A stretch of 64,000 nt of DNA, taken from NCBI RefSeq assembly GCF_040267705.1, contig NZ_CP158374.1:2976001-3040000 (forward strand). Reading direction: 5' to 3'. Under the pieces are notes generated by a model. It worked only from the letters and a program-made list of their open reading frames with translations. It ran no database searches and was not told where the DNA came from. Made by a program: the position numbers and the translations under genes. The stretch is from Agromyces sp. G08B096. GTDB lineage: Bacteria > Actinomycetota > Actinomycetes > Actinomycetales > Microbacteriaceae. The first letter of the stretch is position 1, and the number at the start of each line of letters is the position of its first letter. Of this stretch, positions 1-64,000 are shown piece by piece.

Positions 1-1
1 G

Positions 2-460
2 CAGTACGTCATGTTCTCCCAGTTGGGCTGGGTCAACACGTTCCTGCCGCTCATCGTGCCGAAGCTGCTCGCCACCGATGCGTTCTTCATCTTCCTGATG
101 GTGCAGTTCATCCGCGGCATCCCGCGCGAGCTCGACGAGGCGGCGCGCATCGACGGGGCGGGGCATCCGCGGATCTTCCTGCAGATCATCCTGCCGCTCA
201 TGGTGCCCGCGCTCGCGACCACGACGATCTTCACGTTCATCTGGACCTGGAACGACTTCTTCAGCCAGCTCATCTACCTGACCAAGCCGAGCCTCTACAC
301 CGTGCCGCTCGCGCTGAACGCGTTCCAGGACGCGCAGAGCGCGACCGACTTCGGCGAGATGTTCGCCATGAGCGTCGTCTCGCTCATCCCGATCTTCCTG
401 ATCTTCCTCTTCGGCCAGCGGTTCCTCATCAAGGGCATCGCCACGACGGGGATCAAGTGA
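2..460 (+). CDS. Carbohydrate ABC transporter permease, MalG type (5' end outside window)
   Basis: Inner-membrane permease of a CUT1-type sugar importer. The frame is open to the window edge, so the first visible residues (QYVMFSQLGW) are internal and the N-terminal half is missing. The visible 150 or so residues hold hydrophobic segments and the cytoplasmic EAA loop that docks the ATPase, read as ELDEAARIDGAG followed by a hydrophobic helix, then a last membrane helix ending in GIKGIATTGIK-like basic/polar residues (IKGIATTGIK). The partner permease is expected just upstream. The lipoprotein binding protein follows 122 bp downstream, so this is the tail of one transport operon. The substrate cannot be told from the sequence. 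Confidence 0.93.
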   Translation, partial: QYVMFSQLGWVNTFLPLIVPKLLATDAFFIFLMVQFIRGIPRELDEAARIDGAGHPRIFLQIILPLMVPALATTTIFTFIWTWNDFFSQLIYLTKPSLYTVPLALNAFQDAQSATDFGEMFAMSVVSLIPIFLIFLFGQRFLIKGIATTGIK

Positions 461-582
461 CCGGCCCCCGGTCGCACCCTCACCCGCACCACCGCACCGC
501 GCCCGCCACGCGGGCACCGCAGCCCGCCAGCCGGGCCGCGCACCACCCCACGCACCACCCGACAGCAAGGAAGGAACCGACC

Positions 583-1914
583 ATGCGAGGCATCACACGA
601 CGCCGTGCCGGGGTCGTCGCCGCCATCGGCGCCGCGACGCTCGTCCTCACGGCGTGCGCCGGCAACGACGCCGGCGGCGAGGAGCCCGAGCTCGTGCTCT
701 CCGACGAACCCGTCACCCTCTCGTTCACCTGGTGGGGCAACGACACCCGCCACGCGATCACCGAAGAGCTCATCGCGGCCTTCGAGGAGGAGCATCCGAA
801 CATCACCATCGAGCCGCAGTACACCGACTGGGCCGGATACTGGGACAAGCTGTCGACCTCGGTCGCCGCCGGAGACATCCCCGACCTCATCCAGATGGAC
901 GAGAAGCAGCTCTCGACCTACGCGGCCAACGGCGTACTCATGGACCTCGGCGAGCTCGGCGGGTCGCTGCCGACCGACGACTTCCCCGAGGCCGTGCTCG
1001 GCACCGGTGCGCTCGACGGCACCCAGTACGGCATCCCCGTCGGCATCAACTCGTACACGATCATCGCCAACGAGGACCTGCTCACGCAGTACGGCGTCGA
1101 GCTTCCCGACGACGAGACGTGGACGTGGGACGACTTCATCGCCACCGCGGAGGAGGTGGCCGCCGCCTCCGGCGGCGCGGTCGTCGGCACCCAGTCGTGG
1201 GGCTTCGAGGACGGCGGGCTGAACAACTGGCTCCGCCAGCACGGCGAGTCGCTCTTCTCGGCCGACGAGGCCGAGGTCGCCGCGAGCGAGGACGCGCTCG
1301 CGAGCTGGTGGCAGCTCCTGCTCGACGCGACCGAGGCGGGCGCGACGCCCGACCCGGCGGCCACCATCGAACGCGAGTCCGGCGGACTGGCCGAGTCGTT
1401 CACCGCGACGAACCAGTCGGCGTTCGGGCCGTGGTGGTCCAACCAGGTGCAGGCGCTCCGCGACGCCAGCGGGCAGGACCTCGTCGCCCTGCGCGTGCCC
1501 GCCACCGACGACGCCGAGGACGGCTGGGCGTACTACAAGCCGTCGATGTTCTGGTCGGCGTCGGCCAAGACCGAGCACGCGGCGGAGGTCGCGGCGTTCC
1601 TCGACTTCCTCGCCAACAGCGAGGAGGCCGCCGACCTGCTGCTCGCCGAGCGCGGCGTGCCGGCCAACGAGAAGATCCGCGAGTACATCACGCCGAAGCT
1701 CGACGAGGTCAACCAGACCGTCGTCGCCTTCCTCGACGACCTCGCACCCGAGGTGGGCGACGCCCCGCCCGCGACCCCGCCCGGCGGCGGCGCGATCGAG
1801 GCGATCATCGACCAGCACACCCAGAAGGTGCTGTTCGGCGAGCTCACCCCGGAGCAGGCGGCCACGAGCTTCATCGAGGAGCTCCAGCGCGCACTCGACG
1901 ACGCCGCCATCTGA
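583..1914 (+). CDS. Extracellular sugar-binding lipoprotein of an ABC importer
   Basis: Solute-binding protein (SBP_bac_1 type, 443 aa) that captures an oligosaccharide outside the membrane and delivers it to the upstream permeases. The start is ATG at 583, preceded by AAGGAAGG. It gives a basic N-terminus, a hydrophobic core and a lipobox ending LTAC, so the mature protein is lipid-anchored at that Cys. The body has the family pattern: FTWWGNDTRH near the mature N-terminus, an IPDLIQMDEKQL segment, and many Trp and acidic residues lining a likely sugar cleft. An upstream in-frame codon at 457 would add a Pro/His/Arg-rich stretch with no signal peptide and was not used. Family is sure; ligand unknown. 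Confidence 0.93.
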   Translation: MRGITRRRAGVVAAIGAATLVLTACAGNDAGGEEPELVLSDEPVTLSFTWWGNDTRHAITEELIAAFEEEHPNITIEPQYTDWAGYWDKLSTSVAAGDIPDLIQMDEKQLSTYAANGVLMDLGELGGSLPTDDFPEAVLGTGALDGTQYGIPVGINSYTIIANEDLLTQYGVELPDDETWTWDDFIATAEEVAAASGGAVVGTQSWGFEDGGLNNWLRQHGESLFSADEAEVAASEDALASWWQLLLDATEAGATPDPAATIERESGGLAESFTATNQSAFGPWWSNQVQALRDASGQDLVALRVPATDDAEDGWAYYKPSMFWSASAKTEHAAEVAAFLDFLANSEEAADLLLAERGVPANEKIREYITPKLDEVNQTVVAFLDDLAPEVGDAPPATPPGGGAIEAIIDQHTQKVLFGELTPEQAATSFIEELQRALDDAAI

Positions 1915-1975
1915 CCCACCCCACGTGGGCGGCACGCGCCGCCCGCCCGACGGTTCCTCCCGGACCGTCTCACCC

Positions 1976-2013
1976 GGAGCGGCTGCCGCGACTGCCTGCG
2001 CGGCAGCCGCTCC
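1976..2013 (+). terminator. Hairpin terminator after the binding-protein gene
   Basis: Perfect 15-bp inverted repeat: GGAGCGGCTGCCGCG at 1976-1990 and its complement at 1999-2013, with an 8-nt loop. It lies between the stop of the sugar-binding protein and the LacI-fusion gene. There is no long U tract, which is common in GC-rich actinobacteria. It probably ends the transport operon or lowers read-through into the regulator. Confidence 0.6.
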
Positions 2014-2066
2014 ACCTTCCCCCGGACGCGTAGCGTCGAATCATCACACCCAGACCGGAGGTCCAC

Positions 2067-3971
2067 GTGCCGAACCCGCCGCAGCGGCAGGTCACCATCG
2101 CCCAGGTGGCCGAGTACGCGGGCGTCTCGCAGGCGTCGGTGTCGCGAGTGCTCAACCGGAACCAGAAGGTCGACCCGGCGATCTCGGCCAAGGTGCTCGA
2201 CGCGATCGACAAGCTCAACTACTCGCCGAGCCAGATGGCGCGCAACCTCGTCCGCGGGCGGAGCAACACGGTCGCGCTCGTGGTGCCCGACCTCGAGAAC
2301 CCGATGTTCCAGGGGGTGCTGAAGGGCCTCAGCCGCGAGGCGGCGCGCGACGGCTACCGCGTGCTCGTGGCCGACACGGCCGAGCGCGTCGCCGACGAGG
2401 AGGAGATCGCGGTCGAGGCGCGATCGCGCTGCGACGCCCTCGTGCTCGTCTCGCCCCGGATGCCGGCCGAGCGCCTCGAAGCCCTCCTCTCCCGGTCCGG
2501 CCCCATCGTCGTGGTGAACCGCCCGGTCGCGAGCGACCCCGCCGCCGAACTCTCGGTCGACTACGAGCATGCGGCCCGCACGCTCGGCGAGCACCTCATC
2601 TCGCTCGGCCACACCCGCCTCGCGTACCTCGCCGGCCCCCCGCAGTCCTACGCCGACGGGCTGCGCCGGCGCGGCCTCGCCGAGCTCGTCGCGCGCCACC
2701 CCGACGTCGAGGTGCAGGACATCGCGGGCGGGTCGCAGGTGGAGGACGGCTACCGCGCCGCCGAGGACGTCCTCTCCTCCGGCGCCACCGCGGTCGTCGG
2801 CTTCAACGACCTCATCGCCCTCGGCCTGCTCGCCCGCCTCCGCGAGCTCGGCGTCGACGTGCCCGGCGAGCTATCGGTGACGGGTATCGACGACGTGCCG
2901 CTCGCCCGCTTCGCCGCTCCCCCGCTCACGACCATGTCGGTGCCGCGCCTCGAGCTCGGCGCCCAGTCGTGGCGACGGCTCCGCGACGCCATGGCCGGCG
3001 AGCCGGCGACGCATCCGCTCTCCTACCGCGCCATCCTCGAGGTGCGCGGCAGCACCGGCCCGGCGCCCGAGGCCTCCGGGTGGCTCTCGCCCGGCCGCCC
3101 CGTGCTGCGACTCGGCGACCGCATCGTCGCCCGGTACGAGGAGGGGACAGCGATCGACGCGGTCCTGTCTCCGCGCCCGTTCCTGCACCCGGTCGAGACG
3201 CTCGGCGGCGTCCGCGTCACCGACGTGCACCCCACCGACCACCTCCACCACTTCGGCATCGGCGTCGCCCTGCCCGACGTGAACGGCACGTCGTACTGGG
3301 GCGGACGCACCTACGTCCAGGGTGTCGGCTCGGTCATGCTCGAGAACCAGGGCAGGCAGCGCCGCGACGACCTCGTCGCCGACGGCGACACCCTCACCGA
3401 GCGGCTCACCTGGATCGACGAACGCGAGGTCGCCCAGCTCAGCGAGGTGCGCACCATCCGCGGCCGCGCCGTGCGCCTCGGCGAGCGCGACGCGTGGTCG
3501 CTCGGCTGGCGGAGCGTGCTGACGGCGAACTTCGGGGCGCTGGAGCTCGGCTCGCCCGCGACGAACGGACGGGAGGGCGCCGGCTACGGCGGCCTGTTCT
3601 GGCGCTTCCCCAGATGGGAAGCGACGGTCACCACGGCCGACGGCAGCGGCGAGCAGGCCGCCCACGGGTCGCGCTCGCCCTGGCTCGCGGTCACGGATGC
3701 CTCGCGCCGGGTCACCGTGCTCCTGCTGCAGCCGGCCGGGGCCGAGCCGCTGCCGTGGTTCGCCCGCGTCGCCGAGTACCTCGGCATCGGGCCGGCGGTC
3801 GCGTGGGACGAGGTCGTGCACGTCGACGAGGGCGGCACGCTCGAGCTCGGCATCGACGCGCTCCTCGTCGACCGGGCGATCACCGACCCGGTCGAGCTCG
3901 CCGACCTGGCCGCCGCCCACGCCTCGGCCTGGCGGGCCGGGCCGACGCCGCGACCTGCGCCGAAGGCATGA
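2067..3971 (+). CDS. LacI-family regulator fused to a DUF6807 (PmoA-like) domain
   Basis: A 634-residue two-part protein. Residues about 8-55 are a LacI helix-turn-helix (VTIAQVAEYAGVSQASVSRVLN, then YSPSQMARNLV). Residues about 65-330 are the periplasmic-binding-protein-like effector domain (TVALVVPDLENPMF, GFNDLIALGLL, VTGIDDVPLARF). A normal LacI repressor ends there at 330-350 aa. Here about 290 residues follow that match the DUF6807/PmoA-like family, with the motif VHPTDHLHHFGIGVA and a WGGRTYVQ segment. That family is usually a separate protein encoded beside Gfo/Idh/MocA dehydrogenases, and such a gene follows here. The start is GTG at 2067 with GGAGG six bases upstream. I infer a regulator carrying a sugar-modifying or sugar-sensing domain; the activity of the C-terminal part is unknown. 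Confidence 0.85.
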   Translation: MPNPPQRQVTIAQVAEYAGVSQASVSRVLNRNQKVDPAISAKVLDAIDKLNYSPSQMARNLVRGRSNTVALVVPDLENPMFQGVLKGLSREAARDGYRVLVADTAERVADEEEIAVEARSRCDALVLVSPRMPAERLEALLSRSGPIVVVNRPVASDPAAELSVDYEHAARTLGEHLISLGHTRLAYLAGPPQSYADGLRRRGLAELVARHPDVEVQDIAGGSQVEDGYRAAEDVLSSGATAVVGFNDLIALGLLARLRELGVDVPGELSVTGIDDVPLARFAAPPLTTMSVPRLELGAQSWRRLRDAMAGEPATHPLSYRAILEVRGSTGPAPEASGWLSPGRPVLRLGDRIVARYEEGTAIDAVLSPRPFLHPVETLGGVRVTDVHPTDHLHHFGIGVALPDVNGTSYWGGRTYVQGVGSVMLENQGRQRRDDLVADGDTLTERLTWIDEREVAQLSEVRTIRGRAVRLGERDAWSLGWRSVLTANFGALELGSPATNGREGAGYGGLFWRFPRWEATVTTADGSGEQAAHGSRSPWLAVTDASRRVTVLLLQPAGAEPLPWFARVAEYLGIGPAVAWDEVVHVDEGGTLELGIDALLVDRAITDPVELADLAAAHASAWRAGPTPRPAPKA

Positions 3972-5110
3972 CGCGCGACCTGCCCCGCATCGGCGTCGCG
4001 GGCATCCACGGACACGGTGCGACGCACGTGCGCGCCGCGCTCGAGCTCGCCCGGGCCGGACGCGCCGAGCTCGTCGCGCTCGCCGACCCCCGGCCCGTGG
4101 CCGCCGACGCGGTGCCCGGTGCCCGGCTGTTCGACGACGCCTCGCGGATGATCGAGGACGGCGGGCTCGACATCGTCGTGCTCTCCACGCCGATGCACAC
4201 CCATCTCCCCCTCGCGCTGGCCGCCCTCGAGGCCGGCGCGCACGTCCTGCTCGAGAAGCCGCCGACGCCGACGCTCGCGGACTTCCACGGGCTGCTCGCC
4301 GCAGCCGAGGCCGCCGGACGTGCGGTGCAGGTGGGCTTCCAGAGCCTCGGCTCGTCCGCGATCCCCGCCGTGCGGAGACTCATCGACGAGGGCGCCGTGG
4401 GCGAGGTCCGCCGGTTCGGTGCGCTGGGCACGTGGCTGCGCAGCGAGGCGTACTGGACGAGGGCGGCCTGGGCCGGTCGACGGGAGCTCGACGGCCGGCC
4501 CGTCGTCGACGGTGCGGTGACCAATCCCCTCGCGCACGCGGTCGCGACGGCACTCGCGGTCGCCGGAGCCCACGGCGAGGACGACGTCGCGGACGTCCGG
4601 CTCGACCTGCACCGCGCGAACCGGATCGAGGCGGATGACACGTCCTCGTTCGTGGCCGCACTCGCCGACCGGCCTCCGCTCGCCGCAGCGCTCAGCCTGA
4701 CCGCGCCCCGCCGCAGCGAACCCTGCGTCATCGTCGACGGCACCGACGGCCGGATCATGCTCTGGTACACGCTCGACCTCGTGCAGGTGCAGCACGCGGG
4801 ATCCGCGCTGCCGAACACCACCGCGCACGAACGGACCGGCCTGCTCGACAACCTCGTGGACCACGTCTCGTCGGGAGCCGACCTCCTGGTCCCGCTGTCG
4901 TCGACGGGGGCGTTCATGCGCATCCTCGAGGCGGTGCGCACCGCCCCCGACCCCACGCCGCTCGACCCCGCGTACGTCGAACGCCGCATCGACGACGAGG
5001 GCGCTCACCTCGTCGTCGACGACATCGAGGCCTGGAGCGAGCGGGTCGTGCTCGAGGGCGCGACGTTCTCCGAGCTCGGCGCGCCGTGGGCGCGCGTCAG
5101 CGAGCGCTGA
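3968..5110 (+). CDS. Gfo/Idh/MocA-family NAD(P)-dependent oxidoreductase
   Basis: Cytoplasmic sugar or cyclitol dehydrogenase of 380 aa. The N-terminal Rossmann fold shows IGVAGIHGHGATHVRAAL in place of the usual GxGxxG (GIHGHG fits), then VVLSTPMHTHLPLALAALE and the family hallmark LEKPPTPT. The C-terminal alpha/beta domain carries the substrate site, including VVDGAVTNPLAHAVATAL, where the family normally has a D-x-x-x-H pair. The start ATG overlaps the stop of the LacI-fusion gene (ATGA at 3968-3971), so the two are translated together. That fits the known genomic link between DUF6807 and this dehydrogenase family. The 3' end overlaps the convergent esterase gene by 14 bp. Substrate unknown. 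Confidence 0.88.
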   Translation: MTRDLPRIGVAGIHGHGATHVRAALELARAGRAELVALADPRPVAADAVPGARLFDDASRMIEDGGLDIVVLSTPMHTHLPLALAALEAGAHVLLEKPPTPTLADFHGLLAAAEAAGRAVQVGFQSLGSSAIPAVRRLIDEGAVGEVRRFGALGTWLRSEAYWTRAAWAGRRELDGRPVVDGAVTNPLAHAVATALAVAGAHGEDDVADVRLDLHRANRIEADDTSSFVAALADRPPLAAALSLTAPRRSEPCVIVDGTDGRIMLWYTLDLVQVQHAGSALPNTTAHERTGLLDNLVDHVSSGADLLVPLSSTGAFMRILEAVRTAPDPTPLDPAYVERRIDDEGAHLVVDDIEAWSERVVLEGATFSELGAPWARVSER

Positions 5111-6290
5111 CGGCGCTGCGGAGCACGAGATCCGCGAACCGCTCCCCCATGAGGCGCTGCACATCCGGCCCCGGATGGAGGTTGTCGGGCAGCGGCATGC
5201 GTCTCGCATCGTCGGCGCCGTAGAGCCGGAGGCCCGAGAGCAGCTGCAGATTCGGGTCCGTCTGCTGCCGCCGTGCCACGATCTCCGCGAGCGCACGCCG
5301 GATGACGCCCAGCGAGAGCTTGCCCGCGGCGACGTCGGCCTCGGAGCCGCCCGCGATCGACCATTCCTCCGAGCGTTCCGGGTCCTGCACGGTCGGCCCG
5401 GCGGCGGTCTCGACCGGTCCGCACCAGATGGGCGACACCACCAGGATCGGCGTGGACGGGTGCCCCTCGCGGATGGTGTCGAGGAAGCCGTCGACGGCGG
5501 GACGGAATGCGCGCATGCGCATCACGTCGCCGTTCACGAGATTGATGCCGACCTTGAGGCTGATGAGGTCGGCCGGCAGGTCGCGCATCGTGCGGGCGGT
5601 GAACGGATCGAGCATCGCGTTGCCCGAGAAGGCGAGATTGGTGAGGCTCGCCCCGGCGGCGAGCGCGGCCACCACTGGCCAGGTCCCCGTCGTCGTCTCC
5701 GCGCGGTACCCGTGGCTGATCGAGCTGCCATGATGCATCCAGCGGAACCCGGGGTCGGGCGCAGGCGGCCCGACGGGCGCATTCGCGCGGAGTGCGACCA
5801 CCTCCACGGCGTCGGTGAAGGGCAGCCACAGCTCGAGCTCGCGGTCCTCCGCCGGCAGCCCGCTGAAGCGCACCACGGTCTCCGGGCCGTCGACCACGCG
5901 CCCCGCGGGGTCCGCGAACGAGAAGACGTAGCGCGCGCCGGCGGCCGCGGCCGCCGACGCGATCAGGTGGCCGCCCGCGGTGAGCTCGTACATCCCGGCC
6001 GGGATCTCGCATCGCTCGTCGGGCACCATCCTCCGCGCCCGCACGACGAGCTCGAGCTCGGTCGCCGCGGTCCGGAACGCGAGCCTGACCCCGGCCGACT
6101 CAGCGGACGTCTGCACCATGAACCGGTCGGGCACCTGCGCCCTCGCCCAGGCCGGGAGCCGGTGCGGGCACAGGCCGTGCCCCGTGGTCTCGACTTCGGC
6201 GGCGCCGCGCACCTCGACCAGGCCGAGCGGCACGTCCGCGAGACCGGGCGGCGCCTCGGGCGGCGGCATGTCCGGCACCACCTGCCTCAT
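5097..6290 (-). CDS. SGNH/GDSL-family hydrolase (probable carbohydrate esterase)
   Basis: 397-aa protein with an N-terminal beta-rich domain (about 1-190) and a C-terminal SGNH hydrolase domain. The family blocks are all present: the Ser block HHGSSISHGYRA, the Gly block with LAFSGNAML, the Asn block LKVGINLVNGD, and the catalytic Asp/His block DNLHPGPDVQ. No signal peptide is seen, so it acts in the cytoplasm. Its start ATG at 6290 overlaps the stop of the glycosidase gene (ATGA), making it the last gene of the minus-strand glycan operon. The context suggests removal of acetyl or other acyl groups from an imported saccharide; this is inference. Confidence 0.85.
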   Translation of the reverse strand: MRQVVPDMPPPEAPPGLADVPLGLVEVRGAAEVETTGHGLCPHRLPAWARAQVPDRFMVQTSAESAGVRLAFRTAATELELVVRARRMVPDERCEIPAGMYELTAGGHLIASAAAAAGARYVFSFADPAGRVVDGPETVVRFSGLPAEDRELELWLPFTDAVEVVALRANAPVGPPAPDPGFRWMHHGSSISHGYRAETTTGTWPVVAALAAGASLTNLAFSGNAMLDPFTARTMRDLPADLISLKVGINLVNGDVMRMRAFRPAVDGFLDTIREGHPSTPILVVSPIWCGPVETAAGPTVQDPERSEEWSIAGGSEADVAAGKLSLGVIRRALAEIVARRQQTDPNLQLLSGLRLYGADDARRMPLPDNLHPGPDVQRLMGERFADLVLRSAVSAR

Positions 6291-8419
6291 CCGGCGGTCG
6301 CGTCGAGGAGGCGCCCGTCGGCATGCACGTCGACGAGACGGTCGCCGACCCGCAGACCGTGCAGCACCGCCTCCGGGTCGAGGCGGGCGACGCATCCCGA
6401 CGCGGAGACCGTGCCGTCGACTCCGGCTCCTACCCCGAACAGCGACTCGATCACGAGCGCCACGTAGGCGCCGGCCGACGAGCACGCCCAGTCGTTGATG
6501 TACGGCAGCTGCGGCGGGGCCTTCCGGGCGCCGCCGTTCACCGGCGGCTCGGCCTCCTCCACGAAGTGCGCCTGACCGGGAGGACCCTGATTCGCCGTCC
6601 GGGCGAGGCCGGGCAGCCAGTCGAGGGCGACTTCCGGCGCACCCAGCGCCACGAGCGACCGGGCGGCGTCGGCGGGCCAGGCGGGGTACGCGCCGTTCCA
6701 CTGGTGGTCGGGGCGGATGCTGTACGCGGCGTCCGGGTCCCATGGCGACAGGGCGCGCATCCAGGTCGGCGTCTGCAGCTCGTTCCGGAAGAACGCGACC
6801 ATCTCCCGCCGAGTCGACTCGTCGAGATCGGCGGCGACCGTCGTCCCGACGACGTTGAAGTCGTAGCAGTGCCGTACCGGCAGCCTGCTGCCGTCGGGCT
6901 GCCCCGCGGCGAAGACCCCCTCGCCGGGCACATACAGCTCGAGCACCGCGCCGACGAGTTCGTCGGCCGATTGGCGCAGCCGCGCCGCCTCCGCCTCCTC
7001 GCCCCGGACGGCGAGCACATCGGCGCTGGTGCGCAGGTTCCACACGTTCGCCGCGTTCAAGCTCGCCACCTCGTGGGTGTACGAGCTCACGCACTCGAGC
7101 AGGTTGTCGATCTCGCCGTAATCCGCGAGGGCCGAATCGCGGCGCAGCCCTTCCCAGGCGCGCGCCCAGAATCGGAGGTGATCGACGACGCGGCGGCCGT
7201 CGGCCTGCACCTCGTCGAGCCAGGCCGTGTCGCCGGTGAAGCGCACGTAATCGTGCACCAGCCTGGTCATGGCGTAGTCGTTCACGGAGTACCAGCGGCC
7301 GACCGGTCCGCCGGTGAGCGACGACGTGCCGAAGTGGCGGTGGGTGTCGCTGTCGATCCAGTGGCTCAGCTGGCGTCGCATCGGCTCGGGGTCGAGCAGC
7401 GCGTGGGCGATGGAGCTCAGGCTGAAGTCCCAGATGAACGTGGTCGTCGACCAGTAACTGGGCATGAGGGTGTCGTAGCTTCGGCCGAGCACGTTGCCGG
7501 CGTAGTCGCGTCGGAACCAGACCACGCCCAGCACGCCCCACCAGTAGAGGCGGCGCAGCGCCTCCGAGTTCGTCTCCAGCACCGGCAGATGACCCGAGAA
7601 CTCGTCGTTCCCGGGGGTGAATGCCGCCTCGAGCCGGGTGTTCCAGGCCAGCTCGGATGCGGCGACGGCGGCCGGCACATCGACGGCGACCGCATCGTAC
7701 TCGGCGATCGCCGCGTCGCGGGACGCGGCCGTCGCATGCACGTATCCGAACCGCGCGCTCCCCCCGGCCGGCACGTCGAGCTCGACCGTCACGTCGCCAC
7801 CGCGCCCCGTACCGCCGATCCCCACCTCGTACTCCTCGGCCGCTGGGGCCACGCCGCTCACCCTCGCCGTCGCCGGCGTGTCGACCCCCTGCACGCTCCA
7901 GGCCGATCCGTCGGGGGCGCCGAACACCAGCCGGCTCCCATCGGCCTCGACGTCGTTGCGCGCACTCGGCGACTCCGCGGACAGCCAGGCCTCGCCGCTG
8001 ACGACGACGCGGGCGCTGAGGGCGAGTCCCACACGCACCGAGCGGTCGGAGCCGCCCGTGTTCCGCACCCGCACGTCGATGGCGACCGCCGTGCGTCCGG
8101 GCACGCACACGGTGACCGTCTCGAGCTCGAGACCGGGCAGCACGGCCCGCCTGACGACTCGGTCCGGCCGCCACTCGTGCGTGATCGGCGCGCCGAACGA
8201 CTGCAGGATCCGGCCGTCGACGAAGCACACGGCCGTGGCAGCGAGTCCCTGCGAGACCGGCGGGAAGGTCACGGCCGCGACGGCCGTCAGATCGTGCTCG
8301 ACCCGCGCGGTGCCGAGATGGTTGGTGAGGCCCGACGGCGCGATCAGATCGTCGTAGTGGTGGGTGATCGGATCGGCCGCCAGGTCGTCGACGGTAGGGA
8401 TGAGATCGGGACGGGGCAT
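6287..8419 (-). CDS. Six-hairpin (alpha/alpha)6-barrel glycoside hydrolase
   Basis: About 710 aa with no signal peptide, so cytoplasmic. The N-terminal third is a beta-sandwich-like domain. The rest reads as a six-hairpin glycosidase: WGVLGVVWFRRDYAGN, IWDFSLSSIAHALL, NDYAMTRLVHDYVRFTGD, LADYGEIDNLLECV and HQWNGAYPAWPADAARSL. Asp and Glu residues in the last two segments are candidates for the acid/base pair. I cannot assign a CAZy family or linkage. I start at ATG 8419, which has GGAG five bases upstream; an ATG five codons earlier (8434) lacks a Shine-Dalgarno sequence. It lies between the sugar permease and the esterase, so it probably cleaves the imported oligosaccharide. Confidence 0.75.
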   Translation of the reverse strand: MPRPDLIPTVDDLAADPITHHYDDLIAPSGLTNHLGTARVEHDLTAVAAVTFPPVSQGLAATAVCFVDGRILQSFGAPITHEWRPDRVVRRAVLPGLELETVTVCVPGRTAVAIDVRVRNTGGSDRSVRVGLALSARVVVSGEAWLSAESPSARNDVEADGSRLVFGAPDGSAWSVQGVDTPATARVSGVAPAAEEYEVGIGGTGRGGDVTVELDVPAGGSARFGYVHATAASRDAAIAEYDAVAVDVPAAVAASELAWNTRLEAAFTPGNDEFSGHLPVLETNSEALRRLYWWGVLGVVWFRRDYAGNVLGRSYDTLMPSYWSTTTFIWDFSLSSIAHALLDPEPMRRQLSHWIDSDTHRHFGTSSLTGGPVGRWYSVNDYAMTRLVHDYVRFTGDTAWLDEVQADGRRVVDHLRFWARAWEGLRRDSALADYGEIDNLLECVSSYTHEVASLNAANVWNLRTSADVLAVRGEEAEAARLRQSADELVGAVLELYVPGEGVFAAGQPDGSRLPVRHCYDFNVVGTTVAADLDESTRREMVAFFRNELQTPTWMRALSPWDPDAAYSIRPDHQWNGAYPAWPADAARSLVALGAPEVALDWLPGLARTANQGPPGQAHFVEEAEPPVNGGARKAPPQLPYINDWACSSAGAYVALVIESLFGVGAGVDGTVSASGCVARLDPEAVLHGLRVGDRLVDVHADGRLLDATAG

Positions 8420-8452
8420 CCGTGCTCCATTCATGCCGCGCGGGCGGCGAGA

Positions 8453-9277
8453 TCAGTACTGGCCGAGCGCGAGGCCGCGCGCGAAGAACTTCTGGGTGAA
8501 GAGGAACAGCACGACGGTCGGCAGCGACACGAGGACGCCGGCGGCGAGCACGGTCGACATCTGGGCGCCGCCGTACGTCGACTGCATGCCCGACAGGGTC
8601 GTCACGATCGGTCGCACGTCGTCCGACTGGCTGAGGGTGAGGCCGAGCAGCAGGTCGTTCCAGATGAAGGTGGCCTGCAGGATGAAGATCGCCACCAGTG
8701 CGCTCGCCGCCATCGGCAGGTAGACGCGCGAGAAGATCCGCCAGGTCGTCGCGCCGTCGAGTACGGCGGCCTCGAACACGCTGTGCGCGATGCCGGTGAA
8801 GAAGTTGCGCATCACGAACGCCGAGAACGGAATGGAGATCGCGGTGTACACGATGATCATGCCGAGTTGGGTGTCGAACAGGCCGACGCGGGAGTACGCA
8901 TCGAACAGCGGCAGCAGCACCATCTGCAGCGGGAAGACCGTGCCGCCGAAGATCACGACGAACCAGGCGAAGCCGTGCTTCAGCCGCAGCGCCACGATCG
9001 CGAAGCCGGCGGCGGCGCCAACGAGTACGGCGATCGCGGGCGACACGATCGCGTAGACGAGTGTGCTCAGCACGCTGTCGCCGAGCCCCGAGAGCCGCAT
9101 CGCCTCGGCGATGTTCGAGAACAGGGAGAAGTCGGTCGGGATCCACGACTCGGTCGTCGTGAACGTCAGCGGGGACTTCGCCGCGTTGACGAGGAGCAGG
9201 TAGACGGGCACCAGCCACAGCGCGCCGAGGACGACGAGGATGCCGGTGCGGAGGATTCGGGTCATGTCAGAGCTCAT
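8453..9277 (-). CDS. Carbohydrate ABC transporter permease, MalG type
   Basis: 274-aa inner-membrane permease with six predicted helices. The EAA loop reads VFEAAVLDGATTWRIF, close to the end as usual for MalG-like subunits, and the C-terminus is RGLALGQY. It pairs with the MalF-type permease encoded immediately upstream; the two genes overlap by 11 bases. An internal ATG at 9265, just after the upstream stop codon, is an alternative start. No ATPase gene is in the operon, so a shared MsiK-like ATPase elsewhere is expected, as known for many actinobacterial CUT1 importers. Confidence 0.92.
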   Translation of the reverse strand: MSSDMTRILRTGILVVLGALWLVPVYLLLVNAAKSPLTFTTTESWIPTDFSLFSNIAEAMRLSGLGDSVLSTLVYAIVSPAIAVLVGAAAGFAIVALRLKHGFAWFVVIFGGTVFPLQMVLLPLFDAYSRVGLFDTQLGMIIVYTAISIPFSAFVMRNFFTGIAHSVFEAAVLDGATTWRIFSRVYLPMAASALVAIFILQATFIWNDLLLGLTLSQSDDVRPIVTTLSGMQSTYGGAQMSTVLAAGVLVSLPTVVLFLFTQKFFARGLALGQY

Positions 9278-10208
9278 GCTTCTTCGACAGCTGCTCGCGC
9301 AGGTACAGGATGGCGGCCAGCAGCGTGACGATCGTGAGGAACACGGCGATCGCGGAGCCGAGCCCGTAGTCGCTGTTCACGAACGTCTCCTTGTACATCG
9401 TGAGGGCGAGCGTCTCGGAGGCCCGGCCAGGACCGCCTTTCGTCATGCCCTGCACGATGTCGAACGTCTTCAGGCTCGCGACGATCGAGAGTCCGACGAC
9501 CACCGCGGTCAGGGGGCGGAGCATCGGCCAGAGGATACTGCCGAACAGCCGGAATCCGCGCGCACCGTCCACCCGGGCCGCCTCGAGCGGCTCCTTCGGG
9601 ATCGACTGCAGCCCGATCGTGAACAGCAGCGCGTTCACGCCGACGCCCTGCCACGCGGCCGCGACGATCATCACGACCGTGTTGAGCGGTGCGTCGACGA
9701 GCCATCGTGGCGTATCCGTGATGCCGAACGCGGCGAGCGCCTGGTCGAGCGCGCCGTTGCTGGAGAGGATGAACGACCAGATCAGGCCGACCCCGATGCC
9801 GGAGAGGGCGTACGGGATGAGGAACGGCAGCCGCAGCCAGACGCCGCCCGCGAGGTTCCAGGTGAGCAGCGCGATGCCGAGTCCGATGCCGACGGGGATG
9901 AGCAGGGTGCCGACGACCCACAGCAGCGTGTTGCCGAGCGAGCCCAGGAACGCCGGGTCGTCGAACATGTCGCCGTAGTTGTCGAAGCCGACCCAGTCAG
10001 GATCGCCGAGCCCGTTGTACTCGGTGAAGCTGAGGAACGTCGTCCACAGCAGCGGCAGGTAGAGCAGCACCGCGACCAGCAGCACGCCCGGGGAGATGAA
10101 TCCCAGCGCGGACCAGCGGTATGGCGTCTTCCGTCGGGCCGGGCCGCCCGCGGGCTCGGTGAGCCCGCGGGCGGTCCGCTCGCGTTCGGGCGTCTGAAGG
10201 ACGGCCAT
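9267..10208 (-). CDS. Carbohydrate ABC transporter permease, MalF type
   Basis: 313-aa permease. A basic cytoplasmic N-terminus is followed by about six membrane helices (first near LGFISPGVLLVAVLLYLPLL). The EAA loop is EPLEAARVDGARGFRLF, and a conserved TLALTMYKETFVNSDYGLG segment precedes the last helix. It is the second subunit of the importer encoded at 8453-11489. The binding protein ends 6 bp upstream and the partner permease overlaps downstream, so all three are cotranscribed. Confidence 0.92.
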   Translation of the reverse strand: MAVLQTPERERTARGLTEPAGGPARRKTPYRWSALGFISPGVLLVAVLLYLPLLWTTFLSFTEYNGLGDPDWVGFDNYGDMFDDPAFLGSLGNTLLWVVGTLLIPVGIGLGIALLTWNLAGGVWLRLPFLIPYALSGIGVGLIWSFILSSNGALDQALAAFGITDTPRWLVDAPLNTVVMIVAAAWQGVGVNALLFTIGLQSIPKEPLEAARVDGARGFRLFGSILWPMLRPLTAVVVGLSIVASLKTFDIVQGMTKGGPGRASETLALTMYKETFVNSDYGLGSAIAVFLTIVTLLAAILYLREQLSKKHEL

Positions 10209-10214
10209 GCGGCG

Positions 10215-11489
10215 TTACTCCTGGTCTGCCCAGTATTTGTCGGCCTCGGCTTGGATGGTTTCGAGGAACGGCACGGGGTCGGACGGGTTGGCGTTGAACG
10301 CGCCGAACTGCTCGATGGCGACGGTCACGATCGGGGTGGGGAACGCCTCGAAGAAGCGGGTGAACAGCAGGTGCTGGCCGTCGGCGACGGTGGTGCCCAG
10401 CTCGGCGAGCATGGGGTCGGCGACCTCCGCCTTCGGGTTGAATGCGACGTCGCCCCGTGCGGCGTTCCACGCGGTCTGGGCGTCGGCCGACATCCACCAC
10501 GCGGAGTATGCCAGGCCGAGGTCGCGCTGCTTGGAGCTCTCGGCCACGCAGAGCGGCCCGGACTCGACGGCCACGGGCGTCTGCTCCAGGTCGGGATTCA
10601 CCGCGGGGATGACGAACATGCCGTAGTCCTCACCCGAGACCATGCCCGCGCCGTCGAGCGAGCCGTTGAAGAACGACCCGAAGTTGATCATCGCGTAGTC
10701 GCCCTGCTTCAGGCCGACGGCGGGGTCGACGGTGCTGCCCGCGTCGGAGAACCAGCCGGCCTCCTGCTCCTCGAGCCACACGTTCATGATGTCGACGACC
10801 TCGGGATCGGTGAACTTCGCCTCGCCGGTGGCGAGCGCGTTGTAGAGGTCGGGGTCTGTGCCGGCGACGAGCTGCTGGAACCACTGGAAGGTGAAGAGCG
10901 TGCTCGTCTGGTAGTACGGCGTGATGCCCGCCGACTTCAGGGTCGTCGCCGCGGCGTCGAGCTCTTCCCAGGTGGTCGGCACCGCGATGCCCTGCTCCGC
11001 GAAGATGTTCTTGTTGTAGTACATCACCCAGTAGGCGATGTTCATCGGCACGCAGTACTGCTTGCCGTCCACCGTGTACGTCTCGCGGAGATCTTCCGTC
11101 GCCCAGCCTTCGTCGATCGCCTTCGACCAGATGTCGGTCGTCTCGGCGATGAGGCCTTCGTCCACGAGCTCGGTGAGCGAGCTGCCGGTGTGCCAGGTGA
11201 ACAGGCCCGGGCTCTTCTGCGTGCGGAACGACTGCTTGATGAAGGCGTCGTACTGATTCGCGTCCGAGTAGCCCGTGGTGTTGAGCGTGATGTCGACGTC
11301 GGCCTCGCTCGTCTCGTTGAGCTCGTCGAAGTCGGGCTCCCACGCGGCCTTGTCGGTGTAGAAGTCGAGCGTGCCGGTCGTCGCGCCGTCGCCTCCTCCG
11401 CCACCGCCGCCCGCCGAGCAGGCGGCGAGCAGCATGGATGCCGCGGCGAGCGCGATGACGGCTCCGCCGGTCTTGCGTGGTGATCTCAC
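10215..11489 (-). CDS. Extracellular sugar-binding lipoprotein of the ABC importer
   Basis: 424-aa solute-binding protein. The start is GTG at 11489 with AGGGAG five bases upstream. The signal peptide ends at a lipobox (LLAAC), followed by a flexible Gly run. The mature part shows the SBP_bac_1 pattern: TLDFYTDKAAWEPDF, YWVMYYNKNIFAEQGI, and TTWEELDAAATTLK. It ends in the rarely used stop TAA. The downstream permeases take the captured sugar. The gap to the upstream isomerase gene is only 52 bp and has no terminator hairpin, so I place it in the same operon. Ligand unknown; a mannose- or glucose-containing oligosaccharide would fit the enzymes around it. Confidence 0.92.
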   Translation of the reverse strand: MRSPRKTGGAVIALAAASMLLAACSAGGGGGGGDGATTGTLDFYTDKAAWEPDFDELNETSEADVDITLNTTGYSDANQYDAFIKQSFRTQKSPGLFTWHTGSSLTELVDEGLIAETTDIWSKAIDEGWATEDLRETYTVDGKQYCVPMNIAYWVMYYNKNIFAEQGIAVPTTWEELDAAATTLKSAGITPYYQTSTLFTFQWFQQLVAGTDPDLYNALATGEAKFTDPEVVDIMNVWLEEQEAGWFSDAGSTVDPAVGLKQGDYAMINFGSFFNGSLDGAGMVSGEDYGMFVIPAVNPDLEQTPVAVESGPLCVAESSKQRDLGLAYSAWWMSADAQTAWNAARGDVAFNPKAEVADPMLAELGTTVADGQHLLFTRFFEAFPTPIVTVAIEQFGAFNANPSDPVPFLETIQAEADKYWADQE

Positions 11490-11541
11490 TGGAACTCCCT
11501 TGTCCGTTGTGTCGCTGTGTCGGTACTGCGATGGTGCCTAT

Positions 11542-13362
11542 TCAGTTGTCGGTGCTGCGGGTCCCGCGCACGTACGCCTTCACGGTCGCGAAACGTTCGC
11601 TTCGCGACTCGGGACTGCGCCGGATGACGTACGGCCCCACCGCCGCGGGGATGATGAAGGTCTCGGCGTAGTGCACCCGGTACGGCGCGAACGCGCCGGT
11701 CGGGCTCACCACCTCGACCTCGTCGCCCTCGACGAGGTTCAGCACGTTCACGGTGCCCTCGGTGTCGTGGGCGGCCTCCTCCTCGAACCAGTGCCGTCTG
11801 ACCTCGATGAACTCGAGCTCGTGCAGGCCGGTGCGCTCCTCGACGAGGCCGGGTTCGCGGCGCAGCTCCTGCACCTGCCCGACGAGGTTCCGCTCGACCC
11901 AGTCGGCGTCCCGCTCCCACTGCACGTTCGCCTCGCCGTGATCGAGGTGCACGGGCCGCGGCACGCCGTCGAGCCCGACGCGGCCCCAGTCCCAGAGCTT
12001 GAACGTGAAGATGAACGGCGTCGCCGAGATCTCGAGCACCATCGAGTTCGCCCCGGAGCAGTGGATGGTGCCGGCCGGGATCGCGAAGTGGTCGTGCTTC
12101 TTCGCCGGGTAGGTGTTCACGTACCGCTCGGCGTCGAACGGGTGCTTGCCATCGGTCGCGGCCCGCAGCGCGGCGAACATCTCGTCGGGGTCGACGCCCG
12201 GCTTCACGCCGAGGTAGACCACGGCGTCGTCACCGGCGTCGAGCAGGTAGTAGCTCTCGTCCTGCGTGTAGGCCATGCCGAACGTGTCGCGGATGTAGTC
12301 GGTGAGCGGATGCACCTGCAGCGAGAGGTTGCCCCCGCCCATGGTGTCGAGGAAGTCGAACCGGATGGGGAACTCGGCGCCGAAGCGCGCGAAGGTGCGC
12401 TCGCCGAGCAGGGCTCTGGGCTGGCTGAGCACGAGGTCCATCGCGGGGATCTCGACGACCCTGCCGCCGGCCTCGAGCAGCAGCGAGTTCTCCTCGGGCA
12501 CGCAGTCGAAGCACCACGCGTAGTTGCTGGCCGACGGGTCGAGATCGAGCGTGCTCTTCATCCACTGTCCACCCCAGACGCCGGGGTCGAAGAACGGCAC
12601 GACGCGGAAGGGCGCGGTCGCAGCCTTCCGCAGCGCGCTGCGGAAGGCCTCGCCCGTGACCGCGCCGGCGCCGTCGAGCGCCGCGTTGCCGTCGACGAGG
12701 AGGTCGACCCGGTCGAAGAGCGTCCGCTTGTGCCGGTCCGCCGCGCGCCATTCGACGAAGAAGCCGCGCTTGTACTTGCGCAGGGCGTCCTCGTCGCCGT
12801 TGCCCGCTCGCCAGTTCGGCGCACCGGCGCGCTGGCGCTGCTGGATCTCCCAGCGCGCGAGATCGACGAGTACGAGGGCGTCGGCGCGGCGCCGTGCCGC
12901 GAGGTCGGCGCCCCACCCGACCAGCACGGTCGGCCGCTCGCGGGCCTCGACGCGGTGGGCGAGTCGGTCGAGCCGCTCGGCGTCGTAGAATTCGTCGACC
13001 GTGAAGTGGCTCATGACGCCGAACACCCGATCGTCGGTGAGGCTGCGTCCGATGAGCGAATCGATGCTCGCCCGGTCTGCCGCCGCGGCCTCCTCGACGT
13101 CGATGACGTCGGCCTCCGGCAGCACGCGCGCGATGCGCTCGGCGATCGCCGCGACATCGCCGCCCGGGTACACATCGACGACGACGAGCGGATGCTCCTC
13201 CGCCCGTCGGGTCGCGACCGCCATCGCCGCCCGCCACGCGTCATCGCCGACGAGCACCTCGCTGCCCTCTGGCAGCGGCACGGTCGGCAGCTTCACATAG
13301 CTGCTGCGGTCGTCGACGAGGTACTCCTCGAGCGTGCGGTCCGGCCGGTCGTCGGTAGTCAT
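11542..13362 (-). CDS. Class I mannose-6-phosphate isomerase-like protein with a degenerate kinase-like N-terminal half
   Basis: 606 aa, about 200 longer than a standard phosphomannose isomerase. The C-terminal half (from about residue 265) is the cupin-type class I isomerase: PFFDPGVWGGQWM, NLSLQVHPLTDYI (metal-binding Gln/His), ESYYLLDAG, and AIPAGTIHCSG. The N-terminal half looks like a nucleoside/uridine-kinase fold but has VVVDVYPGGDVAA where a P-loop GxxGxGKS/T should be, so ATP binding is doubtful. The start ATG 13362 overlaps the kinase stop (ATGA) and has AAGGA upstream. It probably interconverts mannose-6-P and fructose-6-P after the ROK kinase; the role of the N-terminal half is unknown. 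Confidence 0.82.
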   Translation of the reverse strand: MTTDDRPDRTLEEYLVDDRSSYVKLPTVPLPEGSEVLVGDDAWRAAMAVATRRAEEHPLVVVDVYPGGDVAAIAERIARVLPEADVIDVEEAAAADRASIDSLIGRSLTDDRVFGVMSHFTVDEFYDAERLDRLAHRVEARERPTVLVGWGADLAARRRADALVLVDLARWEIQQRQRAGAPNWRAGNGDEDALRKYKRGFFVEWRAADRHKRTLFDRVDLLVDGNAALDGAGAVTGEAFRSALRKAATAPFRVVPFFDPGVWGGQWMKSTLDLDPSASNYAWCFDCVPEENSLLLEAGGRVVEIPAMDLVLSQPRALLGERTFARFGAEFPIRFDFLDTMGGGNLSLQVHPLTDYIRDTFGMAYTQDESYYLLDAGDDAVVYLGVKPGVDPDEMFAALRAATDGKHPFDAERYVNTYPAKKHDHFAIPAGTIHCSGANSMVLEISATPFIFTFKLWDWGRVGLDGVPRPVHLDHGEANVQWERDADWVERNLVGQVQELRREPGLVEERTGLHELEFIEVRRHWFEEEAAHDTEGTVNVLNLVEGDEVEVVSPTGAFAPYRVHYAETFIIPAAVGPYVIRRSPESRSERFATVKAYVRGTRSTDN

Positions 13363-14297
13363 CGGTGTCCTTCGTGTGTCTGAGCGGAAGCGAGGGCGGC
13401 CAGGCCTCGGAGCACCGAGGTGGCGGGGTCGTCGGCCGCCACGAGAGGCGGCCGGAACGAGGAGGACCAGAGGTGGGCGTGCACACGATCGCGCAGTCCG
13501 GGCAGGATCAGATCCGCGGCCCGCAGCACCCCTCCCGTGACCACGACGACCTCGGGGTCGAACGCGTGGCACAGGGTGACGGCGACGGCCGCCCAGACGT
13601 CGAGGAATCGGCTGAGCAGGACGGCGGACTCGGCTTCGTGCGCCGTCTCCACGAGGTCGCGGATGCCGAGCGCGGCACCGCTGGATCGGCGAGCCTCGAG
13701 CTCCGGCCCGAGCGCGACGTCGCCGCGGCGCGCCGCCTCGGCCAACGCCCAGGTGCTCGCGACCGCCTCGGCGCAACCGATGTTGCCGCACGGGCAGCGC
13801 GGGCCGTCGAGGTCGACGGTGACGTGACCGTTCAGGACGCCGGCGTGCCCGTGCCGCCCGCGGAGCAGACGACCGTCCACGAGGGCGGCGGTGCCGATCC
13901 CCGTCCCGAGCGTGAGCAGCACCGCGTCCGCGGCGCCGGAGGCCGCGCCGGAGGCGATCTCCCCGGCCAGCGCCGCCCGTGCATCGTTCTCGACGATCGC
14001 GGCGACACCGAATCGCGCCGCGGACCAGGCGCAGAGATCCACGCCGTGCAGGTCGGCGTACTTCCCGTGCGCCGCGACGAGGCGCCGGCCGCCACGGTCG
14101 ACGACGCCCGGCACGGCGATGCCGACGGCGTCGGCGTCCACGGCCTCCCGACCGCGCAGCGCGTCGACGGCGGCCGCGACTTCGGCGAGGTCGACGCCTC
14201 CCGACACCGGCAGCTCGCTCACCGACTCGATGACACCGTCTACGACCAGGCCGAGCTTGACCGAGGTACCGCCGAGGTCGATCGCAACGCTGCGCAT
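13359..14297 (-). CDS. ROK-family sugar kinase
   Basis: 312-aa cytoplasmic kinase, without the N-terminal helix-turn-helix of ROK repressors. The phosphate-binding motif is AIDLGGTSVKLGLV, the catalytic Asp is in ENDARAALAGE, the second ATP motif is LLTLGTGIGTAAL, and the zinc site is CPCGNIGCAE with an upstream His in GHAGVLNGHV. ROK kinases phosphorylate glucose, mannose, fructose or N-acetylhexosamines at C6. With an isomerase next in line, mannose or fructose is a reasonable guess. It is the first gene of the operon, with a strong GAGGAGG ribosome site before ATG 14297 and an operator-covered promoter just upstream. Confidence 0.9.
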   Translation of the reverse strand: MRSVAIDLGGTSVKLGLVVDGVIESVSELPVSGGVDLAEVAAAVDALRGREAVDADAVGIAVPGVVDRGGRRLVAAHGKYADLHGVDLCAWSAARFGVAAIVENDARAALAGEIASGAASGAADAVLLTLGTGIGTAALVDGRLLRGRHGHAGVLNGHVTVDLDGPRCPCGNIGCAEAVASTWALAEAARRGDVALGPELEARRSSGAALGIRDLVETAHEAESAVLLSRFLDVWAAVAVTLCHAFDPEVVVVTGGVLRAADLILPGLRDRVHAHLWSSSFRPPLVAADDPATSVLRGLAALASAQTHEGHR

Positions 14298-14343
14298 GCC
14301 GTCCTCCTCGTCGGTCCGAGCGGGCGTCGGTCGCCGACCCGGT

Positions 14344-14357
14344 TGGTAACGTTACCA
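14344..14357. promoter_or_regulatory. LacI-type operator, perfect palindrome
   Basis: TGGTAACGTTACCA is a perfect 14-bp palindrome of the LacI/GalR class. It overlaps the -10 element of the ROK-kinase operon promoter, so a bound repressor would block RNA polymerase. A copy differing at one base lies at 15555-15568, on the other side of the lacI-type gene at 14395-15429. That gene is therefore the likely repressor for both. Confidence 0.85.
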
Positions 14358-14382
14358 TAGCGTCGGTACCGCACCTTCGCAA
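14354..14382 (-). promoter_or_regulatory. Promoter of the minus-strand glycan operon
   Basis: On the minus strand, TTGCGA (14377-14382) is a -35 element and TATGGT (14354-14359) a -10 element, separated by 17 bp. The start codon of the ROK kinase is about 57 bp downstream. The -10 lies inside the LacI operator, which predicts tight repression until an inducer is present. Confidence 0.6.
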
Positions 14383-14394
14383 GCGCGCACGCGC

Positions 14395-15429
14395 TCAGTC
14401 GGCCGCAGGCGTCTCCAGGCGCACAGGCATCTCGACGAGTCGTGCCGGGCCGCGGTGCCCGTCGGCGCCGACGCGACCGAGCAGCAGGCGTGCGGCCTCG
14501 CGACCGAGCTGTCTCGGGTCGTGATCGATGATGGTCACCGGAACGGGCATCAGCTCGGCCAGCTCGAAGTCGTCGAAGCTCACGAGCGCCGGCATCGCCT
14601 CCCGCGCCGCACCCGCCCGGAGCCGCCGTCCGATCTCGCGGAGCGCGCCGATCGTGTTGCGGTTGTTGGCGCTGAAGATCGCGGTCGGCGGCTGGGCCAG
14701 GTCGAGCAGGTGCCGCGTCGCTTCCCGCGCCGAGTCGGCGTCCTGCTGCCCCCGCTGCACCAGCTCCTCCTCGGGCAGGATGCCGCGCTCGGTGAGCGCA
14801 CGCACGTACCCCTCGTACCGACGTTGACCGGTGAAGACGGAGCGCACGTTGCTGAGGAAGCCGATTCTCAGGTGGCCCGCGTCCAGCAGCGCGCGGGTGC
14901 CTCGATAGGCACCGCCGACATCGTCGAGGAGTACCGCGTCGACGTCGAGCCCGTAGACGCGCCGCGACGCGAGGACGAGAGGAACGTCTCCGAGGCGCTC
15001 CGGGCGCAGGTGGTCGGCGTTGCCACCGGAGGGGACGAGCACGAGCCCTTCGACCTGCCGACCGAGGAAGTCGGCGACGAGCTGGCGTTCGCGGGCCGGA
15101 TCCTCGCCCGTGTTCCCGAGCACGATGCGGCGGCCGTACTCAGCGGCGACCTCCTCCACACCGAGCGCGAAGTTGCCGTAGTAGGGGTTGCCGAGATTCG
15201 TGATCGCCACGCCGATGAGCCCGCTCGCTTGGCCGGGCCGGAGACTCCGGGCGTTCTCGTTGCGGTGATAGCCGAGCTCCCGCACGGCCTGCAGCACCTT
15301 CTCCTGCAGATCGGGCCTGACGTTCACCCCGCCGGCGAGCGTGCGCGACACGGTCATTGGACTGACGCCCGCGTGCAGGGCGACCTCTTTGATGGTCGGC
15401 TGCCTGCCGGGTTGGACGACCTCGGCCAT
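14395..15429 (-). CDS. LacI-family transcriptional repressor of the glycan operon
   Basis: About 344 aa. The helix-turn-helix is PTIKEVALHAGVSPMTVSRTL with hinge residues NENARSLR; the effector domain shows GVAITNLGNPYYGNF, GLVLVPSGG, IFSANNRNTIGAL and LVSFDDFELAEL. I start at ATG 15429, which has GGAGG 11 bases upstream and puts the DNA-binding domain close to the N-terminus. A GTG at 15474 would add 15 residues but lacks a Shine-Dalgarno sequence. It sits between the operon it should repress and a divergent secreted-protein gene, and both promoters carry its presumed operator. The effector is probably a sugar or sugar phosphate from the pathway. Confidence 0.9.
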   Translation of the reverse strand: MAEVVQPGRQPTIKEVALHAGVSPMTVSRTLAGGVNVRPDLQEKVLQAVRELGYHRNENARSLRPGQASGLIGVAITNLGNPYYGNFALGVEEVAAEYGRRIVLGNTGEDPARERQLVADFLGRQVEGLVLVPSGGNADHLRPERLGDVPLVLASRRVYGLDVDAVLLDDVGGAYRGTRALLDAGHLRIGFLSNVRSVFTGQRRYEGYVRALTERGILPEEELVQRGQQDADSAREATRHLLDLAQPPTAIFSANNRNTIGALREIGRRLRAGAAREAMPALVSFDDFELAELMPVPVTIIDHDPRQLGREAARLLLGRVGADGHRGPARLVEMPVRLETPAAD

Positions 15430-15518
15430 CTCGCGTGGAACCTCCGCCTCGCTCGGCCGTTCGGCCGTTCTCACGGTACTACCGCGCCGACCGGCTGAGC
15501 GGCGGGCGCGCGGAGCCC

Positions 15519-15547
15519 TGTACAGCGTCGGATGCCGCTGCTACGCT
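15519..15547 (+). promoter_or_regulatory. Promoter of the secreted beta-propeller gene
   Basis: TGTACA (15519-15524) and TACGCT (15542-15547) are separated by 17 bp. The second LacI operator begins 8 bp after the -10, over the expected transcription start. The assignment rests on spacing and resemblance only. Confidence 0.5.
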
Positions 15548-15554
15548 CCCCGCT

Positions 15555-15568
15555 TGGTAACGTTAACA
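15555..15568. promoter_or_regulatory. Second LacI-type operator
   Basis: TGGTAACGTTAACA matches the operator at 14344-14357 at 13 of 14 positions, with one change in the right half-site. It lies in the divergent region between the lacI-type gene and the secreted protein gene. It may serve both autoregulation and control of the secreted protein. Confidence 0.75.
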
Positions 15569-15626
15569 GGAGTGCTGCGACGACGCATCACTCCCCGGGC
15601 CGGCGACGACGCCGGGAGGGAGCACC

Positions 15627-16766
15627 ATGACGCACCGATTCCAGACCCGAGGCCGTCGACTCGCGTCGGCCTCGGCCGCCGCGCTCGGCGCGATCGCACT
15701 CGCGGGCACAGCCGTTCCGCCGGCGGCGTGGGCGCAGGCCGTCTGCGCGGATGTCTCGGCCGCCGTCGACCCCGTGCTGACCGAGCGGTTCGGCACCTAC
15801 GGCGACACGGCCGGCCGCTGGACGGGGGCCGACTCGGCGTACAGCGTCGAACTGCCCGACGGGCGGATCGCCTGGATCTACTCCGACACGTTCCTCGGCG
15901 AGGTGGACGCCTCGCACGGGCGCCCGCTCGACTCGCCGTTCATCCACAATTCGATCGTGGTCGACGACGACGGATCGCTCACCACCTTCACCGGCGGCAC
16001 GGAGGCGACGCCTGAATCCCTCGTGAAAGTCGCCGGCGCCGATGAGGGCCGCGACTGGTACTGGTTCGGCGACGCGACAGTGCACGGGGACGAACTGCAG
16101 GTGATGCTCGTGGAGTTCGTCAAGACCGGAGGCGGAATCTGGGACTTCGCGTTCGCCGGCAACGGCGTCGCGACCTTCGACGCCGAGACTCTCGAGCTCC
16201 GCTCGGTCGACGACCTCGCCACCGACGGCGTCAACTGGGGTTCGGCGATCTACGAGCATCCCGACGACGGGTACACCTACGTCTACGGTGTCGAGGACCT
16301 GCAGTCGCAGAAGTTCGCCCATCTCGCCCGGGTGGCCGGCGGCGACCTCGCCGACGGCACCTGGGAGTACCTCGGCGACACGGGCTGGTCGACCGACCAC
16401 TCCACCTCGAAGCGCATTCTCGAGGGCGTCTCGAACGAGTTCAGCGTGCAGCGGTATCAGGGCCGCTACACCCTGGTCACGGGCGATGCCACCGAGCCGC
16501 TGAGCGCGAGCATCGTGATGTACCGGAGCGAGAGCCTCGAGGGCCCGTTCACGGGGAAGACCGAGCTCTATCGCACGCCCGAGACCGGCGGGAACATCTT
16601 CACGTACAACGCCAAGGCACACCCCGAGCTCGGCGACGGGCACACGCTCCTGGTGACCTACAACGTCAACAGCTTCGACACGAACGACCTCTACGTCGAA
16701 GTCGACCACTACCGCCCCCGCTACATCGAGGTCGAGGCCAAGGTCGCGAACGGTCACTGCGACTGA
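15627..16766 (+). CDS. Secreted DUF4185/DUF5005-type beta-propeller protein
   Basis: 379-aa exported protein. A Sec signal peptide has a twin-Arg-like basic start and ends AWA before QAVCADV, giving a mature enzyme-like domain of about 340 residues. Repeated blades with Trp/Asp motifs (GRWTGADSAYSVELPDGR, AWIYSDTFLGEV, GRDWYWFGDATVHGDEL) resemble five-bladed propellers of the GH43/GH32 fold class. These match DUF4185/DUF5005 proteins, which have no settled activity. The start ATG has GGGAGGGAG upstream. Because it carries the same operator as the glycan operon, I infer that it works outside the cell on the polymer whose fragments that operon imports. No catalytic residues can be assigned with confidence. 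Confidence 0.72.
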   Translation: MTHRFQTRGRRLASASAAALGAIALAGTAVPPAAWAQAVCADVSAAVDPVLTERFGTYGDTAGRWTGADSAYSVELPDGRIAWIYSDTFLGEVDASHGRPLDSPFIHNSIVVDDDGSLTTFTGGTEATPESLVKVAGADEGRDWYWFGDATVHGDELQVMLVEFVKTGGGIWDFAFAGNGVATFDAETLELRSVDDLATDGVNWGSAIYEHPDDGYTYVYGVEDLQSQKFAHLARVAGGDLADGTWEYLGDTGWSTDHSTSKRILEGVSNEFSVQRYQGRYTLVTGDATEPLSASIVMYRSESLEGPFTGKTELYRTPETGGNIFTYNAKAHPELGDGHTLLVTYNVNSFDTNDLYVEVDHYRPRYIEVEAKVANGHCD

Positions 16767-16790
16767 GCTCAGCGCCGCCCCGGAGACGAC

Positions 16791-16824
16791 GGATGCCCCG
16801 TGGCTCGTGAGCCACGGGGCATCC
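16791..16824 (+). terminator. Strong hairpin terminator after the propeller gene
   Basis: Near-perfect inverted repeat with 16-nt arms: GGATGCCCCGTGGCTC at 16791-16806 and its complement at 16809-16824. The last pair is lost to leave a CGTG loop. A GTGTGTTC tail follows. It lies 25 bp after the stop and just before the convergent rplL terminators, so it may work in both directions. Confidence 0.7.
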
Positions 16825-16867
16825 GTGTGTTCAGGTGACGCCAGTCATCTCAAGTGCGCGCCTCCCG

Positions 16868-16916
16868 GCGCACTGCCCTCCGAAGAGGGCGGTGATCACT
16901 TGAGGGTGACGGTGGC
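16868..16916 (-). repeat. Partial tandem copy of the rplL 3' end and terminator
   Basis: These 49 bases repeat 16924-16972 exactly, at a spacing of 56 bp. The copy holds the last codons of rplL (read as ATVTLK and stop on the minus strand) plus the terminator stem. It is a remnant of a short duplication rather than a gene. Confidence 0.9.
16875..16890 (-). terminator. Second (duplicated) UUCG terminator stem
   Basis: On the minus strand GCCCTC-TTCG-GAGGGC forms a C(UUCG)G tetraloop hairpin, identical to the stem at 16931-16946. It would act as a backup terminator for rplJ-rplL transcription. Confidence 0.6.
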
Positions 16917-16923
16917 ACGCTCA

Positions 16924-16972
16924 GCGCACTGCCCTCCGAAGAGGGCGGTGATCACTTGAGGGTGACGGTGGC
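16924..16972 (-). repeat. rplL 3' end and terminator, original copy of a 49-bp repeat
   Basis: This copy overlaps the real end of rplL (stop at 16952-16954). The matching unit at 16868-16916 lies directly downstream in the direction of transcription. Confidence 0.9.
16931..16946 (-). terminator. UUCG-loop terminator of rplL
   Basis: The stem GCCCTC/GAGGGC closes a TTCG loop on the minus strand, starting 5 bp after the rplL stop codon. The UUCG tetraloop is exceptionally stable. There is no U tract. Confidence 0.65.
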
Positions 16973-17344
16973 GCCGGCCTCCTCGAGGGCGGCCTTGGCC
17001 TTCTCGGCGGTCTCCTTGTTCGCGCCCTCGAGCACGGCCTTGGGAGCACCGTCGACGACGGCCTTCGCCTCGCCGAGGCCGAGCGAGGTGAGCTCGCGGA
17101 CGACCTTGATGACCTGGATCTTCTTGTCGCCGGCGGCCTCGAGAACGACGTCGAACGAGTCCTTCTCCTCGGCCTCCTCGGCACCGCCAGCGGCGCCACC
17201 GGCGGCGGGAGCAGCAGCAACCGCGACGGGGGCGGCGGCGGTGACCTCGAAGGTCTCCTCGAACGCCTTGACGAACTCCGAGAGCTCGATGAGGGTCAGG
17301 CCCTTGAACTGCTCGAGCAGCTCCTCAGTGGACAGCTTCGCCAT
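16952..17344 (-). CDS. rplL: 50S ribosomal protein L7/L12
   Basis: 130 aa, normal length. The N-terminal dimerisation domain ([30 protein letters not shown] begins the protein) is followed by an Ala/Gly/Pro-rich hinge and the conserved C-terminal domain that contacts translation factors ([20 protein letters not shown], then [14 protein letters not shown]). It forms the ribosomal stalk with L10. The start ATG has AAGGAG at good spacing. It is 49 bp downstream of rplJ, the standard bacterial order. The last codons and terminator are partly duplicated downstream. Confidence 0.99.
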
Positions 17345-17393
17345 GATTTTCTCCTTAGATTTCCTGGTAACTCACCGCTTGAGAGGCTCGCGC

Positions 17394-17909
17394 CTACGCA
17401 GCGGACTCCTGCTTCTCACGCAGCGCGTCGACCGTGCGGACGGCCTTCGAGAGCGGTGCGTTGAACAGATATGCGGCTCCGAACAGCGAGGCCTTGAAGG
17501 CACCGGCGAGCTTCGCCAGCAGCACTTCGCGGGACTCGAGGTCGGCGAGCTTGCCTACCTCTTCGGCGGTCAGGGGCTTGCCATCGAAATAGCCGCCCTT
17601 GACCACGAGGAGAGGGTTCGCCTTGGCGAAGTCACGCAGCGACTTCGCGACGGCGACCGGGTCGCCGTGCACGAACGCGATCGCCGACGGGCCCGCGAGG
17701 GCGTCGTCGAACGCGGTGATCCCGGCATTGTTGGCCGCGATCTTGGTCAGCGTGTTCTTCACCACGGCGTAGCTCGCGTCCCCACTGATGGACTTGCGCA
17801 GCGTCTTGAGCTGCGCAACAGTGAGGCCGCGGTATTCGGTCAGCAGAACGGCGGTCGAGCTCTCGAACAGGTTCGAGAGTTCGGCAACCGCGGCTTCCTT
17901 GTTCGCCAT
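17394..17909 (-). CDS. rplJ: 50S ribosomal protein L10
   Basis: 171 aa. It shows [21 protein letters not shown], then [16 protein letters not shown] and the RNA-binding segment [13 protein letters not shown] of L10. It anchors L7/L12 dimers to the 23S rRNA stalk base and binds its own leader RNA to limit synthesis. I chose ATG 17909 because AAGGAG lies six bases before it; an upstream in-frame ATG at 17930 lacks such a site. The gene follows an L10-leader-like region with a terminator hairpin at 17976-18005. Confidence 0.98.
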
Positions 17910-17975
17910 GGCCACTCCTTGTGTCTTCAACGTGCATCGCGGAGGCGGTGCACGGCCTGGGAGCGCTGGCGCATG

Positions 17976-18005
17976 AAAAAAGCTCCGACGCAGTTGCGCG
18001 GAGCT
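17976..18005 (-). terminator. Attenuator hairpin in the rplJ leader
   Basis: AGCTCCG and CGGAGCT form a 7-bp stem around an 11-nt loop, followed by UUUUUU. It lies 67 bp before the rplJ start codon. It is one of the few hairpins in the window with a true U tract, which supports an attenuator role. Confidence 0.75.
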
Positions 18006-18118
18006 CGGCCCGGAATCGGGAAGTCTTCGTCACACCTGCGCGGGCCCCTGCTTTCACAGGACTTCGGTCGGTTCGCACGCGAAACGACGACCAGCGGTCT
18101 TCGGCTCCGTACAGCGTA
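17976..18118 (-). ncRNA. L10 leader (ribosomal protein autoregulatory RNA) with attenuator
   Basis: The roughly 140-nt untranslated leader before rplJ contains CCGAAGACCGC near its 5' end and a later GACGAAGACUUCC segment, resembling the L10_leader family of high-GC bacteria. It ends in an intrinsic terminator: stem AGCTCCG (17999-18005 on the plus strand as its complement) pairing with 17981-17987, followed by a run of six U (plus-strand A at 17976-17981). A -10-like TACGCT (18113-18118) and a -35-like TTGGCC (18137-18142) lie at its start with an 18-bp spacer. L10 or L10-L12 binding presumably decides between read-through and termination. Confidence 0.75.
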
Positions 18119-18316
18119 GCGGATGCCTCACCCCCGGCCAAATCCGCCCGGTCTCGGCGCCAGCCCGCACAAGCACCCACCCGGCCCCTCACGCAGGACC
18201 ACGTGTGGACGGAATCCGCCGGTGCGAGGCATCCGTCACCGGCACATCCCGCCGACACGTCGCCGTCGCGTCCGCCGGGAACCATCACCCGGGGAATAGT
18301 TGACGGACATCAATAG

Positions 18317-18345
18317 TTGACGTAATGCAACCAATGTCATATAGT
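18317..18345 (+). promoter_or_regulatory. Consensus promoter of the MFS-marR operon
   Basis: TTGACG (18317-18322), a 17-bp spacer and TATAGT (18340-18345) make a near-consensus housekeeping promoter. The word ATAGTTGAC occurs at about 18296, 18313 and 18341, so -35-like and operator-like elements are repeated here. The TTG start codon of the exporter is 43 bp downstream of the -10. Confidence 0.7.
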
Positions 18346-18359
18346 TGACATCTATCAAC
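18344..18359. promoter_or_regulatory. Putative MarR operator
   Basis: GTTGACATCTATCAAC contains the inverted repeat GTTGA-N6-TCAAC. It begins within the -10 element of the exporter promoter and covers the expected transcription start. The MarR-type repressor encoded downstream is the natural candidate to bind it. Confidence 0.6.
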
Positions 18360-18388
18360 GAATCCACTCGGGCAAGGACACACTCGAT

Positions 18389-20092
18389 TTGACTGCAGCA
18401 CCCACCACCGAACTCGAGGCCAAGCGCACGCACCGCGAGGTGTTCACTGCGCTCTCCGGCCTCATCATGGGCATGTTCGTGGCCGTGATCTCGGGCACGG
18501 TCGTCTCGACCTCGATGCCCGTCATCATCGCCGACCTCGGCGGCGACCAGGCCGCCTACACCTGGGTCATCACGGCCAGCCTCCTCGCGACCGCCGTGTC
18601 GACCCCGATCTGGGGCAAGCTCGCCGACCTCGTCGACCGCAAGCTCCTGCTCCAGCTCGCGCTCGGCCTCTTCGTGGTCGGCACCGTCATCGCGGGCTTC
18701 TCGCAGAGCACCGAGATGCTCATCGGCGTCCGCGTCATCCAGGGCATCGGCGCCGGCGGCCTGATGTCGCTCGTCATGATCGCCGTCGCGCTCATCATCT
18801 CCCCGCGCGAGCGCGGCAAGTACATGGGCGTCGTCGGCGGCATCATGGCCCTCGCGACCATCGGCGGCCCGCTCCTCGGCGGTCTCATCACCGACGCCTG
18901 GGGCTGGCGCGCGAACTTCTTCATCGGCGTCCCGTTCGCGGTCGCGGCGATCATCATGATCCAGCGCACGCTGCACCTGCCGAAGCCGAACCGCGACAAG
19001 GTCCGCATCGACTACCTCGGCGCGATCCTGCTCGCCGTGGGCGTCTCGCTCCTGCTCATCTGGGTCTCCATGGGCGGCAGCCAGTTCGACTGGGACTCGA
19101 CCGAGAGCATCGTGATCGTCGCCATCTCGGCGGCCGCGATCATCGCCTTCGTCGTGACCGAATTCTTCGTGCCCGAGCCGATCGTGCCGATGACCCTCTT
19201 CAAGAACCGCACGTTCACGCTCGCGGTGGTCGCCTCGATCTCGGTCGGCGTGGCGATGTTCGCGACGAGCGTCTTCCTCGCGCAGTACTTCCAGCTGGCT
19301 CGGGGCGCGACCCCGACCGAGTCGGGGCTCATGACCATCCCGATGATCATCGGCCAGATGGGCGCCTCGATCGGCATCGGCGCGCTCGTGAGCCGGTACG
19401 GCAAGTGGAAGGGCTGGATGCTCCTCGGCTCGGTGCTCACCATCGCGGGCGTCAGCCTCATGGCGACGCTCCGGTACGACACCGACTTCCTGTGGGTCTC
19501 GGTCTACATGGTGGTGCTCGGCGCCGGCCTCGGCATGGTGATGCAGAACCTCACGCTCATCGTGCAGAACGACACCCCCGTGTCGCAGCTCGGTGCGGCC
19601 AGCTCGAACGTGAACTTCTTCCGTTCGATCGCCGGCACCATCGGCGTGACGATCATGGGCTCGCTCCTCGCCACCCAGGTCACCACCCACATCACCGACG
19701 GGCTGAAGCACTTCACGCCCACCTCGCCCGACGAGGTCGAGGCGCTGAAGGGTCTCGCCTCGGGCAACGTGCCGAAGGTCGGCGAGCTGCCCGACGCGAT
19801 CCGCGTGATCGTCGAGGGCGCATACGGCCACGGCATCGCGGACGTGTTCATCATCGCGATCCCGCTCGCGGTGATCAGCCTCATCGCGATCGCGTTCCTG
19901 CCGAACAAGTCGCTGTCGACCAAGAACGCGGCGCAGACGCTCGCCGAGGAGGCCGAGGGCGCGGCCATCGACCTCGCCGAGGCCGAGATCGCCGCGCCGG
20001 TCACCTCGTCGGTGCAGGTGCTCGAAGGCGGTCGCCCGTCGGACGCCGCGTCGGGCGGGCAGGATGCGTCATCCTCCGGGACGCGCAAGTAG
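18389..20092 (+). CDS. MFS multidrug efflux transporter, DHA2/EmrB-QacA type
   Basis: 567-aa integral membrane protein with about 14 predicted helices. It has the DHA2 motifs: VVSTSMPVIIADLGGDQAAYTWV near helix 1, GKLADLVDRKLLL (motif A), and GGPLLGGLITDAWGWRANFF (motif C region). The C-terminal 50 residues are a soluble acidic tail. Drug/proton antiporters of this type export hydrophobic compounds. The start is TTG at 18389; an AAGGA lies 12-16 bases upstream, and no better in-frame start is seen. A MarR repressor gene follows by 1 bp, giving an exporter-repressor operon. Confidence 0.93.
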   Translation: MTAAPTTELEAKRTHREVFTALSGLIMGMFVAVISGTVVSTSMPVIIADLGGDQAAYTWVITASLLATAVSTPIWGKLADLVDRKLLLQLALGLFVVGTVIAGFSQSTEMLIGVRVIQGIGAGGLMSLVMIAVALIISPRERGKYMGVVGGIMALATIGGPLLGGLITDAWGWRANFFIGVPFAVAAIIMIQRTLHLPKPNRDKVRIDYLGAILLAVGVSLLLIWVSMGGSQFDWDSTESIVIVAISAAAIIAFVVTEFFVPEPIVPMTLFKNRTFTLAVVASISVGVAMFATSVFLAQYFQLARGATPTESGLMTIPMIIGQMGASIGIGALVSRYGKWKGWMLLGSVLTIAGVSLMATLRYDTDFLWVSVYMVVLGAGLGMVMQNLTLIVQNDTPVSQLGAASSNVNFFRSIAGTIGVTIMGSLLATQVTTHITDGLKHFTPTSPDEVEALKGLASGNVPKVGELPDAIRVIVEGAYGHGIADVFIIAIPLAVISLIAIAFLPNKSLSTKNAAQTLAEEAEGAAIDLAEAEIAAPVTSSVQVLEGGRPSDAASGGQDASSSGTRK

Positions 20093-20093
20093 C

Positions 20094-20543
20094 ATGATCG
20101 CCATGACCGCGGACCCCGCCGTCGACGAGGCCATCGCCGCCGTCGAGGACCAGCTGAGCCTCGTCTTCACGCGGGCCCGCGCGATCTGGAAGCAGGCCGC
20201 GGAGCTCATCCACCCCGATCTGCAGCCGGCCGGCTACAAGGTGCTCGCCTCGATCGTGCGGCTCGGCCCCACGAACGCGCACGTGCTCTCCGACCAGCTC
20301 GAGATGGACAAGAGCGTCATCAGCCGCCAGGTCAGGGTCCTCGAGGACCTCGGCCTGGTGGTGAGCCGGCCCGACGAGCGCGACGGGCGCCTGCGGGTGC
20401 TCGAACCGACCGAGGAGGCGACCGAGCGGGTCGCGTCGGTTCGCGCGCACAACCAGGCGCGCGTGCGCACGGCACTCGCGCAGCGGTCGCCCGAAGAGCT
20501 CCGGGTCTTCGCCGACATGCTCCGCATTCTGACCGAGGCCTGA
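20094..20543 (+). CDS. MarR-family transcriptional repressor
   Basis: About 149 aa, the usual MarR length. The winged helix reads TNAHVLSDQLEMDKSVISRQVRVLEDLGLVVSRPDERDGR, with the DERDGR wing typical of the family; the flanking helices form the dimer interface. It starts immediately after the exporter stop codon; ATG at 20103 is an alternative start. It probably represses its own operon through the inverted repeat at 18344-18359 and releases DNA when a transported drug binds. Confidence 0.92.
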   Translation: MIAMTADPAVDEAIAAVEDQLSLVFTRARAIWKQAAELIHPDLQPAGYKVLASIVRLGPTNAHVLSDQLEMDKSVISRQVRVLEDLGLVVSRPDERDGRLRVLEPTEEATERVASVRAHNQARVRTALAQRSPEELRVFADMLRILTEA

Positions 20544-20552
20544 TCCGCCACC

Positions 20553-20585
20553 ACGACGGCCCGCCCTTCCCGGGCGGGCCGTCGT
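20553..20585 (+). terminator. Hairpin terminator after marR
   Basis: A perfect 14-bp stem, ACGACGGCCCGCCC (20553-20566) with its complement at 20572-20585, around a 5-nt loop. It begins 10 bp after the MarR stop codon. Confidence 0.7.
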
Positions 20586-20636
20586 CGTACCCGCGGAGCA
20601 CCGGTCGATGTCGGCGGCGCGTGCTTTGCTCAGCCC

Positions 20637-21029
20637 ATGGAGATCATTCACGTCAACCCCGACTCGCTGCACAAGAACCCCGCGTTCAGCCAGGGCATCC
20701 TCGTGCGCGGTGACCACGACACGCTCTACATCGGCGGCCAGAACGGCACGGATGCCTCCGGCGCGATCATCGAGGGCGGCGCCGGTGCCCAGTCGGCGCA
20801 GGCGATGCGCAACGTGCTCGCCGTGCTCGAGGAGGTCGGCGCCGACGCGTCGAACGTCGTGCGGCTCGCCATCCACCTGCACCCCGACGCGTCGCTCGAG
20901 GAGGCCTTCGGCGGCGCCATGCAGGTCTGGGGCGGCGTCCCCTCGACCGTGACGGTGCTCCGCGTCGCGCCCGTGCGCCCGGAGGCTCTGGTCGAGGTCG
21001 ACGCCGTCGCCGTCGTGCCCCGCGCCTAG
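20637..21029 (+). CDS. RidA/YjgF-family protein
   Basis: 130-aa protein of the trimeric RidA fold: NPAFSQGILVRG, YIGGQNGTDASG, and a closing VEVDAVAVV strand. Canonical RidA deaminates reactive enamines/imines using an Arg in the segment PARSCVEV. Here the corresponding stretch reads VPSTVTVLRV, so that Arg appears to be missing and deaminase activity is doubtful. It has its own hairpin terminator upstream and is a single gene. Its stop TAG overlaps the stop of the convergent histidine kinase in a CTAG palindrome (21026-21029). Confidence 0.88.
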   Translation: MEIIHVNPDSLHKNPAFSQGILVRGDHDTLYIGGQNGTDASGAIIEGGAGAQSAQAMRNVLAVLEEVGADASNVVRLAIHLHPDASLEEAFGGAMQVWGGVPSTVTVLRVAPVRPEALVEVDAVAVVPRA

Positions 21030-22654
21030 TCGCCGGCGCCGGATTCGGCGGCCGCGGCCCGGGCCGCTCCGGCGGTAGTCGCAGGCTCGGCGTCTTCCGA
21101 CGACGCTCGCGCGCCGGTGTCCGCCGGTGCCGGCGCCTCGACGGGCAGCCGCACGGTGAACACGGTGCGCCCCGGCTCGCTCTCGACGGAGACCTCGCCG
21201 TCGTGCGCCTCGACGACAGCGCGCACGATGGCGAGACCGAGCCCCGTGCTGCCGGCGCGCCGCGATCGCGAGCTGTCGCCCCGCGCGAACCGCTCGAACA
21301 ACGTGTCGCGGACGCCCGGGTCGATGCCCGGGCCGTCGTCGGCGACGGTGATCGTCGCGGACGAGGCATCCGCTGTCAGGGTCGCGGCGACCGCGGTGCC
21401 GGCCGGCGTGTGCACGCGCGCGTTCGCGAGGAGGTTGCCGAGCACCTGCCGCAGTCGTGGCTCGTCGCCGGTCACGAGCACGGGCCGCTCCGGCACCGAG
21501 ACCTCCCAGTCATGGTCGGGCCCGGCGACCTGGGCGTCGGCGACCGCGTCGGCCACCAGGGCTCCGAGGTCCACCTCGGCGTGCACGAGCTCGCGTCCCT
21601 CGTCGAGTCGGGCGAGCAGGAGCAGGTCCTCGACGAGCTCGGTCATCCGCACCGTCTCCGACTCGATGCGGCCGATCGCGTGCCGCACGTCCTCGGGCAG
21701 CTCGCCGCCGTGGAGGCGGGTGAGCTCGGCGTAGCCGCGGATCGAGGCGAGCGGGGTGCGCAGCTCGTGCGAGGCATCCGCGACGAACCGGCGGACCTTG
21801 CGCTCCGACTGCTCGCGGGCGGACAGCGCGGACGCGACATGGCCGAGCATCCGGTTGAACGCGGTGCCGAGGCGCCCGACCTCGGTGCGCGGGTCGTCGA
21901 CGGCGACCCGCTCGTCGAGGTCGACGTCGCCGCGGTCGAGGGGCAGCTCCGAGACGGCCTGCGCGGTCTCGGTCACCCGGCCGAGCGGTGCGAGCGCCCG
22001 CCGCACGAGCAGGGTGCCGGCCCAGAGTGCGACGAGGATGCCGCCGGCCGCGACCACGGCGACGGTGACGGCCAGCTGCGTCGTCTGCGCCGTGACGTCG
22101 CCGAGCGGCAGTGCGAGCACGACTCGCACGCCGACCTGCGACTCGACGGCGAGGGCGCGGTACGCGCCGAGGGCGCCGGCCGTGATGGTGTGCGGTTCGC
22201 GATCGGGCGCCACCTCGGCGAGCGCGGCGGAGGCCGCCGGCCCGGGCTCCGCGATCTCGCCCTGCGCGATCACGCCGGCGACGACGGTGGCGTCGGCGCC
22301 GAACACGAGGCCCCCGAGGGTGCCGTCGGGCTGGCCGGGGATGCGGAGGAACTCCAGCACCGTCGCACGCGGGTCGTCGGGGATGCCGGGGCCTGCGGCG
22401 GCGGTCGCCCGCGAGGACGCCGCCCGAAGGCTCGCGTCGAGGCGTTCGACCGATGACGCGTGGAAGAGCAGCACGGTGGCGACGCCGATCACGGCGCTGA
22501 TCGCCACGAGGAGTCCGGCGATGAGCACGAGCAGGCGCCGCTCCAGCGTCCAGGGCAGGCGCGGCCGGCCGCCGGCCGGGCTGCTGCCGCGGGGTCCGGT
22601 GGCCACGCGGGCACGCACGGCGGCGGCGTGCCCCGGATCGCCGGGGCGGGTCAT
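21026..22654 (-). CDS. Membrane sensor histidine kinase
   Basis: 542 aa. Two membrane helices (about residues 40-65 and 190-215) flank an extracellular sensor of about 125 residues. A HAMP linker follows, then the HisKA domain with phospho-accepting His in VADASHELRTPLASI, and a HATPase_c domain with N-box LLANARVHTP, G1 DDGPGID and G2 GSTGLGLAIV. The Ala/Pro-rich C-terminal 30 residues look disordered. It is coupled to the response regulator by an ATGA overlap at 22651-22654. The architecture resembles TcrY/MprB-like envelope sensors; the signal is unknown. Confidence 0.94.
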   Translation of the reverse strand: MTRPGDPGHAAAVRARVATGPRGSSPAGGRPRLPWTLERRLLVLIAGLLVAISAVIGVATVLLFHASSVERLDASLRAASSRATAAAGPGIPDDPRATVLEFLRIPGQPDGTLGGLVFGADATVVAGVIAQGEIAEPGPAASAALAEVAPDREPHTITAGALGAYRALAVESQVGVRVVLALPLGDVTAQTTQLAVTVAVVAAGGILVALWAGTLLVRRALAPLGRVTETAQAVSELPLDRGDVDLDERVAVDDPRTEVGRLGTAFNRMLGHVASALSAREQSERKVRRFVADASHELRTPLASIRGYAELTRLHGGELPEDVRHAIGRIESETVRMTELVEDLLLLARLDEGRELVHAEVDLGALVADAVADAQVAGPDHDWEVSVPERPVLVTGDEPRLRQVLGNLLANARVHTPAGTAVAATLTADASSATITVADDGPGIDPGVRDTLFERFARGDSSRSRRAGSTGLGLAIVRAVVEAHDGEVSVESEPGRTVFTVRLPVEAPAPADTGARASSEDAEPATTAGAARAAAAESGAGD

Positions 22655-23391
22655 CCGGCGGCCTTCAGCATGTACCCGGCGCCTCGCACGGTGTGGATCA
22701 TCGGCTCGCGCCCCTGGTCGATCTTCTTGCGGAGGTACGAGATGTACAGCTCGACGACCGACTCCTTGCCGCCGAAGTCGTACGACCAGACGCGGTCGAG
22801 GATCTGCGCCTTCGACAGCACGCGGCGCGGGTTGCGCATGAGGAAGCGGAGCAGCTCGAACTCGGTCGCGGTGAGCTCGATGGGCTGGCCGGCGCGTTCC
22901 ACCTCGTACGAGTCCTCGTCGAGCGTGAGATCGCCGACCCGCAGCACCGGGTCCCGCTGCTGGGCGAGGGTGAGCGTGGAGCGGCGGATGAGTCCGCGCA
23001 CGCGCGCGACGACCTCCTCGAGGCTGAAGGGCTTCGTGACGTAGTCGTCGCCGCCCGCGGTGAGGCCTGCGATGCGATCGTCGAGCGAGTCCTTCGCGGT
23101 GAGGAAGAGCACCGGCGTCTCGGTGCCGTCGGCGCGCACCCGCTGCAGGACCTCGAGGCCGTCGATGTCGGGCAGCATGATGTCGAGCACGATCGCATCG
23201 GGCCGGAACTCGCGCGCCGTCTTCACGGCGGCGAGGCCGTCGCCCGCGGTCCGCACGTCCCAGCCCTCGTAGCGGAACGCCATCTTCAGCAGGTCGGCGA
23301 GGGATGCCTCGTCGTCGACGACGAGCACCCGCACCATCGACCCGTCGGGCTTCTGCAGCTGCGGGACGCGGTGGGTCTGCTCGGTGCTCAT
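22651..23391 (-). CDS. OmpR-family response regulator
   Basis: About 246 aa. The receiver domain has the acidic pair VVDDEAS, the phospho-acceptor Asp in IVLDIMLPD, Thr/Ala in FLTAKD and Lys in YVTKPF. The winged-helix output domain ends with the recognition segment ESVVELYISYLRKKIDQ and HTVRGAGYML. I start at ATG 23391 with GGTGG just upstream; an ATG at 23409 would add six residues. It lies head to head with a MacB-like exporter, and two inverted copies of a 17-bp tandem box lie between them, so it probably controls both itself and the exporter. Confidence 0.95.
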   Translation of the reverse strand: MSTEQTHRVPQLQKPDGSMVRVLVVDDEASLADLLKMAFRYEGWDVRTAGDGLAAVKTAREFRPDAIVLDIMLPDIDGLEVLQRVRADGTETPVLFLTAKDSLDDRIAGLTAGGDDYVTKPFSLEEVVARVRGLIRRSTLTLAQQRDPVLRVGDLTLDEDSYEVERAGQPIELTATEFELLRFLMRNPRRVLSKAQILDRVWSYDFGGKESVVELYISYLRKKIDQGREPMIHTVRGAGYMLKAAG

Positions 23392-23413
23392 GCCACCAAG
23401 TATCGTCATGCCG

Positions 23414-23430
23414 CTATGCGTTCCCTATGA
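23414..23430 (+). promoter_or_regulatory. Putative response-regulator box 1
   Basis: CTATGCGTTCCCTATGA holds two CTATG half-sites 11 bp apart, one helical turn, as expected for tandem binding by an OmpR-type dimer. It lies 23 bp upstream of the response-regulator start codon. Confidence 0.6.
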
Positions 23431-23469
23431 CCCCGCTGGACGTTCGGCGGTCGGCAGCGGGGGCCGCAC

Positions 23470-23486
23470 TCATGGGGAATCCATAG
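23470..23486 (-). promoter_or_regulatory. Putative response-regulator box 2
   Basis: On the minus strand CTATGGATTCCCCATGA matches box 1 at 14 of 17 positions with the same 11-bp half-site spacing, in inverted orientation. It ends 33 bp before a -10-like TAGCGT (23519-23524) of the exporter gene, a position suited to activation. Confidence 0.6.
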
Positions 23487-23531
23487 ACGCGTGCTGGCGC
23501 CGCCATAGCGCCGCTCCCTAGCGTCTGGCCC

Positions 23532-25043
23532 ATGTTCTTCACCTACCTCCGGCGAGAGCTCGCCGGCCGGCGGCGCCAGACCGCGATCATCGCGATCGGG
23601 CTCGCCCTGGCCATCGGCCTCGTGATCATCGTGAATGCGGTGTCGACCGGCGTGCGCAGCGCGCAGGCGGCCGTCCTCGAGTCGGCGTACGGGGTCGGCA
23701 CCGACCTGACCGTCAGCGCGACCCCGACCGCTGAGGGCGGAGCCGCGGGACCGCAGCGGTTCGAGTTCGGCGCCGACGACGGCACGACGGCCGACGGGTC
23801 GACGCAGCTCAGCCAGTCGCGCCTCGTCGCCGCCCCCGGCAGTTCGACGTTCGACGAGTCGGCGCTCGAGGAGGTGCAGGGCGTCGACGGCGTCGCGGCG
23901 GCCTCCGCGACGCTGTCGCTTCGGAACCTGGCGTTCTCGGGCGAGCTGCCCGACGTGCGGCAGTCGCAGGACGGCGGCGAGACCGGCCCGTCCGACGAGG
24001 TGATGCAGCAGCCTCCGTCGGGCGGCGCCGACGGTGCGGGCGGCAGCGCCTTCGACGTCGACACGTTCTCCGTGCTCGGGCTCGACCCGTCGGCGGAGTC
24101 CGTCGGCCCGCTCTCCGCCGTCGAGCTCGCCGACGGGCGCGGGCTCGAGGCATCCGACACCGGAGACGCGGTCGCCGTGCTCGACGCGACGTACGCGACG
24201 ACGTCGGGGCTCGCCGTCGGCGACACGATCGATATCGGCGGCACGACGTTCGAGGTCGTCGGGACCGTCGCCTCGACCTCCGCCGACGCGTCGACCGCGT
24301 CCGATGTGTACATCCCGCTCGACCTCGCGCAGGAGCTCTCGGGCAACGAGGGACTCATCAGCGACGTCTACGTGCAGGCGTCCTCCGCCGACCGCATCGA
24401 CGCCGTGCAGGCCGGGATCGAGGAGGCCCTGCCGGACGTCACCGTGAACACGCAGTCCGACCTCGCCTCCCAGGTCTCGGGTTCGCTCGCCACCGCGTCG
24501 AACCTGGTCTCGAGCCTCGGCCTCTGGATCTCGCTCGCGGTGCTCGTCGCGGCGTTCCTCATCGCGATCCTCCTCACGATCCAGTCGGTGACCCGTCGGA
24601 CGCGCGAGTTCGGCACGCTGAAGGCCATCGGCTGGTCGAACCGGCGCATCGTCGGCCAGGTCACGGGCGAGTCGCTCGTGCAGGGCCTCATCGGCGGTGC
24701 GGCGGGGCTGGTCGTCGGCCTCGGGGGCATCCTCGTGATCAACCTGCTGGGTCTCACGCTCGGCGGCGGGGTCTCCGGCGACGGCGCCTTCATGGTGGCG
24801 GGCCCCGGCGGGCAGACACCCGACGGCGCTCCGGGCGGCGCCGTGAGCGGCGGACCCTTCGGCGACCGCGCCGACGCGCTCGCGCAGGGCACGACCGAGG
24901 TGGTGCTGAACGCGCCGGTCACGGTGGGCGTCATCGCGATCGCCATCGGGCTGGCTCTCCTCGGCGGCATCGCGGCCGGGGCGATCGGCGGCTGGCGTGC
25001 CGCCCGCCTCCGGCCCGCCGAGGCGCTGCGGAGCGTCGCATGA
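23532..25043 (+). CDS. MacB/FtsX-type ABC transporter permease
   Basis: 503 aa. One N-terminal helix (TAIIAIGLALAIGLVIIVNAV) is followed by a large extracellular MacB_PCD-like domain (about 45-315) rich in Ser/Thr/Asp, then three C-terminal helices with the FtsX core (REFGTLKAIGWSNRRIVGQVTGE). A long Gly/Pro loop lies between the last two helices. Such permeases do not move small solutes; they drive export or mechanical signalling of peptides or lipoproteins. A -10-like TAGCGT ends 8 bp before the ATG and there is no Shine-Dalgarno sequence, so the mRNA may be leaderless. It forms an exporter with the next gene. Confidence 0.93.
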   Translation: MFFTYLRRELAGRRRQTAIIAIGLALAIGLVIIVNAVSTGVRSAQAAVLESAYGVGTDLTVSATPTAEGGAAGPQRFEFGADDGTTADGSTQLSQSRLVAAPGSSTFDESALEEVQGVDGVAAASATLSLRNLAFSGELPDVRQSQDGGETGPSDEVMQQPPSGGADGAGGSAFDVDTFSVLGLDPSAESVGPLSAVELADGRGLEASDTGDAVAVLDATYATTSGLAVGDTIDIGGTTFEVVGTVASTSADASTASDVYIPLDLAQELSGNEGLISDVYVQASSADRIDAVQAGIEEALPDVTVNTQSDLASQVSGSLATASNLVSSLGLWISLAVLVAAFLIAILLTIQSVTRRTREFGTLKAIGWSNRRIVGQVTGESLVQGLIGGAAGLVVGLGGILVINLLGLTLGGGVSGDGAFMVAGPGGQTPDGAPGGAVSGGPFGDRADALAQGTTEVVLNAPVTVGVIAIAIGLALLGGIAAGAIGGWRAARLRPAEALRSVA

Positions 25044-25087
25044 GTGGCAGCGAGCCCCGCATGACCGATACCGAGAAGGGAACCACC

Positions 25088-25756
25088 ATGTACACCCTCG
25101 AGCAGGTCTCGAAGTCCTACGCCGGCGCCAAGCGGAACGTCGCCGCGCTGAAGCGGGTCTCCCTCACCATCCCGGCGGGCCAGTTCGTCGCGGTGCAGGG
25201 CCCGACGGGCGGCGGCAAGTCGACGCTGCTGCAGCTGCTCGGCGCACTCGACCGCCCGACCGACGGTCGGATCGCCCTCGGCGACGCGGAGCTCTCGCAT
25301 CTCGGCGACGGCCCGCTCGGCCGGATCCGGGCGCGCGAGATCGGCTTCGTGTTCCAGAGCTTCAACCTGATCCCGACGCTGACGGCGCAGGAGAACGTGG
25401 AGACGGCCCTCGAGCCGCTCGGCGTCGGCACGGCGGAGCGGCGGGAACGCGCCGCCGCGGCGCTCGCGTCGGTGGGCCTCGGCGACCGGGGCGCCCACCT
25501 GCCCGGCGAGCTCTCCGGCGGCCAGCAGCAGCGCGTCGCGATCGCCAGAGCGCTCGTGAAGGAGCCCGACGTGCTCCTCGCCGACGAGCCCACGGGCAAC
25601 CTCGACGAGGAGACGCGCGACGAGATCATGGACCTCCTCGAAGGACTCTGGCGCGACCGCGGCCTCACCCTCGTGGTGGTCACCCACGACTCGGCGGTCG
25701 CGCGACGCGCGGAGCGACGGCTGTACCTGAAGCACGGCACCGTCACCGAGCGCTGA
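25088..25756 (+). CDS. ABC transporter ATP-binding protein (MacB/LolD type)
   Basis: 222-aa ATPase. The Walker A is GPTGGGKST, a variant of the usual GxSGSGKST seen in this subgroup. The Q-loop is GFVFQSFNLIPTLTA, the signature LSGGQQQRVAIARAL, the Walker B VLLADEPTGNLDEET, and the H-loop VVTHDSAVARRA. I chose ATG 25088, preceded by AAGGGA. An in-frame ATG at 25040 overlaps the permease stop (ATGA) and would add 16 polar residues. It powers the MacB-like permease and is probably controlled by the divergent two-component system. Confidence 0.95.
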   Translation: MYTLEQVSKSYAGAKRNVAALKRVSLTIPAGQFVAVQGPTGGGKSTLLQLLGALDRPTDGRIALGDAELSHLGDGPLGRIRAREIGFVFQSFNLIPTLTAQENVETALEPLGVGTAERRERAAAALASVGLGDRGAHLPGELSGGQQQRVAIARALVKEPDVLLADEPTGNLDEETRDEIMDLLEGLWRDRGLTLVVVTHDSAVARRAERRLYLKHGTVTER

Positions 25757-25782
25757 CGCCCGGCCGAGCCGGGGCCTGGACC

Positions 25783-25823
25783 GGCGGATGCCGCGGCGAC
25801 TCCCTCCAGCCGCGGCATCCGCC
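25783..25823 (+). terminator. Hairpin terminator after the MacB-like exporter
   Basis: A 15-bp stem, GGCGGATGCCGCGGC (25783-25797) pairing with 25809-25823, around an 11-nt loop. The first 13 bases of the arm are identical to the terminator at 59871-59905. Confidence 0.65.
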
Positions 25824-25939
25824 ATTCGTGCCGACCCCGGGGCCGCGCCCGGCCGGCCCGCGAGGCGGCACCACCGCTGCGCCGTCGGCCACGCGAGTCG
25901 CTCAGCCGCGGCCCGGGCGGCCGTCGTACCGTGGAGGGG

Positions 25940-26626
25940 ATGACCCAGACGACCGGCCGCCCCTCCCCCGCCGTGTTCCGACGCCGCCGACTGGTCGCGG
26001 CCGGCGCGCTGGTCGCGGTGGTGCTCGCCATCGTCGCGATCGTCTCGGCGATCGTCGCCGCATCGGCGCCGAAGGGGCCGGGCACGCAGGGCGGCGACGG
26101 CAGCCACCCGAACGCCGCCGCCCTCGAGCTCGACCCCGAGCTGCCCGAGCCGGTGCTCCGGCAGCTCGAGTACGTGCGCGAGCACTGGGATGCGACGTCG
26201 AGCGAGCGGTACGGCGTGCTCGGCGACGACGACTGCGTGAACTTCGCATCGCAGTCGCTCATCGAGCGCGGGTGGCTGCCCGACGACGAGTGGTGGTACT
26301 CCGAGGACGGCGACGCCTACGCGCACGCCCCGGCCTGGCGCTCCTCGACGCTCTTCCGCGACTACCTGGCCGCCCACCCCGAGCGCGCCACCCCGCTCTC
26401 AGACGCGCAGCGCGACCGGGTGAAACCCGGCGACATCGTGCAGTTCGACTGGGATGCCTCGGGCGACCGCGACCACACCGCGATCGTCACCGCCGTCCGC
26501 GAGGACGCCGACGGCGAGATCCGCGTCTACTACGCCGGCCACACGGATGCCACCTGGGACCGCTCGGTCGACGACCATCCGCGGCATCCCGAGACGCAGA
26601 TCACGTTCTGGAGCGTGCACGACTGA
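25940..26626 (+). CDS. Membrane-anchored amidase-domain protein (Amidase_6 type), copy 1
   Basis: About 228 aa. A short basic N-terminus and one membrane helix (about 18-42, LVAVVLAIVAIVSAIVAA) place the rest outside the cell. The domain has the Amidase_6 pattern: LEYVREHWD, then the Cys motif GDDDCVNFASQSLIERGW, VKPGDIVQFDWD, and the His motif GDRDHTAIVT. This is the layout of papain-like/CHAP cell-wall amidases, so peptidoglycan or peptide amide cleavage is plausible. ATG 25940 follows GGAGGGG closely; GTG 25931 is an alternative start. A paralogue follows 49 bp downstream. Confidence 0.82.
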   Translation: MTQTTGRPSPAVFRRRRLVAAGALVAVVLAIVAIVSAIVAASAPKGPGTQGGDGSHPNAAALELDPELPEPVLRQLEYVREHWDATSSERYGVLGDDDCVNFASQSLIERGWLPDDEWWYSEDGDAYAHAPAWRSSTLFRDYLAAHPERATPLSDAQRDRVKPGDIVQFDWDASGDRDHTAIVTAVREDADGEIRVYYAGHTDATWDRSVDDHPRHPETQITFWSVHD

Positions 26627-26675
26627 GCCCGGCCCGCGGAGCCGACGCTCAGGCATGCCGCGTACAGTTGAACGG

Positions 26676-27413
26676 ATGTCCCGCCCCACCCGTGCTCCGT
26701 TTCCCCGCCGCCGCATGCTCCTCCTCGGGGGCGCGCTCGGCCTCCTGCTGATCCTCACCGGAGCGGTCGTCTGGGCGGCGGCCGGACCCGGCGCCCACGC
26801 CGCCGGTCCCTCGTCCGTCGCCGCCGACACCGCCTCCGGCGCCGGATCGACCGCCGCGGACGGCGATCCCGACGGCGACGATCCCGACGCCGATGGGGAG
26901 ACGGCCGCGCAGCCCGCCGCCCTCGCACCGGCGGTGGCGGCTCAGCTGGCGTACGTCCGCGCCCACTGGCAGGACACCTCGAACGACGTCTTCGGCTACC
27001 TCGACGACACCGACTGCATGAACTTCGCGAGCCAGTCGCTGCTCGAGCGCGGCTGGCAGCCCGACGACGAGTGGTGGTACGAGGGCTCGGGCGACGGCTA
27101 CGCGAACTCGACCGCCTGGATCAGCTCGACGGCGTTCATGGAGTACCTCGAGGCGCGCCCCGACCGGGCGACGGCCCTCACCGATGCGCAGCGCGACCTC
27201 GTGAAGCCCGGCGACCTCGTCCAGTTCGACTGGGACGACTCGGGCGACCGCGATCACACGGGCATCGTGACGAAGGTCGAACGCCGGGCCGACGGCAGCA
27301 TCTCGATCGAGTACGCCGGCCACACCGACGCGACCTGGGACCGGACGGTCGACGAGGCGATCACCGAGCTGCACCCCGGCGGCGTCGCGTACTACTGGAG
27401 CATCCCCGAGTAG
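26676..27413 (+). CDS. Membrane-anchored amidase-domain protein (Amidase_6 type), copy 2
   Basis: 245 aa, clearly a paralogue of the preceding gene. After an N-terminal membrane helix (MLLLGGALGLLLILTGAVVW) and a longer Ala/Asp-rich linker, the domain repeats the same blocks: YLDDTDCMNFASQSLLERGW, PDDEWWYEGSGDGY, VKPGDLVQFDWDDSGDRDHTGIVT and YAGHTDATWDRTVDE. The Cys and His are kept. An ATG at 26655 would add seven residues. The gene ends 3 bp before the convergent isomerase gene. The two copies may differ in cell-wall substrate or timing. Confidence 0.82.
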   Translation: MSRPTRAPFPRRRMLLLGGALGLLLILTGAVVWAAAGPGAHAAGPSSVAADTASGAGSTAADGDPDGDDPDADGETAAQPAALAPAVAAQLAYVRAHWQDTSNDVFGYLDDTDCMNFASQSLLERGWQPDDEWWYEGSGDGYANSTAWISSTAFMEYLEARPDRATALTDAQRDLVKPGDLVQFDWDDSGDRDHTGIVTKVERRADGSISIEYAGHTDATWDRTVDEAITELHPGGVAYYWSIPE

Positions 27414-27416
27414 CCG

Positions 27417-28445
27417 CTACTGGTTCGAGAACGCCGCGTCGAACGACGCCGACGGTCGCGGGAAGAGCTTCGACCGGATGAAGCCGACGGCCTCGGCCGC
27501 CCCGTGCAGCCGATCCATGCCGGCGTCCTCCCACTCGACCGAGATGGGCCCGCGGTAGCCGATCGCGTCGAGCGCGCGGAACGCGTCCTCCCAGGGCACG
27601 TCCCCGTGCCCCGTGGAGACGAAGTCCCAGCCCCGCCGCGGGTCGCCCCAGGGCAGGTGCGAGCCGAGGATGCCCGCACGGCCCGTGGCCGGACGCATCC
27701 GCGTGTCCTTGCAGTCGACGTGGTAGATGCGGTCCGCGAAGTCGACGATGAACCCGACGGGGTCGATGCCCTGCCACATCATGTGGCTCGGGTCCCAGTT
27801 GAACCCGAACGCCTCGCGCCGGTCGACCGCCTCGAGCGTGCGCACGCTCGTCCAGTAGTCGTAGGCGATCTCCGACGGGTGCACCTCGTGCGCGAAGCGC
27901 ACGCCCTCGGCATCGAATACGTCGAGGATCGGGTTCCACCTGGCCGCGAAGTCCTCGTAGCCGGCGTCGATGACCGAGGCTGGCACGGGCGGGAACATCG
28001 CCACGTACGGCCAGATCTTCGATCCGGTGAAGCCGACGACCACGTCGACGCCGAGCGCCCGCGCGACCCGCGCCGACCGCTTCATGTCGTCGGCCGCCCG
28101 CTGCCGCACGCCTTCAGGGTCGCCGTCGCCCCACGTGTACGGGCGCACGATGCCCTGGTGCCGGAAGTCGATGGGATCGTCGCACACCGCCTGCCCGGTG
28201 AGGTGGTTCGAGATCGCGTAGACCTCGAGGCCGTACCGCTTCAGGATCTCGCGGCGCTCGTCGAGGTACCCCGGCTCCTCCTCGGCCAGCTTCAGGTCGA
28301 GGTGGTCGCCCGAGCAGGCGATCTCGAGCCCGTCGTAGCCCCACTCCGCGGCCCGCCTCGCGACCTCCTCGAACGGGAGGTCGGCCCACTGCCCCGTGAA
28401 CAGGGTCACCGGGTGGCCGGCCCGATCGGTCGTGGCATCCGTCAT
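27417..28445 (-). CDS. Sugar phosphate isomerase/epimerase-like TIM-barrel protein
   Basis: 342-aa cytoplasmic AP_endonuc_2 (xylose-isomerase-like) barrel. Likely metal ligands are the Glu/His in AHEVHPSEIAYDYW, the Asp in GFNWDPSHMMWQGID, the His in YHVDCKD and the Glu in ISVEWEDAGMD. Its start overlaps the stop of the neighbouring epimerase gene (ATGA at 28442-28445), with AAAGGGA upstream. It is the last gene of the sugar operon that starts at 35493. It likely isomerises a keto or inositol-type intermediate; the exact reaction is unknown. Confidence 0.85.
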   Translation of the reverse strand: MTDATTDRAGHPVTLFTGQWADLPFEEVARRAAEWGYDGLEIACSGDHLDLKLAEEEPGYLDERREILKRYGLEVYAISNHLTGQAVCDDPIDFRHQGIVRPYTWGDGDPEGVRQRAADDMKRSARVARALGVDVVVGFTGSKIWPYVAMFPPVPASVIDAGYEDFAARWNPILDVFDAEGVRFAHEVHPSEIAYDYWTSVRTLEAVDRREAFGFNWDPSHMMWQGIDPVGFIVDFADRIYHVDCKDTRMRPATGRAGILGSHLPWGDPRRGWDFVSTGHGDVPWEDAFRALDAIGYRGPISVEWEDAGMDRLHGAAEAVGFIRSKLFPRPSASFDAAFSNQ

Positions 28446-29311
28446 CGTCGTTCCCTTTCGTCCTGCAGCGCGGTGAGGTAGCGGATGCTGCGCTCCGCGA
28501 GGTCGTCCTGCGAGTCGGCGAGCGGCCGCCACACCGAGGCGGCGACCGCGATCGTCGCGTTCTCGCCCGTGAAGCTCTCGAGCCCGAGCGGCCCGGTGTA
28601 GCCGGCGTCGTCGAGGGCGTCGAGGAACGCCGGCCAGTCGATGTGGTCGTCGCCGACGGCCCCCCGGTCGTTGCCGCAGACCTGCACGTGCGCCAGGTGC
28701 TCCCCTGCCAGGCGCACGGCGTCGCCGATGCGGCGCTCCTCGATGTTCAGGTGGTAGCTGTCGAGCGCGAGCCCGAGGCCGGGGCCGAGCAGCGGATCGA
28801 GCGCGTCGAGCGCCTGCTCGACGGTGTTCACGAGGCTCGTCTCGTACCGGTTCAGCGGTTCGACCGCGAGCCGAATGCCCCGCTCCTCCGCCTGCCGGAC
28901 GACCGGCGCGAGCGCGGTCCGGAGCTCGGCGTACCTGGCCCGGCGCTCCTCGTCGTCCATGCGCCAGGTGCGCCCCGTCGCCGCCGTGAACGGGCCGGCG
29001 ACGACCCGCGCGCCGAGCCGCTCGGCGACCTTGACGCAGTGCACCAGGTAGTTCTGGGTGGCCACGACCTCCGACCCGGGCGCGGCGACGAGGTTCCGGC
29101 CGGGCCCCATCGCCCCGACCACGATGGGCGCCAGCCGGTGCCCGGCGAGCACGTCGGCCGCGGCATCCGGCGACCAGTCCCCCGGCTGCTCGACCGGCAG
29201 CTCGATCGCGCCGAAGCCCATGCCGGCGGCCTTCGCCGCGATCGACGCGAGCGACGCATCGTCGAGTGGCGAGGTCCAGACCCACGTGTTCACGCCGATG
29301 GTGCGGCGCAT
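28442..29311 (-). CDS. Ketose 3-epimerase-like TIM-barrel protein
   Basis: 289-aa barrel close to D-tagatose/D-psicose 3-epimerases. AVEPLNRYETSLVNT carries the first metal Glu, LALDSYHLNIEE the Asp and His ligands, HVQVCGNDR the next His, and LGLESFTG the final Glu. These four blocks match the ketose 3-epimerase family better than general xylose-isomerase-like proteins. The start ATG has GGAGG six bases upstream. It lies 87 bp downstream of the binding-protein gene, past a hairpin at 29335-29370. A role in turning a rare ketose into a common one fits the operon, but the substrate is inferred. Confidence 0.85.
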   Translation of the reverse strand: MRRTIGVNTWVWTSPLDDASLASIAAKAAGMGFGAIELPVEQPGDWSPDAAADVLAGHRLAPIVVGAMGPGRNLVAAPGSEVVATQNYLVHCVKVAERLGARVVAGPFTAATGRTWRMDDEERRARYAELRTALAPVVRQAEERGIRLAVEPLNRYETSLVNTVEQALDALDPLLGPGLGLALDSYHLNIEERRIGDAVRLAGEHLAHVQVCGNDRGAVGDDHIDWPAFLDALDDAGYTGPLGLESFTGENATIAVAASVWRPLADSQDDLAERSIRYLTALQDERERR

Positions 29312-29334
29312 GCTGCCTCCTTGCGAGCGTGCGA

Positions 29335-29370
29335 TCGGGCGGCGGCCGGAGGAACCGGGCCGCCGCCCGA
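29335..29370 (-). terminator. Hairpin between binding-protein and epimerase genes
   Basis: A 13-bp stem, TCGGGCGGCGGCC (29335-29347) pairing with 29358-29370, around a 10-nt loop, within one operon. Such hairpins after binding-protein genes often lower expression of the downstream genes or stabilise the upstream mRNA. Confidence 0.5.
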
Positions 29371-29398
29371 CCAGATTAGGCGGTGGTCACGCCGAGGG

Positions 29399-30604
29399 TC
29401 AGGGGATGACCCGGTCCTGCCACACCTGCGGGTAGCCCGGCAGGTCCTCGCCGCCGAACTTCGCGTAGTGGCCGTCGGGCATGCCCTCGTTGGCGGCCAG
29501 GTACTGGTCGACCTCCTCCGCGGTGATGGGGCTCTGCGGGAGCACCCACTCCTTCGGGATCTCCTCGCCGGCGAAGATCTTCTGCGCGGCGAGCAGCGGC
29601 GTGCGCCACTGGAAGTTCGAGTACACCGGCGCGAGGCCCGTGAGCCCGGTCTCCTTCCACTTCCGGAGGAAGCTCATCTCGTCCTCGCCGGTCATCACCG
29701 GGTAGTCGGCGCCGGCGTCCTCGAACGCCTCGATGGCGGCCACCGCGCCGTCGCCCGCGTCCATCCAGACGCCGTCGACGTCGCCCTTGGCGAGCTCGTC
29801 GGAGATGATCTTCTTGATCTCCGCCGGGTCGGCCCCGGTGAAGTAGTCGACCGCCTCGATGTCGTTCTCCTCGAACAGCTTCTCGGCCGCGGCCCAGCGC
29901 TGCTCGAGCACGTCGACGCCCGGCAGGATGCGGAGCGCGACGACCTTCGAACCCGGCTCGAGCTCCTCGATGAGGAACTCCGCCGTGTCGATGCCCCACG
30001 CGAAGCCGCCGATCGGGTGGATGAACGTCACGGGGCAGTCGGTCTGCACGCCGCGGTCGAACACGATCACCGGCTTGCCGGTGTCGCACGCGCGCTCGAC
30101 GGCCGGCGTCATCGCGGCCGTGGAGTTCGGCGAGATGATGAAGACGTCGCAGTTGCCCTCGTTGATGAAGTAGTCGATGTCGGCGATCTGCGTGTCGTCG
30201 GAGTCCTGCGCGTCGCGCGTCTCCATCTCGGAGATGACCCCGGCCTCCTGCAGCACCTGCAGCTGCTGGTTCATGGTGATCCAGCCGGTCTGACGCCACG
30301 GGTTCGAGATCGACGCGTTCGCGAAGCAGGCCTTCTTCGCGCCCGAACTCGCGTACTGCGAGGTGTCGACCATCTCGGGGTTGATCATCTGCAGGTACGG
30401 CTGGCCCTCGGGGCCTTCCGGCACGACGTCGCGCTCGGCGTCCTGCTTGTCGAAGAGCTCCTGGTCGAACCAGTCGACGGCCTCCTCGGTCTCGGCGGCC
30501 TCCTCGCTCGGGGCGGAGACATTCGGGTCGGTGGTACAGCCCGCCAGCGCGATCAGCGCGAGGGCGCCGACCATGGCGGATGCCACGGTGAACCTGCGTC
30601 GCAT
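29399..30604 (-). CDS. Ribose-type sugar-binding lipoprotein
   Basis: About 401 aa, Peripla_BP_4 (RbsB-like) binding protein. The signal peptide ends in LIALAGC, the lipobox, followed by an acidic linker. Core motifs are ANASISNPWRQTGW, CDVFIISPNSTAAMTPAVE, PVIVFDRGVQTDCP and DGVWMDAGDGAVAAIEAFE. I start at ATG 30604 because GGGAGG lies six bases before it; its first base is the last base of the permease stop codon (TGATG). It is larger than RbsB (about 300 aa), with an extended C-terminus. It delivers sugar to the two permeases and the ATPase encoded upstream. Confidence 0.93.
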   Translation of the reverse strand: MRRRFTVASAMVGALALIALAGCTTDPNVSAPSEEAAETEEAVDWFDQELFDKQDAERDVVPEGPEGQPYLQMINPEMVDTSQYASSGAKKACFANASISNPWRQTGWITMNQQLQVLQEAGVISEMETRDAQDSDDTQIADIDYFINEGNCDVFIISPNSTAAMTPAVERACDTGKPVIVFDRGVQTDCPVTFIHPIGGFAWGIDTAEFLIEELEPGSKVVALRILPGVDVLEQRWAAAEKLFEENDIEAVDYFTGADPAEIKKIISDELAKGDVDGVWMDAGDGAVAAIEAFEDAGADYPVMTGEDEMSFLRKWKETGLTGLAPVYSNFQWRTPLLAAQKIFAGEEIPKEWVLPQSPITAEEVDQYLAANEGMPDGHYAKFGGEDLPGYPQVWQDRVIP

Positions 30605-31761
30605 CACGAACCTCCCTTGGTTTCGTTGTCAGCCCTCGGCGTCGAGGGAATGGGTGCAGGACGAGCGGATGCCGCGTCGGCGTCCGGCTCCTTCGCCCCG
30701 TCCGGCCCGGGCGCTGGTGCCTGCGCGGGCTCGGCGAGGGAAGCTTCGAGGGCGCGCCCGCGTCGGCGGGCGCGGAACGTCGTCGCGGCGTACGCGACGG
30801 CGAGGATGATGATGACGCCCTGGACGGCGTCGCGGTACGTCGACGGCACGCCCGCGAAGTTCAGCAGGGTGAACAGCGCCTCGAGCGCGAACGCGCCGGC
30901 CGCGGCGGCGACGACCCAGCCGCGTCCGCCGCCGAGCACCACGCCGCCGAGGACCACGGCGGTGATCGCCGTGAACTCGTAGCCGCGGCCGACGCTCGGG
31001 TGCACGCCCGCGTAGCCGACGAGGAGCATGCCGGCCACGGTCGCCGAGAGCGCCGAGATGATGAAGGTCGAGGTCTTCACCCACCAGGTGCGGGTGCCCG
31101 AGTAGCGGGCCGTCACCGGGTTGTCGCCGAGGGCGACGATGGTGCGGCCGAAGGGCCGGCGGGAGAACCACACGGCGAGCGCCAGTACCGCGACGAAGAT
31201 CACCACGGCCCACGGCAGGATGCCGATGACGGGCAGGTCGCGGATGCCGCCGCGCCCGAGCTCGCGGAACTCGTCGGCCGGGTTGCCCGTCGCCGCGCCG
31301 CCGGTCCAGTAGAGGACCCCGCCCAGCAGGGCGAGCATCATGCCGAGGGTGACGATGAAGCTCGGCACCCGCAGGAACGACACGATGAGGCCGTTCACGA
31401 GGCCGACGAGCGCGCCGAAGGCGAGCATCAGGACGGTCACCGGCAGCGCCTTCGAGGCATCCTGACCGATGAGGTTGCCCGCGATCACGACCTGCGCCGT
31501 CACGACCGAGCCCATCGACAGGTCGAACTCGCCGCCCACGATCACGAAGTACTGGCCGATCGCCACGATCGCGACGGGTGCGACGCGCTGGACGAAGCGG
31601 ATGAGCTGGTCGGGCTCGGCGAACGACGGGTTCAGCACGATGATCGCGACGAGGAGGATGACGAGCAGGAGGAATACGGCCCCCCTCGGGCTCACGAGGG
31701 TGCGCCCCCATCGGGCCAGCCGGTCGCCGAGACCGGGCTGCGGCGTGGTGGTCGCGGTCAT
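30604..31761 (-). CDS. Ribose-type ABC transporter permease, subunit 1
   Basis: 385-aa RbsC-like permease with 8-10 helices. Family motifs include VAIGQYFVIVGGEFDLSMGS, GLIVSFLRVPSFIVTLGMM and AVVLGGVVLGGGRGWV. The last 45 residues are a Pro/Ala/Asp-rich cytoplasmic tail not typical of RbsC. The start overlaps the stop of the second permease by four bases. Two different permease genes suggest a heterodimeric channel, whereas RbsC itself works as a homodimer. Confidence 0.93.
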   Translation of the reverse strand: MTATTTPQPGLGDRLARWGRTLVSPRGAVFLLLVILLVAIIVLNPSFAEPDQLIRFVQRVAPVAIVAIGQYFVIVGGEFDLSMGSVVTAQVVIAGNLIGQDASKALPVTVLMLAFGALVGLVNGLIVSFLRVPSFIVTLGMMLALLGGVLYWTGGAATGNPADEFRELGRGGIRDLPVIGILPWAVVIFVAVLALAVWFSRRPFGRTIVALGDNPVTARYSGTRTWWVKTSTFIISALSATVAGMLLVGYAGVHPSVGRGYEFTAITAVVLGGVVLGGGRGWVVAAAAGAFALEALFTLLNFAGVPSTYRDAVQGVIIILAVAYAATTFRARRRGRALEASLAEPAQAPAPGPDGAKEPDADAASARPAPIPSTPRADNETKGGS

Positions 31762-32825
31762 GCCCGCACCTCCTCTCGATCGGATGCCGCATCGGGAGCG
31801 CCCGGCGCGGCGATGGTGCCGCGCGGCCCGAACCTCGGCCGCCGGCTCTCGACGCGACGGCTCGTGTAGACCGCCACGGCCGCGACGATGACGACGCCGC
31901 GGACGACGTCCTTCAGGAACGGGTTCACCTGCAGCACGCTCATCACGTTGTCGACGACGGCGAAGATCGCGACGCCGCCGATGGTGCCCCAGATGGAGCC
32001 GCGCCCGCCCATGAGCAGGGTGCCGCCGAGCACGACGGCCGCGATCGAGAGCAGGTCGTACCCGCCCTGCGTGCCGACGGTGGGGCTGCCGACGCCGAGC
32101 CGGCTCGCGAGGAGCAGGCCGGCGAGCGCCGCCGAGATGGAGCAGAGCACGTGCGCCACGATGAGCGGCCGCGCCGTGCGGATGCCCGACAGCCTCGCCA
32201 CCTGCTCGTCGCCGCCGACCGCGTAGATGCGGTGGCCGGTTCGGGTACGGGCGAGGAAGAGGGCGGCGAGCAGGGCCACGAAGAGCATCAGCAGCGTCGA
32301 GACGGGCACCGGGCCGACGCCCGTCGCGCCGATGAGCTGGAAGTCCCAGGGCACCGACCCGCTGGTGCCCTGGTAGTTCGTGTCGAGGTAGCCCTTCACG
32401 ATGAGGCCCGTGCCGAGGGTCGCGATGAAGCCGTTGACCTTGAGCTTGGAGACGATGAGCCCGTTCGCGAGGCCGATGGCCGCGGCCACCGCGAGCACCG
32501 TCAGCACCGCGATCGGGATGTTCGCCGGGTTGCCGGCCATGAGGTCGGCGGCGATGAGGCTCGACAGGCTCACGACGTACGGCACCGAGAGGTCGAGCGA
32601 CGCGCACAGGATCACGAGCGTCTGCCCGATGGCGACGAAGCCCAGCACGCTCATGCCGGTGAGGATGTCGCGGATGTTGCCGGCGCTGAAGAAATTGCGG
32701 CCGACGGAGGCGAGCAGCACCGAGCCGATGATGATGACGGCGATGAGCGCGATGCCGACGATGAGGCTCGCGTCGAGCCGGCGGCGGCGCCGCGCGGGCC
32801 GCGGGGTCCCCGTGGCGGCGCTCAT
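31758..32825 (-). CDS. Ribose-type ABC transporter permease, subunit 2
   Basis: 355 aa, RbsC-like. An Arg-rich start is followed by a first helix (SLIVGIALIAVIIIGSVLLA), then VAIGQTLVILCASLDLSVPYV, NGLIVSKLKVNGFIATLGTG, and AVVLGGTLLMGGRGSIWG. It is coupled at both ends by ATGA overlaps, to the ATPase upstream and permease 1 downstream. It forms the membrane channel with permease 1. Confidence 0.93.
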   Translation of the reverse strand: MSAATGTPRPARRRRRLDASLIVGIALIAVIIIGSVLLASVGRNFFSAGNIRDILTGMSVLGFVAIGQTLVILCASLDLSVPYVVSLSSLIAADLMAGNPANIPIAVLTVLAVAAAIGLANGLIVSKLKVNGFIATLGTGLIVKGYLDTNYQGTSGSVPWDFQLIGATGVGPVPVSTLLMLFVALLAALFLARTRTGHRIYAVGGDEQVARLSGIRTARPLIVAHVLCSISAALAGLLLASRLGVGSPTVGTQGGYDLLSIAAVVLGGTLLMGGRGSIWGTIGGVAIFAVVDNVMSVLQVNPFLKDVVRGVVIVAAVAVYTSRRVESRRPRFGPRGTIAAPGAPDAASDREEVRA

Positions 32826-34384
32826 GCTCCGCCTCCGAGCCCGGCGGCGTCGGCGCCCGGCAGGCGCAGCGTGCCGGTGGCCGCGGCGAGGATGGTCGCC
32901 TCGTCGGCGCGGGCCGGCAGCTCCGCCGAGGCCCGGCCATCGTGCATCACGAGGATGCGGTCGGACATGCCGATCACCTCGGGCAGCTCGGACGAGATCA
33001 TGAGGATCGCGACCCCTTCCTTCGCGAGTCGTCGCATGAGGCGGTACACGGCGACCTTCGCGCCGACGTCGATGCCGCGCGTGGGCTCGTCGAGCAGCAC
33101 CACTCTGGGCCCGGTCGCGAGCCATTTGGCGAGCACGACCTTCTGCTGGTTGCCGCCCGAGAGGTACTGCACCTCTTGGTCGCTGCCTCGCGAGACCACT
33201 TCGAGGCTCGACAGCACGCCCGGCAGGTCGCGCCGGGCGGCACGCGTGCGCCGGGCGAAGACCGAGCGGATGACGAGCAGCGCGTTGTCGGCGATGGACT
33301 GGTTGAGGGCGAGCCCCTGCGCCTTGCGGTCCTCGGTGATGAGGGCGAGCCCGGCCCGCACGGCCTGGCGGGCGCCGGTGACCCGCACCTCGCGGCCGTC
33401 GAGGCGCATCGAGCCGCGGGTGAACGGCGCGATGCCGAAGATCGCCTCGACGAGCTCAGTGCGACCCGACCCCTGCAGCCCCGCGATGCCCACGATCTCG
33501 CCTGCGCGCACCTCGAGGTCGACGCCGTCGACGTAGTCGTTGCCCGCGCCGCGCAGCTCGAGCCGCGGCGCCCCCGGCTCGGTGCCGGGCTCGGGGTCGG
33601 GGTAGTACGCCTCGATGGGCCGGCCGACCATGCGGCGCACGAGTTCGTCGGTGTCGAGCGCGGAGGCCGGGTCGGTCGACACGAGCGCGCCGTCCTTCAG
33701 CACGGTGATGGTGTCGCAGAGGTCGAAGATCTCCTTCAGCCGGTGCGAGACGTACAGGATCGCGACGCCGCGCTCCTGCAGCCGGCGGATGATCGAGTAG
33801 AGCAGCTCCACCTCGTGGTCGGCGAGCGCGGCAGTCGGCTCGTCCATCTGGATGACCCGGGCGTCGGTCGAGAGTCCCTTCACGATCTCGACGATCTGCT
33901 GTTCGGCGACGGTGAGGGTGCGTACCGGGGCATCCGCGTCGATGAAGTCGATGCCGAGGTCTTCGAGCAGCTCGCGCGTGCGCCGCACCATGCCGGCGCG
34001 GTCGACGAACCCGCCCTTGCGTGGCTCACGGCCGAGGAAGACGTTCTGGGCGACGCTGCGCTCGGGCAGCAGGTTGAACTCCTGGAAGACGGTGGCCACG
34101 CCGGCGTTCGCCGCCTCGACTGGGTGCCGGAAGACGACGGGCTCGCCGCCGAGGCGCACCGTGCCGGCGTCTCGCTCGTAGACGCCCGCGAGGATCTTCA
34201 TGAACGTCGACTTGCCGGCGCCGTTCTCGCCGACGAGGCCGTGCACCTCGCCGGCGCGGAGCGCGAGGCCGACGCCGCGGAGCACGGGCACGCCGAAGAA
34301 CGACTTCTCGAGCCCGTCGGCGACGAGGACGGGGGCGCCGGTTGCGACCGTGCCGGCGGCCGGAGTGGGCATCGCGCCGCTCAT
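32822..34384 (-). CDS. Sugar ABC transporter ATP-binding protein, RbsA type
   Basis: About 520 aa with two ATPase domains. Domain 1 has Walker A GENGAGKST, a weak signature (LTVAEQQIVEIVKGL) and Walker B VIQMDEPTAAL. Domain 2 has the degenerate Walker A GLQGSGRTE usual for this family, signature LSGGNQQKVVLAKWL and Walker B VVLLDEPTRGIDV. I chose ATG 34384, which overlaps the stop of the dehydrogenase gene (ATGA). A start six codons earlier at 34402 lies inside that gene. Confidence 0.95.
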   Translation of the reverse strand: MSGAMPTPAAGTVATGAPVLVADGLEKSFFGVPVLRGVGLALRAGEVHGLVGENGAGKSTFMKILAGVYERDAGTVRLGGEPVVFRHPVEAANAGVATVFQEFNLLPERSVAQNVFLGREPRKGGFVDRAGMVRRTRELLEDLGIDFIDADAPVRTLTVAEQQIVEIVKGLSTDARVIQMDEPTAALADHEVELLYSIIRRLQERGVAILYVSHRLKEIFDLCDTITVLKDGALVSTDPASALDTDELVRRMVGRPIEAYYPDPEPGTEPGAPRLELRGAGNDYVDGVDLEVRAGEIVGIAGLQGSGRTELVEAIFGIAPFTRGSMRLDGREVRVTGARQAVRAGLALITEDRKAQGLALNQSIADNALLVIRSVFARRTRAARRDLPGVLSSLEVVSRGSDQEVQYLSGGNQQKVVLAKWLATGPRVVLLDEPTRGIDVGAKVAVYRLMRRLAKEGVAILMISSELPEVIGMSDRILVMHDGRASAELPARADEATILAAATGTLRLPGADAAGLGGGA

Positions 34385-35493
34385 GCCGCGACCTCCGTCC
34401 ACTCGCCGGATGCCGCGGATCGCAGCACCGCCTCCGTCACGCGCACGGCGCGGACGCCGTCGGCGAAGGTGGGCAGCCCGTCTGGGCGCTCGCCCGCGAT
34501 GGCGGCGTAGGCGTCGGCGACGAAGGCATTGAAGGCGTCCTGGTAGCCCATCGGATGCCCCGCCGGGACGATGGACAGCCGGGCGGCGTCGGGCGAGAGC
34601 CGCGCAGCGTCGCGTTCGAGCAGGCGCGAGTCGCTCGTGCGGCCGACCCAGAGCCGCTCGGGCCGCTCCTGCTCGAACCGGACGCTCGCGGCGGTGCCGC
34701 CCAATTCCACGACGAGCCCGTTCTTGTGCCCGGGGGCGACCTGGGAGACGAGCAGGGTGCCGACCGCGCCGCCGGAGAGCTCGACGACCACCGCGACGAG
34801 GTCTTCGGTGGCGATGTCGGTGTTCGTGGCGCGCGCGCCGTACACGGTGCGGGTCACGGCGTTCAGCCGGGTCACCCGCTCCCCGGCGGTGAACTCGAGC
34901 AGGTCGACGAGGTGGCTGCCGATGTCGGCGAACGCTCGCGACGGGCCCCCGAGCGCACGGTCGACGCGCCAGTCGTCGTCGTTCGGCGTCGCGAGCCAGT
35001 CTTGGAGGTACGCGCCCTGAACCGAGACGAGGCGGCCGGTCTCGCCGCTCGCGACGAGGGCGCGGGCCTCGCGCGCCATGGGGTGGAAGCGGTACACGAA
35101 GGGGACGGCGGCGACGAGCCCGCGCTCCGCCGCGAGATCGGCGAGCTCAGCAGCGGTGGCCGCGTCGGTCGCGAGCGGCTTCTCGCAGATCACGTGCTTG
35201 CCGGCCTCGAGCGCCGCGCGGACGATGTCGGCGTGCGTCGCGTTCGGCGTGCACACGTGCACGACGTCGAGGTCGGCATCGGCATCGGCGAGCAGGTCGT
35301 CGAGCGAGTCGAAGCCCCGCGCGAGACCCAGCCGCTCGGCGGCGTCGCGCGAGCGGGATGGCGAGGATGACGCGCCCCCGGCGAGTGCGGCGCCGACCGC
35401 GCGAGCCGCCCGGGAGTGCACGGCGGCCATGAAGCCGCCCCCGACGAAGCCGGCCCTGATCGTGCGGGCCGGGGCGGTGACATCCGTTGTCAT
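34381..35493 (-). CDS. Gfo/Idh/MocA-family oxidoreductase
   Basis: 370 aa, first gene of the sugar operon. The Rossmann motif is RAGFVGGGFMAAVHSRAA, then VVHVCTPNATHADIVRAALE and CEKPLATDA with the catalytic-region Lys. The C-terminal domain contains FADIGSHLVDLLEF, where Asp and His are the usual catalytic pair. It oxidises a sugar or cyclitol with NAD(P). I start at ATG 35493. A longer frame to 35574 runs through the operator region and was rejected. It works with the two TIM-barrel enzymes at the other end of the operon. Confidence 0.9.
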   Translation of the reverse strand: MTTDVTAPARTIRAGFVGGGFMAAVHSRAARAVGAALAGGASSSPSRSRDAAERLGLARGFDSLDDLLADADADLDVVHVCTPNATHADIVRAALEAGKHVICEKPLATDAATAAELADLAAERGLVAAVPFVYRFHPMAREARALVASGETGRLVSVQGAYLQDWLATPNDDDWRVDRALGGPSRAFADIGSHLVDLLEFTAGERVTRLNAVTRTVYGARATNTDIATEDLVAVVVELSGGAVGTLLVSQVAPGHKNGLVVELGGTAASVRFEQERPERLWVGRTSDSRLLERDAARLSPDAARLSIVPAGHPMGYQDAFNAFVADAYAAIAGERPDGLPTFADGVRAVRVTEAVLRSAASGEWTEVAA

Positions 35494-35520
35494 GCGGACA
35501 TGCTGACACAGCTCCGGCAT

Positions 35521-35544
35521 CTTTTGCCAGTCTTTGATCAAAAG
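35521..35544. promoter_or_regulatory. Putative operator of the ROK repressor
   Basis: In the 116-bp divergent region, CTTTTG (35521-35526) is mirrored by CAAAAG (35539-35544), and the right part contains the 10-bp palindrome TTTGATCAAA (35533-35542). The core TGATCA recurs at 35568-35573, 33 bp away, about three helical turns. This AT-rich patch stands out from the surroundings, as expected for a NagC/XylR-like ROK repressor site controlling both genes. Confidence 0.55.
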
Positions 35545-35609
35545 TCGCCTGCGTCGTGACAGTCCTGTGATCAACGCTCAGACGAAGACGGTGTGCTTTA
35601 CTCGGGTGC

Positions 35610-36797
35610 ATGGTCGACATCAGCCGCGGATCGGCACTCGGCGTCTCGGGTGCGAGCGAGCTGTTCCAGCTCCTCCGCGACGGTGTGCCGCGCACGCGTG
35701 CCTCGCTCGCGCAGTCGACCGGGCTCGCCCGTTCCACCATCGCCGCGCGCGTCGACGAGCTCATGCGACTCGGGCTCGTGACGCCCGTGGCCGACGCGGC
35801 CTCCACGGGCGGTCGTCCACCGTCGCAGTTCGCGCTGAACCCAGAGGCGCGCGTCGTCCTCGCCGCCGACCTCGGCGCCTCGCACGCCACCATCGCCGTC
35901 ACCGACCTCGCCGGCACGGTGCTCGCCCAGCACGGCGAGCGCCTCGACATCTCCGACGGCCCGGAAGCCGTGCTCGGCTGGATGGTCGAGACCGGCCACC
36001 AGCTCATCGACCGCCTCGGCCGCGACCGCCACGACCTCGCCGCCATCGGCATCGGCGTCCCCGGCCCGGTCGAACACGACACCGGCCGCCCCGTGAACCC
36101 GCCGATCATGCCCGGCTGGGACCGCTTCGACGTGCCCGGCTGGGTGCAGCAGCACCTCGAGGTGCCCGTGCTCGTCGACAACGACGTGAACATCATGGCG
36201 CTCGGCGAGCGCGCGCTGGCCTGGCCCGCCGTCGAGCACCTCGTCTTCGTGAAGGTCGCCACCGGCATCGGCTCGGGCATCATCTCGGGCGGGCTCCTCC
36301 AGCGCGGCGCGCAGGGCATCGCCGGCGACATCGGGCACGTGCGCGTCGCGCGCGGCGCCGACGTCCCGTGCCACTGCGGCAACCGCGGATGCCTCGAAGC
36401 GCTCGCCTCCGGGCCCGCGATCGCCAGGGCGCTCCGCGAGCAGGGCGTGGCCGCGAACTCCGGCGGCGACGTCGTCGACCTCGTCAAACGCGGCGACCTC
36501 GACGCCATCCAGGCCGTCCGCCAGGCCGGCCGCGACATCGGCGAGGTGCTCACCGCCTGTGTGAGCCTCGTGAACCCGTCGGTCATCGCGATCGGCGGTT
36601 CGATGGCGCGCGCGGGCGAGCACCTCATCGCGGGCGTCCGCGAGGTCGTGTACACCCGGTCGATGCCGCTCGCGACCGAGCACCTCGCGATCGTGCAGTC
36701 GGCCGCCGCCGAGAACGCCGCCGTGCTCGGCGCGAGCATGCTCGCCATCCATCACGCGCTCTCCCCCGAGGGCATCGACCAGCTCGCCGCCCGGTGA
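35610..36797 (+). CDS. ROK-family transcriptional repressor
   Basis: 395 aa. An N-terminal winged helix (TRASLAQSTGLARSTIAARVDELMRLGLV) precedes the ROK sugar-kinase fold. The zinc site CHCGNRGCLEALAS and EAVLVDNDVNIMALGE-like segment (VLVDNDVNIMALGE) are present, so sugar binding and perhaps catalysis remain possible. It is divergent from the sugar operon at 27417-35493, separated only by the operator region, and is the likely local repressor. The start ATG is 9 bp after a CTTTACT stretch with no clear Shine-Dalgarno sequence, so translation may be leaderless. Confidence 0.92.
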   Translation: MVDISRGSALGVSGASELFQLLRDGVPRTRASLAQSTGLARSTIAARVDELMRLGLVTPVADAASTGGRPPSQFALNPEARVVLAADLGASHATIAVTDLAGTVLAQHGERLDISDGPEAVLGWMVETGHQLIDRLGRDRHDLAAIGIGVPGPVEHDTGRPVNPPIMPGWDRFDVPGWVQQHLEVPVLVDNDVNIMALGERALAWPAVEHLVFVKVATGIGSGIISGGLLQRGAQGIAGDIGHVRVARGADVPCHCGNRGCLEALASGPAIARALREQGVAANSGGDVVDLVKRGDLDAIQAVRQAGRDIGEVLTACVSLVNPSVIAIGGSMARAGEHLIAGVREVVYTRSMPLATEHLAIVQSAAAENAAVLGASMLAIHHALSPEGIDQLAAR

Positions 36798-36874
36798 CAG
36801 CGAGCGCCCTGCGCACGCCGCGGCCCGGCGAGGCGCGGCGGGCTCCTGACGGCCCCCGGCGGTACGCTCGTGGG

Positions 36875-37594
36875 GTGACCGACCAGCCCTTCGCGCTCTT
36901 CGAGCTCGAGGACTACGCGCCCCCGGCTCGAGCGCCGGTCCGGGCCGAGCGCGCCCCGCTCCCGCACGAGCGACGCGTCGTCGCCGACTCGGGCGACCGC
37001 GTCGCCTGGCTGCGGGCCCGCTCGCGCGGGGTCACCGCGACGGATGCCGCGAAGCTGTCGAGCCGGCAGGCCGTGCGCTCGGCGGCGTGGGAGAAGCTGC
37101 ACGGCTCCGGCGGCCGCAGCTTCGGCGGCAGCCGGTACACCGACCACGGCCGCGAGCGCGAGCCGGTCATCGCCGAGTGGGTGCGTCGCGAGCACGGCAT
37201 CGCGCCGTCGAGCCTGCTCTTCCACGCGGAGTCCGATCGCCGCCACCTCGCCACCCCCGACGGCCTCGCCGTCCGCGGCAGCAGCGTCGAGCTGTGCGAG
37301 ATCAAGACGACCACGAGGCCGTGGCGGGGCATCCCTCGCGGGTATCTGCGACAGGTGTGGTGGCAGCAGTACGTGCTGGGCGCCGAGCGCACCCTCGTCG
37401 TCTGGGAGCAGCACGACGGCTTCGTGCCCATCGGCGAGCCGCAGTGCCGGTGGGTCGACCGCGACGACGACCAGATCCAGATCCTCCTCGGCCTCGCCGA
37501 CGAGCTGCTCGCCCTCATCGCCCCGTCCGCGCCGCCGCTCACCGCACCCGACGGGCGCGATCGCACGTTCTACCGGCCGGGTCCGCTCGCGTGA
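36875..37594 (+). CDS. YqaJ-type PD-(D/E)XK nuclease domain protein
   Basis: 239 aa. The YqaJ/lambda-exonuclease-like core is complete: RSRGVTATDAAKLSS, an acidic residue in HGREREPVIAEWV, Asp in ATPDGLAV, the E-x-K pair in LCEIKTTTRPW, and Gln residues in YLRQVWWQQYVLGAE. This is a metal-dependent 5'-3' exonuclease fold, usually in phage recombination systems, but no phage genes are near. It starts at GTG 36875. Its stop overlaps the GTG start of an alpha/beta hydrolase (GTGA), so the two are coupled. It may be a housekeeping actinobacterial nuclease; its DNA target is unknown. Confidence 0.82.
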   Translation: MTDQPFALFELEDYAPPARAPVRAERAPLPHERRVVADSGDRVAWLRARSRGVTATDAAKLSSRQAVRSAAWEKLHGSGGRSFGGSRYTDHGREREPVIAEWVRREHGIAPSSLLFHAESDRRHLATPDGLAVRGSSVELCEIKTTTRPWRGIPRGYLRQVWWQQYVLGAERTLVVWEQHDGFVPIGEPQCRWVDRDDDQIQILLGLADELLALIAPSAPPLTAPDGRDRTFYRPGPLA

Positions 37595-38412
37595 CCACGC
37601 TGCTGCTGCACGGACTCGGCGCCGACCGGCGGCAGCCGCTGAAGCTCTTCAGTCCCGTGCTCGCGGCGATCGACGGCGCCGACGGCCCGGTGGTGGCGAT
37701 CGACGTGCGCGCCCACGGCACGTTCCACGAGGTCGGCACGCCCGCGGACTTCGCGCTCGATCGGCTCGCCGCCGAGGCCGCGGCGGCGACCGTCGCCGAG
37801 GTGCCACGGCTCATCCAGGCCGAAGACGCTCCCGACGACGCGGCCCTCGGGCCGGCGCCGCTCACCGTCATCGGCATCTCCATGGGCGCCGCGATCGCCC
37901 TCCGCCTCGCCCTCGACGGCCTGCTGCCGGTCGACCGGGCGGTGTTCGTCCGCCCCTCGTTCGACGACCGCTCGCTGCCGCCGAACCTCAGGGCATTCCC
38001 CGTGATCGGCGAGCGCCTCCACGATGCGGGTGCCGACGGGGCCGCCGAGTTCCGCGAGACGAACCTCTACCACGAGGTCGAACGCGTCTCGCCGGCCGGC
38101 GCGGCGGGACTGCTCGCCCAGTTCACGGCGCCGCTCGCCGAGGAGCGGGCGATGCGGCTCGTCGAGGTCCCCCGGAATCGCGCCTTCTCCGACGACGCCG
38201 AGCTCGCAGGGCTCGCGGGGCGAGGCATCCGATCGCTCGTCGTCGGCGCGCCCCGCGACCCGGTGCATCCGCTCGCCACCGCCGAACGGTGGGCGGGCGC
38301 GCTCGGCGTACCGCTCGAGACGGTGCCGGCCCGCGACGACGGGCTCGCCGCGCAGACCGCCGCCATGCGCGATGCCGTCGGCCGCTGGCTCGCCCTCACA
38401 GCCCGCGCGTGA
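37591..38412 (+). CDS. Alpha/beta-hydrolase fold protein
   Basis: 273 aa. It opens with TLLLHGLGADRRQPLKLF (oxyanion-hole HG). The nucleophile elbow is IGISMGAAIAL (G-x-S-x-G), and a candidate Asp lies in LVVGAPRDPVHP, whose His (P-V-H) or a later residue may complete the triad. Expected activity is as an esterase, lipase or thioesterase. GTG start, coupled to the nuclease gene. The 3' end overlaps the convergent glycosyltransferase gene by 17 bp. Substrate not predictable. Confidence 0.82.
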   Translation: MTTLLLHGLGADRRQPLKLFSPVLAAIDGADGPVVAIDVRAHGTFHEVGTPADFALDRLAAEAAAATVAEVPRLIQAEDAPDDAALGPAPLTVIGISMGAAIALRLALDGLLPVDRAVFVRPSFDDRSLPPNLRAFPVIGERLHDAGADGAAEFRETNLYHEVERVSPAGAAGLLAQFTAPLAEERAMRLVEVPRNRAFSDDAELAGLAGRGIRSLVVGAPRDPVHPLATAERWAGALGVPLETVPARDDGLAAQTAAMRDAVGRWLALTARA

Positions 38413-39283
38413 CGAGCCGGTCGAGCACGGAGCCGGCGGGCACGGCCTCGGGATCGTACTTGTAGCTGAGCTTCTGCACGAGTGCGGTCTCGAGGATGAG
38501 CCGGACCTCGTCGGCGTCGTACGGCCGCAGCATCGCCAGCTGCAGCAGATGGCTCGGGATGGTCGAGACCTTCGGCATCCGGCGGGCGATGCGGCGCGCG
38601 TCGGGGTCGAGCGTCCGGAGCGCCTCGAAGATCCGGTGGTAGAGGAAGTAGTCGGGCAGGTCGCCGCGCTCGCGCCACCACCGCTCGAGCGCGGCGCGCT
38701 GCAGCGCGATGAGCGGGTTGCCGCGCCGCGCGGCGATGAACCAGTTCGACACCTCGTTGCCGGGCCAGCGGAGGTACAGGGCGCCGGCATCGAGCAGCGG
38801 CGCGACGCGGTCGGCGAGCGGCTCGGGGGCGAAGGCCGTCGCATCGACCCAGATGCCGCCGTAGCGCTCGAGCAGCGTCACGCGGATGAGGTCGGAGCGC
38901 TGCGCCGGATGATCGGCGAGCGCGGCGGCGGCCTCCGGAGCGATGGGGGCGACCTCGTCGACCGTCGTCGCATCGAGGATGCAGGCGTCGGGGTGCACGC
39001 GTTCCAGCTGGTCGAGGCAGGCGCGCACGAGCGGCGGCGCCTCGTCCCGCGGGCCGTCCCAGTAGCTCCACACGGGCAGGGGCTCCGCGTCGAGGCCGGG
39101 CGTCGCCGGGTCGAGCATCGTGGCCGAGGCATCCGCGCGCAGCTCCTCGATCGAGGACGCGACGAACTGCTGGGCGTCGAGTCTCGCGCGAGCCGACGCG
39201 ATCGGATCGATGGTCGGCGCGTAGTACCGCTTCGCCCGCCGCACCTGCGCGACCAGGCGCGAGACGAGGTCGTCCGCGGTCAC
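38396..39283 (-). CDS. Glycosyltransferase (capsular polysaccharide synthesis/GT32-like)
   Basis: 295 aa. It matches GT32/Caps_synth proteins: PVWSYWDGPRDEAPPLVRACLDQ, a segment QRSDLIRVTLLERYGGIWVDA containing the DxD-like WVDA motif, LYLRWPGNEVSNWFIAA, and a C-terminal YFLYHRIFEAL. It transfers a sugar from a nucleotide donor to a surface glycan. It starts at GTG 39283, overlapping the stop of the membrane-protein gene (GTGA). It has no signal peptide and is probably a peripheral cytoplasmic enzyme. Confidence 0.8.
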   Translation of the reverse strand: MTADDLVSRLVAQVRRAKRYYAPTIDPIASARARLDAQQFVASSIEELRADASATMLDPATPGLDAEPLPVWSYWDGPRDEAPPLVRACLDQLERVHPDACILDATTVDEVAPIAPEAAAALADHPAQRSDLIRVTLLERYGGIWVDATAFAPEPLADRVAPLLDAGALYLRWPGNEVSNWFIAARRGNPLIALQRAALERWWRERGDLPDYFLYHRIFEALRTLDPDARRIARRMPKVSTIPSHLLQLAMLRPYDADEVRLILETALVQKLSYKYDPEAVPAGSVLDRLVTRGL

Positions 39284-39933
39284 GACTCCACGGCGGCGCG
39301 GGCCGGCGCGCCGGGGACCGGCAGCCGGCTCAGTGCGACGAAGGCAGATCCGACGAGCAGGATGAACGCCGCGATGGCGATGACGTACACCGCGACCCCG
39401 CCGTACCCGGCCTCCTGCGCGGGGTTCAGGAACGGGTACGGGTACCAGCCGATGAGGGCGCCGCGGATGAGCGAATAGCCGGCCCAGGCGACGGGGAACG
39501 CGGCGATCAGCCAGAACCGGTTCCAGGGGACGCGGTTGCGGCCGGGAGCGAGGAGCCAGTCGAGGACGACGAGGATCGGCCCCCAGACATGCAGGATCTC
39601 GTTCGACCACGGCACCGTCGTCGCCTGGTCGAGCGAGATCTCCCGCAGCAGCAGGTTGTACACGACGAGCGTCGTCGCCATGTACGTCGCCGCGCAGACC
39701 CGGACGATCGTGAACCAGTCGGGCTCGACGGCGCGCGTGAACGAGAACCAGGCGCCGACCAGCAGCGTGAGCGCCGCCAGCGCATTCGAGAGGATCGTGA
39801 AGAAGCTGAAGAAGTTCACGACGAACGCGGCCCGGTCGGGCACCATCGACCAGCTGACGACGAACTGCCCGACGATCGCGACGACGATGAGCACTGCAGC
39901 GGCGACGCGAAGCACTCCGGCGACCTGACGCAC
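39280..39933 (-). CDS. Pr6Pr-family integral membrane protein
   Basis: 217 aa with six predicted helices: VLRVAAAVLIVVAIVGQFVV, FFTILSNALAALTLLVGAW, a conserved LHVWGPILVVLDWLL, and FPVAWAGYSLIRGALIGWYPYPFLNP. This pattern is that of the FAR-17a/AIG1-like Pr6Pr proteins, conserved in actinobacteria without a defined role. The start is GTG 39933, with a GGGGAGGGGG ribosome site. It is coupled to the glycosyltransferase gene; the pairing may mean a role in surface glycan handling, which is inference. Confidence 0.8.
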   Translation of the reverse strand: MRQVAGVLRVAAAVLIVVAIVGQFVVSWSMVPDRAAFVVNFFSFFTILSNALAALTLLVGAWFSFTRAVEPDWFTIVRVCAATYMATTLVVYNLLLREISLDQATTVPWSNEILHVWGPILVVLDWLLAPGRNRVPWNRFWLIAAFPVAWAGYSLIRGALIGWYPYPFLNPAQEAGYGGVAVYVIAIAAFILLVGSAFVALSRLPVPGAPARAAVES

Positions 39934-40006
39934 GTGGACCCCCTCCCCGCCGCCCCGTGGCGGCGCTGACCGCAGCATATCGGCGGTCGGCTCGGCCGGG
40001 CGATGC

Positions 40007-40966
40007 TCAGCCCGGCACGCCGGCCAGCAGCGCGGTGCCGAGCTCAGAACGCAGATAGAGCACGCTGCGGCCATACCTCGTCGAGGTGAGCAGGCCCGCG
40101 TCGCGCAGCACGCGCAAGTGCTGGTTCACGGCCGAGGGCGTCACCCCGAACCGTACGGCGAGCTCGGTCGACGAGGCGGGTTCGCCGAGAGCGGCGACGA
40201 GCCCCGCCCTGGTGTCGCCCAGCACCGCCGCGACCGCGGCCGGGTTCGGCGTACGCTCGGCCTCCCAGAGCGCACCCTGCCCGCGCGCCGGGTACAGGAT
40301 CATCGGCGGCCCATCGCCCACCGGCGCGGAACCGCGTCGCGTGAACATCGTGGGCAGGAGCGTGAGCCCCTCGCCACCGACAGGCCGCAGCCGGGGCGTC
40401 GGATCGGCGAGCCGGATGCTCAGCACGCCGTGCTCGTAGACCACCCGCGAGGTCAGGCCGTTCAGCATCTCGGAGAGTCCGGACAGGGCGACCTGCCGCC
40501 CCCGGTAGACGATGTCGGCCTCGAGCACCGCGCGCATGCGCGGCCAGTACGGCTCGAAGCACGTGGCCCACAGGCTCCGGAGCGCCGTGACGATGCGCTC
40601 CAGCGCACGGTCGGTCGGGCCCTGCAGCACGTCGGGGACGCGGCCGTGCACGCCCTCGAGGTCGGCCCGGAACCGGTCGGGCGAGGTGGCGAGGAGACCC
40701 GCGAACTCGTCGTCGATGCGGGTGAGCGGCGAGGAGGGTCGCGGGTTCAGGAAGTCGGGCGTCCAGCCGCGGTGGTCGATGAGGGCCATCAGCACCTCGA
40801 GGTCGAGACGCTCGCGCGCGGCCTCGGTGCGGCGGAGCCAGCCGAGCTGGAGCGGGAACCGCGACGGGTCGGCGATGGCGCGGAGCGAGAGGCCCAGCTC
40901 GGTCAGCGGCGAGATGCCGAAACGGACGGCGCCGACGTCGTCCTCGGTGAGCAGGTACTGCAACAT
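40007..40966 (-). CDS. ArsR-type regulator with N-terminal DUF5937 domain
   Basis: About 319 aa. The N-terminal 240 residues match DUF5937 (AVRFGISPLTELGLSLRA, WTPDFLNPRPSSPLTRIDDE). The C-terminal 75 residues are an ArsR winged helix (SSTELAVRFGVTPSAVNQHLRVLRDAGLLTSTRYGRSVLYLR). The ATG at 40966 lies inside a 7-bp inverted repeat, so translation may be leaderless and autorepression is likely. It is divergent from an MFS exporter, a common pairing for this regulator type. Confidence 0.85.
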   Translation of the reverse strand: MLQYLLTEDDVGAVRFGISPLTELGLSLRAIADPSRFPLQLGWLRRTEAARERLDLEVLMALIDHRGWTPDFLNPRPSSPLTRIDDEFAGLLATSPDRFRADLEGVHGRVPDVLQGPTDRALERIVTALRSLWATCFEPYWPRMRAVLEADIVYRGRQVALSGLSEMLNGLTSRVVYEHGVLSIRLADPTPRLRPVGGEGLTLLPTMFTRRGSAPVGDGPPMILYPARGQGALWEAERTPNPAAVAAVLGDTRAGLVAALGEPASSTELAVRFGVTPSAVNQHLRVLRDAGLLTSTRYGRSVLYLRSELGTALLAGVPG

Positions 40967-40983
40967 GTAGCACAACGCTACAT
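40965..40983. promoter_or_regulatory. Putative ArsR-type operator
   Basis: ATGTAGC-N5-GCTACAT, a perfect inverted repeat with 7-bp arms (40965-40971 and 40977-40983). The repressor's start codon overlaps it and the GTG of the MFS gene is 39 bp away. It is placed to repress both genes. Confidence 0.6.
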
Positions 40984-41021
40984 CGATTCTGAACGACCTC
41001 CGACTCTGACAGAAACGAAGC

Positions 41022-42374
41022 GTGACCACCCGCACCGCCCCCGCCGATCCCTCCCCCGACACCGGGTCGGTTCCCGCCCCCCGCCCCACGCTCGCCGCCC
41101 GAGTCGCGGCATCCGTCGCCGACCCGGTGCTGCGCATCCTCGTCACGGCGACCCTCATCAGCCGCGTCGGCCGGGGCATCTTCCTCACGGTCACGGTGCT
41201 CTACTTCACGCTCATCGTCGGCCTGCCCGCCCACGAGGTCGCGATCGTGCTGTCGGCCTCGAGCGCGGTCGGCATCGTCGCCTCGCTCGCGGGCGGCTGG
41301 CTCTCCGACCGCTGGAGCGCCAGGCGGCTGCTGCTGATCTTCACCGCGCTCGAAGGCCTCGGCCTGCTCGGGTACGCACTCGCGGACGACTTTGCGGCGG
41401 CCCTCATCGTGGGCATGGTCGTCGGCGGCTTCGGACAGGCGGCGAACTCCGGTCGTATGGCGATCATCGCGCGCGCCTTCGAGGGCGAGCCGCGGGTGCA
41501 GGCGCGCGCCGTGCTCCGCACCGTGACGAACGCCGCCATCGCCGTGGGCAGCGGCATCGGCGCGATCGCGCTCGCGATCGGCACCGCCGAGGCGTACCGG
41601 ATCCTCCTCGTCCTCGCGGGCCTCGCCTACCTCGCTGGCCTGCTCCGTCTCGTTCGGCTGCCCAAATCGGTCGACGCCGTGCCGCCGCGCGAGCACGAGC
41701 CCGTGCTCACCGCCACCGGGTCGACCGACGTGCTCGCGACGAAGCGGCAGGCCAGGCGCACGCTGCGCGCCCACTCCCCGTGGCGGGACCCGCGCTACCT
41801 GCTGCTGACGCTCTGCAGCGCCGTCTTCGGCATGCAGTTCGGGGTCGGCGAGCTCGCCGTGCCGCTGTGGATCGCGCAGGACACCGCGGCGCCGGAGGTC
41901 CTCGTCTCCGTCGTGCTCATCCTCAACACGGTCGTCGTGATCCTCTTCCAGGTGCCCCTGTCGCGCGGCACGCACGACCCGCGGCGCGCCGGGCGGGTCT
42001 CGGCGATCGCGGCCTGGCTGATGGCGGCCGCCTGCCTCGTGTACGCCGCGGCCGCCGGACTGCCCGCCTGGGTCGCCGCCGTCGTGATCGTCAGCGCCGC
42101 CCTCGCCCACGCGTTCGCCGAGGTGCTCTCGCAGGCCGGCGGCTGGGGCCTCAGCTTCGAGCTCGCCGACCCCGTCCAGGCGGGCACCTACCAGGGCGTC
42201 TTCGGTATGGGGTACTCGGTCGGCGCGATGTGCGCACCGCTCGTGGTCGCGGCCACGACGGAGCAGCTCGGGGGCGCCGGGTGGGGCATCCTCGCGGTGG
42301 TGTTCCTCGTCTCGGGGCTCGGCACCTGGGCGATCGCCCGGTGGTCCGCGCGGACGGCGGCGGCCGCGGCCTGA
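41022..42374 (+). CDS. MFS transporter
   Basis: 450-aa membrane protein with about 12 helices. Motif A reads GGWLSDRWSARRLLL, and helix 1 shows ILVTATLISRVGRGIFLTVTVLYF. The Ala/Pro-rich start and a cytoplasmic loop around residue 230 (VDAVPPREHEPVLTAT) fit a typical MFS exporter. It starts at GTG 41022. It is divergent from the ArsR/DUF5937 regulator, which probably controls it in response to the exported compound. Substrate unknown. Confidence 0.92.
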   Translation: MTTRTAPADPSPDTGSVPAPRPTLAARVAASVADPVLRILVTATLISRVGRGIFLTVTVLYFTLIVGLPAHEVAIVLSASSAVGIVASLAGGWLSDRWSARRLLLIFTALEGLGLLGYALADDFAAALIVGMVVGGFGQAANSGRMAIIARAFEGEPRVQARAVLRTVTNAAIAVGSGIGAIALAIGTAEAYRILLVLAGLAYLAGLLRLVRLPKSVDAVPPREHEPVLTATGSTDVLATKRQARRTLRAHSPWRDPRYLLLTLCSAVFGMQFGVGELAVPLWIAQDTAAPEVLVSVVLILNTVVVILFQVPLSRGTHDPRRAGRVSAIAAWLMAAACLVYAAAAGLPAWVAAVVIVSAALAHAFAEVLSQAGGWGLSFELADPVQAGTYQGVFGMGYSVGAMCAPLVVAATTEQLGGAGWGILAVVFLVSGLGTWAIARWSARTAAAAA

Positions 42375-42413
42375 TCGGAGCCCGCCAGCGGGTCAGCGGA
42401 CGGACGGCGTACG

Positions 42414-43175
42414 TCAGCTCGCGACGAGCAGGGACACGGCCAGCACCGCGCCGCCGAGGCCGACGACCACGGCGGCCGCGAGCCCGCCCAGCGCGAGAAC
42501 GGCCGTGCGCCGCGAACGACGCTGCACCGACGGGAGCACCCGGTCGGCCGGTCGGGCCGCGGGCGGGCCGGCCGGGGCGACCTCCGGTGCCGGCGACGCC
42601 GCCGGCAGCTGCCGCGGACGGTAGAACTCGACGGCACCCGCGCCGGCGCCGGGCACCGAGCGGCGGAGGTCGATGGGGTCCAGGCGCAGCTGGTCGGCCG
42701 CACGACGGCCGGCCGGGCGTCGGCGCCGGACCTGGGTGACGGCGTGGGCCGACTCGTCGGCGGCATCGGCACCGTCCGGCGTCGCACCTGCGCCGGTCGG
42801 GGCCGACGGCGACCGGCGGGCGACGACCAGGGTCGCGTCCTCGGGATCGTGGAGCGCGCCGTCGCCCGGGGCGTCGCCGCCGTGCTCGCCGACGCCCGCG
42901 CCGTCGGCCGGTCGCGCCTCGGCACCTCCGCGGCGGCGGTCGACCACGACGGTCGCGTCATTCGCCGAACGGTCGACGACGACCGTGTCATCCGCGGATG
43001 CCTCGAAATCGGAAGCCTCAAGAGCGGATGCCGCGCGGTCGGACGCCCCGCGGTCCACGACCACCGTGTCGTCCACGGATGCCTCGGCCCCGTCTCCCGG
43101 CGGCCGTCGGTCGACGACGACCGTCTCGTCGATGAGTTCGTCGTCGACGAGCTCGTCATCGCCCCGCAGCGTCAT
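42414..43175 (-). CDS. Tail-anchored protein with five repeated TVVV-type threonine motifs
   Basis: 253 aa, not matched to a named family. The acidic N-terminal half repeats a short motif: DETVVVDRR, DDTVVVDRG, DDTVVVDRS, DATVVVDRR and DATLVVARR, with Thr at residues 18, 37, 64, 75 and 115. A basic segment with [13 protein letters not shown] follows. The C-terminus is a single membrane helix (VLALGGLAAAVVVGLGGAVLAVSLLVAS), so the repeats face the cytoplasm. Acidic residues before and aliphatic residues after each Thr fit actinobacterial Ser/Thr-kinase sites. The neighbours are a PP2C phosphatase and an FHA protein that shares a DETVVVAR motif. I infer a multi-site phosphothreonine docking scaffold. 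It is the last gene of the operon. Confidence 0.72.
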   Translation of the reverse strand: MTLRGDDELVDDELIDETVVVDRRPPGDGAEASVDDTVVVDRGASDRAASALEASDFEASADDTVVVDRSANDATVVVDRRRGGAEARPADGAGVGEHGGDAPGDGALHDPEDATLVVARRSPSAPTGAGATPDGADAADESAHAVTQVRRRRPAGRRAADQLRLDPIDLRRSVPGAGAGAVEFYRPRQLPAASPAPEVAPAGPPAARPADRVLPSVQRRSRRTAVLALGGLAAAVVVGLGGAVLAVSLLVAS

Positions 43176-44014
43176 CGCACGACCCGGACGGGCAGCGTCG
43201 TGGCGTCGATCGTGGACTCCGTCGACGGGGCACCGAGCCGCTCGCCCGTCGGCTCCTCGCCGACCGCCGGGCTCCCGCCCGCGACGACGTCGATCACGAC
43301 GACGGTCACGTTGTCGCGCCCGCCCGCGTCGAGCGCCCGCTTGACGAGCGCATCGGCGGCGGACTCGGCCCGCCCGGTCATGGTCAGGGTGGCCCGGATC
43401 GCCTCGTCGGACACTTCCCCGGTGAGCCCGTCGGAGCAGATGAGCAGGCGCTCCCCGGTCGTCACGGGCAGCAGCCAGCTGTCGGCGGCGCTGTCGGCGG
43501 CGCCGATCGCCCGCGTGATGACATTGCGCTGCGCGAAGTCGCGCAGCTGGTCGGGCCGGAGCGACCCTCCGTCGACGAGCTCCTGGCCGAGGCTGTGGTC
43601 GACCGTGATCTGCTGCAAGTCGGTGCCGAGCTGCCGGTACACGCGCGAGTCGCCGACGTTGAAGACGAGCCAGCAGGGCAGTCCCTCGTGCTCGATCAGG
43701 GCGACGCCCGCGACCGTCGACCCGGCCCCGCGCGCGGTGCTCGCCGCGAGCCGGGACACCTCCGTGTCGGCGAGGGCGAGCGCCGTGCGCACCGCGTCGA
43801 TGCTCGTGCGTGGCCCCTCCGGCACCTTGGAGCGGAAGGCGGCGACCACGGCTACACTCGCCCGATCGCCGGCGTCGTGACCGCCCATCCCGTCGGCGAC
43901 GACGAACGCCGGGGCGACCGCCAGGTAGGAGTCCTCGTTGCCCGCCCGCTTGCGCCCCGTGTCGGTGCGGGCACCGACGGCGAGCGTGACGGGCACCGCG
44001 GATGCCTCGCTCAC
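43172..44014 (-). CDS. PP2C-family Ser/Thr protein phosphatase
   Basis: 280 aa. All PP2C metal and catalytic blocks are present: RKRAGNEDSYL, FVVADGMGGHDAGD, GSTVAGVAL, FNVGDSRVYR, LLICSDGLTGEVSD and GGRDNVTVVV. There is no membrane helix, so it is a soluble cytoplasmic enzyme. A 30-residue Ser/Thr-containing tail follows the domain. It starts at GTG 44014 and is coupled on both sides (GTGA, ATGA). It should reverse phosphorylation by the kinase at the head of the same operon. Confidence 0.95.
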   Translation of the reverse strand: MSEASAVPVTLAVGARTDTGRKRAGNEDSYLAVAPAFVVADGMGGHDAGDRASVAVVAAFRSKVPEGPRTSIDAVRTALALADTEVSRLAASTARGAGSTVAGVALIEHEGLPCWLVFNVGDSRVYRQLGTDLQQITVDHSLGQELVDGGSLRPDQLRDFAQRNVITRAIGAADSAADSWLLPVTTGERLLICSDGLTGEVSDEAIRATLTMTGRAESAADALVKRALDAGGRDNVTVVVIDVVAGGSPAVGEEPTGERLGAPSTESTIDATTLPVRVVR

Positions 44015-45477
44015 CGGGCTGCCTCTGAGAGCCGGATGCCGACCTCGCCGAGCACGAAGCGCCCGGTGACCGGCACGGCCACGTCGGGGTCGAGGAGTGT
44101 CTCTCCGCCGTCCTCGTCGACGATGAGGACGCCGTTGGTCGAGCCGAGGTCGGTAATCGTCCATCCGCCGTCGACGTGGTCGAGCCGGGCGTGCGTCTTG
44201 GAGAGGGTGCGCGTGCGGTCGGGGACGACCAGGCGCTGCTCGCCGGCGGCGGCCGCCGGGTTCCGGCCGAGCACCACCGATGTGCCGCTCAGCTCGAGCA
44301 CGTCGCCGTCGTCGAGCACGAGCTGCCACGTGACGCGCGGTGCGCGCGCCACGACGACGGTCTCGTCGACGTCGTCGTCTTCGGGGTGCACGACGATGGT
44401 CGCCGCCTCGGCGTAGTCGAAGCCGTCGGGCGCCTCGAACGCCGGGGCGGGAGCGGGGAGCCGGTCGGGGGCTGCGGGTTCGTACGCGAGGAGGTCGGGT
44501 GCCGGCTGCGCGGGCGGTGCGGCGGGCGCACCGGGCGCCGGCGGAGCGGCGGCCGGCACGGCCGCGATCGCCTCATGGGCGGGCGGTTCCGCGAACCGGT
44601 GCGCGGGCGCCTCGGCGAAGGTCTGCGAAGGCGGCTCCGCGAGGGTGTGCGCTGCCGGTTCGTCGGCGCGGTGCTGCGACGGCGGCGGCGCGATCGGAGC
44701 GGGCGGCACGATGGGCCGCACCGGCGAGGCGGCGGCCTCCGCTCCCAGGGGGTGCGTGGCAGGCTGAAGCGGCTGCGCCGAGTCCGATGGTGCGTACGTG
44801 GGCGCGGACGCGTATCCCGCGGGCGCGGGCGCCGGGTACGCGGGCCCCACGAGCGCGACCGGCGATGCGGCCGGCGCTGCCGGTTCGGCGGGCACGGCGG
44901 AACCGGCCACGGGCGAGGTCGCCGGCGTGGCGGCTCCCGGCCACGCGGGCCACGTCGACGACGGCGCCGCCGGCGAGTTCGAGGCCGGCGCGCCCGGGTA
45001 GGCCGGGTACCCGGTCGATCCGGGCGCCACGGTCGCGAGCGGCCCGGTCGGGGCGGCCTGGCCGCCGAGCGCCGTCGCGAGACGACCGCGCTCGGGGTCG
45101 GGCGCGGTGCGCCCCCACGCGAGCAGCGTGGCCCAGAGCGGCGGCACGAGCACCGCGAGGACGGTCATGCCCACGCCGCGGCCGAACAGCGCGTTGATGC
45201 GGTGCGCGGCCATGGCGTAGAACGCGACACCCACGAGGTTGGCGATCGGCACGACCAGCAGCAGCACGAGCCACGGCGAGTAGCCGCCGAGGGCGAGCAC
45301 CTCGGCCGTGTTGACGAACGGGACCCAGCCCTTCCACGGCTCCGAGGAGAGCCGGGCGAACAGCCGCGACATCGCGAGGCCGGTCCAGACGTACAGCCCG
45401 GCGCCGACCAGCAGGTACACGAACAGCAGGACGATGGCCATCGCGGCGAGCGAGCCGGTGTCTGGCGTGGGGGTCAC
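44011..45477 (-). CDS. Membrane protein with DUF5684-like N-terminus and C-terminal FHA domain
   Basis: 488 aa. The N-terminal 115 residues hold about three to four helices (AIVLLFVYLLVGAGLYVW, PWLVLLLVVPIANLVGVAFY, MTVLAVLVPPLWATLLAW) and resemble the DUF5684 group. A Pro/Ala-rich linker of about 240 residues follows, ending in an acidic stretch with ATIVVHPEDDD and DETVVVARAPR. The last 105 residues are an FHA domain with intact phosphothreonine-binding residues: VVLGRNP, LSKTHARLD and TDLGSTNG. The DETVVVAR threonine just before the FHA domain recalls GarA-type intramolecular switching; that is inference. GTG start, GTGA overlaps at both ends. Confidence 0.88.
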   Translation of the reverse strand: MTPTPDTGSLAAMAIVLLFVYLLVGAGLYVWTGLAMSRLFARLSSEPWKGWVPFVNTAEVLALGGYSPWLVLLLVVPIANLVGVAFYAMAAHRINALFGRGVGMTVLAVLVPPLWATLLAWGRTAPDPERGRLATALGGQAAPTGPLATVAPGSTGYPAYPGAPASNSPAAPSSTWPAWPGAATPATSPVAGSAVPAEPAAPAASPVALVGPAYPAPAPAGYASAPTYAPSDSAQPLQPATHPLGAEAAASPVRPIVPPAPIAPPPSQHRADEPAAHTLAEPPSQTFAEAPAHRFAEPPAHEAIAAVPAAAPPAPGAPAAPPAQPAPDLLAYEPAAPDRLPAPAPAFEAPDGFDYAEAATIVVHPEDDDVDETVVVARAPRVTWQLVLDDGDVLELSGTSVVLGRNPAAAAGEQRLVVPDRTRTLSKTHARLDHVDGGWTITDLGSTNGVLIVDEDGGETLLDPDVAVPVTGRFVLGEVGIRLSEAAR

Positions 45478-48053
45478 GGGGTGATCTCCTTCTGGTGGAC
45501 GGCGCGTCGGGCCGTCGTGGTGCTGCGCACCCGGCCGGTGAACGAGCGGAGCGACAAGGCCATGCGGATCCGCTCTCGGGGCCGCGCGGCAGCCCTGAGC
45601 TCGGCGCGCTCGCCGTCAGCGAGCCGCCACGCCTCGTCGGCCTGCTCCTCGGTCGGGGGGAACGGCGAGAATACCGCTTCATCGACGGATGCCGCGAGCC
45701 GAACCAGCGCGGGGCGGCCGGTGCGCTGCGCCGCCGTGCGCCGGCTGGCGGCCTCCGCCATGGGGCGCCCGGCGTCGGCGTAGGCGTCCGCCACCTCGTC
45801 CCACGCGCCGAGGACACGCAGCTCGGGGTCGGGTGCCCGGCGTCGTCCGGCGCGCCGGACGGCCTTCGCGACCAGGACGGCCACGAACGGCAGGGCGAGG
45901 AACACGACGAGCGCCGCCCAGAGGCCGATGGTGCGGACGAGCTGCCACACCCAGGCGGAGGTCGCCGTCTCGTCGTCGGCGGGCGAGGTGGCGGAGGCAT
46001 CCGCGTCGTTCTGCGCCCGCTCGGGGTCGAGCGGCTCGCTGCGCGCGTCGTCGGGGACCGTGGGGTGGTGGGGCAGCTGCTCGCCCTCGGCGATCTCGGT
46101 CGGCAGTTGCGCGAACTGCGGGGTGACGTCGAGCGGCGTCCAGTCGCCGCCGGATGCGCGCACCTCCACCCACGCGGCCATCGATGCGCCGGTGCAGTCG
46201 CCCTCGCAGCCCGGCTCACCGGGCACCGCTTCCGCGCCGGGGAGCCGGACGCCGAGGGCCACGCGCGAGTCGAAGCCGAGGTGCCGGGCGAGCAGGGCGG
46301 CCGCGACCGCGAACTGCTCGTCGTCGCCCACACCGGCCACGAGGAGCGAGTCGGGCGCGCCCTCGCCCGCTCGCCGCTGCTGGTCGAGCAGCGACTCGAA
46401 GAGCGTCTCGATGCGCGACCTCGAGTGACCGGCGTAGCTCGGCAGGAAGGCGTAACCGCCCGCCTCGGCGGCGAGCGCCGCCATCCACGACTCCGTCGAG
46501 GCGTCCTCGACCAGGGCGTGGCTCAGATAGCCCCGCGCACGCAGGCGTTCGACGAGCTCGATCAGGCCGGCGCCCGTGCGCGGCTGCTCCTGCTCTTCGG
46601 CCCACGCCGTGAGCTGCGGGTAGAGCTCGGGGTCGAGCGTCCGCGCGTCGCCGGTCGCGCCGGCGAGCCGGTCGCGCAGCTCCTGCTCGGTCGCGTCCGG
46701 CCGCTCGGCCACGACCGTGTAGCGGTCGCCCGGCGCGAGGCCGACGGCGCCCGAGGCATCCGTCACCCCCTCGACCGGGGCGATGTCGACGACCTCCCCG
46801 CCGGACGCGCGGTGGAAGCCGTCGGCGAGCTCCTCGGCTCGCGCGCCGGAGAAGCGCGGTGCGGCGGCCAGGCCCGCGGGCGCCGGCACCCAGACGCCGC
46901 CGTACGCATCGCCGACCTCCACCTCGACCTCGACGAGCTCGGCGCCGACCGGCGGGTTGCGAGGGAGCCGGGCGAAGCGCGCGTCGGGGTCGACGTGGAA
47001 CACCTCGCCGTCGTAGGCGTCGAGCGTCGCGAACGGCAGCCGGCTGAGCTCGTGCACGTCGCCGTCGAGTCGCACTGCGACCTCGTCGAACCGGTCGGCC
47101 GCGAGCCAGGAGCGGTAGGCGGCCAGGGGGCTCGGCTGGCGCTGGACCACGACGGAGGGCTCGACCTGGTCGCGGAGCGCCTGCCGTTCGCCGAGGGAGG
47201 CTGCCGCGGGCGCCACGGCGACGCCGCCGACGAATGCGACGACGAGGATCGTGGCGGCCAGGGCGCGACGGCGCAGGGCGGGCAACCCGGAGCCGGCCGA
47301 CGTCCGGACCGTGCCGGCCCGTGCGCGGGCGAGCGCCCTGGCGCGGAGCATCCGGTGCCGGATCAGCAGCCAGCCGACGGCGGCCGCGACGCTCGCGAGT
47401 CCCACACCGAGCTCGCGCGGCGCCGACAGTTCGACGCCGGCGACCATGATCGGCGCACTCGTCGAGCTCGCCCCGAACGCCAGCCCGAACGCGCTCATCG
47501 CGAGCACGGGCAGCACCGCCCACGGCGCCGACCGGCCGCCGCGGAGCACGAGCATCGCCGCGGCGGTGGCGCCGGCCACCACGACCACGGTGAACGGCAC
47601 GAGGACGGCCTGGTACTCGCCGAGCGGAAGGTCGAGGGTGAGCAGCTGCTTCCAGCCGACGACGATGCCGACGATGCCGTCGCGGAGTCCGCGCACCGCG
47701 TCGGGCACCGACCGGAGCGCCGACGGGATCGACACCGGCACCACGATCACGACGTACCCGGCGAGCGCCAGGCCGGCGGCGAGGGCGGCACGCGCGACGC
47801 CGCCGCGGGCGAGGCGACGGGCGAGCACCGCCGCGCCGACGCCGACCACGAGCCCGGCCGCGGCGACGAGCAGCAGCCGCAGGGTCTCGTGGACGGGCCA
47901 CGCGGCGAGCACGGCGATCACGGTGCCGACCACGAGGTAGCCGAGCCCGACGAGCTCCTGCGGACGATCGCGCTCCCTGCGCGCGGCGAGCGCTGCGGCG
48001 CGCTTCGACCGGGCGGACCGGTCCCGGCGCGGGAGACGACGGTCGGAGTTCAC
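45474..48053 (-). CDS. TgpA-like transglutaminase-fold membrane protein lacking catalytic Cys and His
   Basis: 859 aa. Several N-terminal helices (about residues 30-270) are followed by a large extracellular region, one more helix near residue 720 and a cytoplasmic tail. The transglutaminase-core region is recognisable but the active site is lost. Active members have G-x-C-EQFA, while this protein has GVGDDEQFAVAAALLARHLG. The usual HAWVEV is AAWVEV here, and only the Asp of PLDVTPQF remains. It should therefore bind rather than cleave or crosslink. It sits in the classic MoxR-DUF58-TgpA order. The start is GTG 48053, inside the stop of the DUF58 gene. Confidence 0.88.
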   Translation of the reverse strand: MNSDRRLPRRDRSARSKRAAALAARRERDRPQELVGLGYLVVGTVIAVLAAWPVHETLRLLLVAAAGLVVGVGAAVLARRLARGGVARAALAAGLALAGYVVIVVPVSIPSALRSVPDAVRGLRDGIVGIVVGWKQLLTLDLPLGEYQAVLVPFTVVVVAGATAAAMLVLRGGRSAPWAVLPVLAMSAFGLAFGASSTSAPIMVAGVELSAPRELGVGLASVAAAVGWLLIRHRMLRARALARARAGTVRTSAGSGLPALRRRALAATILVVAFVGGVAVAPAAASLGERQALRDQVEPSVVVQRQPSPLAAYRSWLAADRFDEVAVRLDGDVHELSRLPFATLDAYDGEVFHVDPDARFARLPRNPPVGAELVEVEVEVGDAYGGVWVPAPAGLAAAPRFSGARAEELADGFHRASGGEVVDIAPVEGVTDASGAVGLAPGDRYTVVAERPDATEQELRDRLAGATGDARTLDPELYPQLTAWAEEQEQPRTGAGLIELVERLRARGYLSHALVEDASTESWMAALAAEAGGYAFLPSYAGHSRSRIETLFESLLDQQRRAGEGAPDSLLVAGVGDDEQFAVAAALLARHLGFDSRVALGVRLPGAEAVPGEPGCEGDCTGASMAAWVEVRASGGDWTPLDVTPQFAQLPTEIAEGEQLPHHPTVPDDARSEPLDPERAQNDADASATSPADDETATSAWVWQLVRTIGLWAALVVFLALPFVAVLVAKAVRRAGRRRAPDPELRVLGAWDEVADAYADAGRPMAEAASRRTAAQRTGRPALVRLAASVDEAVFSPFPPTEEQADEAWRLADGERAELRAAARPRERIRMALSLRSFTGRVRSTTTARRAVHQKEITP

Positions 48054-49504
48054 GAGATCACCCCGCGCGCGAGGAGCCGGGGCAGGTCGCCGAGCGCCCC
48101 GATGGTGATCACGGTCGCCTCGCGGGTGGTGCGCACCGTCGGCTCGGCGGCCGGCTCGCAGCGCACTGCGACGACGGCGATGCCGCCCGGCAGCGCCACG
48201 GCGGCCTGCCGGATGCGCTGCAGCGGCATCCGCGAGCCCGTCACGAGGAACACGATCGAGAGGTCGGCGAACGTCTGCGCCGCGAGCGCCGCGGATGCCT
48301 CGAGCCTCGTGATCCGCTCGCCGGCGTCGATCGCCGACATGCCGTCGAGCAGCACCCGGGGCGTGGTCGTCGGCAGCGTGCGGATCGACTGCACCGCCCC
48401 GGCCGCCTCCGGCACCTCGCCGCCGACGGCGGCGAACACGTCGCGGCCCTCGCGCACGGCCTGAAGGCCGACGGATGCCGCCGCGCTCACCGCCATCTCG
48501 AACTCGTCCTCGCTCTCGTACTCCTCCTCGGCGAGGTCGAGCAGGAGGGCGAAGCGGGCGTGCCTGGACTCCTCGTACTGGCGCACCATGAGGGTGCCGG
48601 TCTTCGCGGTCGCCTTCCAGTGCACGTGGCGCTGCGAGTCGCCGTGCACGTACTCGCGGATCGCGTGGAAGGAGAGATCGGCGTCCACGAGCGTGCCGGT
48701 CGGGGTGCCCTCGAGGTCGCGGATGAGCCCGGCGCTCGTGCTGGGGATCGCGACGGTGACCGGATGCACGTACACCCGCTGCACCTCGGGCCACGCCTGT
48801 TCGCGGCGGAGGATGCCGAGCGGGTCGCCGCGGCTCACGGTCATGGGGCCGACGTCGATGACGCCGCGCCGCTCGGCGCCGATCGTGAGGTCCTCGGCGT
48901 GCTGGGCGCCCGGCCGCAGCAGGGGCACGTGCACCTCGACGAGCCCCGCACCCACGGGGAGGTCGACGACGCCGGGGAGGGACGTGCGTCGCCCGGCGTT
49001 CACGAGCTCGAGCCGGCCGCCGACCTCGGAGCCCGCGACGACTCGGTCGCGATCGAGGTTCAGCTCGAGCCGGTAGTCGTGCTCGCCCGCGAGGAACGGC
49101 AGGGCGAGCAGCAGCAGCACGGCGGCGACGGCGGCGGCCGTCCACGCTTCCACCCAGCCGAAGGCGAGCCCGGCGGCGGAGCCGACGACGGCCACGGCGA
49201 TGAGCACCGCACCGGCGGCCGAGACGGTCTCGCGCGCACGCGCCGCACCGGAGCGGAGGGCGCGGCCGGCGCGCCGGGCACTCGCGCGCGCCCCGAGCCA
49301 GGCGCCCGCGACGCCGCTCGGCCCGCCTGCACGACGCGTGACGGTGCCCGTCCGCGTGAACGTGCCGGTGCGGGTCGACGTGCTCGTGCGGCCGAGGCCG
49401 CTCGTGCGCGTCACGCCGGCCGAGCGCGGCAGGCCGCCGGAGCGCCCGGCGGTGCCGGTGCGCCCCGTGCTGCGGCCCTGCCGCGACTGGGTGGGAGGGG
49501 TCAC
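48050..49504 (-). CDS. DUF58 (vWA-like) membrane protein
   Basis: 484 aa. An unusual first 90 residues are rich in Arg, Thr and Gly, with repeated RTGT/TRT words. A two-helix membrane hairpin (about 95-140) follows, then a DUF58/vWA-like domain with the hallmark YVHGDSQRHVHWKATAKTGTLMVRQYEE. DUF58 proteins act with MoxR AAA+ ATPases, probably as metal-dependent adhesion-type platforms for complex assembly. The start is GTG 49504, overlapping the MoxR stop. The N-terminal Thr-rich stretch could be a kinase target or a low-complexity expansion. Confidence 0.9.
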   Translation of the reverse strand: MTPPTQSRQGRSTGRTGTAGRSGGLPRSAGVTRTSGLGRTSTSTRTGTFTRTGTVTRRAGGPSGVAGAWLGARASARRAGRALRSGAARARETVSAAGAVLIAVAVVGSAAGLAFGWVEAWTAAAVAAVLLLLALPFLAGEHDYRLELNLDRDRVVAGSEVGGRLELVNAGRRTSLPGVVDLPVGAGLVEVHVPLLRPGAQHAEDLTIGAERRGVIDVGPMTVSRGDPLGILRREQAWPEVQRVYVHPVTVAIPSTSAGLIRDLEGTPTGTLVDADLSFHAIREYVHGDSQRHVHWKATAKTGTLMVRQYEESRHARFALLLDLAEEEYESEDEFEMAVSAAASVGLQAVREGRDVFAAVGGEVPEAAGAVQSIRTLPTTTPRVLLDGMSAIDAGERITRLEASAALAAQTFADLSIVFLVTGSRMPLQRIRQAAVALPGGIAVVAVRCEPAAEPTVRTTREATVITIGALGDLPRLLARGVIS

Positions 49505-50466
49505 GCCGCGCCGTTCTCCCGCGGGGCTGCGACGTCGAGGAGGATCTGGCCGATGACGGCCACGGCGGTCACTCCGTCGAACTCGGCCTCGGGTTCGAGC
49601 ACGAGGCGGTGGGCGAGCGCCGGCACCGCGAGCTCACGCACGTCGTCGGGGGTCGCGTAGGCGCGACCGTGCGCCGCCGCCCACGCCATCGCCAGGCGCG
49701 ACAGGGCGATCGCGCCGCGGACGCTGACGCCGAGCCGCACCTCCGACGCGCGCCGCGTGGCGTCGACGAGCCGCATGACGTAGTCCGAGACGAGCGGGTT
49801 CACGTAGACGCCGCGCGCGAGATCGGTCATCGCGACGATCGTGTCGGTGGAGGCGACGGCGGAGAGGTCGCGTCGCGGGTTCGCGACACCCTGGAGGATG
49901 CGCAGCGTCGCCGCCTCGTCGGGGTAGCCGACGGAGGTCTTGATCATGAACCGGTCGAGCTGCGCCTCGGGGAGACGGTACGTGCCGCCCTGCTCGATCG
50001 GGTTCTGCGTGGCGATCACGAGGAACGGGTCGCCGACCTTCCGGGTCACGCCGTCGACCGTGACCTGCCCCTCCTCCATCACCTCGAGCAGCGAGGACTG
50101 GGTCTTCGGGCTCGCCCGGTTGATCTCGTCGGCGAGCACGATGTTCGCGAACACCGGGCCCGAGTGGAACTCGAACTCGCCGCGCTTCTGGTCGTACACC
50201 GTGATGCCGGTGACGTCGCCCGGCAGCAGGTCGGGCGTGAACTGGATGCGCGAGTTCGTGCCGGCGATCGTCTGCGCGATCGCGCGCGCGAGCGCGGTCT
50301 TGCCCGTGCCGGGGAAGTCCTCGAGCAGCACGTGGCCGCCGGCGACGGCGGTCGCGAGGACGAGCTCGACGACGTGGCGCTTGCCGAGCACCGCCTGCTC
50401 GACGTTGTCGGCGATGAGCGAGAAGGTCTCGGCGAACCAGGCGGTCTGCGCGGGAGCGAGCGTCAT
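49501..50466 (-). CDS. MoxR-family AAA+ ATPase
   Basis: 321 aa. Walker A is EDFPGTGKTALARAIA, Walker B IVLADEINRASPKTQSSLLEVMEE, sensor 1 FLVIATQNPIEQGGTYRLPEAQLDRF, with a MoxR lid domain at the end. MoxR ATPases act as chaperones that assemble or activate partner complexes, usually with DUF58/vWA proteins, one of which is encoded next. GAAGGA lies upstream of ATG 50466. The ATG overlaps the stop of a possible 43-codon reading frame (ATGA at 50463-50466). Confidence 0.96.
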   Translation of the reverse strand: MTLAPAQTAWFAETFSLIADNVEQAVLGKRHVVELVLATAVAGGHVLLEDFPGTGKTALARAIAQTIAGTNSRIQFTPDLLPGDVTGITVYDQKRGEFEFHSGPVFANIVLADEINRASPKTQSSLLEVMEEGQVTVDGVTRKVGDPFLVIATQNPIEQGGTYRLPEAQLDRFMIKTSVGYPDEAATLRILQGVANPRRDLSAVASTDTIVAMTDLARGVYVNPLVSDYVMRLVDATRRASEVRLGVSVRGAIALSRLAMAWAAAHGRAYATPDDVRELAVPALAHRLVLEPEAEFDGVTAVAVIGQILLDVAAPRENGAA

Positions 50467-50594
50467 GGGTGGTCCTTCACGGAGTCGGTTCGGTCGGGCT
50501 GGGAGGCGGAGGCGGAGGCGGAGGCGGAGGCGGAGGCGGTGGCGGTGCTGGAGCCGACGATCCGGCTCGAGGAGCGGACGGTCGTGGCGGTCAT
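50463..50594 (-). CDS. Possible 43-aa Ser-Ala repeat peptide bridging the Ig-protein and MoxR genes
   Basis: Short frame starting at ATG 50594, which overlaps the stop of the Ig-domain gene (ATGA), and ending in TGA that overlaps the MoxR start (ATGA). It would encode an N-terminus MTATTVRSSSRIVG, then a run of alternating Ser and Ala from a GCCTCC hexanucleotide repeat, and end QPDRTDSVKDHP. No family is recognised. The exact fit of both ends to the overlap pattern of the whole operon is the main argument for it. It could also be only a translational bridge that keeps ribosomes moving to MoxR, or an accident of GC-rich sequence. Confidence 0.4.
   Translation of the reverse strand: MTATTVRSSSRIVGSSTATASASASASASASQPDRTDSVKDHP
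50502..50543. repeat. GGAGGC hexanucleotide microsatellite
   Basis: Six perfect GGAGGC units (50502-50537) followed by one GGTGGC variant. On the minus strand it reads as Ser-Ala codons in the 43-codon frame. The plus strand is purine-rich and could form G-quadruplex-like structures. Slippage would change length by whole codon pairs, keeping the frame. Confidence 0.9.
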
Positions 50595-53500
50595 GGCGTC
50601 GTCCCGGTGCCGCCGGTGTCGGTCTCCCCGCCACCTTCACCCGGGGGCGGGCCGGCGCACTTCTCGGTGGGCACCTCGATCGGGGCGAGCGCGGCGTAGG
50701 CACCGCCGAAGGTCACCGTGTAGCGCTCGACACCGTCGGTGCCGGTCACCACGGCGACGGTCGCGGCGCCACGCGCGGCCTGCGTCACCGTCACGTCTTC
50801 GGCCTTCGCCGCCGGGCGGCACTCGGCGGGGAAGGTCACGGTCACGGTCGTCGGCGCCGTCGCCGCGCTCACCGCGGCCTCGCCCGTGCAGTCGTTCGAC
50901 CACCAGTCGGTGGAGCAGCCCCTCGCCTTGACGCCGACCGGCGCGCTCTCGTCGGACAGCACGAAGTCGCCGCGCCACTGGCCGTACAGGTAGAACTGCG
51001 GCGCGAAGCCCTCGGGCAGCCCGGTCGGCTGCGGCGCCGACTGCAGGCCGTAGCGGTACACGTTCCCGTCGCGCGTGGGCGACGTGGCGACCGAGTACGA
51101 CAGCCCGCCGTTCGGCGGCGGCGCGTCGACGAACGTGCGCGTCTCTGCGATGTTCGAGCTCACCACGCCGAACCCGTTGGAGCCGCAGGCCTTCACCGCG
51201 TACCGCTTGTACTGCTGCAGCCCCGAGATCGTCGAGCTCGTCGAGACGACCTCGCCGCCGTCGACCTGCAGGCCGCCGCCGGTCGGGCCGACGGAGCAGC
51301 GCGGCTCGCCGCCGCCCCGCCACGCGATGTACCGGACCTCGATGGGCTTCGCGCTGTGGTTCGCGCCCACCGCACCGCCAGACACCACGATCGACGTGTT
51401 CGACGCCGGGCCCGCGCTGATGCCGTCGATCGTCGGGGCACCCGCAGCGGTCGTGCTCGCCACCTTCGACGCCCCGTCGGAACTGCCGTCGATCGGCGGC
51501 TCGAACCGGCTCACCGGCACCACCGTGACGAGGAAGCTGCCGGGCGGGACATCCAATCGCAGCGACGCCTGGCCGCCCGGCGCCTGGATGGTCTGGTTGC
51601 GCTCGGCGAGGCGGAATGCCTGCGTGTCGCCCGTGCCGCGGAGCGTCAGATCGACGACCGCGTTGCTCTGCGTGGTCTGCCCCTCGACGTACACGGCCGT
51701 GGCCTCGGCCACCTCGACCTGCGGCGCCTGGTACGCCCACGACGTCTCGGCCGAGGTCTCGAGTGACTCGCCGACGGAGTTCACGGCCCGCGCCGTGAAC
51801 TGGTGCTTCTCGCCGTTCAGGAGGCCGCCGACCACGCAGGAGTAGACGCCCGCGAGCGACGGCGCGCAGTTCGCGCCGGCGGGTCGGCCGTCCTGCTGGA
51901 TGACGACCCCGGTCAGGGGCGGGTGCGCCTTCAGCGCGTCGCCGAGCGTGACGTCGAGCGTGACCGAGTCGCCGGTGTACCGCGACGTCGTGATGCTGCC
52001 CGGCCGCTGCGGATACCCGAGCACGTCGATGGTCAGGCTGCCGGTGCCCGTGCGTCCCTGCGCGTCGGCCACGGTGAACGGCACGGCGCACTGCCCGCCG
52101 AACGCCGACTGGCCGCCCGGGAAGGTCGCGACCACGGCGGTGCGGCCCGCCGACTGCACGGATGCCACGTCGCAGACGACCCCGCCGCCGGAGCCGACCC
52201 CGGTGAGCGTGAGCCCGGCGCCCTGCTTGCCCGCGAACGGGTCGTACTCGCCGGAGACGCCGACGACCTCGATCGTGCAGGAGCCGGCGCTCACCGTGCA
52301 CTCGCGGGTGAGCGTCGCGCCGCGGGGCGCGTCGGGCGGCGCGATGCCGACGACGACGGTGATGGTCGCGGTGATGCCGCCGAAGCCGGGCACGGTCACG
52401 GTCGCCGTCTCGCGGGTGCCGGGCTGCGCGTCCGCGCGCGCCTCGAAGACGACCTCCTCGCCCGCCCGGGTCATCGTGAACGCCGAACCGCCGTAGTCGA
52501 CGCGGTAGTCGAGCCTCGACCGGTCGCCCTCGCGCCCGCCCTCCCAGGTGGTGAGGTCGCGGTACAGGTCGACGCGCTCGGATGCCCCGGGCGGCACGGT
52601 GCGGGAGATCGCGGTGAGGATCGCCTGCGGGTCCTTCGGCTCGATCTCGACCGGCACGACGACGTACGACCAGCGCGACTGTCCGTCGATCCGCAGCGGC
52701 ACGAGGCAGGAGTCCGACCACGGCGCTTCACGGCCGGCGTCATAGGTCGCCTCGCGGGCGCCGGTCGGCCGGCACGTCGCGGCCTCGCGCTGCGTCGCGA
52801 ACGGGCCGGCGTCGAGGCGGATGTCGTCGCCCGCCGGCAGATCGACGAGCTTGCGCAGGTCGAAGGCGGCCGAGCGCTCCTCCTTCACCTGGATGGGGTC
52901 GATGTCGGCGCGCAGCTGCACCGGCATGTCGTCGAAGGCGGGGATGCGGAGCAGCCCGTACGCGACCACCGGGTTGCCCGCGGCGTCGTCGCCCGACAGC
53001 TCGAACGGCACGAGCTCGCCGTTGCGCGGCAGCTCGCCCGACACCTTCCAGCCGTCGACCCGGTAGCGCTCCGCGGCGTCGCCCCAGATCGCGAGCGTCA
53101 GGCCGCGGATGTCGCCGGTGGCCCAGCGCACCCGGCCGGTGACCACGTCGAGGCCCTTCGCCTCGAACTCCGTCCGCGTGCGCGCCGTGACGACCGTATC
53201 GGCGACCACGGGATGATCGACCGCCGCCGACTCCCCCACGGCGAGGACGATGAGCCCCTGCGCCGTCGACGACGTCCGCGCGGAGCGCACGGTGTAGACG
53301 TACGAGTTCGTGCCCGCGACATCCCCGGCCCGAAGCGCGACCACGCCGTCGCCGAGCGCCGCGTCGTCGACGAGTGCCGCGAGCCGGTCGTATTCGGCGG
53401 TGCCCGCCGGCGCGTTCGGCTCCACCGACACGAGCTCGAGGCGGCCGAGCGCCGGGTCGCGGTCGTTCGCGAGCGGCGTGAGCTGCACCGGCGCCTGCGC

Positions 53501-56500
53501 GCCGCGCGTGGCCCGCGCGTAGTCGCTGAAGGTCACGGGCGCCGCGTCCGCGAGCTCCGCCGCGAGCACGCCCACCCGGATGACCCCGACGCTCTCGGCG
53601 CCTTCGGGGTCGCGGACGGTGTACGCGAATGAGAGCTGTCCGCCGTCGACGCCGTCGGCCGGGGCGTGGTACACCACGGTGTCGCCCTCGGCGGCCACCG
53701 ATGCCGTGCCGAGGCCGGCGCCGGGCTGCTCGACGCCCGCGAGGACGACGCGGTCGCCGTCGGGGTCGACGCCGTAGTCGGGCACCGGGATCTCGACGGT
53801 CTGGCCGCTCAGCACCCGGGCGCTCAGCACGGGCGGACGCGGCGGGCGGTTCGCACCGCCGGGCAGCACGGTCACGGCGATGTCGGCGTAGTCGAGGCGA
53901 TCGGGGTGGCTCTCCATCGCGACCGCGTAGCGCAGCCGGTAGGTGCCGGGCGAGTCGGGCGCCACGTAGCGCACGGTGTCGCCCGAGGTGAAGGCGAGCT
54001 CGCCCTTCGCACCCGAGCCCTGCACCTCGTGCTGCACGACCAGCCGCGCCCCGCGCGGGCTGACGTCGTTCGCGAGCACCGGGATGGTCGCGAGGCCGCC
54101 GGCGCGCACGGTCACGCTGTCGGGCAGCGCGATGGGCGCGTCGTCGCCGGCGTCGGCGGCCAGGAACACCGAGACGACGCCCGTGACGGCCTGTCCCGAC
54201 CCGTCGGTGACGGTCACGTCGGCGCGGCCCACGAGGGCCCGACCGACGGCCGTGCCGCCCATCACCCCGAGTCGGACATGCGAGCTCGCCACGACGCCGA
54301 CCGTGAGCTCGGGGCTCGAGCTGCGCGCTCCGGACACAAGCAGCACGCGCCCGGTGGCGTTCTGGACGGCGCCGAACACGTCGATGGTGGTGTCCTCGCC
54401 GGGGCGCACGTACGCCGTCATGGGGGCGATCGCGAGCGGGCGGCCCCCGGGCACCACCGACAGCCGGATCGTCGCGGACTGCTCGGCCTGCGAGACCGTG
54501 TCGGCCACGGTGTACCCGACGACGTACTCGCCGGGCTCCGTGGCGCTCAGCTCGACCTGCCCCGACGAGGCATTCGGCGTGACGGCGAGCCCCGCCGCAG
54601 CCCCCGACGCGACGGCGTCGACGAGCTGGAACGAGCCGGAACCGCCGACCACGTGCTCGGCGACGTCGACCGAGACGGTCTCCCCGACTGCGGCGGCGAC
54701 CGCGATGCGGTCGGCGGTGATCGCGGGCCGGCCGGAGGCGCGGACGACCAGCGCACGCTCGGCGGTGGCGCCGCGGGCGTCGACCACCGTGAGCGTGATG
54801 CCGATCTCGCCGTCCGCCGCGTTGGGGTCGGTGTGGCGCACGGCGAGACGCCCGTCGGCTCGCGGCACGACCGTGACGGGTGCGGCCGAGTCGTCGGCGC
54901 GGGCGTCGGCGAGCACGAAGGCGTCGCCCTCGGGGTCGACCCAGCCGTCGAGGACCGGGACGAGCAGGGTGCCGCCCGGCAGGATCTCGGGCGACGGCCA
55001 GTGCTGCGTGCACGCGTCGACGCCGCACCAGGCGGGCGCGGAGTTCTGGTCGTCGGGCACGACGGTGAGCGTGACGGTCACCGGCGGCGACGCCTGCTGC
55101 CCGTCGGTCACGGCGTAGCTGAACCGCGCGGTGCCCGACGTCGCGGCCACCCGGACGGCGAACGCCTGCCCGTTGGAGACGACGGCGACCTCGCCGAACC
55201 CCTCGACGTCCAGACCCGTGACCTGGTCGGCGGCGATGGTGAGGACGTCGGAGCGGTTCGGGTCGTGGTCGTTCAGCAGCACCGGCAGGCTCACCAGTTC
55301 GCCCGCTCGCACCCCGAACGAGTCCGCGACGGCGACGGGCGGGCGCTGCTCCGCGACATCCTCGACGACGGTCGTGCCCTCGCGCTCTTCGGTGTCGTCG
55401 TCGACCGACCACTGCTCGAGCGGGACGAGCCGCCCGTCGGGCAGGGTCCAGACGAGACCGGTGGCGGGCTCGTTGAGGACGGCGCGGTCGCCGTTGGAAC
55501 GGATCACGGGCGTGATCTGCGCGGCCTGCTCGAGGGTCTCCTGCGGCACCTCGAGCGCGTGCTCGCCGCTCACCGAGCTCCACGCGGTGCCGCCGCCCTG
55601 GCCGACCCAGGCGGCGAGCGCCTCCTCGCCGACCACGACGGGCGCGGCCGGGACGCCGTCGGCCTCGAGCACCCGCTCGGGCGCCGACCCGTCGACCGGG
55701 ATCGCGACCAGCCCCGCGGAGTCGGCGGTGTACACGACGTCGCCGCCGGCGGCGCCTTCCTGCAGCACCGCATCGGCCTCCACGTCGACCTCGACGGGCT
55801 CCGCACGGCCGGCGACCCAGGCGCGACCGCCGGCCGCGTCGAGCAGCACCCAGTTCGAGCCGGCCATGGCGAGGTCGAGCTCGGCGTCTGCCGCGGGCGG
55901 GTCCTCGAGCTCCTCGGGCGTGCCCGATTCGAGGCTCGTCGCGTCGAAGCGGCGCACCGCTCCCTCAGTCGCCGAGTAGGCGGCGAGGTCGCCGTCGGGC
56001 GAGACGCCGACGGCCGCCGCGGTGTAGACGACGGGCTCCTCGCCCTCCTCCGCCTCGGTCGCGAGGGGGTCGATGGGCGCGGCGCCGGGGGCATCCAACC
56101 CGCCGAGGAAGATCCGGCCCGTGTCGGTCCGGTAGACGACGTAGCGTCCGGCCGCGCTGACCTCGCGCGTGCCGGCGGGCGTCGGGTCGGCCACGGCGGC
56201 GGGCCCGGCGTCCGAGACGGGCGCCACGGATGCCCCGCCGCCCGTGCCGGCCTCGGCCCCGGCATCCGCCTCGCCGCTCTGCCCGCCCACGAGATCGAGC
56301 GGGGCCGCGGGGTCGAGGGCCCACCGCTGCCGAAGGCCGCCCGAGTACACGACCCCGGCGGCGCCGGACTGCACCACGGTGGTGGGGTCGTCGACCGACC
56401 GCACGGTGTCGAGCTCGGCGAGCTCCGTGTTGACGCGGGCGTAGCGTCCGTCGTCGCGGGTGACCCAGACGGATGACTCGAGCCGGGGCACCTCCTGCGA

Positions 56501-56617
56501 CTCGTACCCCGTCGCGACGACGGCGAGCGTGGCGACCACGCCGACCGCGGCGATCCCGGCGACCGCGGCGATGATCGGGGCGCGCCGTCGGGCGGAGCGC
56601 TCGGCGGCGGCTCGCAT
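50591..56617 (-). CDS. Giant surface protein with propeller-like, Ig/cadherin-like and Fn3-like repeats
   Basis: 2,008 aa. A short basic cytoplasmic start and one membrane helix (about 14-36) are followed by an all-extracellular body. Residues about 40-420 have repeated short beta segments like a propeller (SSVWVTRDDGRYARV, AAAVGVSPDGDLAAYSA). The central 1,100 residues are Ig/cadherin-like repeats of the form VTVRAGGLATIPVLANDVSP. Cys-bearing segments and Fn3-like domains follow, and a Gly/Thr-rich tail ends the protein without an LPxTG signal. It starts one base into the kinase stop codon (TGATG), so the two are made together. I infer that it is the external sensing or adhesion partner of the kinase, which has no sensor of its own. 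Confidence 0.88.
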   Translation of the reverse strand: MRAAAERSARRRAPIIAAVAGIAAVGVVATLAVVATGYESQEVPRLESSVWVTRDDGRYARVNTELAELDTVRSVDDPTTVVQSGAAGVVYSGGLRQRWALDPAAPLDLVGGQSGEADAGAEAGTGGGASVAPVSDAGPAAVADPTPAGTREVSAAGRYVVYRTDTGRIFLGGLDAPGAAPIDPLATEAEEGEEPVVYTAAAVGVSPDGDLAAYSATEGAVRRFDATSLESGTPEELEDPPAADAELDLAMAGSNWVLLDAAGGRAWVAGRAEPVEVDVEADAVLQEGAAGGDVVYTADSAGLVAIPVDGSAPERVLEADGVPAAPVVVGEEALAAWVGQGGGTAWSSVSGEHALEVPQETLEQAAQITPVIRSNGDRAVLNEPATGLVWTLPDGRLVPLEQWSVDDDTEEREGTTVVEDVAEQRPPVAVADSFGVRAGELVSLPVLLNDHDPNRSDVLTIAADQVTGLDVEGFGEVAVVSNGQAFAVRVAATSGTARFSYAVTDGQQASPPVTVTLTVVPDDQNSAPAWCGVDACTQHWPSPEILPGGTLLVPVLDGWVDPEGDAFVLADARADDSAAPVTVVPRADGRLAVRHTDPNAADGEIGITLTVVDARGATAERALVVRASGRPAITADRIAVAAAVGETVSVDVAEHVVGGSGSFQLVDAVASGAAAGLAVTPNASSGQVELSATEPGEYVVGYTVADTVSQAEQSATIRLSVVPGGRPLAIAPMTAYVRPGEDTTIDVFGAVQNATGRVLLVSGARSSSPELTVGVVASSHVRLGVMGGTAVGRALVGRADVTVTDGSGQAVTGVVSVFLAADAGDDAPIALPDSVTVRAGGLATIPVLANDVSPRGARLVVQHEVQGSGAKGELAFTSGDTVRYVAPDSPGTYRLRYAVAMESHPDRLDYADIAVTVLPGGANRPPRPPVLSARVLSGQTVEIPVPDYGVDPDGDRVVLAGVEQPGAGLGTASVAAEGDTVVYHAPADGVDGGQLSFAYTVRDPEGAESVGVIRVGVLAAELADAAPVTFSDYARATRGAQAPVQLTPLANDRDPALGRLELVSVEPNAPAGTAEYDRLAALVDDAALGDGVVALRAGDVAGTNSYVYTVRSARTSSTAQGLIVLAVGESAAVDHPVVADTVVTARTRTEFEAKGLDVVTGRVRWATGDIRGLTLAIWGDAAERYRVDGWKVSGELPRNGELVPFELSGDDAAGNPVVAYGLLRIPAFDDMPVQLRADIDPIQVKEERSAAFDLRKLVDLPAGDDIRLDAGPFATQREAATCRPTGAREATYDAGREAPWSDSCLVPLRIDGQSRWSYVVVPVEIEPKDPQAILTAISRTVPPGASERVDLYRDLTTWEGGREGDRSRLDYRVDYGGSAFTMTRAGEEVVFEARADAQPGTRETATVTVPGFGGITATITVVVGIAPPDAPRGATLTRECTVSAGSCTIEVVGVSGEYDPFAGKQGAGLTLTGVGSGGGVVCDVASVQSAGRTAVVATFPGGQSAFGGQCAVPFTVADAQGRTGTGSLTIDVLGYPQRPGSITTSRYTGDSVTLDVTLGDALKAHPPLTGVVIQQDGRPAGANCAPSLAGVYSCVVGGLLNGEKHQFTARAVNSVGESLETSAETSWAYQAPQVEVAEATAVYVEGQTTQSNAVVDLTLRGTGDTQAFRLAERNQTIQAPGGQASLRLDVPPGSFLVTVVPVSRFEPPIDGSSDGASKVASTTAAGAPTIDGISAGPASNTSIVVSGGAVGANHSAKPIEVRYIAWRGGGEPRCSVGPTGGGLQVDGGEVVSTSSTISGLQQYKRYAVKACGSNGFGVVSSNIAETRTFVDAPPPNGGLSYSVATSPTRDGNVYRYGLQSAPQPTGLPEGFAPQFYLYGQWRGDFVLSDESAPVGVKARGCSTDWWSNDCTGEAAVSAATAPTTVTVTFPAECRPAAKAEDVTVTQAARGAATVAVVTGTDGVERYTVTFGGAYAALAPIEVPTEKCAGPPPGEGGGETDTGGTGTTP

Positions 56618-57753
56618 CAGATGACCCCGAGCACGCGGGCCACGATGAACCCGCCGACGACGAGCGTGACCGCGACGCCGGCGCCGATGAGACCGGCGGC
56701 CACGCCGCCGAGGCTCCGGCGGCTCGCGGCGACCGGCAGGCCGTCGCGGTCGGTGCTGCCGGGCTCGATGCGCTTGGAGAGCCGGGTCGCCCGCCGGGAG
56801 TCGGGCTGCACGGTGGTGACGACGGGCCCGCGGAACGAGGAGTCGGAGAAGCGCACGGGGGCCGCGCCGGCCCACTCGGGCGAGATGACCTCGAACGGCG
56901 TCGGCGGGAGGCCGAGCTCTGCCTGCACCTGGCGGAGCCGCTCGGCGAACGCGGCCATGCTCGGGTAGCGCTTCTGCGGGTCGCGCGCCATCGCGGTCGA
57001 CAGGAGCTGGTCGACCTGGGCCGGCATGCCGGGGATGGGCAGGGGCGTGTACCCCGCCTTGACGATGCGGCGGGTGAGCTGCTCGCGCGTGTTCCGCGAC
57101 CGGTCGGCGACCTCGAAGGGGCTGCGCCCGGCGAGCAGGGTGTAGAGCGTCGCGCCGAGGCTCCACACCTCGGCGGCGACCGAGCCCGACACCTCTTCCT
57201 TCAGCACCTCGGGCGCGCTCCACGGCACGCTCATGGCGAAGACCTCCGCCTCGCCGGCTTCCGCGGCCCGGGCCGCGGCGATGCCGAAGTCGGCGAGCAC
57301 GGGGGCGCCGAGCGCGTTGACGAGCACGTTCGAGGGCTTGATGTCGCGGTGGAGGAGGCCCGAGCGGTGCGCCGTCTCGAGGGCTCCCGCGAGGCGCACC
57401 CCGGTGTCGAGCGCCTCGGGCAGCGACAGCGGCTGCCGCTTCGCGCGCGCGCCCATGGTGTCGGGGCAGTACTCCATGGCGAGGTACGGCCGGCCGTCGG
57501 CCGAGACCGATGCCTGGTAGATGGTGACGATGGCCGGATGCGCCGAGAGCCGGGCCGAGACATCCGCCTCGGCGTTGAACGCGCGCCGCACCTCGGGGTC
57601 GAGCGCGTCGGCGAGCAGCACCTTCACGGCGGCGAGGCGGCGGGGCATGTCCTGCTCGTAGAGGAAGACATCGGCGAAGCCGCCGGCGCCGAGCGGCCGC
57701 ACGTAGGCGTAGCCGGCGAGCACGGGCGGCGTCGCCGTCATCCGTCTCGCCAC
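56617..57753 (-). CDS. Membrane Ser/Thr protein kinase without an extracellular sensor domain
   Basis: 378 aa. The kinase domain (about 12-285) is complete: Gly loop PLGAGGFADVFLYE, Lys in LAAVKVLL, catalytic loop HRDIKPSNVLV, DFG in LADFGIAAA, and APE in PWSAPEVL. Unlike PknB-type kinases, the activation segment between DFG and APE has no Thr (only a Ser in AMSVPW). A basic juxtamembrane linker leads to one C-terminal helix (GLIGAGVAVTLVVGGFIVARVLGVI), which ends the protein, so no PASTA or other outer domain exists. I start at GTG 57753 with GAGGA upstream; ATG 57741 is an alternative. It heads the nine-gene operon. Confidence 0.93.
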   Translation of the reverse strand: MARRMTATPPVLAGYAYVRPLGAGGFADVFLYEQDMPRRLAAVKVLLADALDPEVRRAFNAEADVSARLSAHPAIVTIYQASVSADGRPYLAMEYCPDTMGARAKRQPLSLPEALDTGVRLAGALETAHRSGLLHRDIKPSNVLVNALGAPVLADFGIAAARAAEAGEAEVFAMSVPWSAPEVLKEEVSGSVAAEVWSLGATLYTLLAGRSPFEVADRSRNTREQLTRRIVKAGYTPLPIPGMPAQVDQLLSTAMARDPQKRYPSMAAFAERLRQVQAELGLPPTPFEVISPEWAGAAPVRFSDSSFRGPVVTTVQPDSRRATRLSKRIEPGSTDRDGLPVAASRRSLGGVAAGLIGAGVAVTLVVGGFIVARVLGVI

Positions 57754-57808
57754 GATCTGGTCCTCCCCGTTCAGCCGGGGCTGACCGGACCCGACGTGCT
57801 CGCGGGCA

Positions 57809-57814
57809 AGTATA
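57809..57814 (-). promoter_or_regulatory. Possible -10 element of the kinase operon
   Basis: On the minus strand TATACT lies 55 bp before the kinase GTG, in the 126-bp gap between the kinase and GNAT genes. It is the only AT-rich hexamer there. No convincing -35 is seen at 17-18 bp. Confidence 0.4.
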
Positions 57815-57879
57815 ACCGGGCGGAGAACTCCCTCCGAGTCGCGGTCGAGCTCCGTCCCGACCGCGTCATGGGGGCCCGA

Positions 57880-58419
57880 TCAGGCGAGCGGCCGCTCCAG
57901 CACGAAGTCGTCCTCGACGCGGTCGCCCACGGTGAAGTGCTTGCGGCCGACGACCTCGAAGCCGCGCTTGCGGTAGAAGCGGATCGCGCGCTCGTTCTCC
58001 TCGTTGACGCCGAGCCAGCAGACCGCGGCCCCGGTCGCCGCGGCGACGTCGAGGGCGGCCGTCATGAGCGGCGCGGCCACGCCGGCGCCGTGCGTCGCTC
58101 GCCGCGTGTAGAACTTGCTGAGCTCGATGGCCGGCCGCGCGGTCACCGCCGCCGCGGCGTCGGCGTCGGCGGGCTCCCCGGAGACGAGCATCGCGTACCC
58201 GACGAGCGTGCCCTCGGCGTCGACGGCGACGAGCACGGCGCGATCGGGGTCGGCGAGGTAGCCCTCGAAGTGCGCAGGCTGGAAGGTGCGCGCGATGAAG
58301 TCGGCCACCGCCTCCGGCGTCGTGTGCGGCGGGCACGCGAGCGGGAACGTCTCGGCCGCGAGATCGGCGAGCGCGGGCACGTCCGCCGGGTCGGCGGCAC
58401 GGATCAGCAGGTCGGACAC
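57880..58419 (-). CDS. GNAT-family N-acetyltransferase
   Basis: 179 aa. It has the GNAT layout: LIRAADPADVPALADLA, the central GYAMLVSG strand, the acetyl-CoA loop region with ELSKFYTRRATHGAGVAAPLM (a Q/RxxGxG/A-like turn), and a C-terminal NEENERAIRFYRKRGFEVVGRKHF. This is typical of small-molecule or protein N-acetyltransferases. It starts at GTG 58419, divergent from the HerA-like ATPase gene with 48 bp between them. Substrate unknown. Confidence 0.88.
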   Translation of the reverse strand: MSDLLIRAADPADVPALADLAAETFPLACPPHTTPEAVADFIARTFQPAHFEGYLADPDRAVLVAVDAEGTLVGYAMLVSGEPADADAAAAVTARPAIELSKFYTRRATHGAGVAAPLMTAALDVAAATGAAVCWLGVNEENERAIRFYRKRGFEVVGRKHFTVGDRVEDDFVLERPLA

Positions 58420-58467
58420 GAAGGCCGATTCTTCCAGAGCGGTGCCCGCCGGTGCGAGGATCGCCCC

Positions 58468-59853
58468 ATGGACGCCATCAGGGGGGTCGTCGCCCGCAGC
58501 GACGACGGCAGATCCTTCAGCATCGCGGATGCCTCGGGCACGGGCCTCGTCGCGGGAGCGCTCGTCGTGCTCTCCGACGACGGCGGCCGCCAGCTCGCGG
58601 TCGTCGAAGCGCTCACCGACGGCGCGGCGCCCGCGCTGCGCGGGCGTCTGCTCGGCGAACTGGGCGACCCCGGCGACGCCCGGCTCGACGTGCGCTCGAG
58701 TCATCCGTTCGAATCGGCCGCGGTCGCCGCGGTCGACGAGGCGACCGTCGAAGTGCTGCACCGCACGACCGGTGCGCTGCTCGAGGTCGGCACGGCGCTG
58801 ACGGCACCGGGCGGCGCCGCACGCCTGCTGCCGACCCGCTTCAACCGGCACACGTTCTGGTGCGGGCAGAGCGGCTCGGGCAAGACGTACGCGCTCGGGG
58901 TCGTGCTCGAGCAGCTCATCGCGCACACCGCGCTGCCCGTCGTCGTGTTCGACCCGAACTCCGACTTCGTGCGGCTCGGCGAACTCGCGTCCGGCGCGGC
59001 GGGTCCGACGGCGGAGGCGCTCGCCGGCCGCGACATCCGGGTGCTCCGCCCGCGCGACCCGGCCGCGCCGCTGCGGGCTCGGTTCCTCGGGATGCCGCTC
59101 GCCTCGAAGGCCGCGGTGCTGCGGCTCGACCCGGTGGCGGACCGCGAGGAGTACAACGCGCTCGTCCACCTCGACGAGGCGGTCATGCGGGCCGGGGAGC
59201 TCGACGAGCTGCTGCCGGCGCTGAACCGCATGCGCGGCGACGGCCCGCACCCGCTCGCACAGCGCATCGAGAACCTCGGCCTGCTCGAGTGGGAGGTCTG
59301 GGCGGGCGAGGATCGCGCCGTCACCGAGGTCGTCGGAGAGCGACCCGATGCGACCGTGCTCGACCTTGGCGGGTTCTCCACGCCCGAGCAGCAGCTGGTC
59401 ATCGCGCTCGCGCTCCTCGACGACCTGTGGCTGCGCCGCGAGGAGCGCCGACCGGTGCTCCTCGTCATCGACGAGGCGCACAACCTCTGCTCCCCCGCGC
59501 TCGACTCCCCCATCGCGATCGCGGTGCGGGAACGCCTCGTGCAGATCGCCGCGGAGGGGCGGAAGTTCGGGCTGTGGCTGCTGCTGTCCACGCAGCGCCC
59601 GTCGAAGGTGCATCCCGGCATCATCAGTCAGTGCGACAACCTGGCGCTCATGAAGATGACCTCACCGCTCGACCTCGCCGAGCTCGGCACGTACTTCGGC
59701 TACGCCCCCGAGGCGCTGCTCCAGCGGTCGCCGTGGTTCCGGCAGGGCGAGGCGCTGTTCGCCGGCGGGTTCGTGCCCACGCCGTCGCTGGTGAAGATGA
59801 ACGCCCGGCTGACGCCCGAGGGCGGCAGCGACGTGCGGGTGCCGCTTCGCTGA
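58468..59853 (+). CDS. HerA-like hexameric ATPase (DUF87 type)
   Basis: 461 aa. The N-terminal 110 residues form a HAS-barrel-like beta domain. The ATPase has Walker A CGQSGSGKTYALGV, a conserved VVFDPNSDFV, Walker B VLLVIDEAHNLC and a STQRPSKVHP segment that should hold the sensor or Arg finger. HerA ATPases translocate DNA, in archaea with NurA for end resection and in bacteria also in defence and plasmid systems. No NurA or SIR2 partner is adjacent. ATG 58468 has GAGGA upstream. The gene stands alone between a divergent acetyltransferase and a terminator. Confidence 0.87.
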   Translation: MDAIRGVVARSDDGRSFSIADASGTGLVAGALVVLSDDGGRQLAVVEALTDGAAPALRGRLLGELGDPGDARLDVRSSHPFESAAVAAVDEATVEVLHRTTGALLEVGTALTAPGGAARLLPTRFNRHTFWCGQSGSGKTYALGVVLEQLIAHTALPVVVFDPNSDFVRLGELASGAAGPTAEALAGRDIRVLRPRDPAAPLRARFLGMPLASKAAVLRLDPVADREEYNALVHLDEAVMRAGELDELLPALNRMRGDGPHPLAQRIENLGLLEWEVWAGEDRAVTEVVGERPDATVLDLGGFSTPEQQLVIALALLDDLWLRREERRPVLLVIDEAHNLCSPALDSPIAIAVRERLVQIAAEGRKFGLWLLLSTQRPSKVHPGIISQCDNLALMKMTSPLDLAELGTYFGYAPEALLQRSPWFRQGEALFAGGFVPTPSLVKMNARLTPEGGSDVRVPLR

Positions 59854-59870
59854 CCCGGCCGATGCGCTGA

Positions 59871-59905
59871 GGCGGATGCCGCGACCCATCGCCGCGGCAT
59901 CCGCC
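59871..59905. terminator. Bidirectional hairpin between the HerA-like and aceB genes
   Basis: A 13-bp stem, GGCGGATGCCGCG (59871-59883) pairing with 59893-59905, around a 9-nt loop, between convergent genes. The arm is identical to that of the terminator at 25783-25823. Confidence 0.65.
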
Positions 59906-59914
59906 GTCGCCTGG

Positions 59915-61612
59915 CTACAGGAACCTGGCGTACGCCCCCACCGTGAGGAAGGTGGGGAACTCCGGCTCGAGCGCCACCGTGCGGAACACCGAGATGGCGT
60001 CGTCGAAGCGGTCGCCCTCGAACCGGGGCAGCCCCGCCACGGCCGCCGCCATCAGCCGGACGATCGACGTCTGGTCGATGCGCGTACCCTCCGCCGTGAC
60101 GGTGTTGTCGTGAAGCCACTGCCACACCTGCGAACGGGCGATCTCCGCGGTCGCGGCGTCCTCCATCAGGTTGTCGAGTGCCGCGGCACCGGTGCCCCGC
60201 AGCCACGACTCGAGGTAGCGGATCGCGATCGAGATGTTCTCCTGCACGCCCGCCTCGGTCACCTCGCCGCCCGTCGACGGGATGTCGAGGAGCTGGGCCG
60301 CGGTCACGGCGACGTCCTCGCGGAGCCGGTGCAGCTGGTTCGGCCGCTCGCCGAGCACCCGGTCGAACTCCGCGCGCGCCGTCGGGATGAGGTCGGGGTG
60401 CGCGACCCAGGTGCCGTCGAACCCGTCGGTCGCCTCACGGCGCTTGTCCGCGGCGACGGCGGCGAGCGCGCGCTCGGTCACCTCGGGGTCACGCCGGTTC
60501 GGGATGAACGCACTCATGCCGCCGATGGCATACGCACCGCGCTGGTGGCAGGTCGCGACGAGCAGTTCGGTGTACGCCCGCATGAACGGCACCGTCATGG
60601 TGATCTGCTTCCGGTCGGGCAGCACCCAGCGGCGGCCGCGGGAACGGAACGTCTTCACGATCGAGAAGATGTAGTCCCACCGGCCGGCGTTCAGCCCGGC
60701 GCAGTGCTCGCGCAGCTCGTAGAGGATCTCCTCCATCTGGAAGGCGGCCTGGATCGTCTCGATGAGCACCGTCGCCCGGACCGTGCCGCGCGGCAGCCCC
60801 ACCGCCTCCTGCGCGAACACGAAGATGTCGTTCCACAGCTTCGCCTCGCGGTGCGACTCCAGCTTCGGCAGGTAGAAGTACGGCCCGCGGCCGAGCTCGA
60901 CCAGCCGGCGCGCGTTGTGGAAGAAGTACAGCCCGAAGTCGACGAGCGACCCTGACGCCTGGAGGGCGCGCCCCGCCCGGTCATGGAACCGAAGGTGCTT
61001 CTCGGTCAGGTGCCAGCCGCGCGGACGGAAGACGATCGTCGGCGTCTCGGCGAGCTCCCGCTCGACCCGATAGGCGCGCCCGTCGGGACTCGTGTACTCG
61101 AGCCTGCCTCGGAGCGCGTCGAACAGGCTCAGCTGCCCCTCGACGACGTTGCGCCAGGTCGGGCTCGTGGCATCCTCCTGATCGGCGAGCCAGACCTTCG
61201 CGTCGGAGTTCAGCGCGTTGATCGCCATCTTCCGATCGGTGGGGCCGGTGATCTCGACCCGGCGGTCTTCGAGGCCCGGGCCCGCGCCGGCGACCCGCCA
61301 GGAGCGGTCCGCCCGGAGGTGCGCGGTCTCGGGCAGGAAGTGCGGGTCACGGCCGTTCGCCGCGTCGACCCGCGTCTGCAGGCGTGCGGCGAGCAGGTCG
61401 TGCCTCGTGCCGGCGAACCGGTCGTGAAGCTCGGCGAGGAAGGCCAGCGCGTCGGGCGTGAGGATCTCTGCGTCGCGCTCGCCGAGCGGCGCGACGACCT
61501 CGATCCGGGGCTCGTGCGCCTCGAAGGGGCGCGGGGCGGGCGGGCGGGCGGTGGTCGCGCCGGTCGCGGGCGCGGTCGTCTCGGAGTCGGTGCGGTCGAT
61601 CGTGATGGTCAT
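59915..61612 (-). CDS. aceB: Malate synthase A
   Basis: 565 aa, the normal length of the A isoform. It condenses glyoxylate with acetyl-CoA to malate in the glyoxylate shunt. Conserved blocks include AINALNSDAKVWLADQEDA, FRPRGWHLTEKH, ATVLIETIQAAFQMEEILYELR, GRWDYIFSIVKTF and MSAFIPNRRDPEV. The first 30 residues are a Thr/Pro-rich extension. GAGGACGAAG lies upstream of ATG 61612. It follows aceA by 33 bp, so the two shunt enzymes are cotranscribed. Confidence 0.97.
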   Translation of the reverse strand: MTITIDRTDSETTAPATGATTARPPAPRPFEAHEPRIEVVAPLGERDAEILTPDALAFLAELHDRFAGTRHDLLAARLQTRVDAANGRDPHFLPETAHLRADRSWRVAGAGPGLEDRRVEITGPTDRKMAINALNSDAKVWLADQEDATSPTWRNVVEGQLSLFDALRGRLEYTSPDGRAYRVERELAETPTIVFRPRGWHLTEKHLRFHDRAGRALQASGSLVDFGLYFFHNARRLVELGRGPYFYLPKLESHREAKLWNDIFVFAQEAVGLPRGTVRATVLIETIQAAFQMEEILYELREHCAGLNAGRWDYIFSIVKTFRSRGRRWVLPDRKQITMTVPFMRAYTELLVATCHQRGAYAIGGMSAFIPNRRDPEVTERALAAVAADKRREATDGFDGTWVAHPDLIPTARAEFDRVLGERPNQLHRLREDVAVTAAQLLDIPSTGGEVTEAGVQENISIAIRYLESWLRGTGAAALDNLMEDAATAEIARSQVWQWLHDNTVTAEGTRIDQTSIVRLMAAAVAGLPRFEGDRFDDAISVFRTVALEPEFPTFLTVGAYARFL

Positions 61613-61645
61613 GGTCTTCGTCCTCTGCGTGGTGGACCCGACGGG

Positions 61646-62992
61646 TCAATGGCTGAACTGGTCTTCCTCGGTCGATCCGACGAGGGCGAGCGTGGCGCTG
61701 GAGGGGTTCAGGGCCGTGGCGATGCGGTCGAAGTACCCGGTGCCGACCTCGCGCTGGTGGCGCGTGGCCGTGTAGCCGGAGGTCTCCGAGGCGAATTCCG
61801 CCTCCTGGAGCTCGACGTAGGCCGACATGTGGCGCTCGGAGTAGTCCTTCGCGAGCGTGAACATGCCGTGGTTCAGGGAGTGGAAGCCCGCGAGGGTGAT
61901 GAACTGGAACGCGTAGCCCATGGCCGCGAGCTCGCGCTGGAACTTCGCGATCTGGTCGTCGTCGAGGTGACGCTTCCAGTTGAACGACGGGGAGCAGTTG
62001 TAGGCGAGCCGCTTGCCCGGGAACTTCTCGTGCACCGCCTCGGCGAAGCGGCGCGCCAGGTCGAGGTCGGGCTCGGCGGACTCGACCCAGAGCAGGTCGG
62101 CGTACTCGGCGTACGCGAGGCCGCGCGCGATGACCGGCTCGATGCCGTTCCGCACCTCGTAGAAGCCCTCGGCGGTGCGCTCGCCCGTGACGAAGGGCCG
62201 GTCGCGCTCGTCGTGGTCGCTCGTGAGCAGCGTCGCGGCGAGCGCGTCGGTGCGGGCGATGATGATGCTCGGCACGCCGGCGACGTCGGCCGCGAGACGC
62301 GCCGCGTTGATCGTGCGGATGTGCTGGCTCGTCGGGATCAGCACCTTGCCGCCCATGTGCCCGCACTTCTTCTCGCTCGCGAGCTGATCCTCCCAGTGCA
62401 CGCCCGCGGCTCCCGCCTCGATCATCTGGTGCATGAGCTCGTACGCGTTCAGCGGCCCGCCGAACCCGGCCTCCGCGTCGGCGACGATCGGCGCCATCCA
62501 GTCGCCGCCGTGGACGGAGGACGCACCGGGCTGCGAGGCATCCGTCTCGATCTGGCCGGCGCGCAGGAGCGCGTTGTTGATACGGCGCACGACCGCGGGG
62601 ACCGAGTTCGCGGGGTAGAGCGACTGGTCGGGGTAGGTCTGCCCGCTGAGATTCGCGTCGGCGGCGACCTGCCAGCCGGAGAGGTAGATGGCCTTGAGAC
62701 CCGCGCGCACCTGCTGCACGGCCTGGTTGCCGGTCAGCGCACCGAGCGCGGCCGACCACTCCGGGTCCTCCATGCGCTCGAACGCGGTGCCGGTGTTGCG
62801 CTGGATCTGCTCCCAGAGCCGCTCGGCGCCGCGGCGGGCGAGCGTGCGCTCCTCCCGGACGGGTCCGCGGAGGGCGATGACGTCCTCGGCGGTGTAGTCG
62901 CGGCGGACGCCCTCCCAACGCGGGTCGGCATCCCACTCGAGCTGCAGTTCGGCAGCGGTCTGGGTCTGGTCGCCGGGGCGGGTGGTGCTCAT
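61646..62992 (-). CDS. aceA: Isocitrate lyase
   Basis: 448 aa. It cleaves isocitrate to glyoxylate and succinate, the first shunt step. The active-site Cys is in [15 protein letters not shown], and other blocks are [48 protein letters not shown] and [13 protein letters not shown]. The start ATG 62992 is preceded by GGGAG. The 182-bp upstream region probably carries the acetate-responsive promoter; I found no clear RamB- or GlxR-like site there. It forms an operon with aceB. Confidence 0.98.
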
Positions 62993-63174
62993 CGTCGAAG
63001 CTCCCTCGTGTCGTCGTGGCCCGGATGCGAGACCGCGTCCGGGGCGGTGTGCATTCAGCCTGCGGGCGCTCCGGTGGGGTCGACGACGATCCGAGGGGGT
63101 GAACTTCCCGGGTTCTTCTGCGGCACGGAAGATTCCCGACCCGGCGCACCGGCCGGCCGGGCTTCGTGCGCCGA

Positions 63175-64000
63175 TCAGCCGCGCGAGGTTCCGTAGCGGG
63201 CTGCGAGCGCCTCCCCCAGCTCGGCGAGGCGCGCCCGGAGCGAGTCGGGTTCGACCACCTCGGCCACGGCGGCCCACGCCGCGAGCTTCGTGGCGAGCAC
63301 GGCTTCGGCCGGCGCCCGGGCGATCACCCGCACCCGCCCGTCGTCCGCCGTTCCGTCCAGTTCGGCGTCGCCGAGCCAGCCCCGGACTTCGTCCGCCGAG
63401 GCGGGGTCGACGAGCACGACGGCCCGCGCGCGCGAACGCGCCTCGGCGATGCCGGCGGATGCCTCGGCCCAGGCCTGCTCGAGCGAGAACGCGTCGGGCG
63501 GCTCGAAGGTCTCCTCGAGCGGCTCGACGTCCTGCATCCGGTCGAGGCGGTACGTGCGGCGCGCTGCGACCGCGTCGCCCGGCAGGTCGGCGCCGTCGGC
63601 CCGTGCCACGTCGGCCACGAGGTACCAGGTGCCGCCGTGGTCCACGAGTCCGAGCGGTCGCACGACGCGCTCGCGGTCGGACTCCGACCCCCACGCCCGG
63701 TAGCCGAACCGGATGACCCGACGCTCGACGACGGCTGCCTGGACGACGGCCAGGGACCGGGCACCGGCCGCACCCGCCGCACCGTCGCCGGCGCCGACGG
63801 TGGCGGTGGCGGTGGCGGTCGTGACGTCGAGCCGCCTCGCCCATCCGCCCGCTTCCGCGATCACCGCGCCGGCCGCCGCCTCGGCATCGGCGCGGAACGT
63901 CGCGGGCAGCGCACGGAGCACTTTGCGCAGGACCGAGCGACCCTCCGGACTGTCGCCGGCGCGCGGCCCGAGGAGCAGGAACAGCGAGCGCGCCTCGGCG
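63175..64000 (-). CDS. WYL-domain transcriptional regulator (5' end outside window)
   Basis: The frame is open to the right edge, so the N-terminal helix-turn-helix is missing; at least 275 residues are visible. The part near the edge ([33 protein letters not shown]) is the linker usual in actinobacterial WYL/PafC-like regulators. The WYL domain follows ([42 protein letters not shown]), with GTWYLVA carrying the name-giving residues, and a WCX-like C-terminal domain. Apparent internal GTG starts near 63921 are not needed. It is on the same strand as aceA but separated by 182 bp, so it is probably its own unit. Confidence 0.85.

Follow-up and report, generated by a model that had tools for sequence, protein, structure and literature searches.

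Does a membrane-bound Ser/Thr kinase that carries no sensor of its own, and no threonine in its activation loop, take its sensing part from the protein encoded by the next gene? This question is raised by a kinase gene in the window, by which we mean the whole stretch of 64,000 nucleotides from Agromyces sp. G08B096 that was analysed. An earlier note on this DNA had proposed a split receptor, with kinase and sensor as two polypeptides that pair through their membrane helices. The kinase heads eight genes on the same strand, running from 57753 down to 42414:

56617-57753, minus strand: Ser/Thr kinase (Hanks type) of 378 aa, with a GTG start, no inner stops and a C-terminal membrane helix
50591-56617, minus strand: giant single-pass protein of 2008 aa, with a short basic inner tail, a helix at aa 15-33 and Big_9/cadherin-like Ig repeats
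49501-50466, minus strand: MoxR-type AAA ATPase, by domain match
48050-49504, minus strand: DUF58 protein, by domain match
45474-48053, minus strand: multi-pass membrane protein with a transglutaminase-like core, by hydropathy and domain match
44011-45477, minus strand: membrane protein carrying DUF5684, DETVVVAR (at aa 371) and, at its C-terminus, an FHA domain
43172-44014, minus strand: PP2C-type Ser/Thr phosphatase, by domain match
42414-43175, minus strand: TVVVDR protein, named for its five acidic T-(V/L)-V-V-x-R repeats; both these and a hydrophobic C-terminal stretch were read from sequence

The product of 56617-57753 matched Pkinase in a Pfam search (E 1.7e-38) and its AVKVL, HRDIKPSN and DFG motifs are all intact, so that the ATP lysine, HRD-K-N and DFG motifs together with the Pkinase domain place it among the Hanks-type kinases. 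The best solved-structure match by sequence was 3f69 (E 1.5e-29), and the protein scored 149.9 bits against a PASTA-kinase cut-off of 450. A hydrophobic segment of 19 residues (hydropathy 2.42) starts at aa 360 and runs to the end of the protein, which bears out the earlier description of a kinase that stops at its membrane helix with no outer domain; just one other segment exceeded 1.6 (aa 143, 1.72) and it lies inside the kinase fold. No PASTA or other outer sensor was found on the kinase chain by hydropathy and domain searches. A structure model of the kinase built from two sequences had a mean pLDDT of 36.3 and was left unused.

The junction with the next gene reads GTCATCTGATGCGAGCC, where the ATG of the giant begins on the last base of the kinase stop codon (TGATG). 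The N-terminal hydrophobic segment of the giant is followed by roughly 1,970 residues, in agreement with what had been noted of this gene, and a second, weaker hydrophobic segment (aa 1407, 1.74) falls in the repeat region. An AlphaFold2 model of aa 30-430, built from two sequences, had a mean pLDDT of 48.3; between aa 200 and 319 the means by block were 75-87, apart from one block at 62. A Foldseek search with this model gave 204 matches at E <=0.001; most of those listed have titles of propeller proteins, and the PknD sensor 1rwi ranks 42nd. A re-check of Foldseek's own candidates by VIA-align gave Z up to 13.6, and here too most of the titles listed are those of WD40 and other propellers. 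The model thus suggests, with low confidence, that the first, membrane-proximal outer domain of the giant (about aa 145-379) is a beta-propeller with the fold of the PknD sensor. Pfam placed Big_9 and cadherin-like domains downstream of the predicted propeller; no fn3 match was found in this protein at E 0.01. A relative of the giant occurs in Leucobacter musarum (Microbacteriaceae), in which the kinase DNA is identical to that of L111, a locus that falls in the window's family by genome search.

Genes overlap at six of the seven junctions of the operon, by 1 base between kinase and giant and by 4 bases at the five others, and the sole intergenic gap, of 124 bases, lies between the giant and MoxR genes. 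Stop/start overlap is therefore the rule across the operon and the kinase-giant overlap alone is not special. This favours an alternative in which the helix serves the kinase only as a membrane anchor, with no pairing to the giant: the coupling of the two genes would reflect a tightly packed operon, the giant would be a structural surface protein or else a client on which the MoxR/DUF58/transglutaminase machine acts, and the kinase would sense internal or operon-internal cues via FHA partners. We regard this alternative as a serious one, while leaning somewhat against it, and its other evidence is given below. A hexamer repeat (GGAGGC, 7.3 copies, 50502-50553), possibly variable in length, lies in the giant-MoxR gap just upstream of the MoxR gene. 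The TVVVDR protein at the end of the operon had no Pfam or NCBIfam match; we propose from its repeats that it may be a scaffold phosphorylated on several threonines and a ligand for FHA domains. Called ORFs with at least two repeats of the TVVVDR type were seen at 3 of 10 clade A-type loci scanned (L040 with 10, L048 with 3 and L041 with 2).

The genome has eight Pkinase matches, three of which belong to the family of the window kinase (identity of at least 50 percent together with an SxPW motif), and each of these is accompanied in its cluster by genes for a giant, MoxR, DUF58 and a transglutaminase. At E 0.001 or better the genome has 21 Big_9 matches, every one of which lies in one of the three giants, with one giant per kinase cluster. 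In the tree described below the window kinase is of type A, that at C1:2240172 (L050) of type B and that at C1:1393554 (L055) of type C; the last two keep 91 and 110 residues after the helix respectively and the window kinase none. Pfam gave no name to the outer domains of the L050 and L055 kinases, a single MMPL match below cut-off being taken as chance. The L055 cluster has an FHA-like gene between kinase and giant, and an fn3 domain was matched at 1499-1579 of its giant, near the reported place of the bifidobacterial FN3. FtsK/SpoIIIE ATPases stand beside some B- and C-type clusters (L050 2542-5475, L056 12659-17131, L059 3-3896; two of the three with an FHA domain) and are reminiscent of the ATPases of type VII secretion. 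A link of the kinase module to type VII secretion was dropped, the WXG100 matches of the genome lying elsewhere and the window holding 0 FtsK matches.

Kinases of at least 62 percent identity were found in at least 10 of 25 genomes of the genus. With types A and B counted jointly, at least 271 of 398 genomes in the window's taxonomic family had a match at E 1e-85 or better. We collected 120 kinase records, one per distinct C-terminal end, from 145 loci that were chosen from the top of the match lists and not at random (the B rows by hand), and placed 116 of them in a FastTree tree, having dropped four: L125 (a 99-aa fragment), L034 and L120 (both partial) and L080 (frame-shifted); the counts leave out loci L146-L165, L166-L169 and L170-L199. 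L080 had been considered as a kinase-giant fusion and was rejected, its frame shift falling just before the helix so that helix and end lie in another frame; the shift may be a sequencing error or real. Clade A (71 rows, SH-like support 98) consists of kinases that all end 0-9 residues after the helix. In clade B (38 rows, support 88), 33 kinases keep 88-95 residues after the helix and five have no real outer domain (two with the helix only, one with 18 residues and two without a helix), while the seven outgroup rows, set C, keep 110-137 residues. A single-pass ORF starts within 31 bases of the kinase stop in all 71 clade A and all 38 clade B rows, sharing bases with the stop codon in 52 and 30 of them respectively. 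None of the seven set C kinases is coupled in this way; in L058 the giant follows directly, but 118 bases off. Giants were seen in set C loci L055, L057, L058 and L059 and not matched in L056, and the flanks of L036 and L038 were too short.

Among 21 loci read at length, the order kinase-giant-MoxR-DUF58 was found in 20, with a transglutaminase matched downstream in 17 of these 20 (the other three being L042, at a contig end, L057, at the end of the stretch, and L058, with a weaker match only). The one exception is L056, where MoxR, DUF58 and transglutaminase precede the kinase and a giant was not matched. A kinase without the Ig protein, the case named earlier as one that would tell against a split receptor, occurred in 0 of the 109 clade A and B kinases. 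A reciprocal search with the giant gave matches in 135 of 249 genomes, eight of which were read individually; six were candidates for a giant without a kinase (G044, G188, G059, G084, G198 and G234) and two were extras (G085 and G122), and all eight proved to have a kinase in the same cluster. It stands directly before the giant in five (G044, G188, G234, G085 and G122) and at the far end of the cluster, beyond the transglutaminase, in the other three (G059, G084 and G198). Such displacement, as in L056, is what anchoring without pairing would allow, yet these three relocated kinases carry outer domains, with 108-114 residues after the helix. A search for fused kinase-giant genes, named earlier as a check on the split receptor, found none among the matches listed, the longest ORF with a kinase match being 1305 aa and a distant kinase.

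Taken over both searches, every kinase without an outer domain is coupled to the giant (79/79, made up of 71 from clade A, five from clade B, and those of G044, G188 and G085), and every non-coupled kinase has an outer domain (10/10, the seven of set C and the three relocated). This pattern is the strongest evidence for the giant taking the place of the absent outer domain, and it argues against a kinase that is anchored and nothing else. The association of outer-domain loss with coupling rests on few events, as the gain and loss of the domain need a minimum of three changes on the tree, and 33 of the 38 clade B kinases are coupled yet have kept the domain.

Pairing through the membrane helices fared less well. 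Over 1939 clade A pairs with 50-65 percent core identity, the identity of the kinase helices was 0.231 against 0.203 when shuffled, and that of the giant helices 0.316 against 0.216. Co-variation of the two helices was not detected (partial correlation given core identity 0.026 in clade A and 0.135 in clade B), this being a weak test on 71 related clade A sequences. Moreover, the kinases of L121, L124 and L206 have neither helix nor outer domain and still stand directly before the giant. Because the kinase helix is hardly conserved and does not co-vary, and kinases without it stay coupled, helix pairing, though it may still occur, is not supported, and these same three points favour anchoring without pairing. 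Of the split receptor proposed earlier, what holds is thus the arrangement, an outer-domain-less kinase directly before a single-pass ORF in 71/71 clade A rows and domain loss seen solely where the two are coupled, and what lacks support is the helix-to-helix contact, against which the overlaps at five other junctions also count. Kinase and giant may plausibly form one two-part receptor, their contact being putative.

The activation loop of the window kinase, DFGIAAARAAEAGEAEVFAMSVPWSAPE, has no Thr between DFG and APE, as had been noticed, and the observation was understated, since Ser is also absent ahead of the Ser of SVPW. The pair of threonines typical of PknB (activation-loop phosphorylation sites T171/T173; PMC6428115) was thus not found in this loop, and Thr is present in the loop of all five other Ser/Thr kinases found in the genome. 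Lack of Thr from DFG to the final PE was seen in 40/71 clade A, 3/38 clade B and 0/7 set C kinases, and lack of both Ser and Thr before SxPW in 13/71 (the window kinase included), 0/38 and 0/7. The P+1 region is SxPW instead of the usual GTxxY in all 116 members of the tree (71+38+7) and in 0/5 of the other kinases of the genome; the kinase of G044, outside the tree, has TIPW at this place. Thr occurs four positions before the P+1 Ser, which we take to be the site of the loop Thr of eukaryotic PKA, in 8/71 clade A and 1/38 clade B kinases. A loop Thr is therefore held at no fixed place across the family and the window loop is an extreme case of it; the family does not keep the standard loop switch. 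A literature search found no precedent, by title or abstract, for bacterial kinases lacking activation-loop Thr.

An alternative account of this loop, which is compatible with pairing to the giant, is that acidic residues mimic the phosphate, so that the kinase would be constitutively active and checked only by the PP2C phosphatase and by its localisation. Asp or Glu does stand five positions before the P+1 Ser in 51/71 clade A and 34/38 clade B kinases, and a PP2C is encoded in the operon, but by an ungapped count back from P+1 this position is out of line with T171/T173 of PknB and the mimicry is a guess; we hold this account to be rather unlikely. That the kinase is degenerate or weakly active, a pseudokinase-like scaffold, would explain the missing loop Thr, and the 13 clade A members with neither Thr nor Ser before SxPW speak for it. 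We hold this to be very improbable and reject it as the main reading because the catalytic motifs are intact (HRDxKP(S/T)N in 71/71 and the ATP lysine motif in 70/71 clade A kinases, with DFG kept). Pkb2 of a similar bifidobacterial operon is, moreover, reported to be functional (PMC6803598, PMC8430577).

The linker between kinase fold and helix holds Thr in all 116 tree members, a weak observation given that linkers are long stretches. In clade A it often resembles RGPVVTTV (50/71, or 48/71 with a narrower pattern) and 30/38 clade B linkers show an acidic-T-R-(I/V)-like pattern; these motifs could be docking sites for FHA domains.

The reading that we prefer, at slightly less than an even chance, is that of a membrane-tethered kinase of a PFNA-like operon for which the giant is the sensing part, the two being one receptor assembly under clustering or allosteric control with an FHA/PP2C/MoxR output. 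Kinase and giant would be made together and act as a single assembly, the giant supplying the outer sensing part as a propeller and Ig repeats anchored beside the kinase. The kinase would be controlled via clustering or allosteric contact and not by phosphorylation of an activation-loop Thr, and most of its autophosphorylation would take place in the inner linker that precedes the helix, at the RGPVVTTV motif, creating docking sites for the FHA protein that the PP2C would reset. As output, the kinase would phosphorylate MoxR or the TVVVDR scaffold, which would then steer the DUF58/transglutaminase machine at the cell surface. A more specific version is in our view doubtful: the bare-helix kinase would have as its partner a separate sensor with about 1,970 outer residues (propeller and Ig), would be switched by assembly without loop phosphorylation and would signal via a tail-anchored scaffold whose tandem TVVVDR motifs the FHA protein reads.

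Among the known systems nearest to it is the bifidobacterial PFNA operon, described as pkb2-fn3-aaa-atp-duf58-tgm with prpC and fha in some species (PMC8430577, PMC10688814); phosphorylation of the operon's own MoxR by Pkb2 has been reported (PMC8430577). According to the published descriptions, PFNA shares with the window a kinase, a single-pass surface protein of about 2000 aa, MoxR, DUF58 and transglutaminase as well as PP2C and FHA genes, all in one direction. It differs in that Pkb2 has a variable outer C-terminal region, absent from the window kinase, that the window giant gave no fn3 match, and that the window belongs to another family with three clusters in one genome. Since the window giant gave no fn3 match and the window kinase has no outer region, we file the cluster as PFNA-like and not as a member of PFNA. 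A literature search for PFNA-type operons listed no paper on the family of the window kinase by title. On the evidence of sequence and gene order, the kinase-giant arrangement is real and conserved and is a variant of a PFNA-like receptor-kinase module. PFNA has been interpreted as a means by which bifidobacteria communicate with the immune system of animals, and its occurrence is stated to be confined to bifidobacteria (PMC10688814). The recurrence of this gene order in 20 of 21 loci from other genomes within the order, the family matches in at least 271 of 398 family genomes and the three clusters in one genome suggest that the module, its likeness to PFNA being taken from published descriptions, may have a general surface or envelope role beyond bifidobacteria.

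The B and set C kinases of the same genome (L050 and L055) also have SxPW, a giant Ig protein, MoxR, DUF58 and transglutaminase, and they differ from the window kinase in the residues that they keep after the helix. With the PknB/PASTA kinases the window protein shares the kinase domain, 3f69 being its best solved-structure match, but it has no PASTA part and no Thr like T171/T173, and SxPW replaces GTxxY. Mycobacterial PknD has a kinase and a beta-propeller outer sensor as its functional parts (PMC3601408). In PknD these lie on a single chain, whereas the propeller-like domain predicted in the window, with low confidence, is on a second polypeptide with added Ig repeats. A clade without a sensor, in a family without the standard loop switch, would make a test case for the control of a receptor kinase by a partner chain, and the proposed two-chain arrangement of kinase and sensor is loosely like that of immune receptors with separate ligand-binding and signalling chains.
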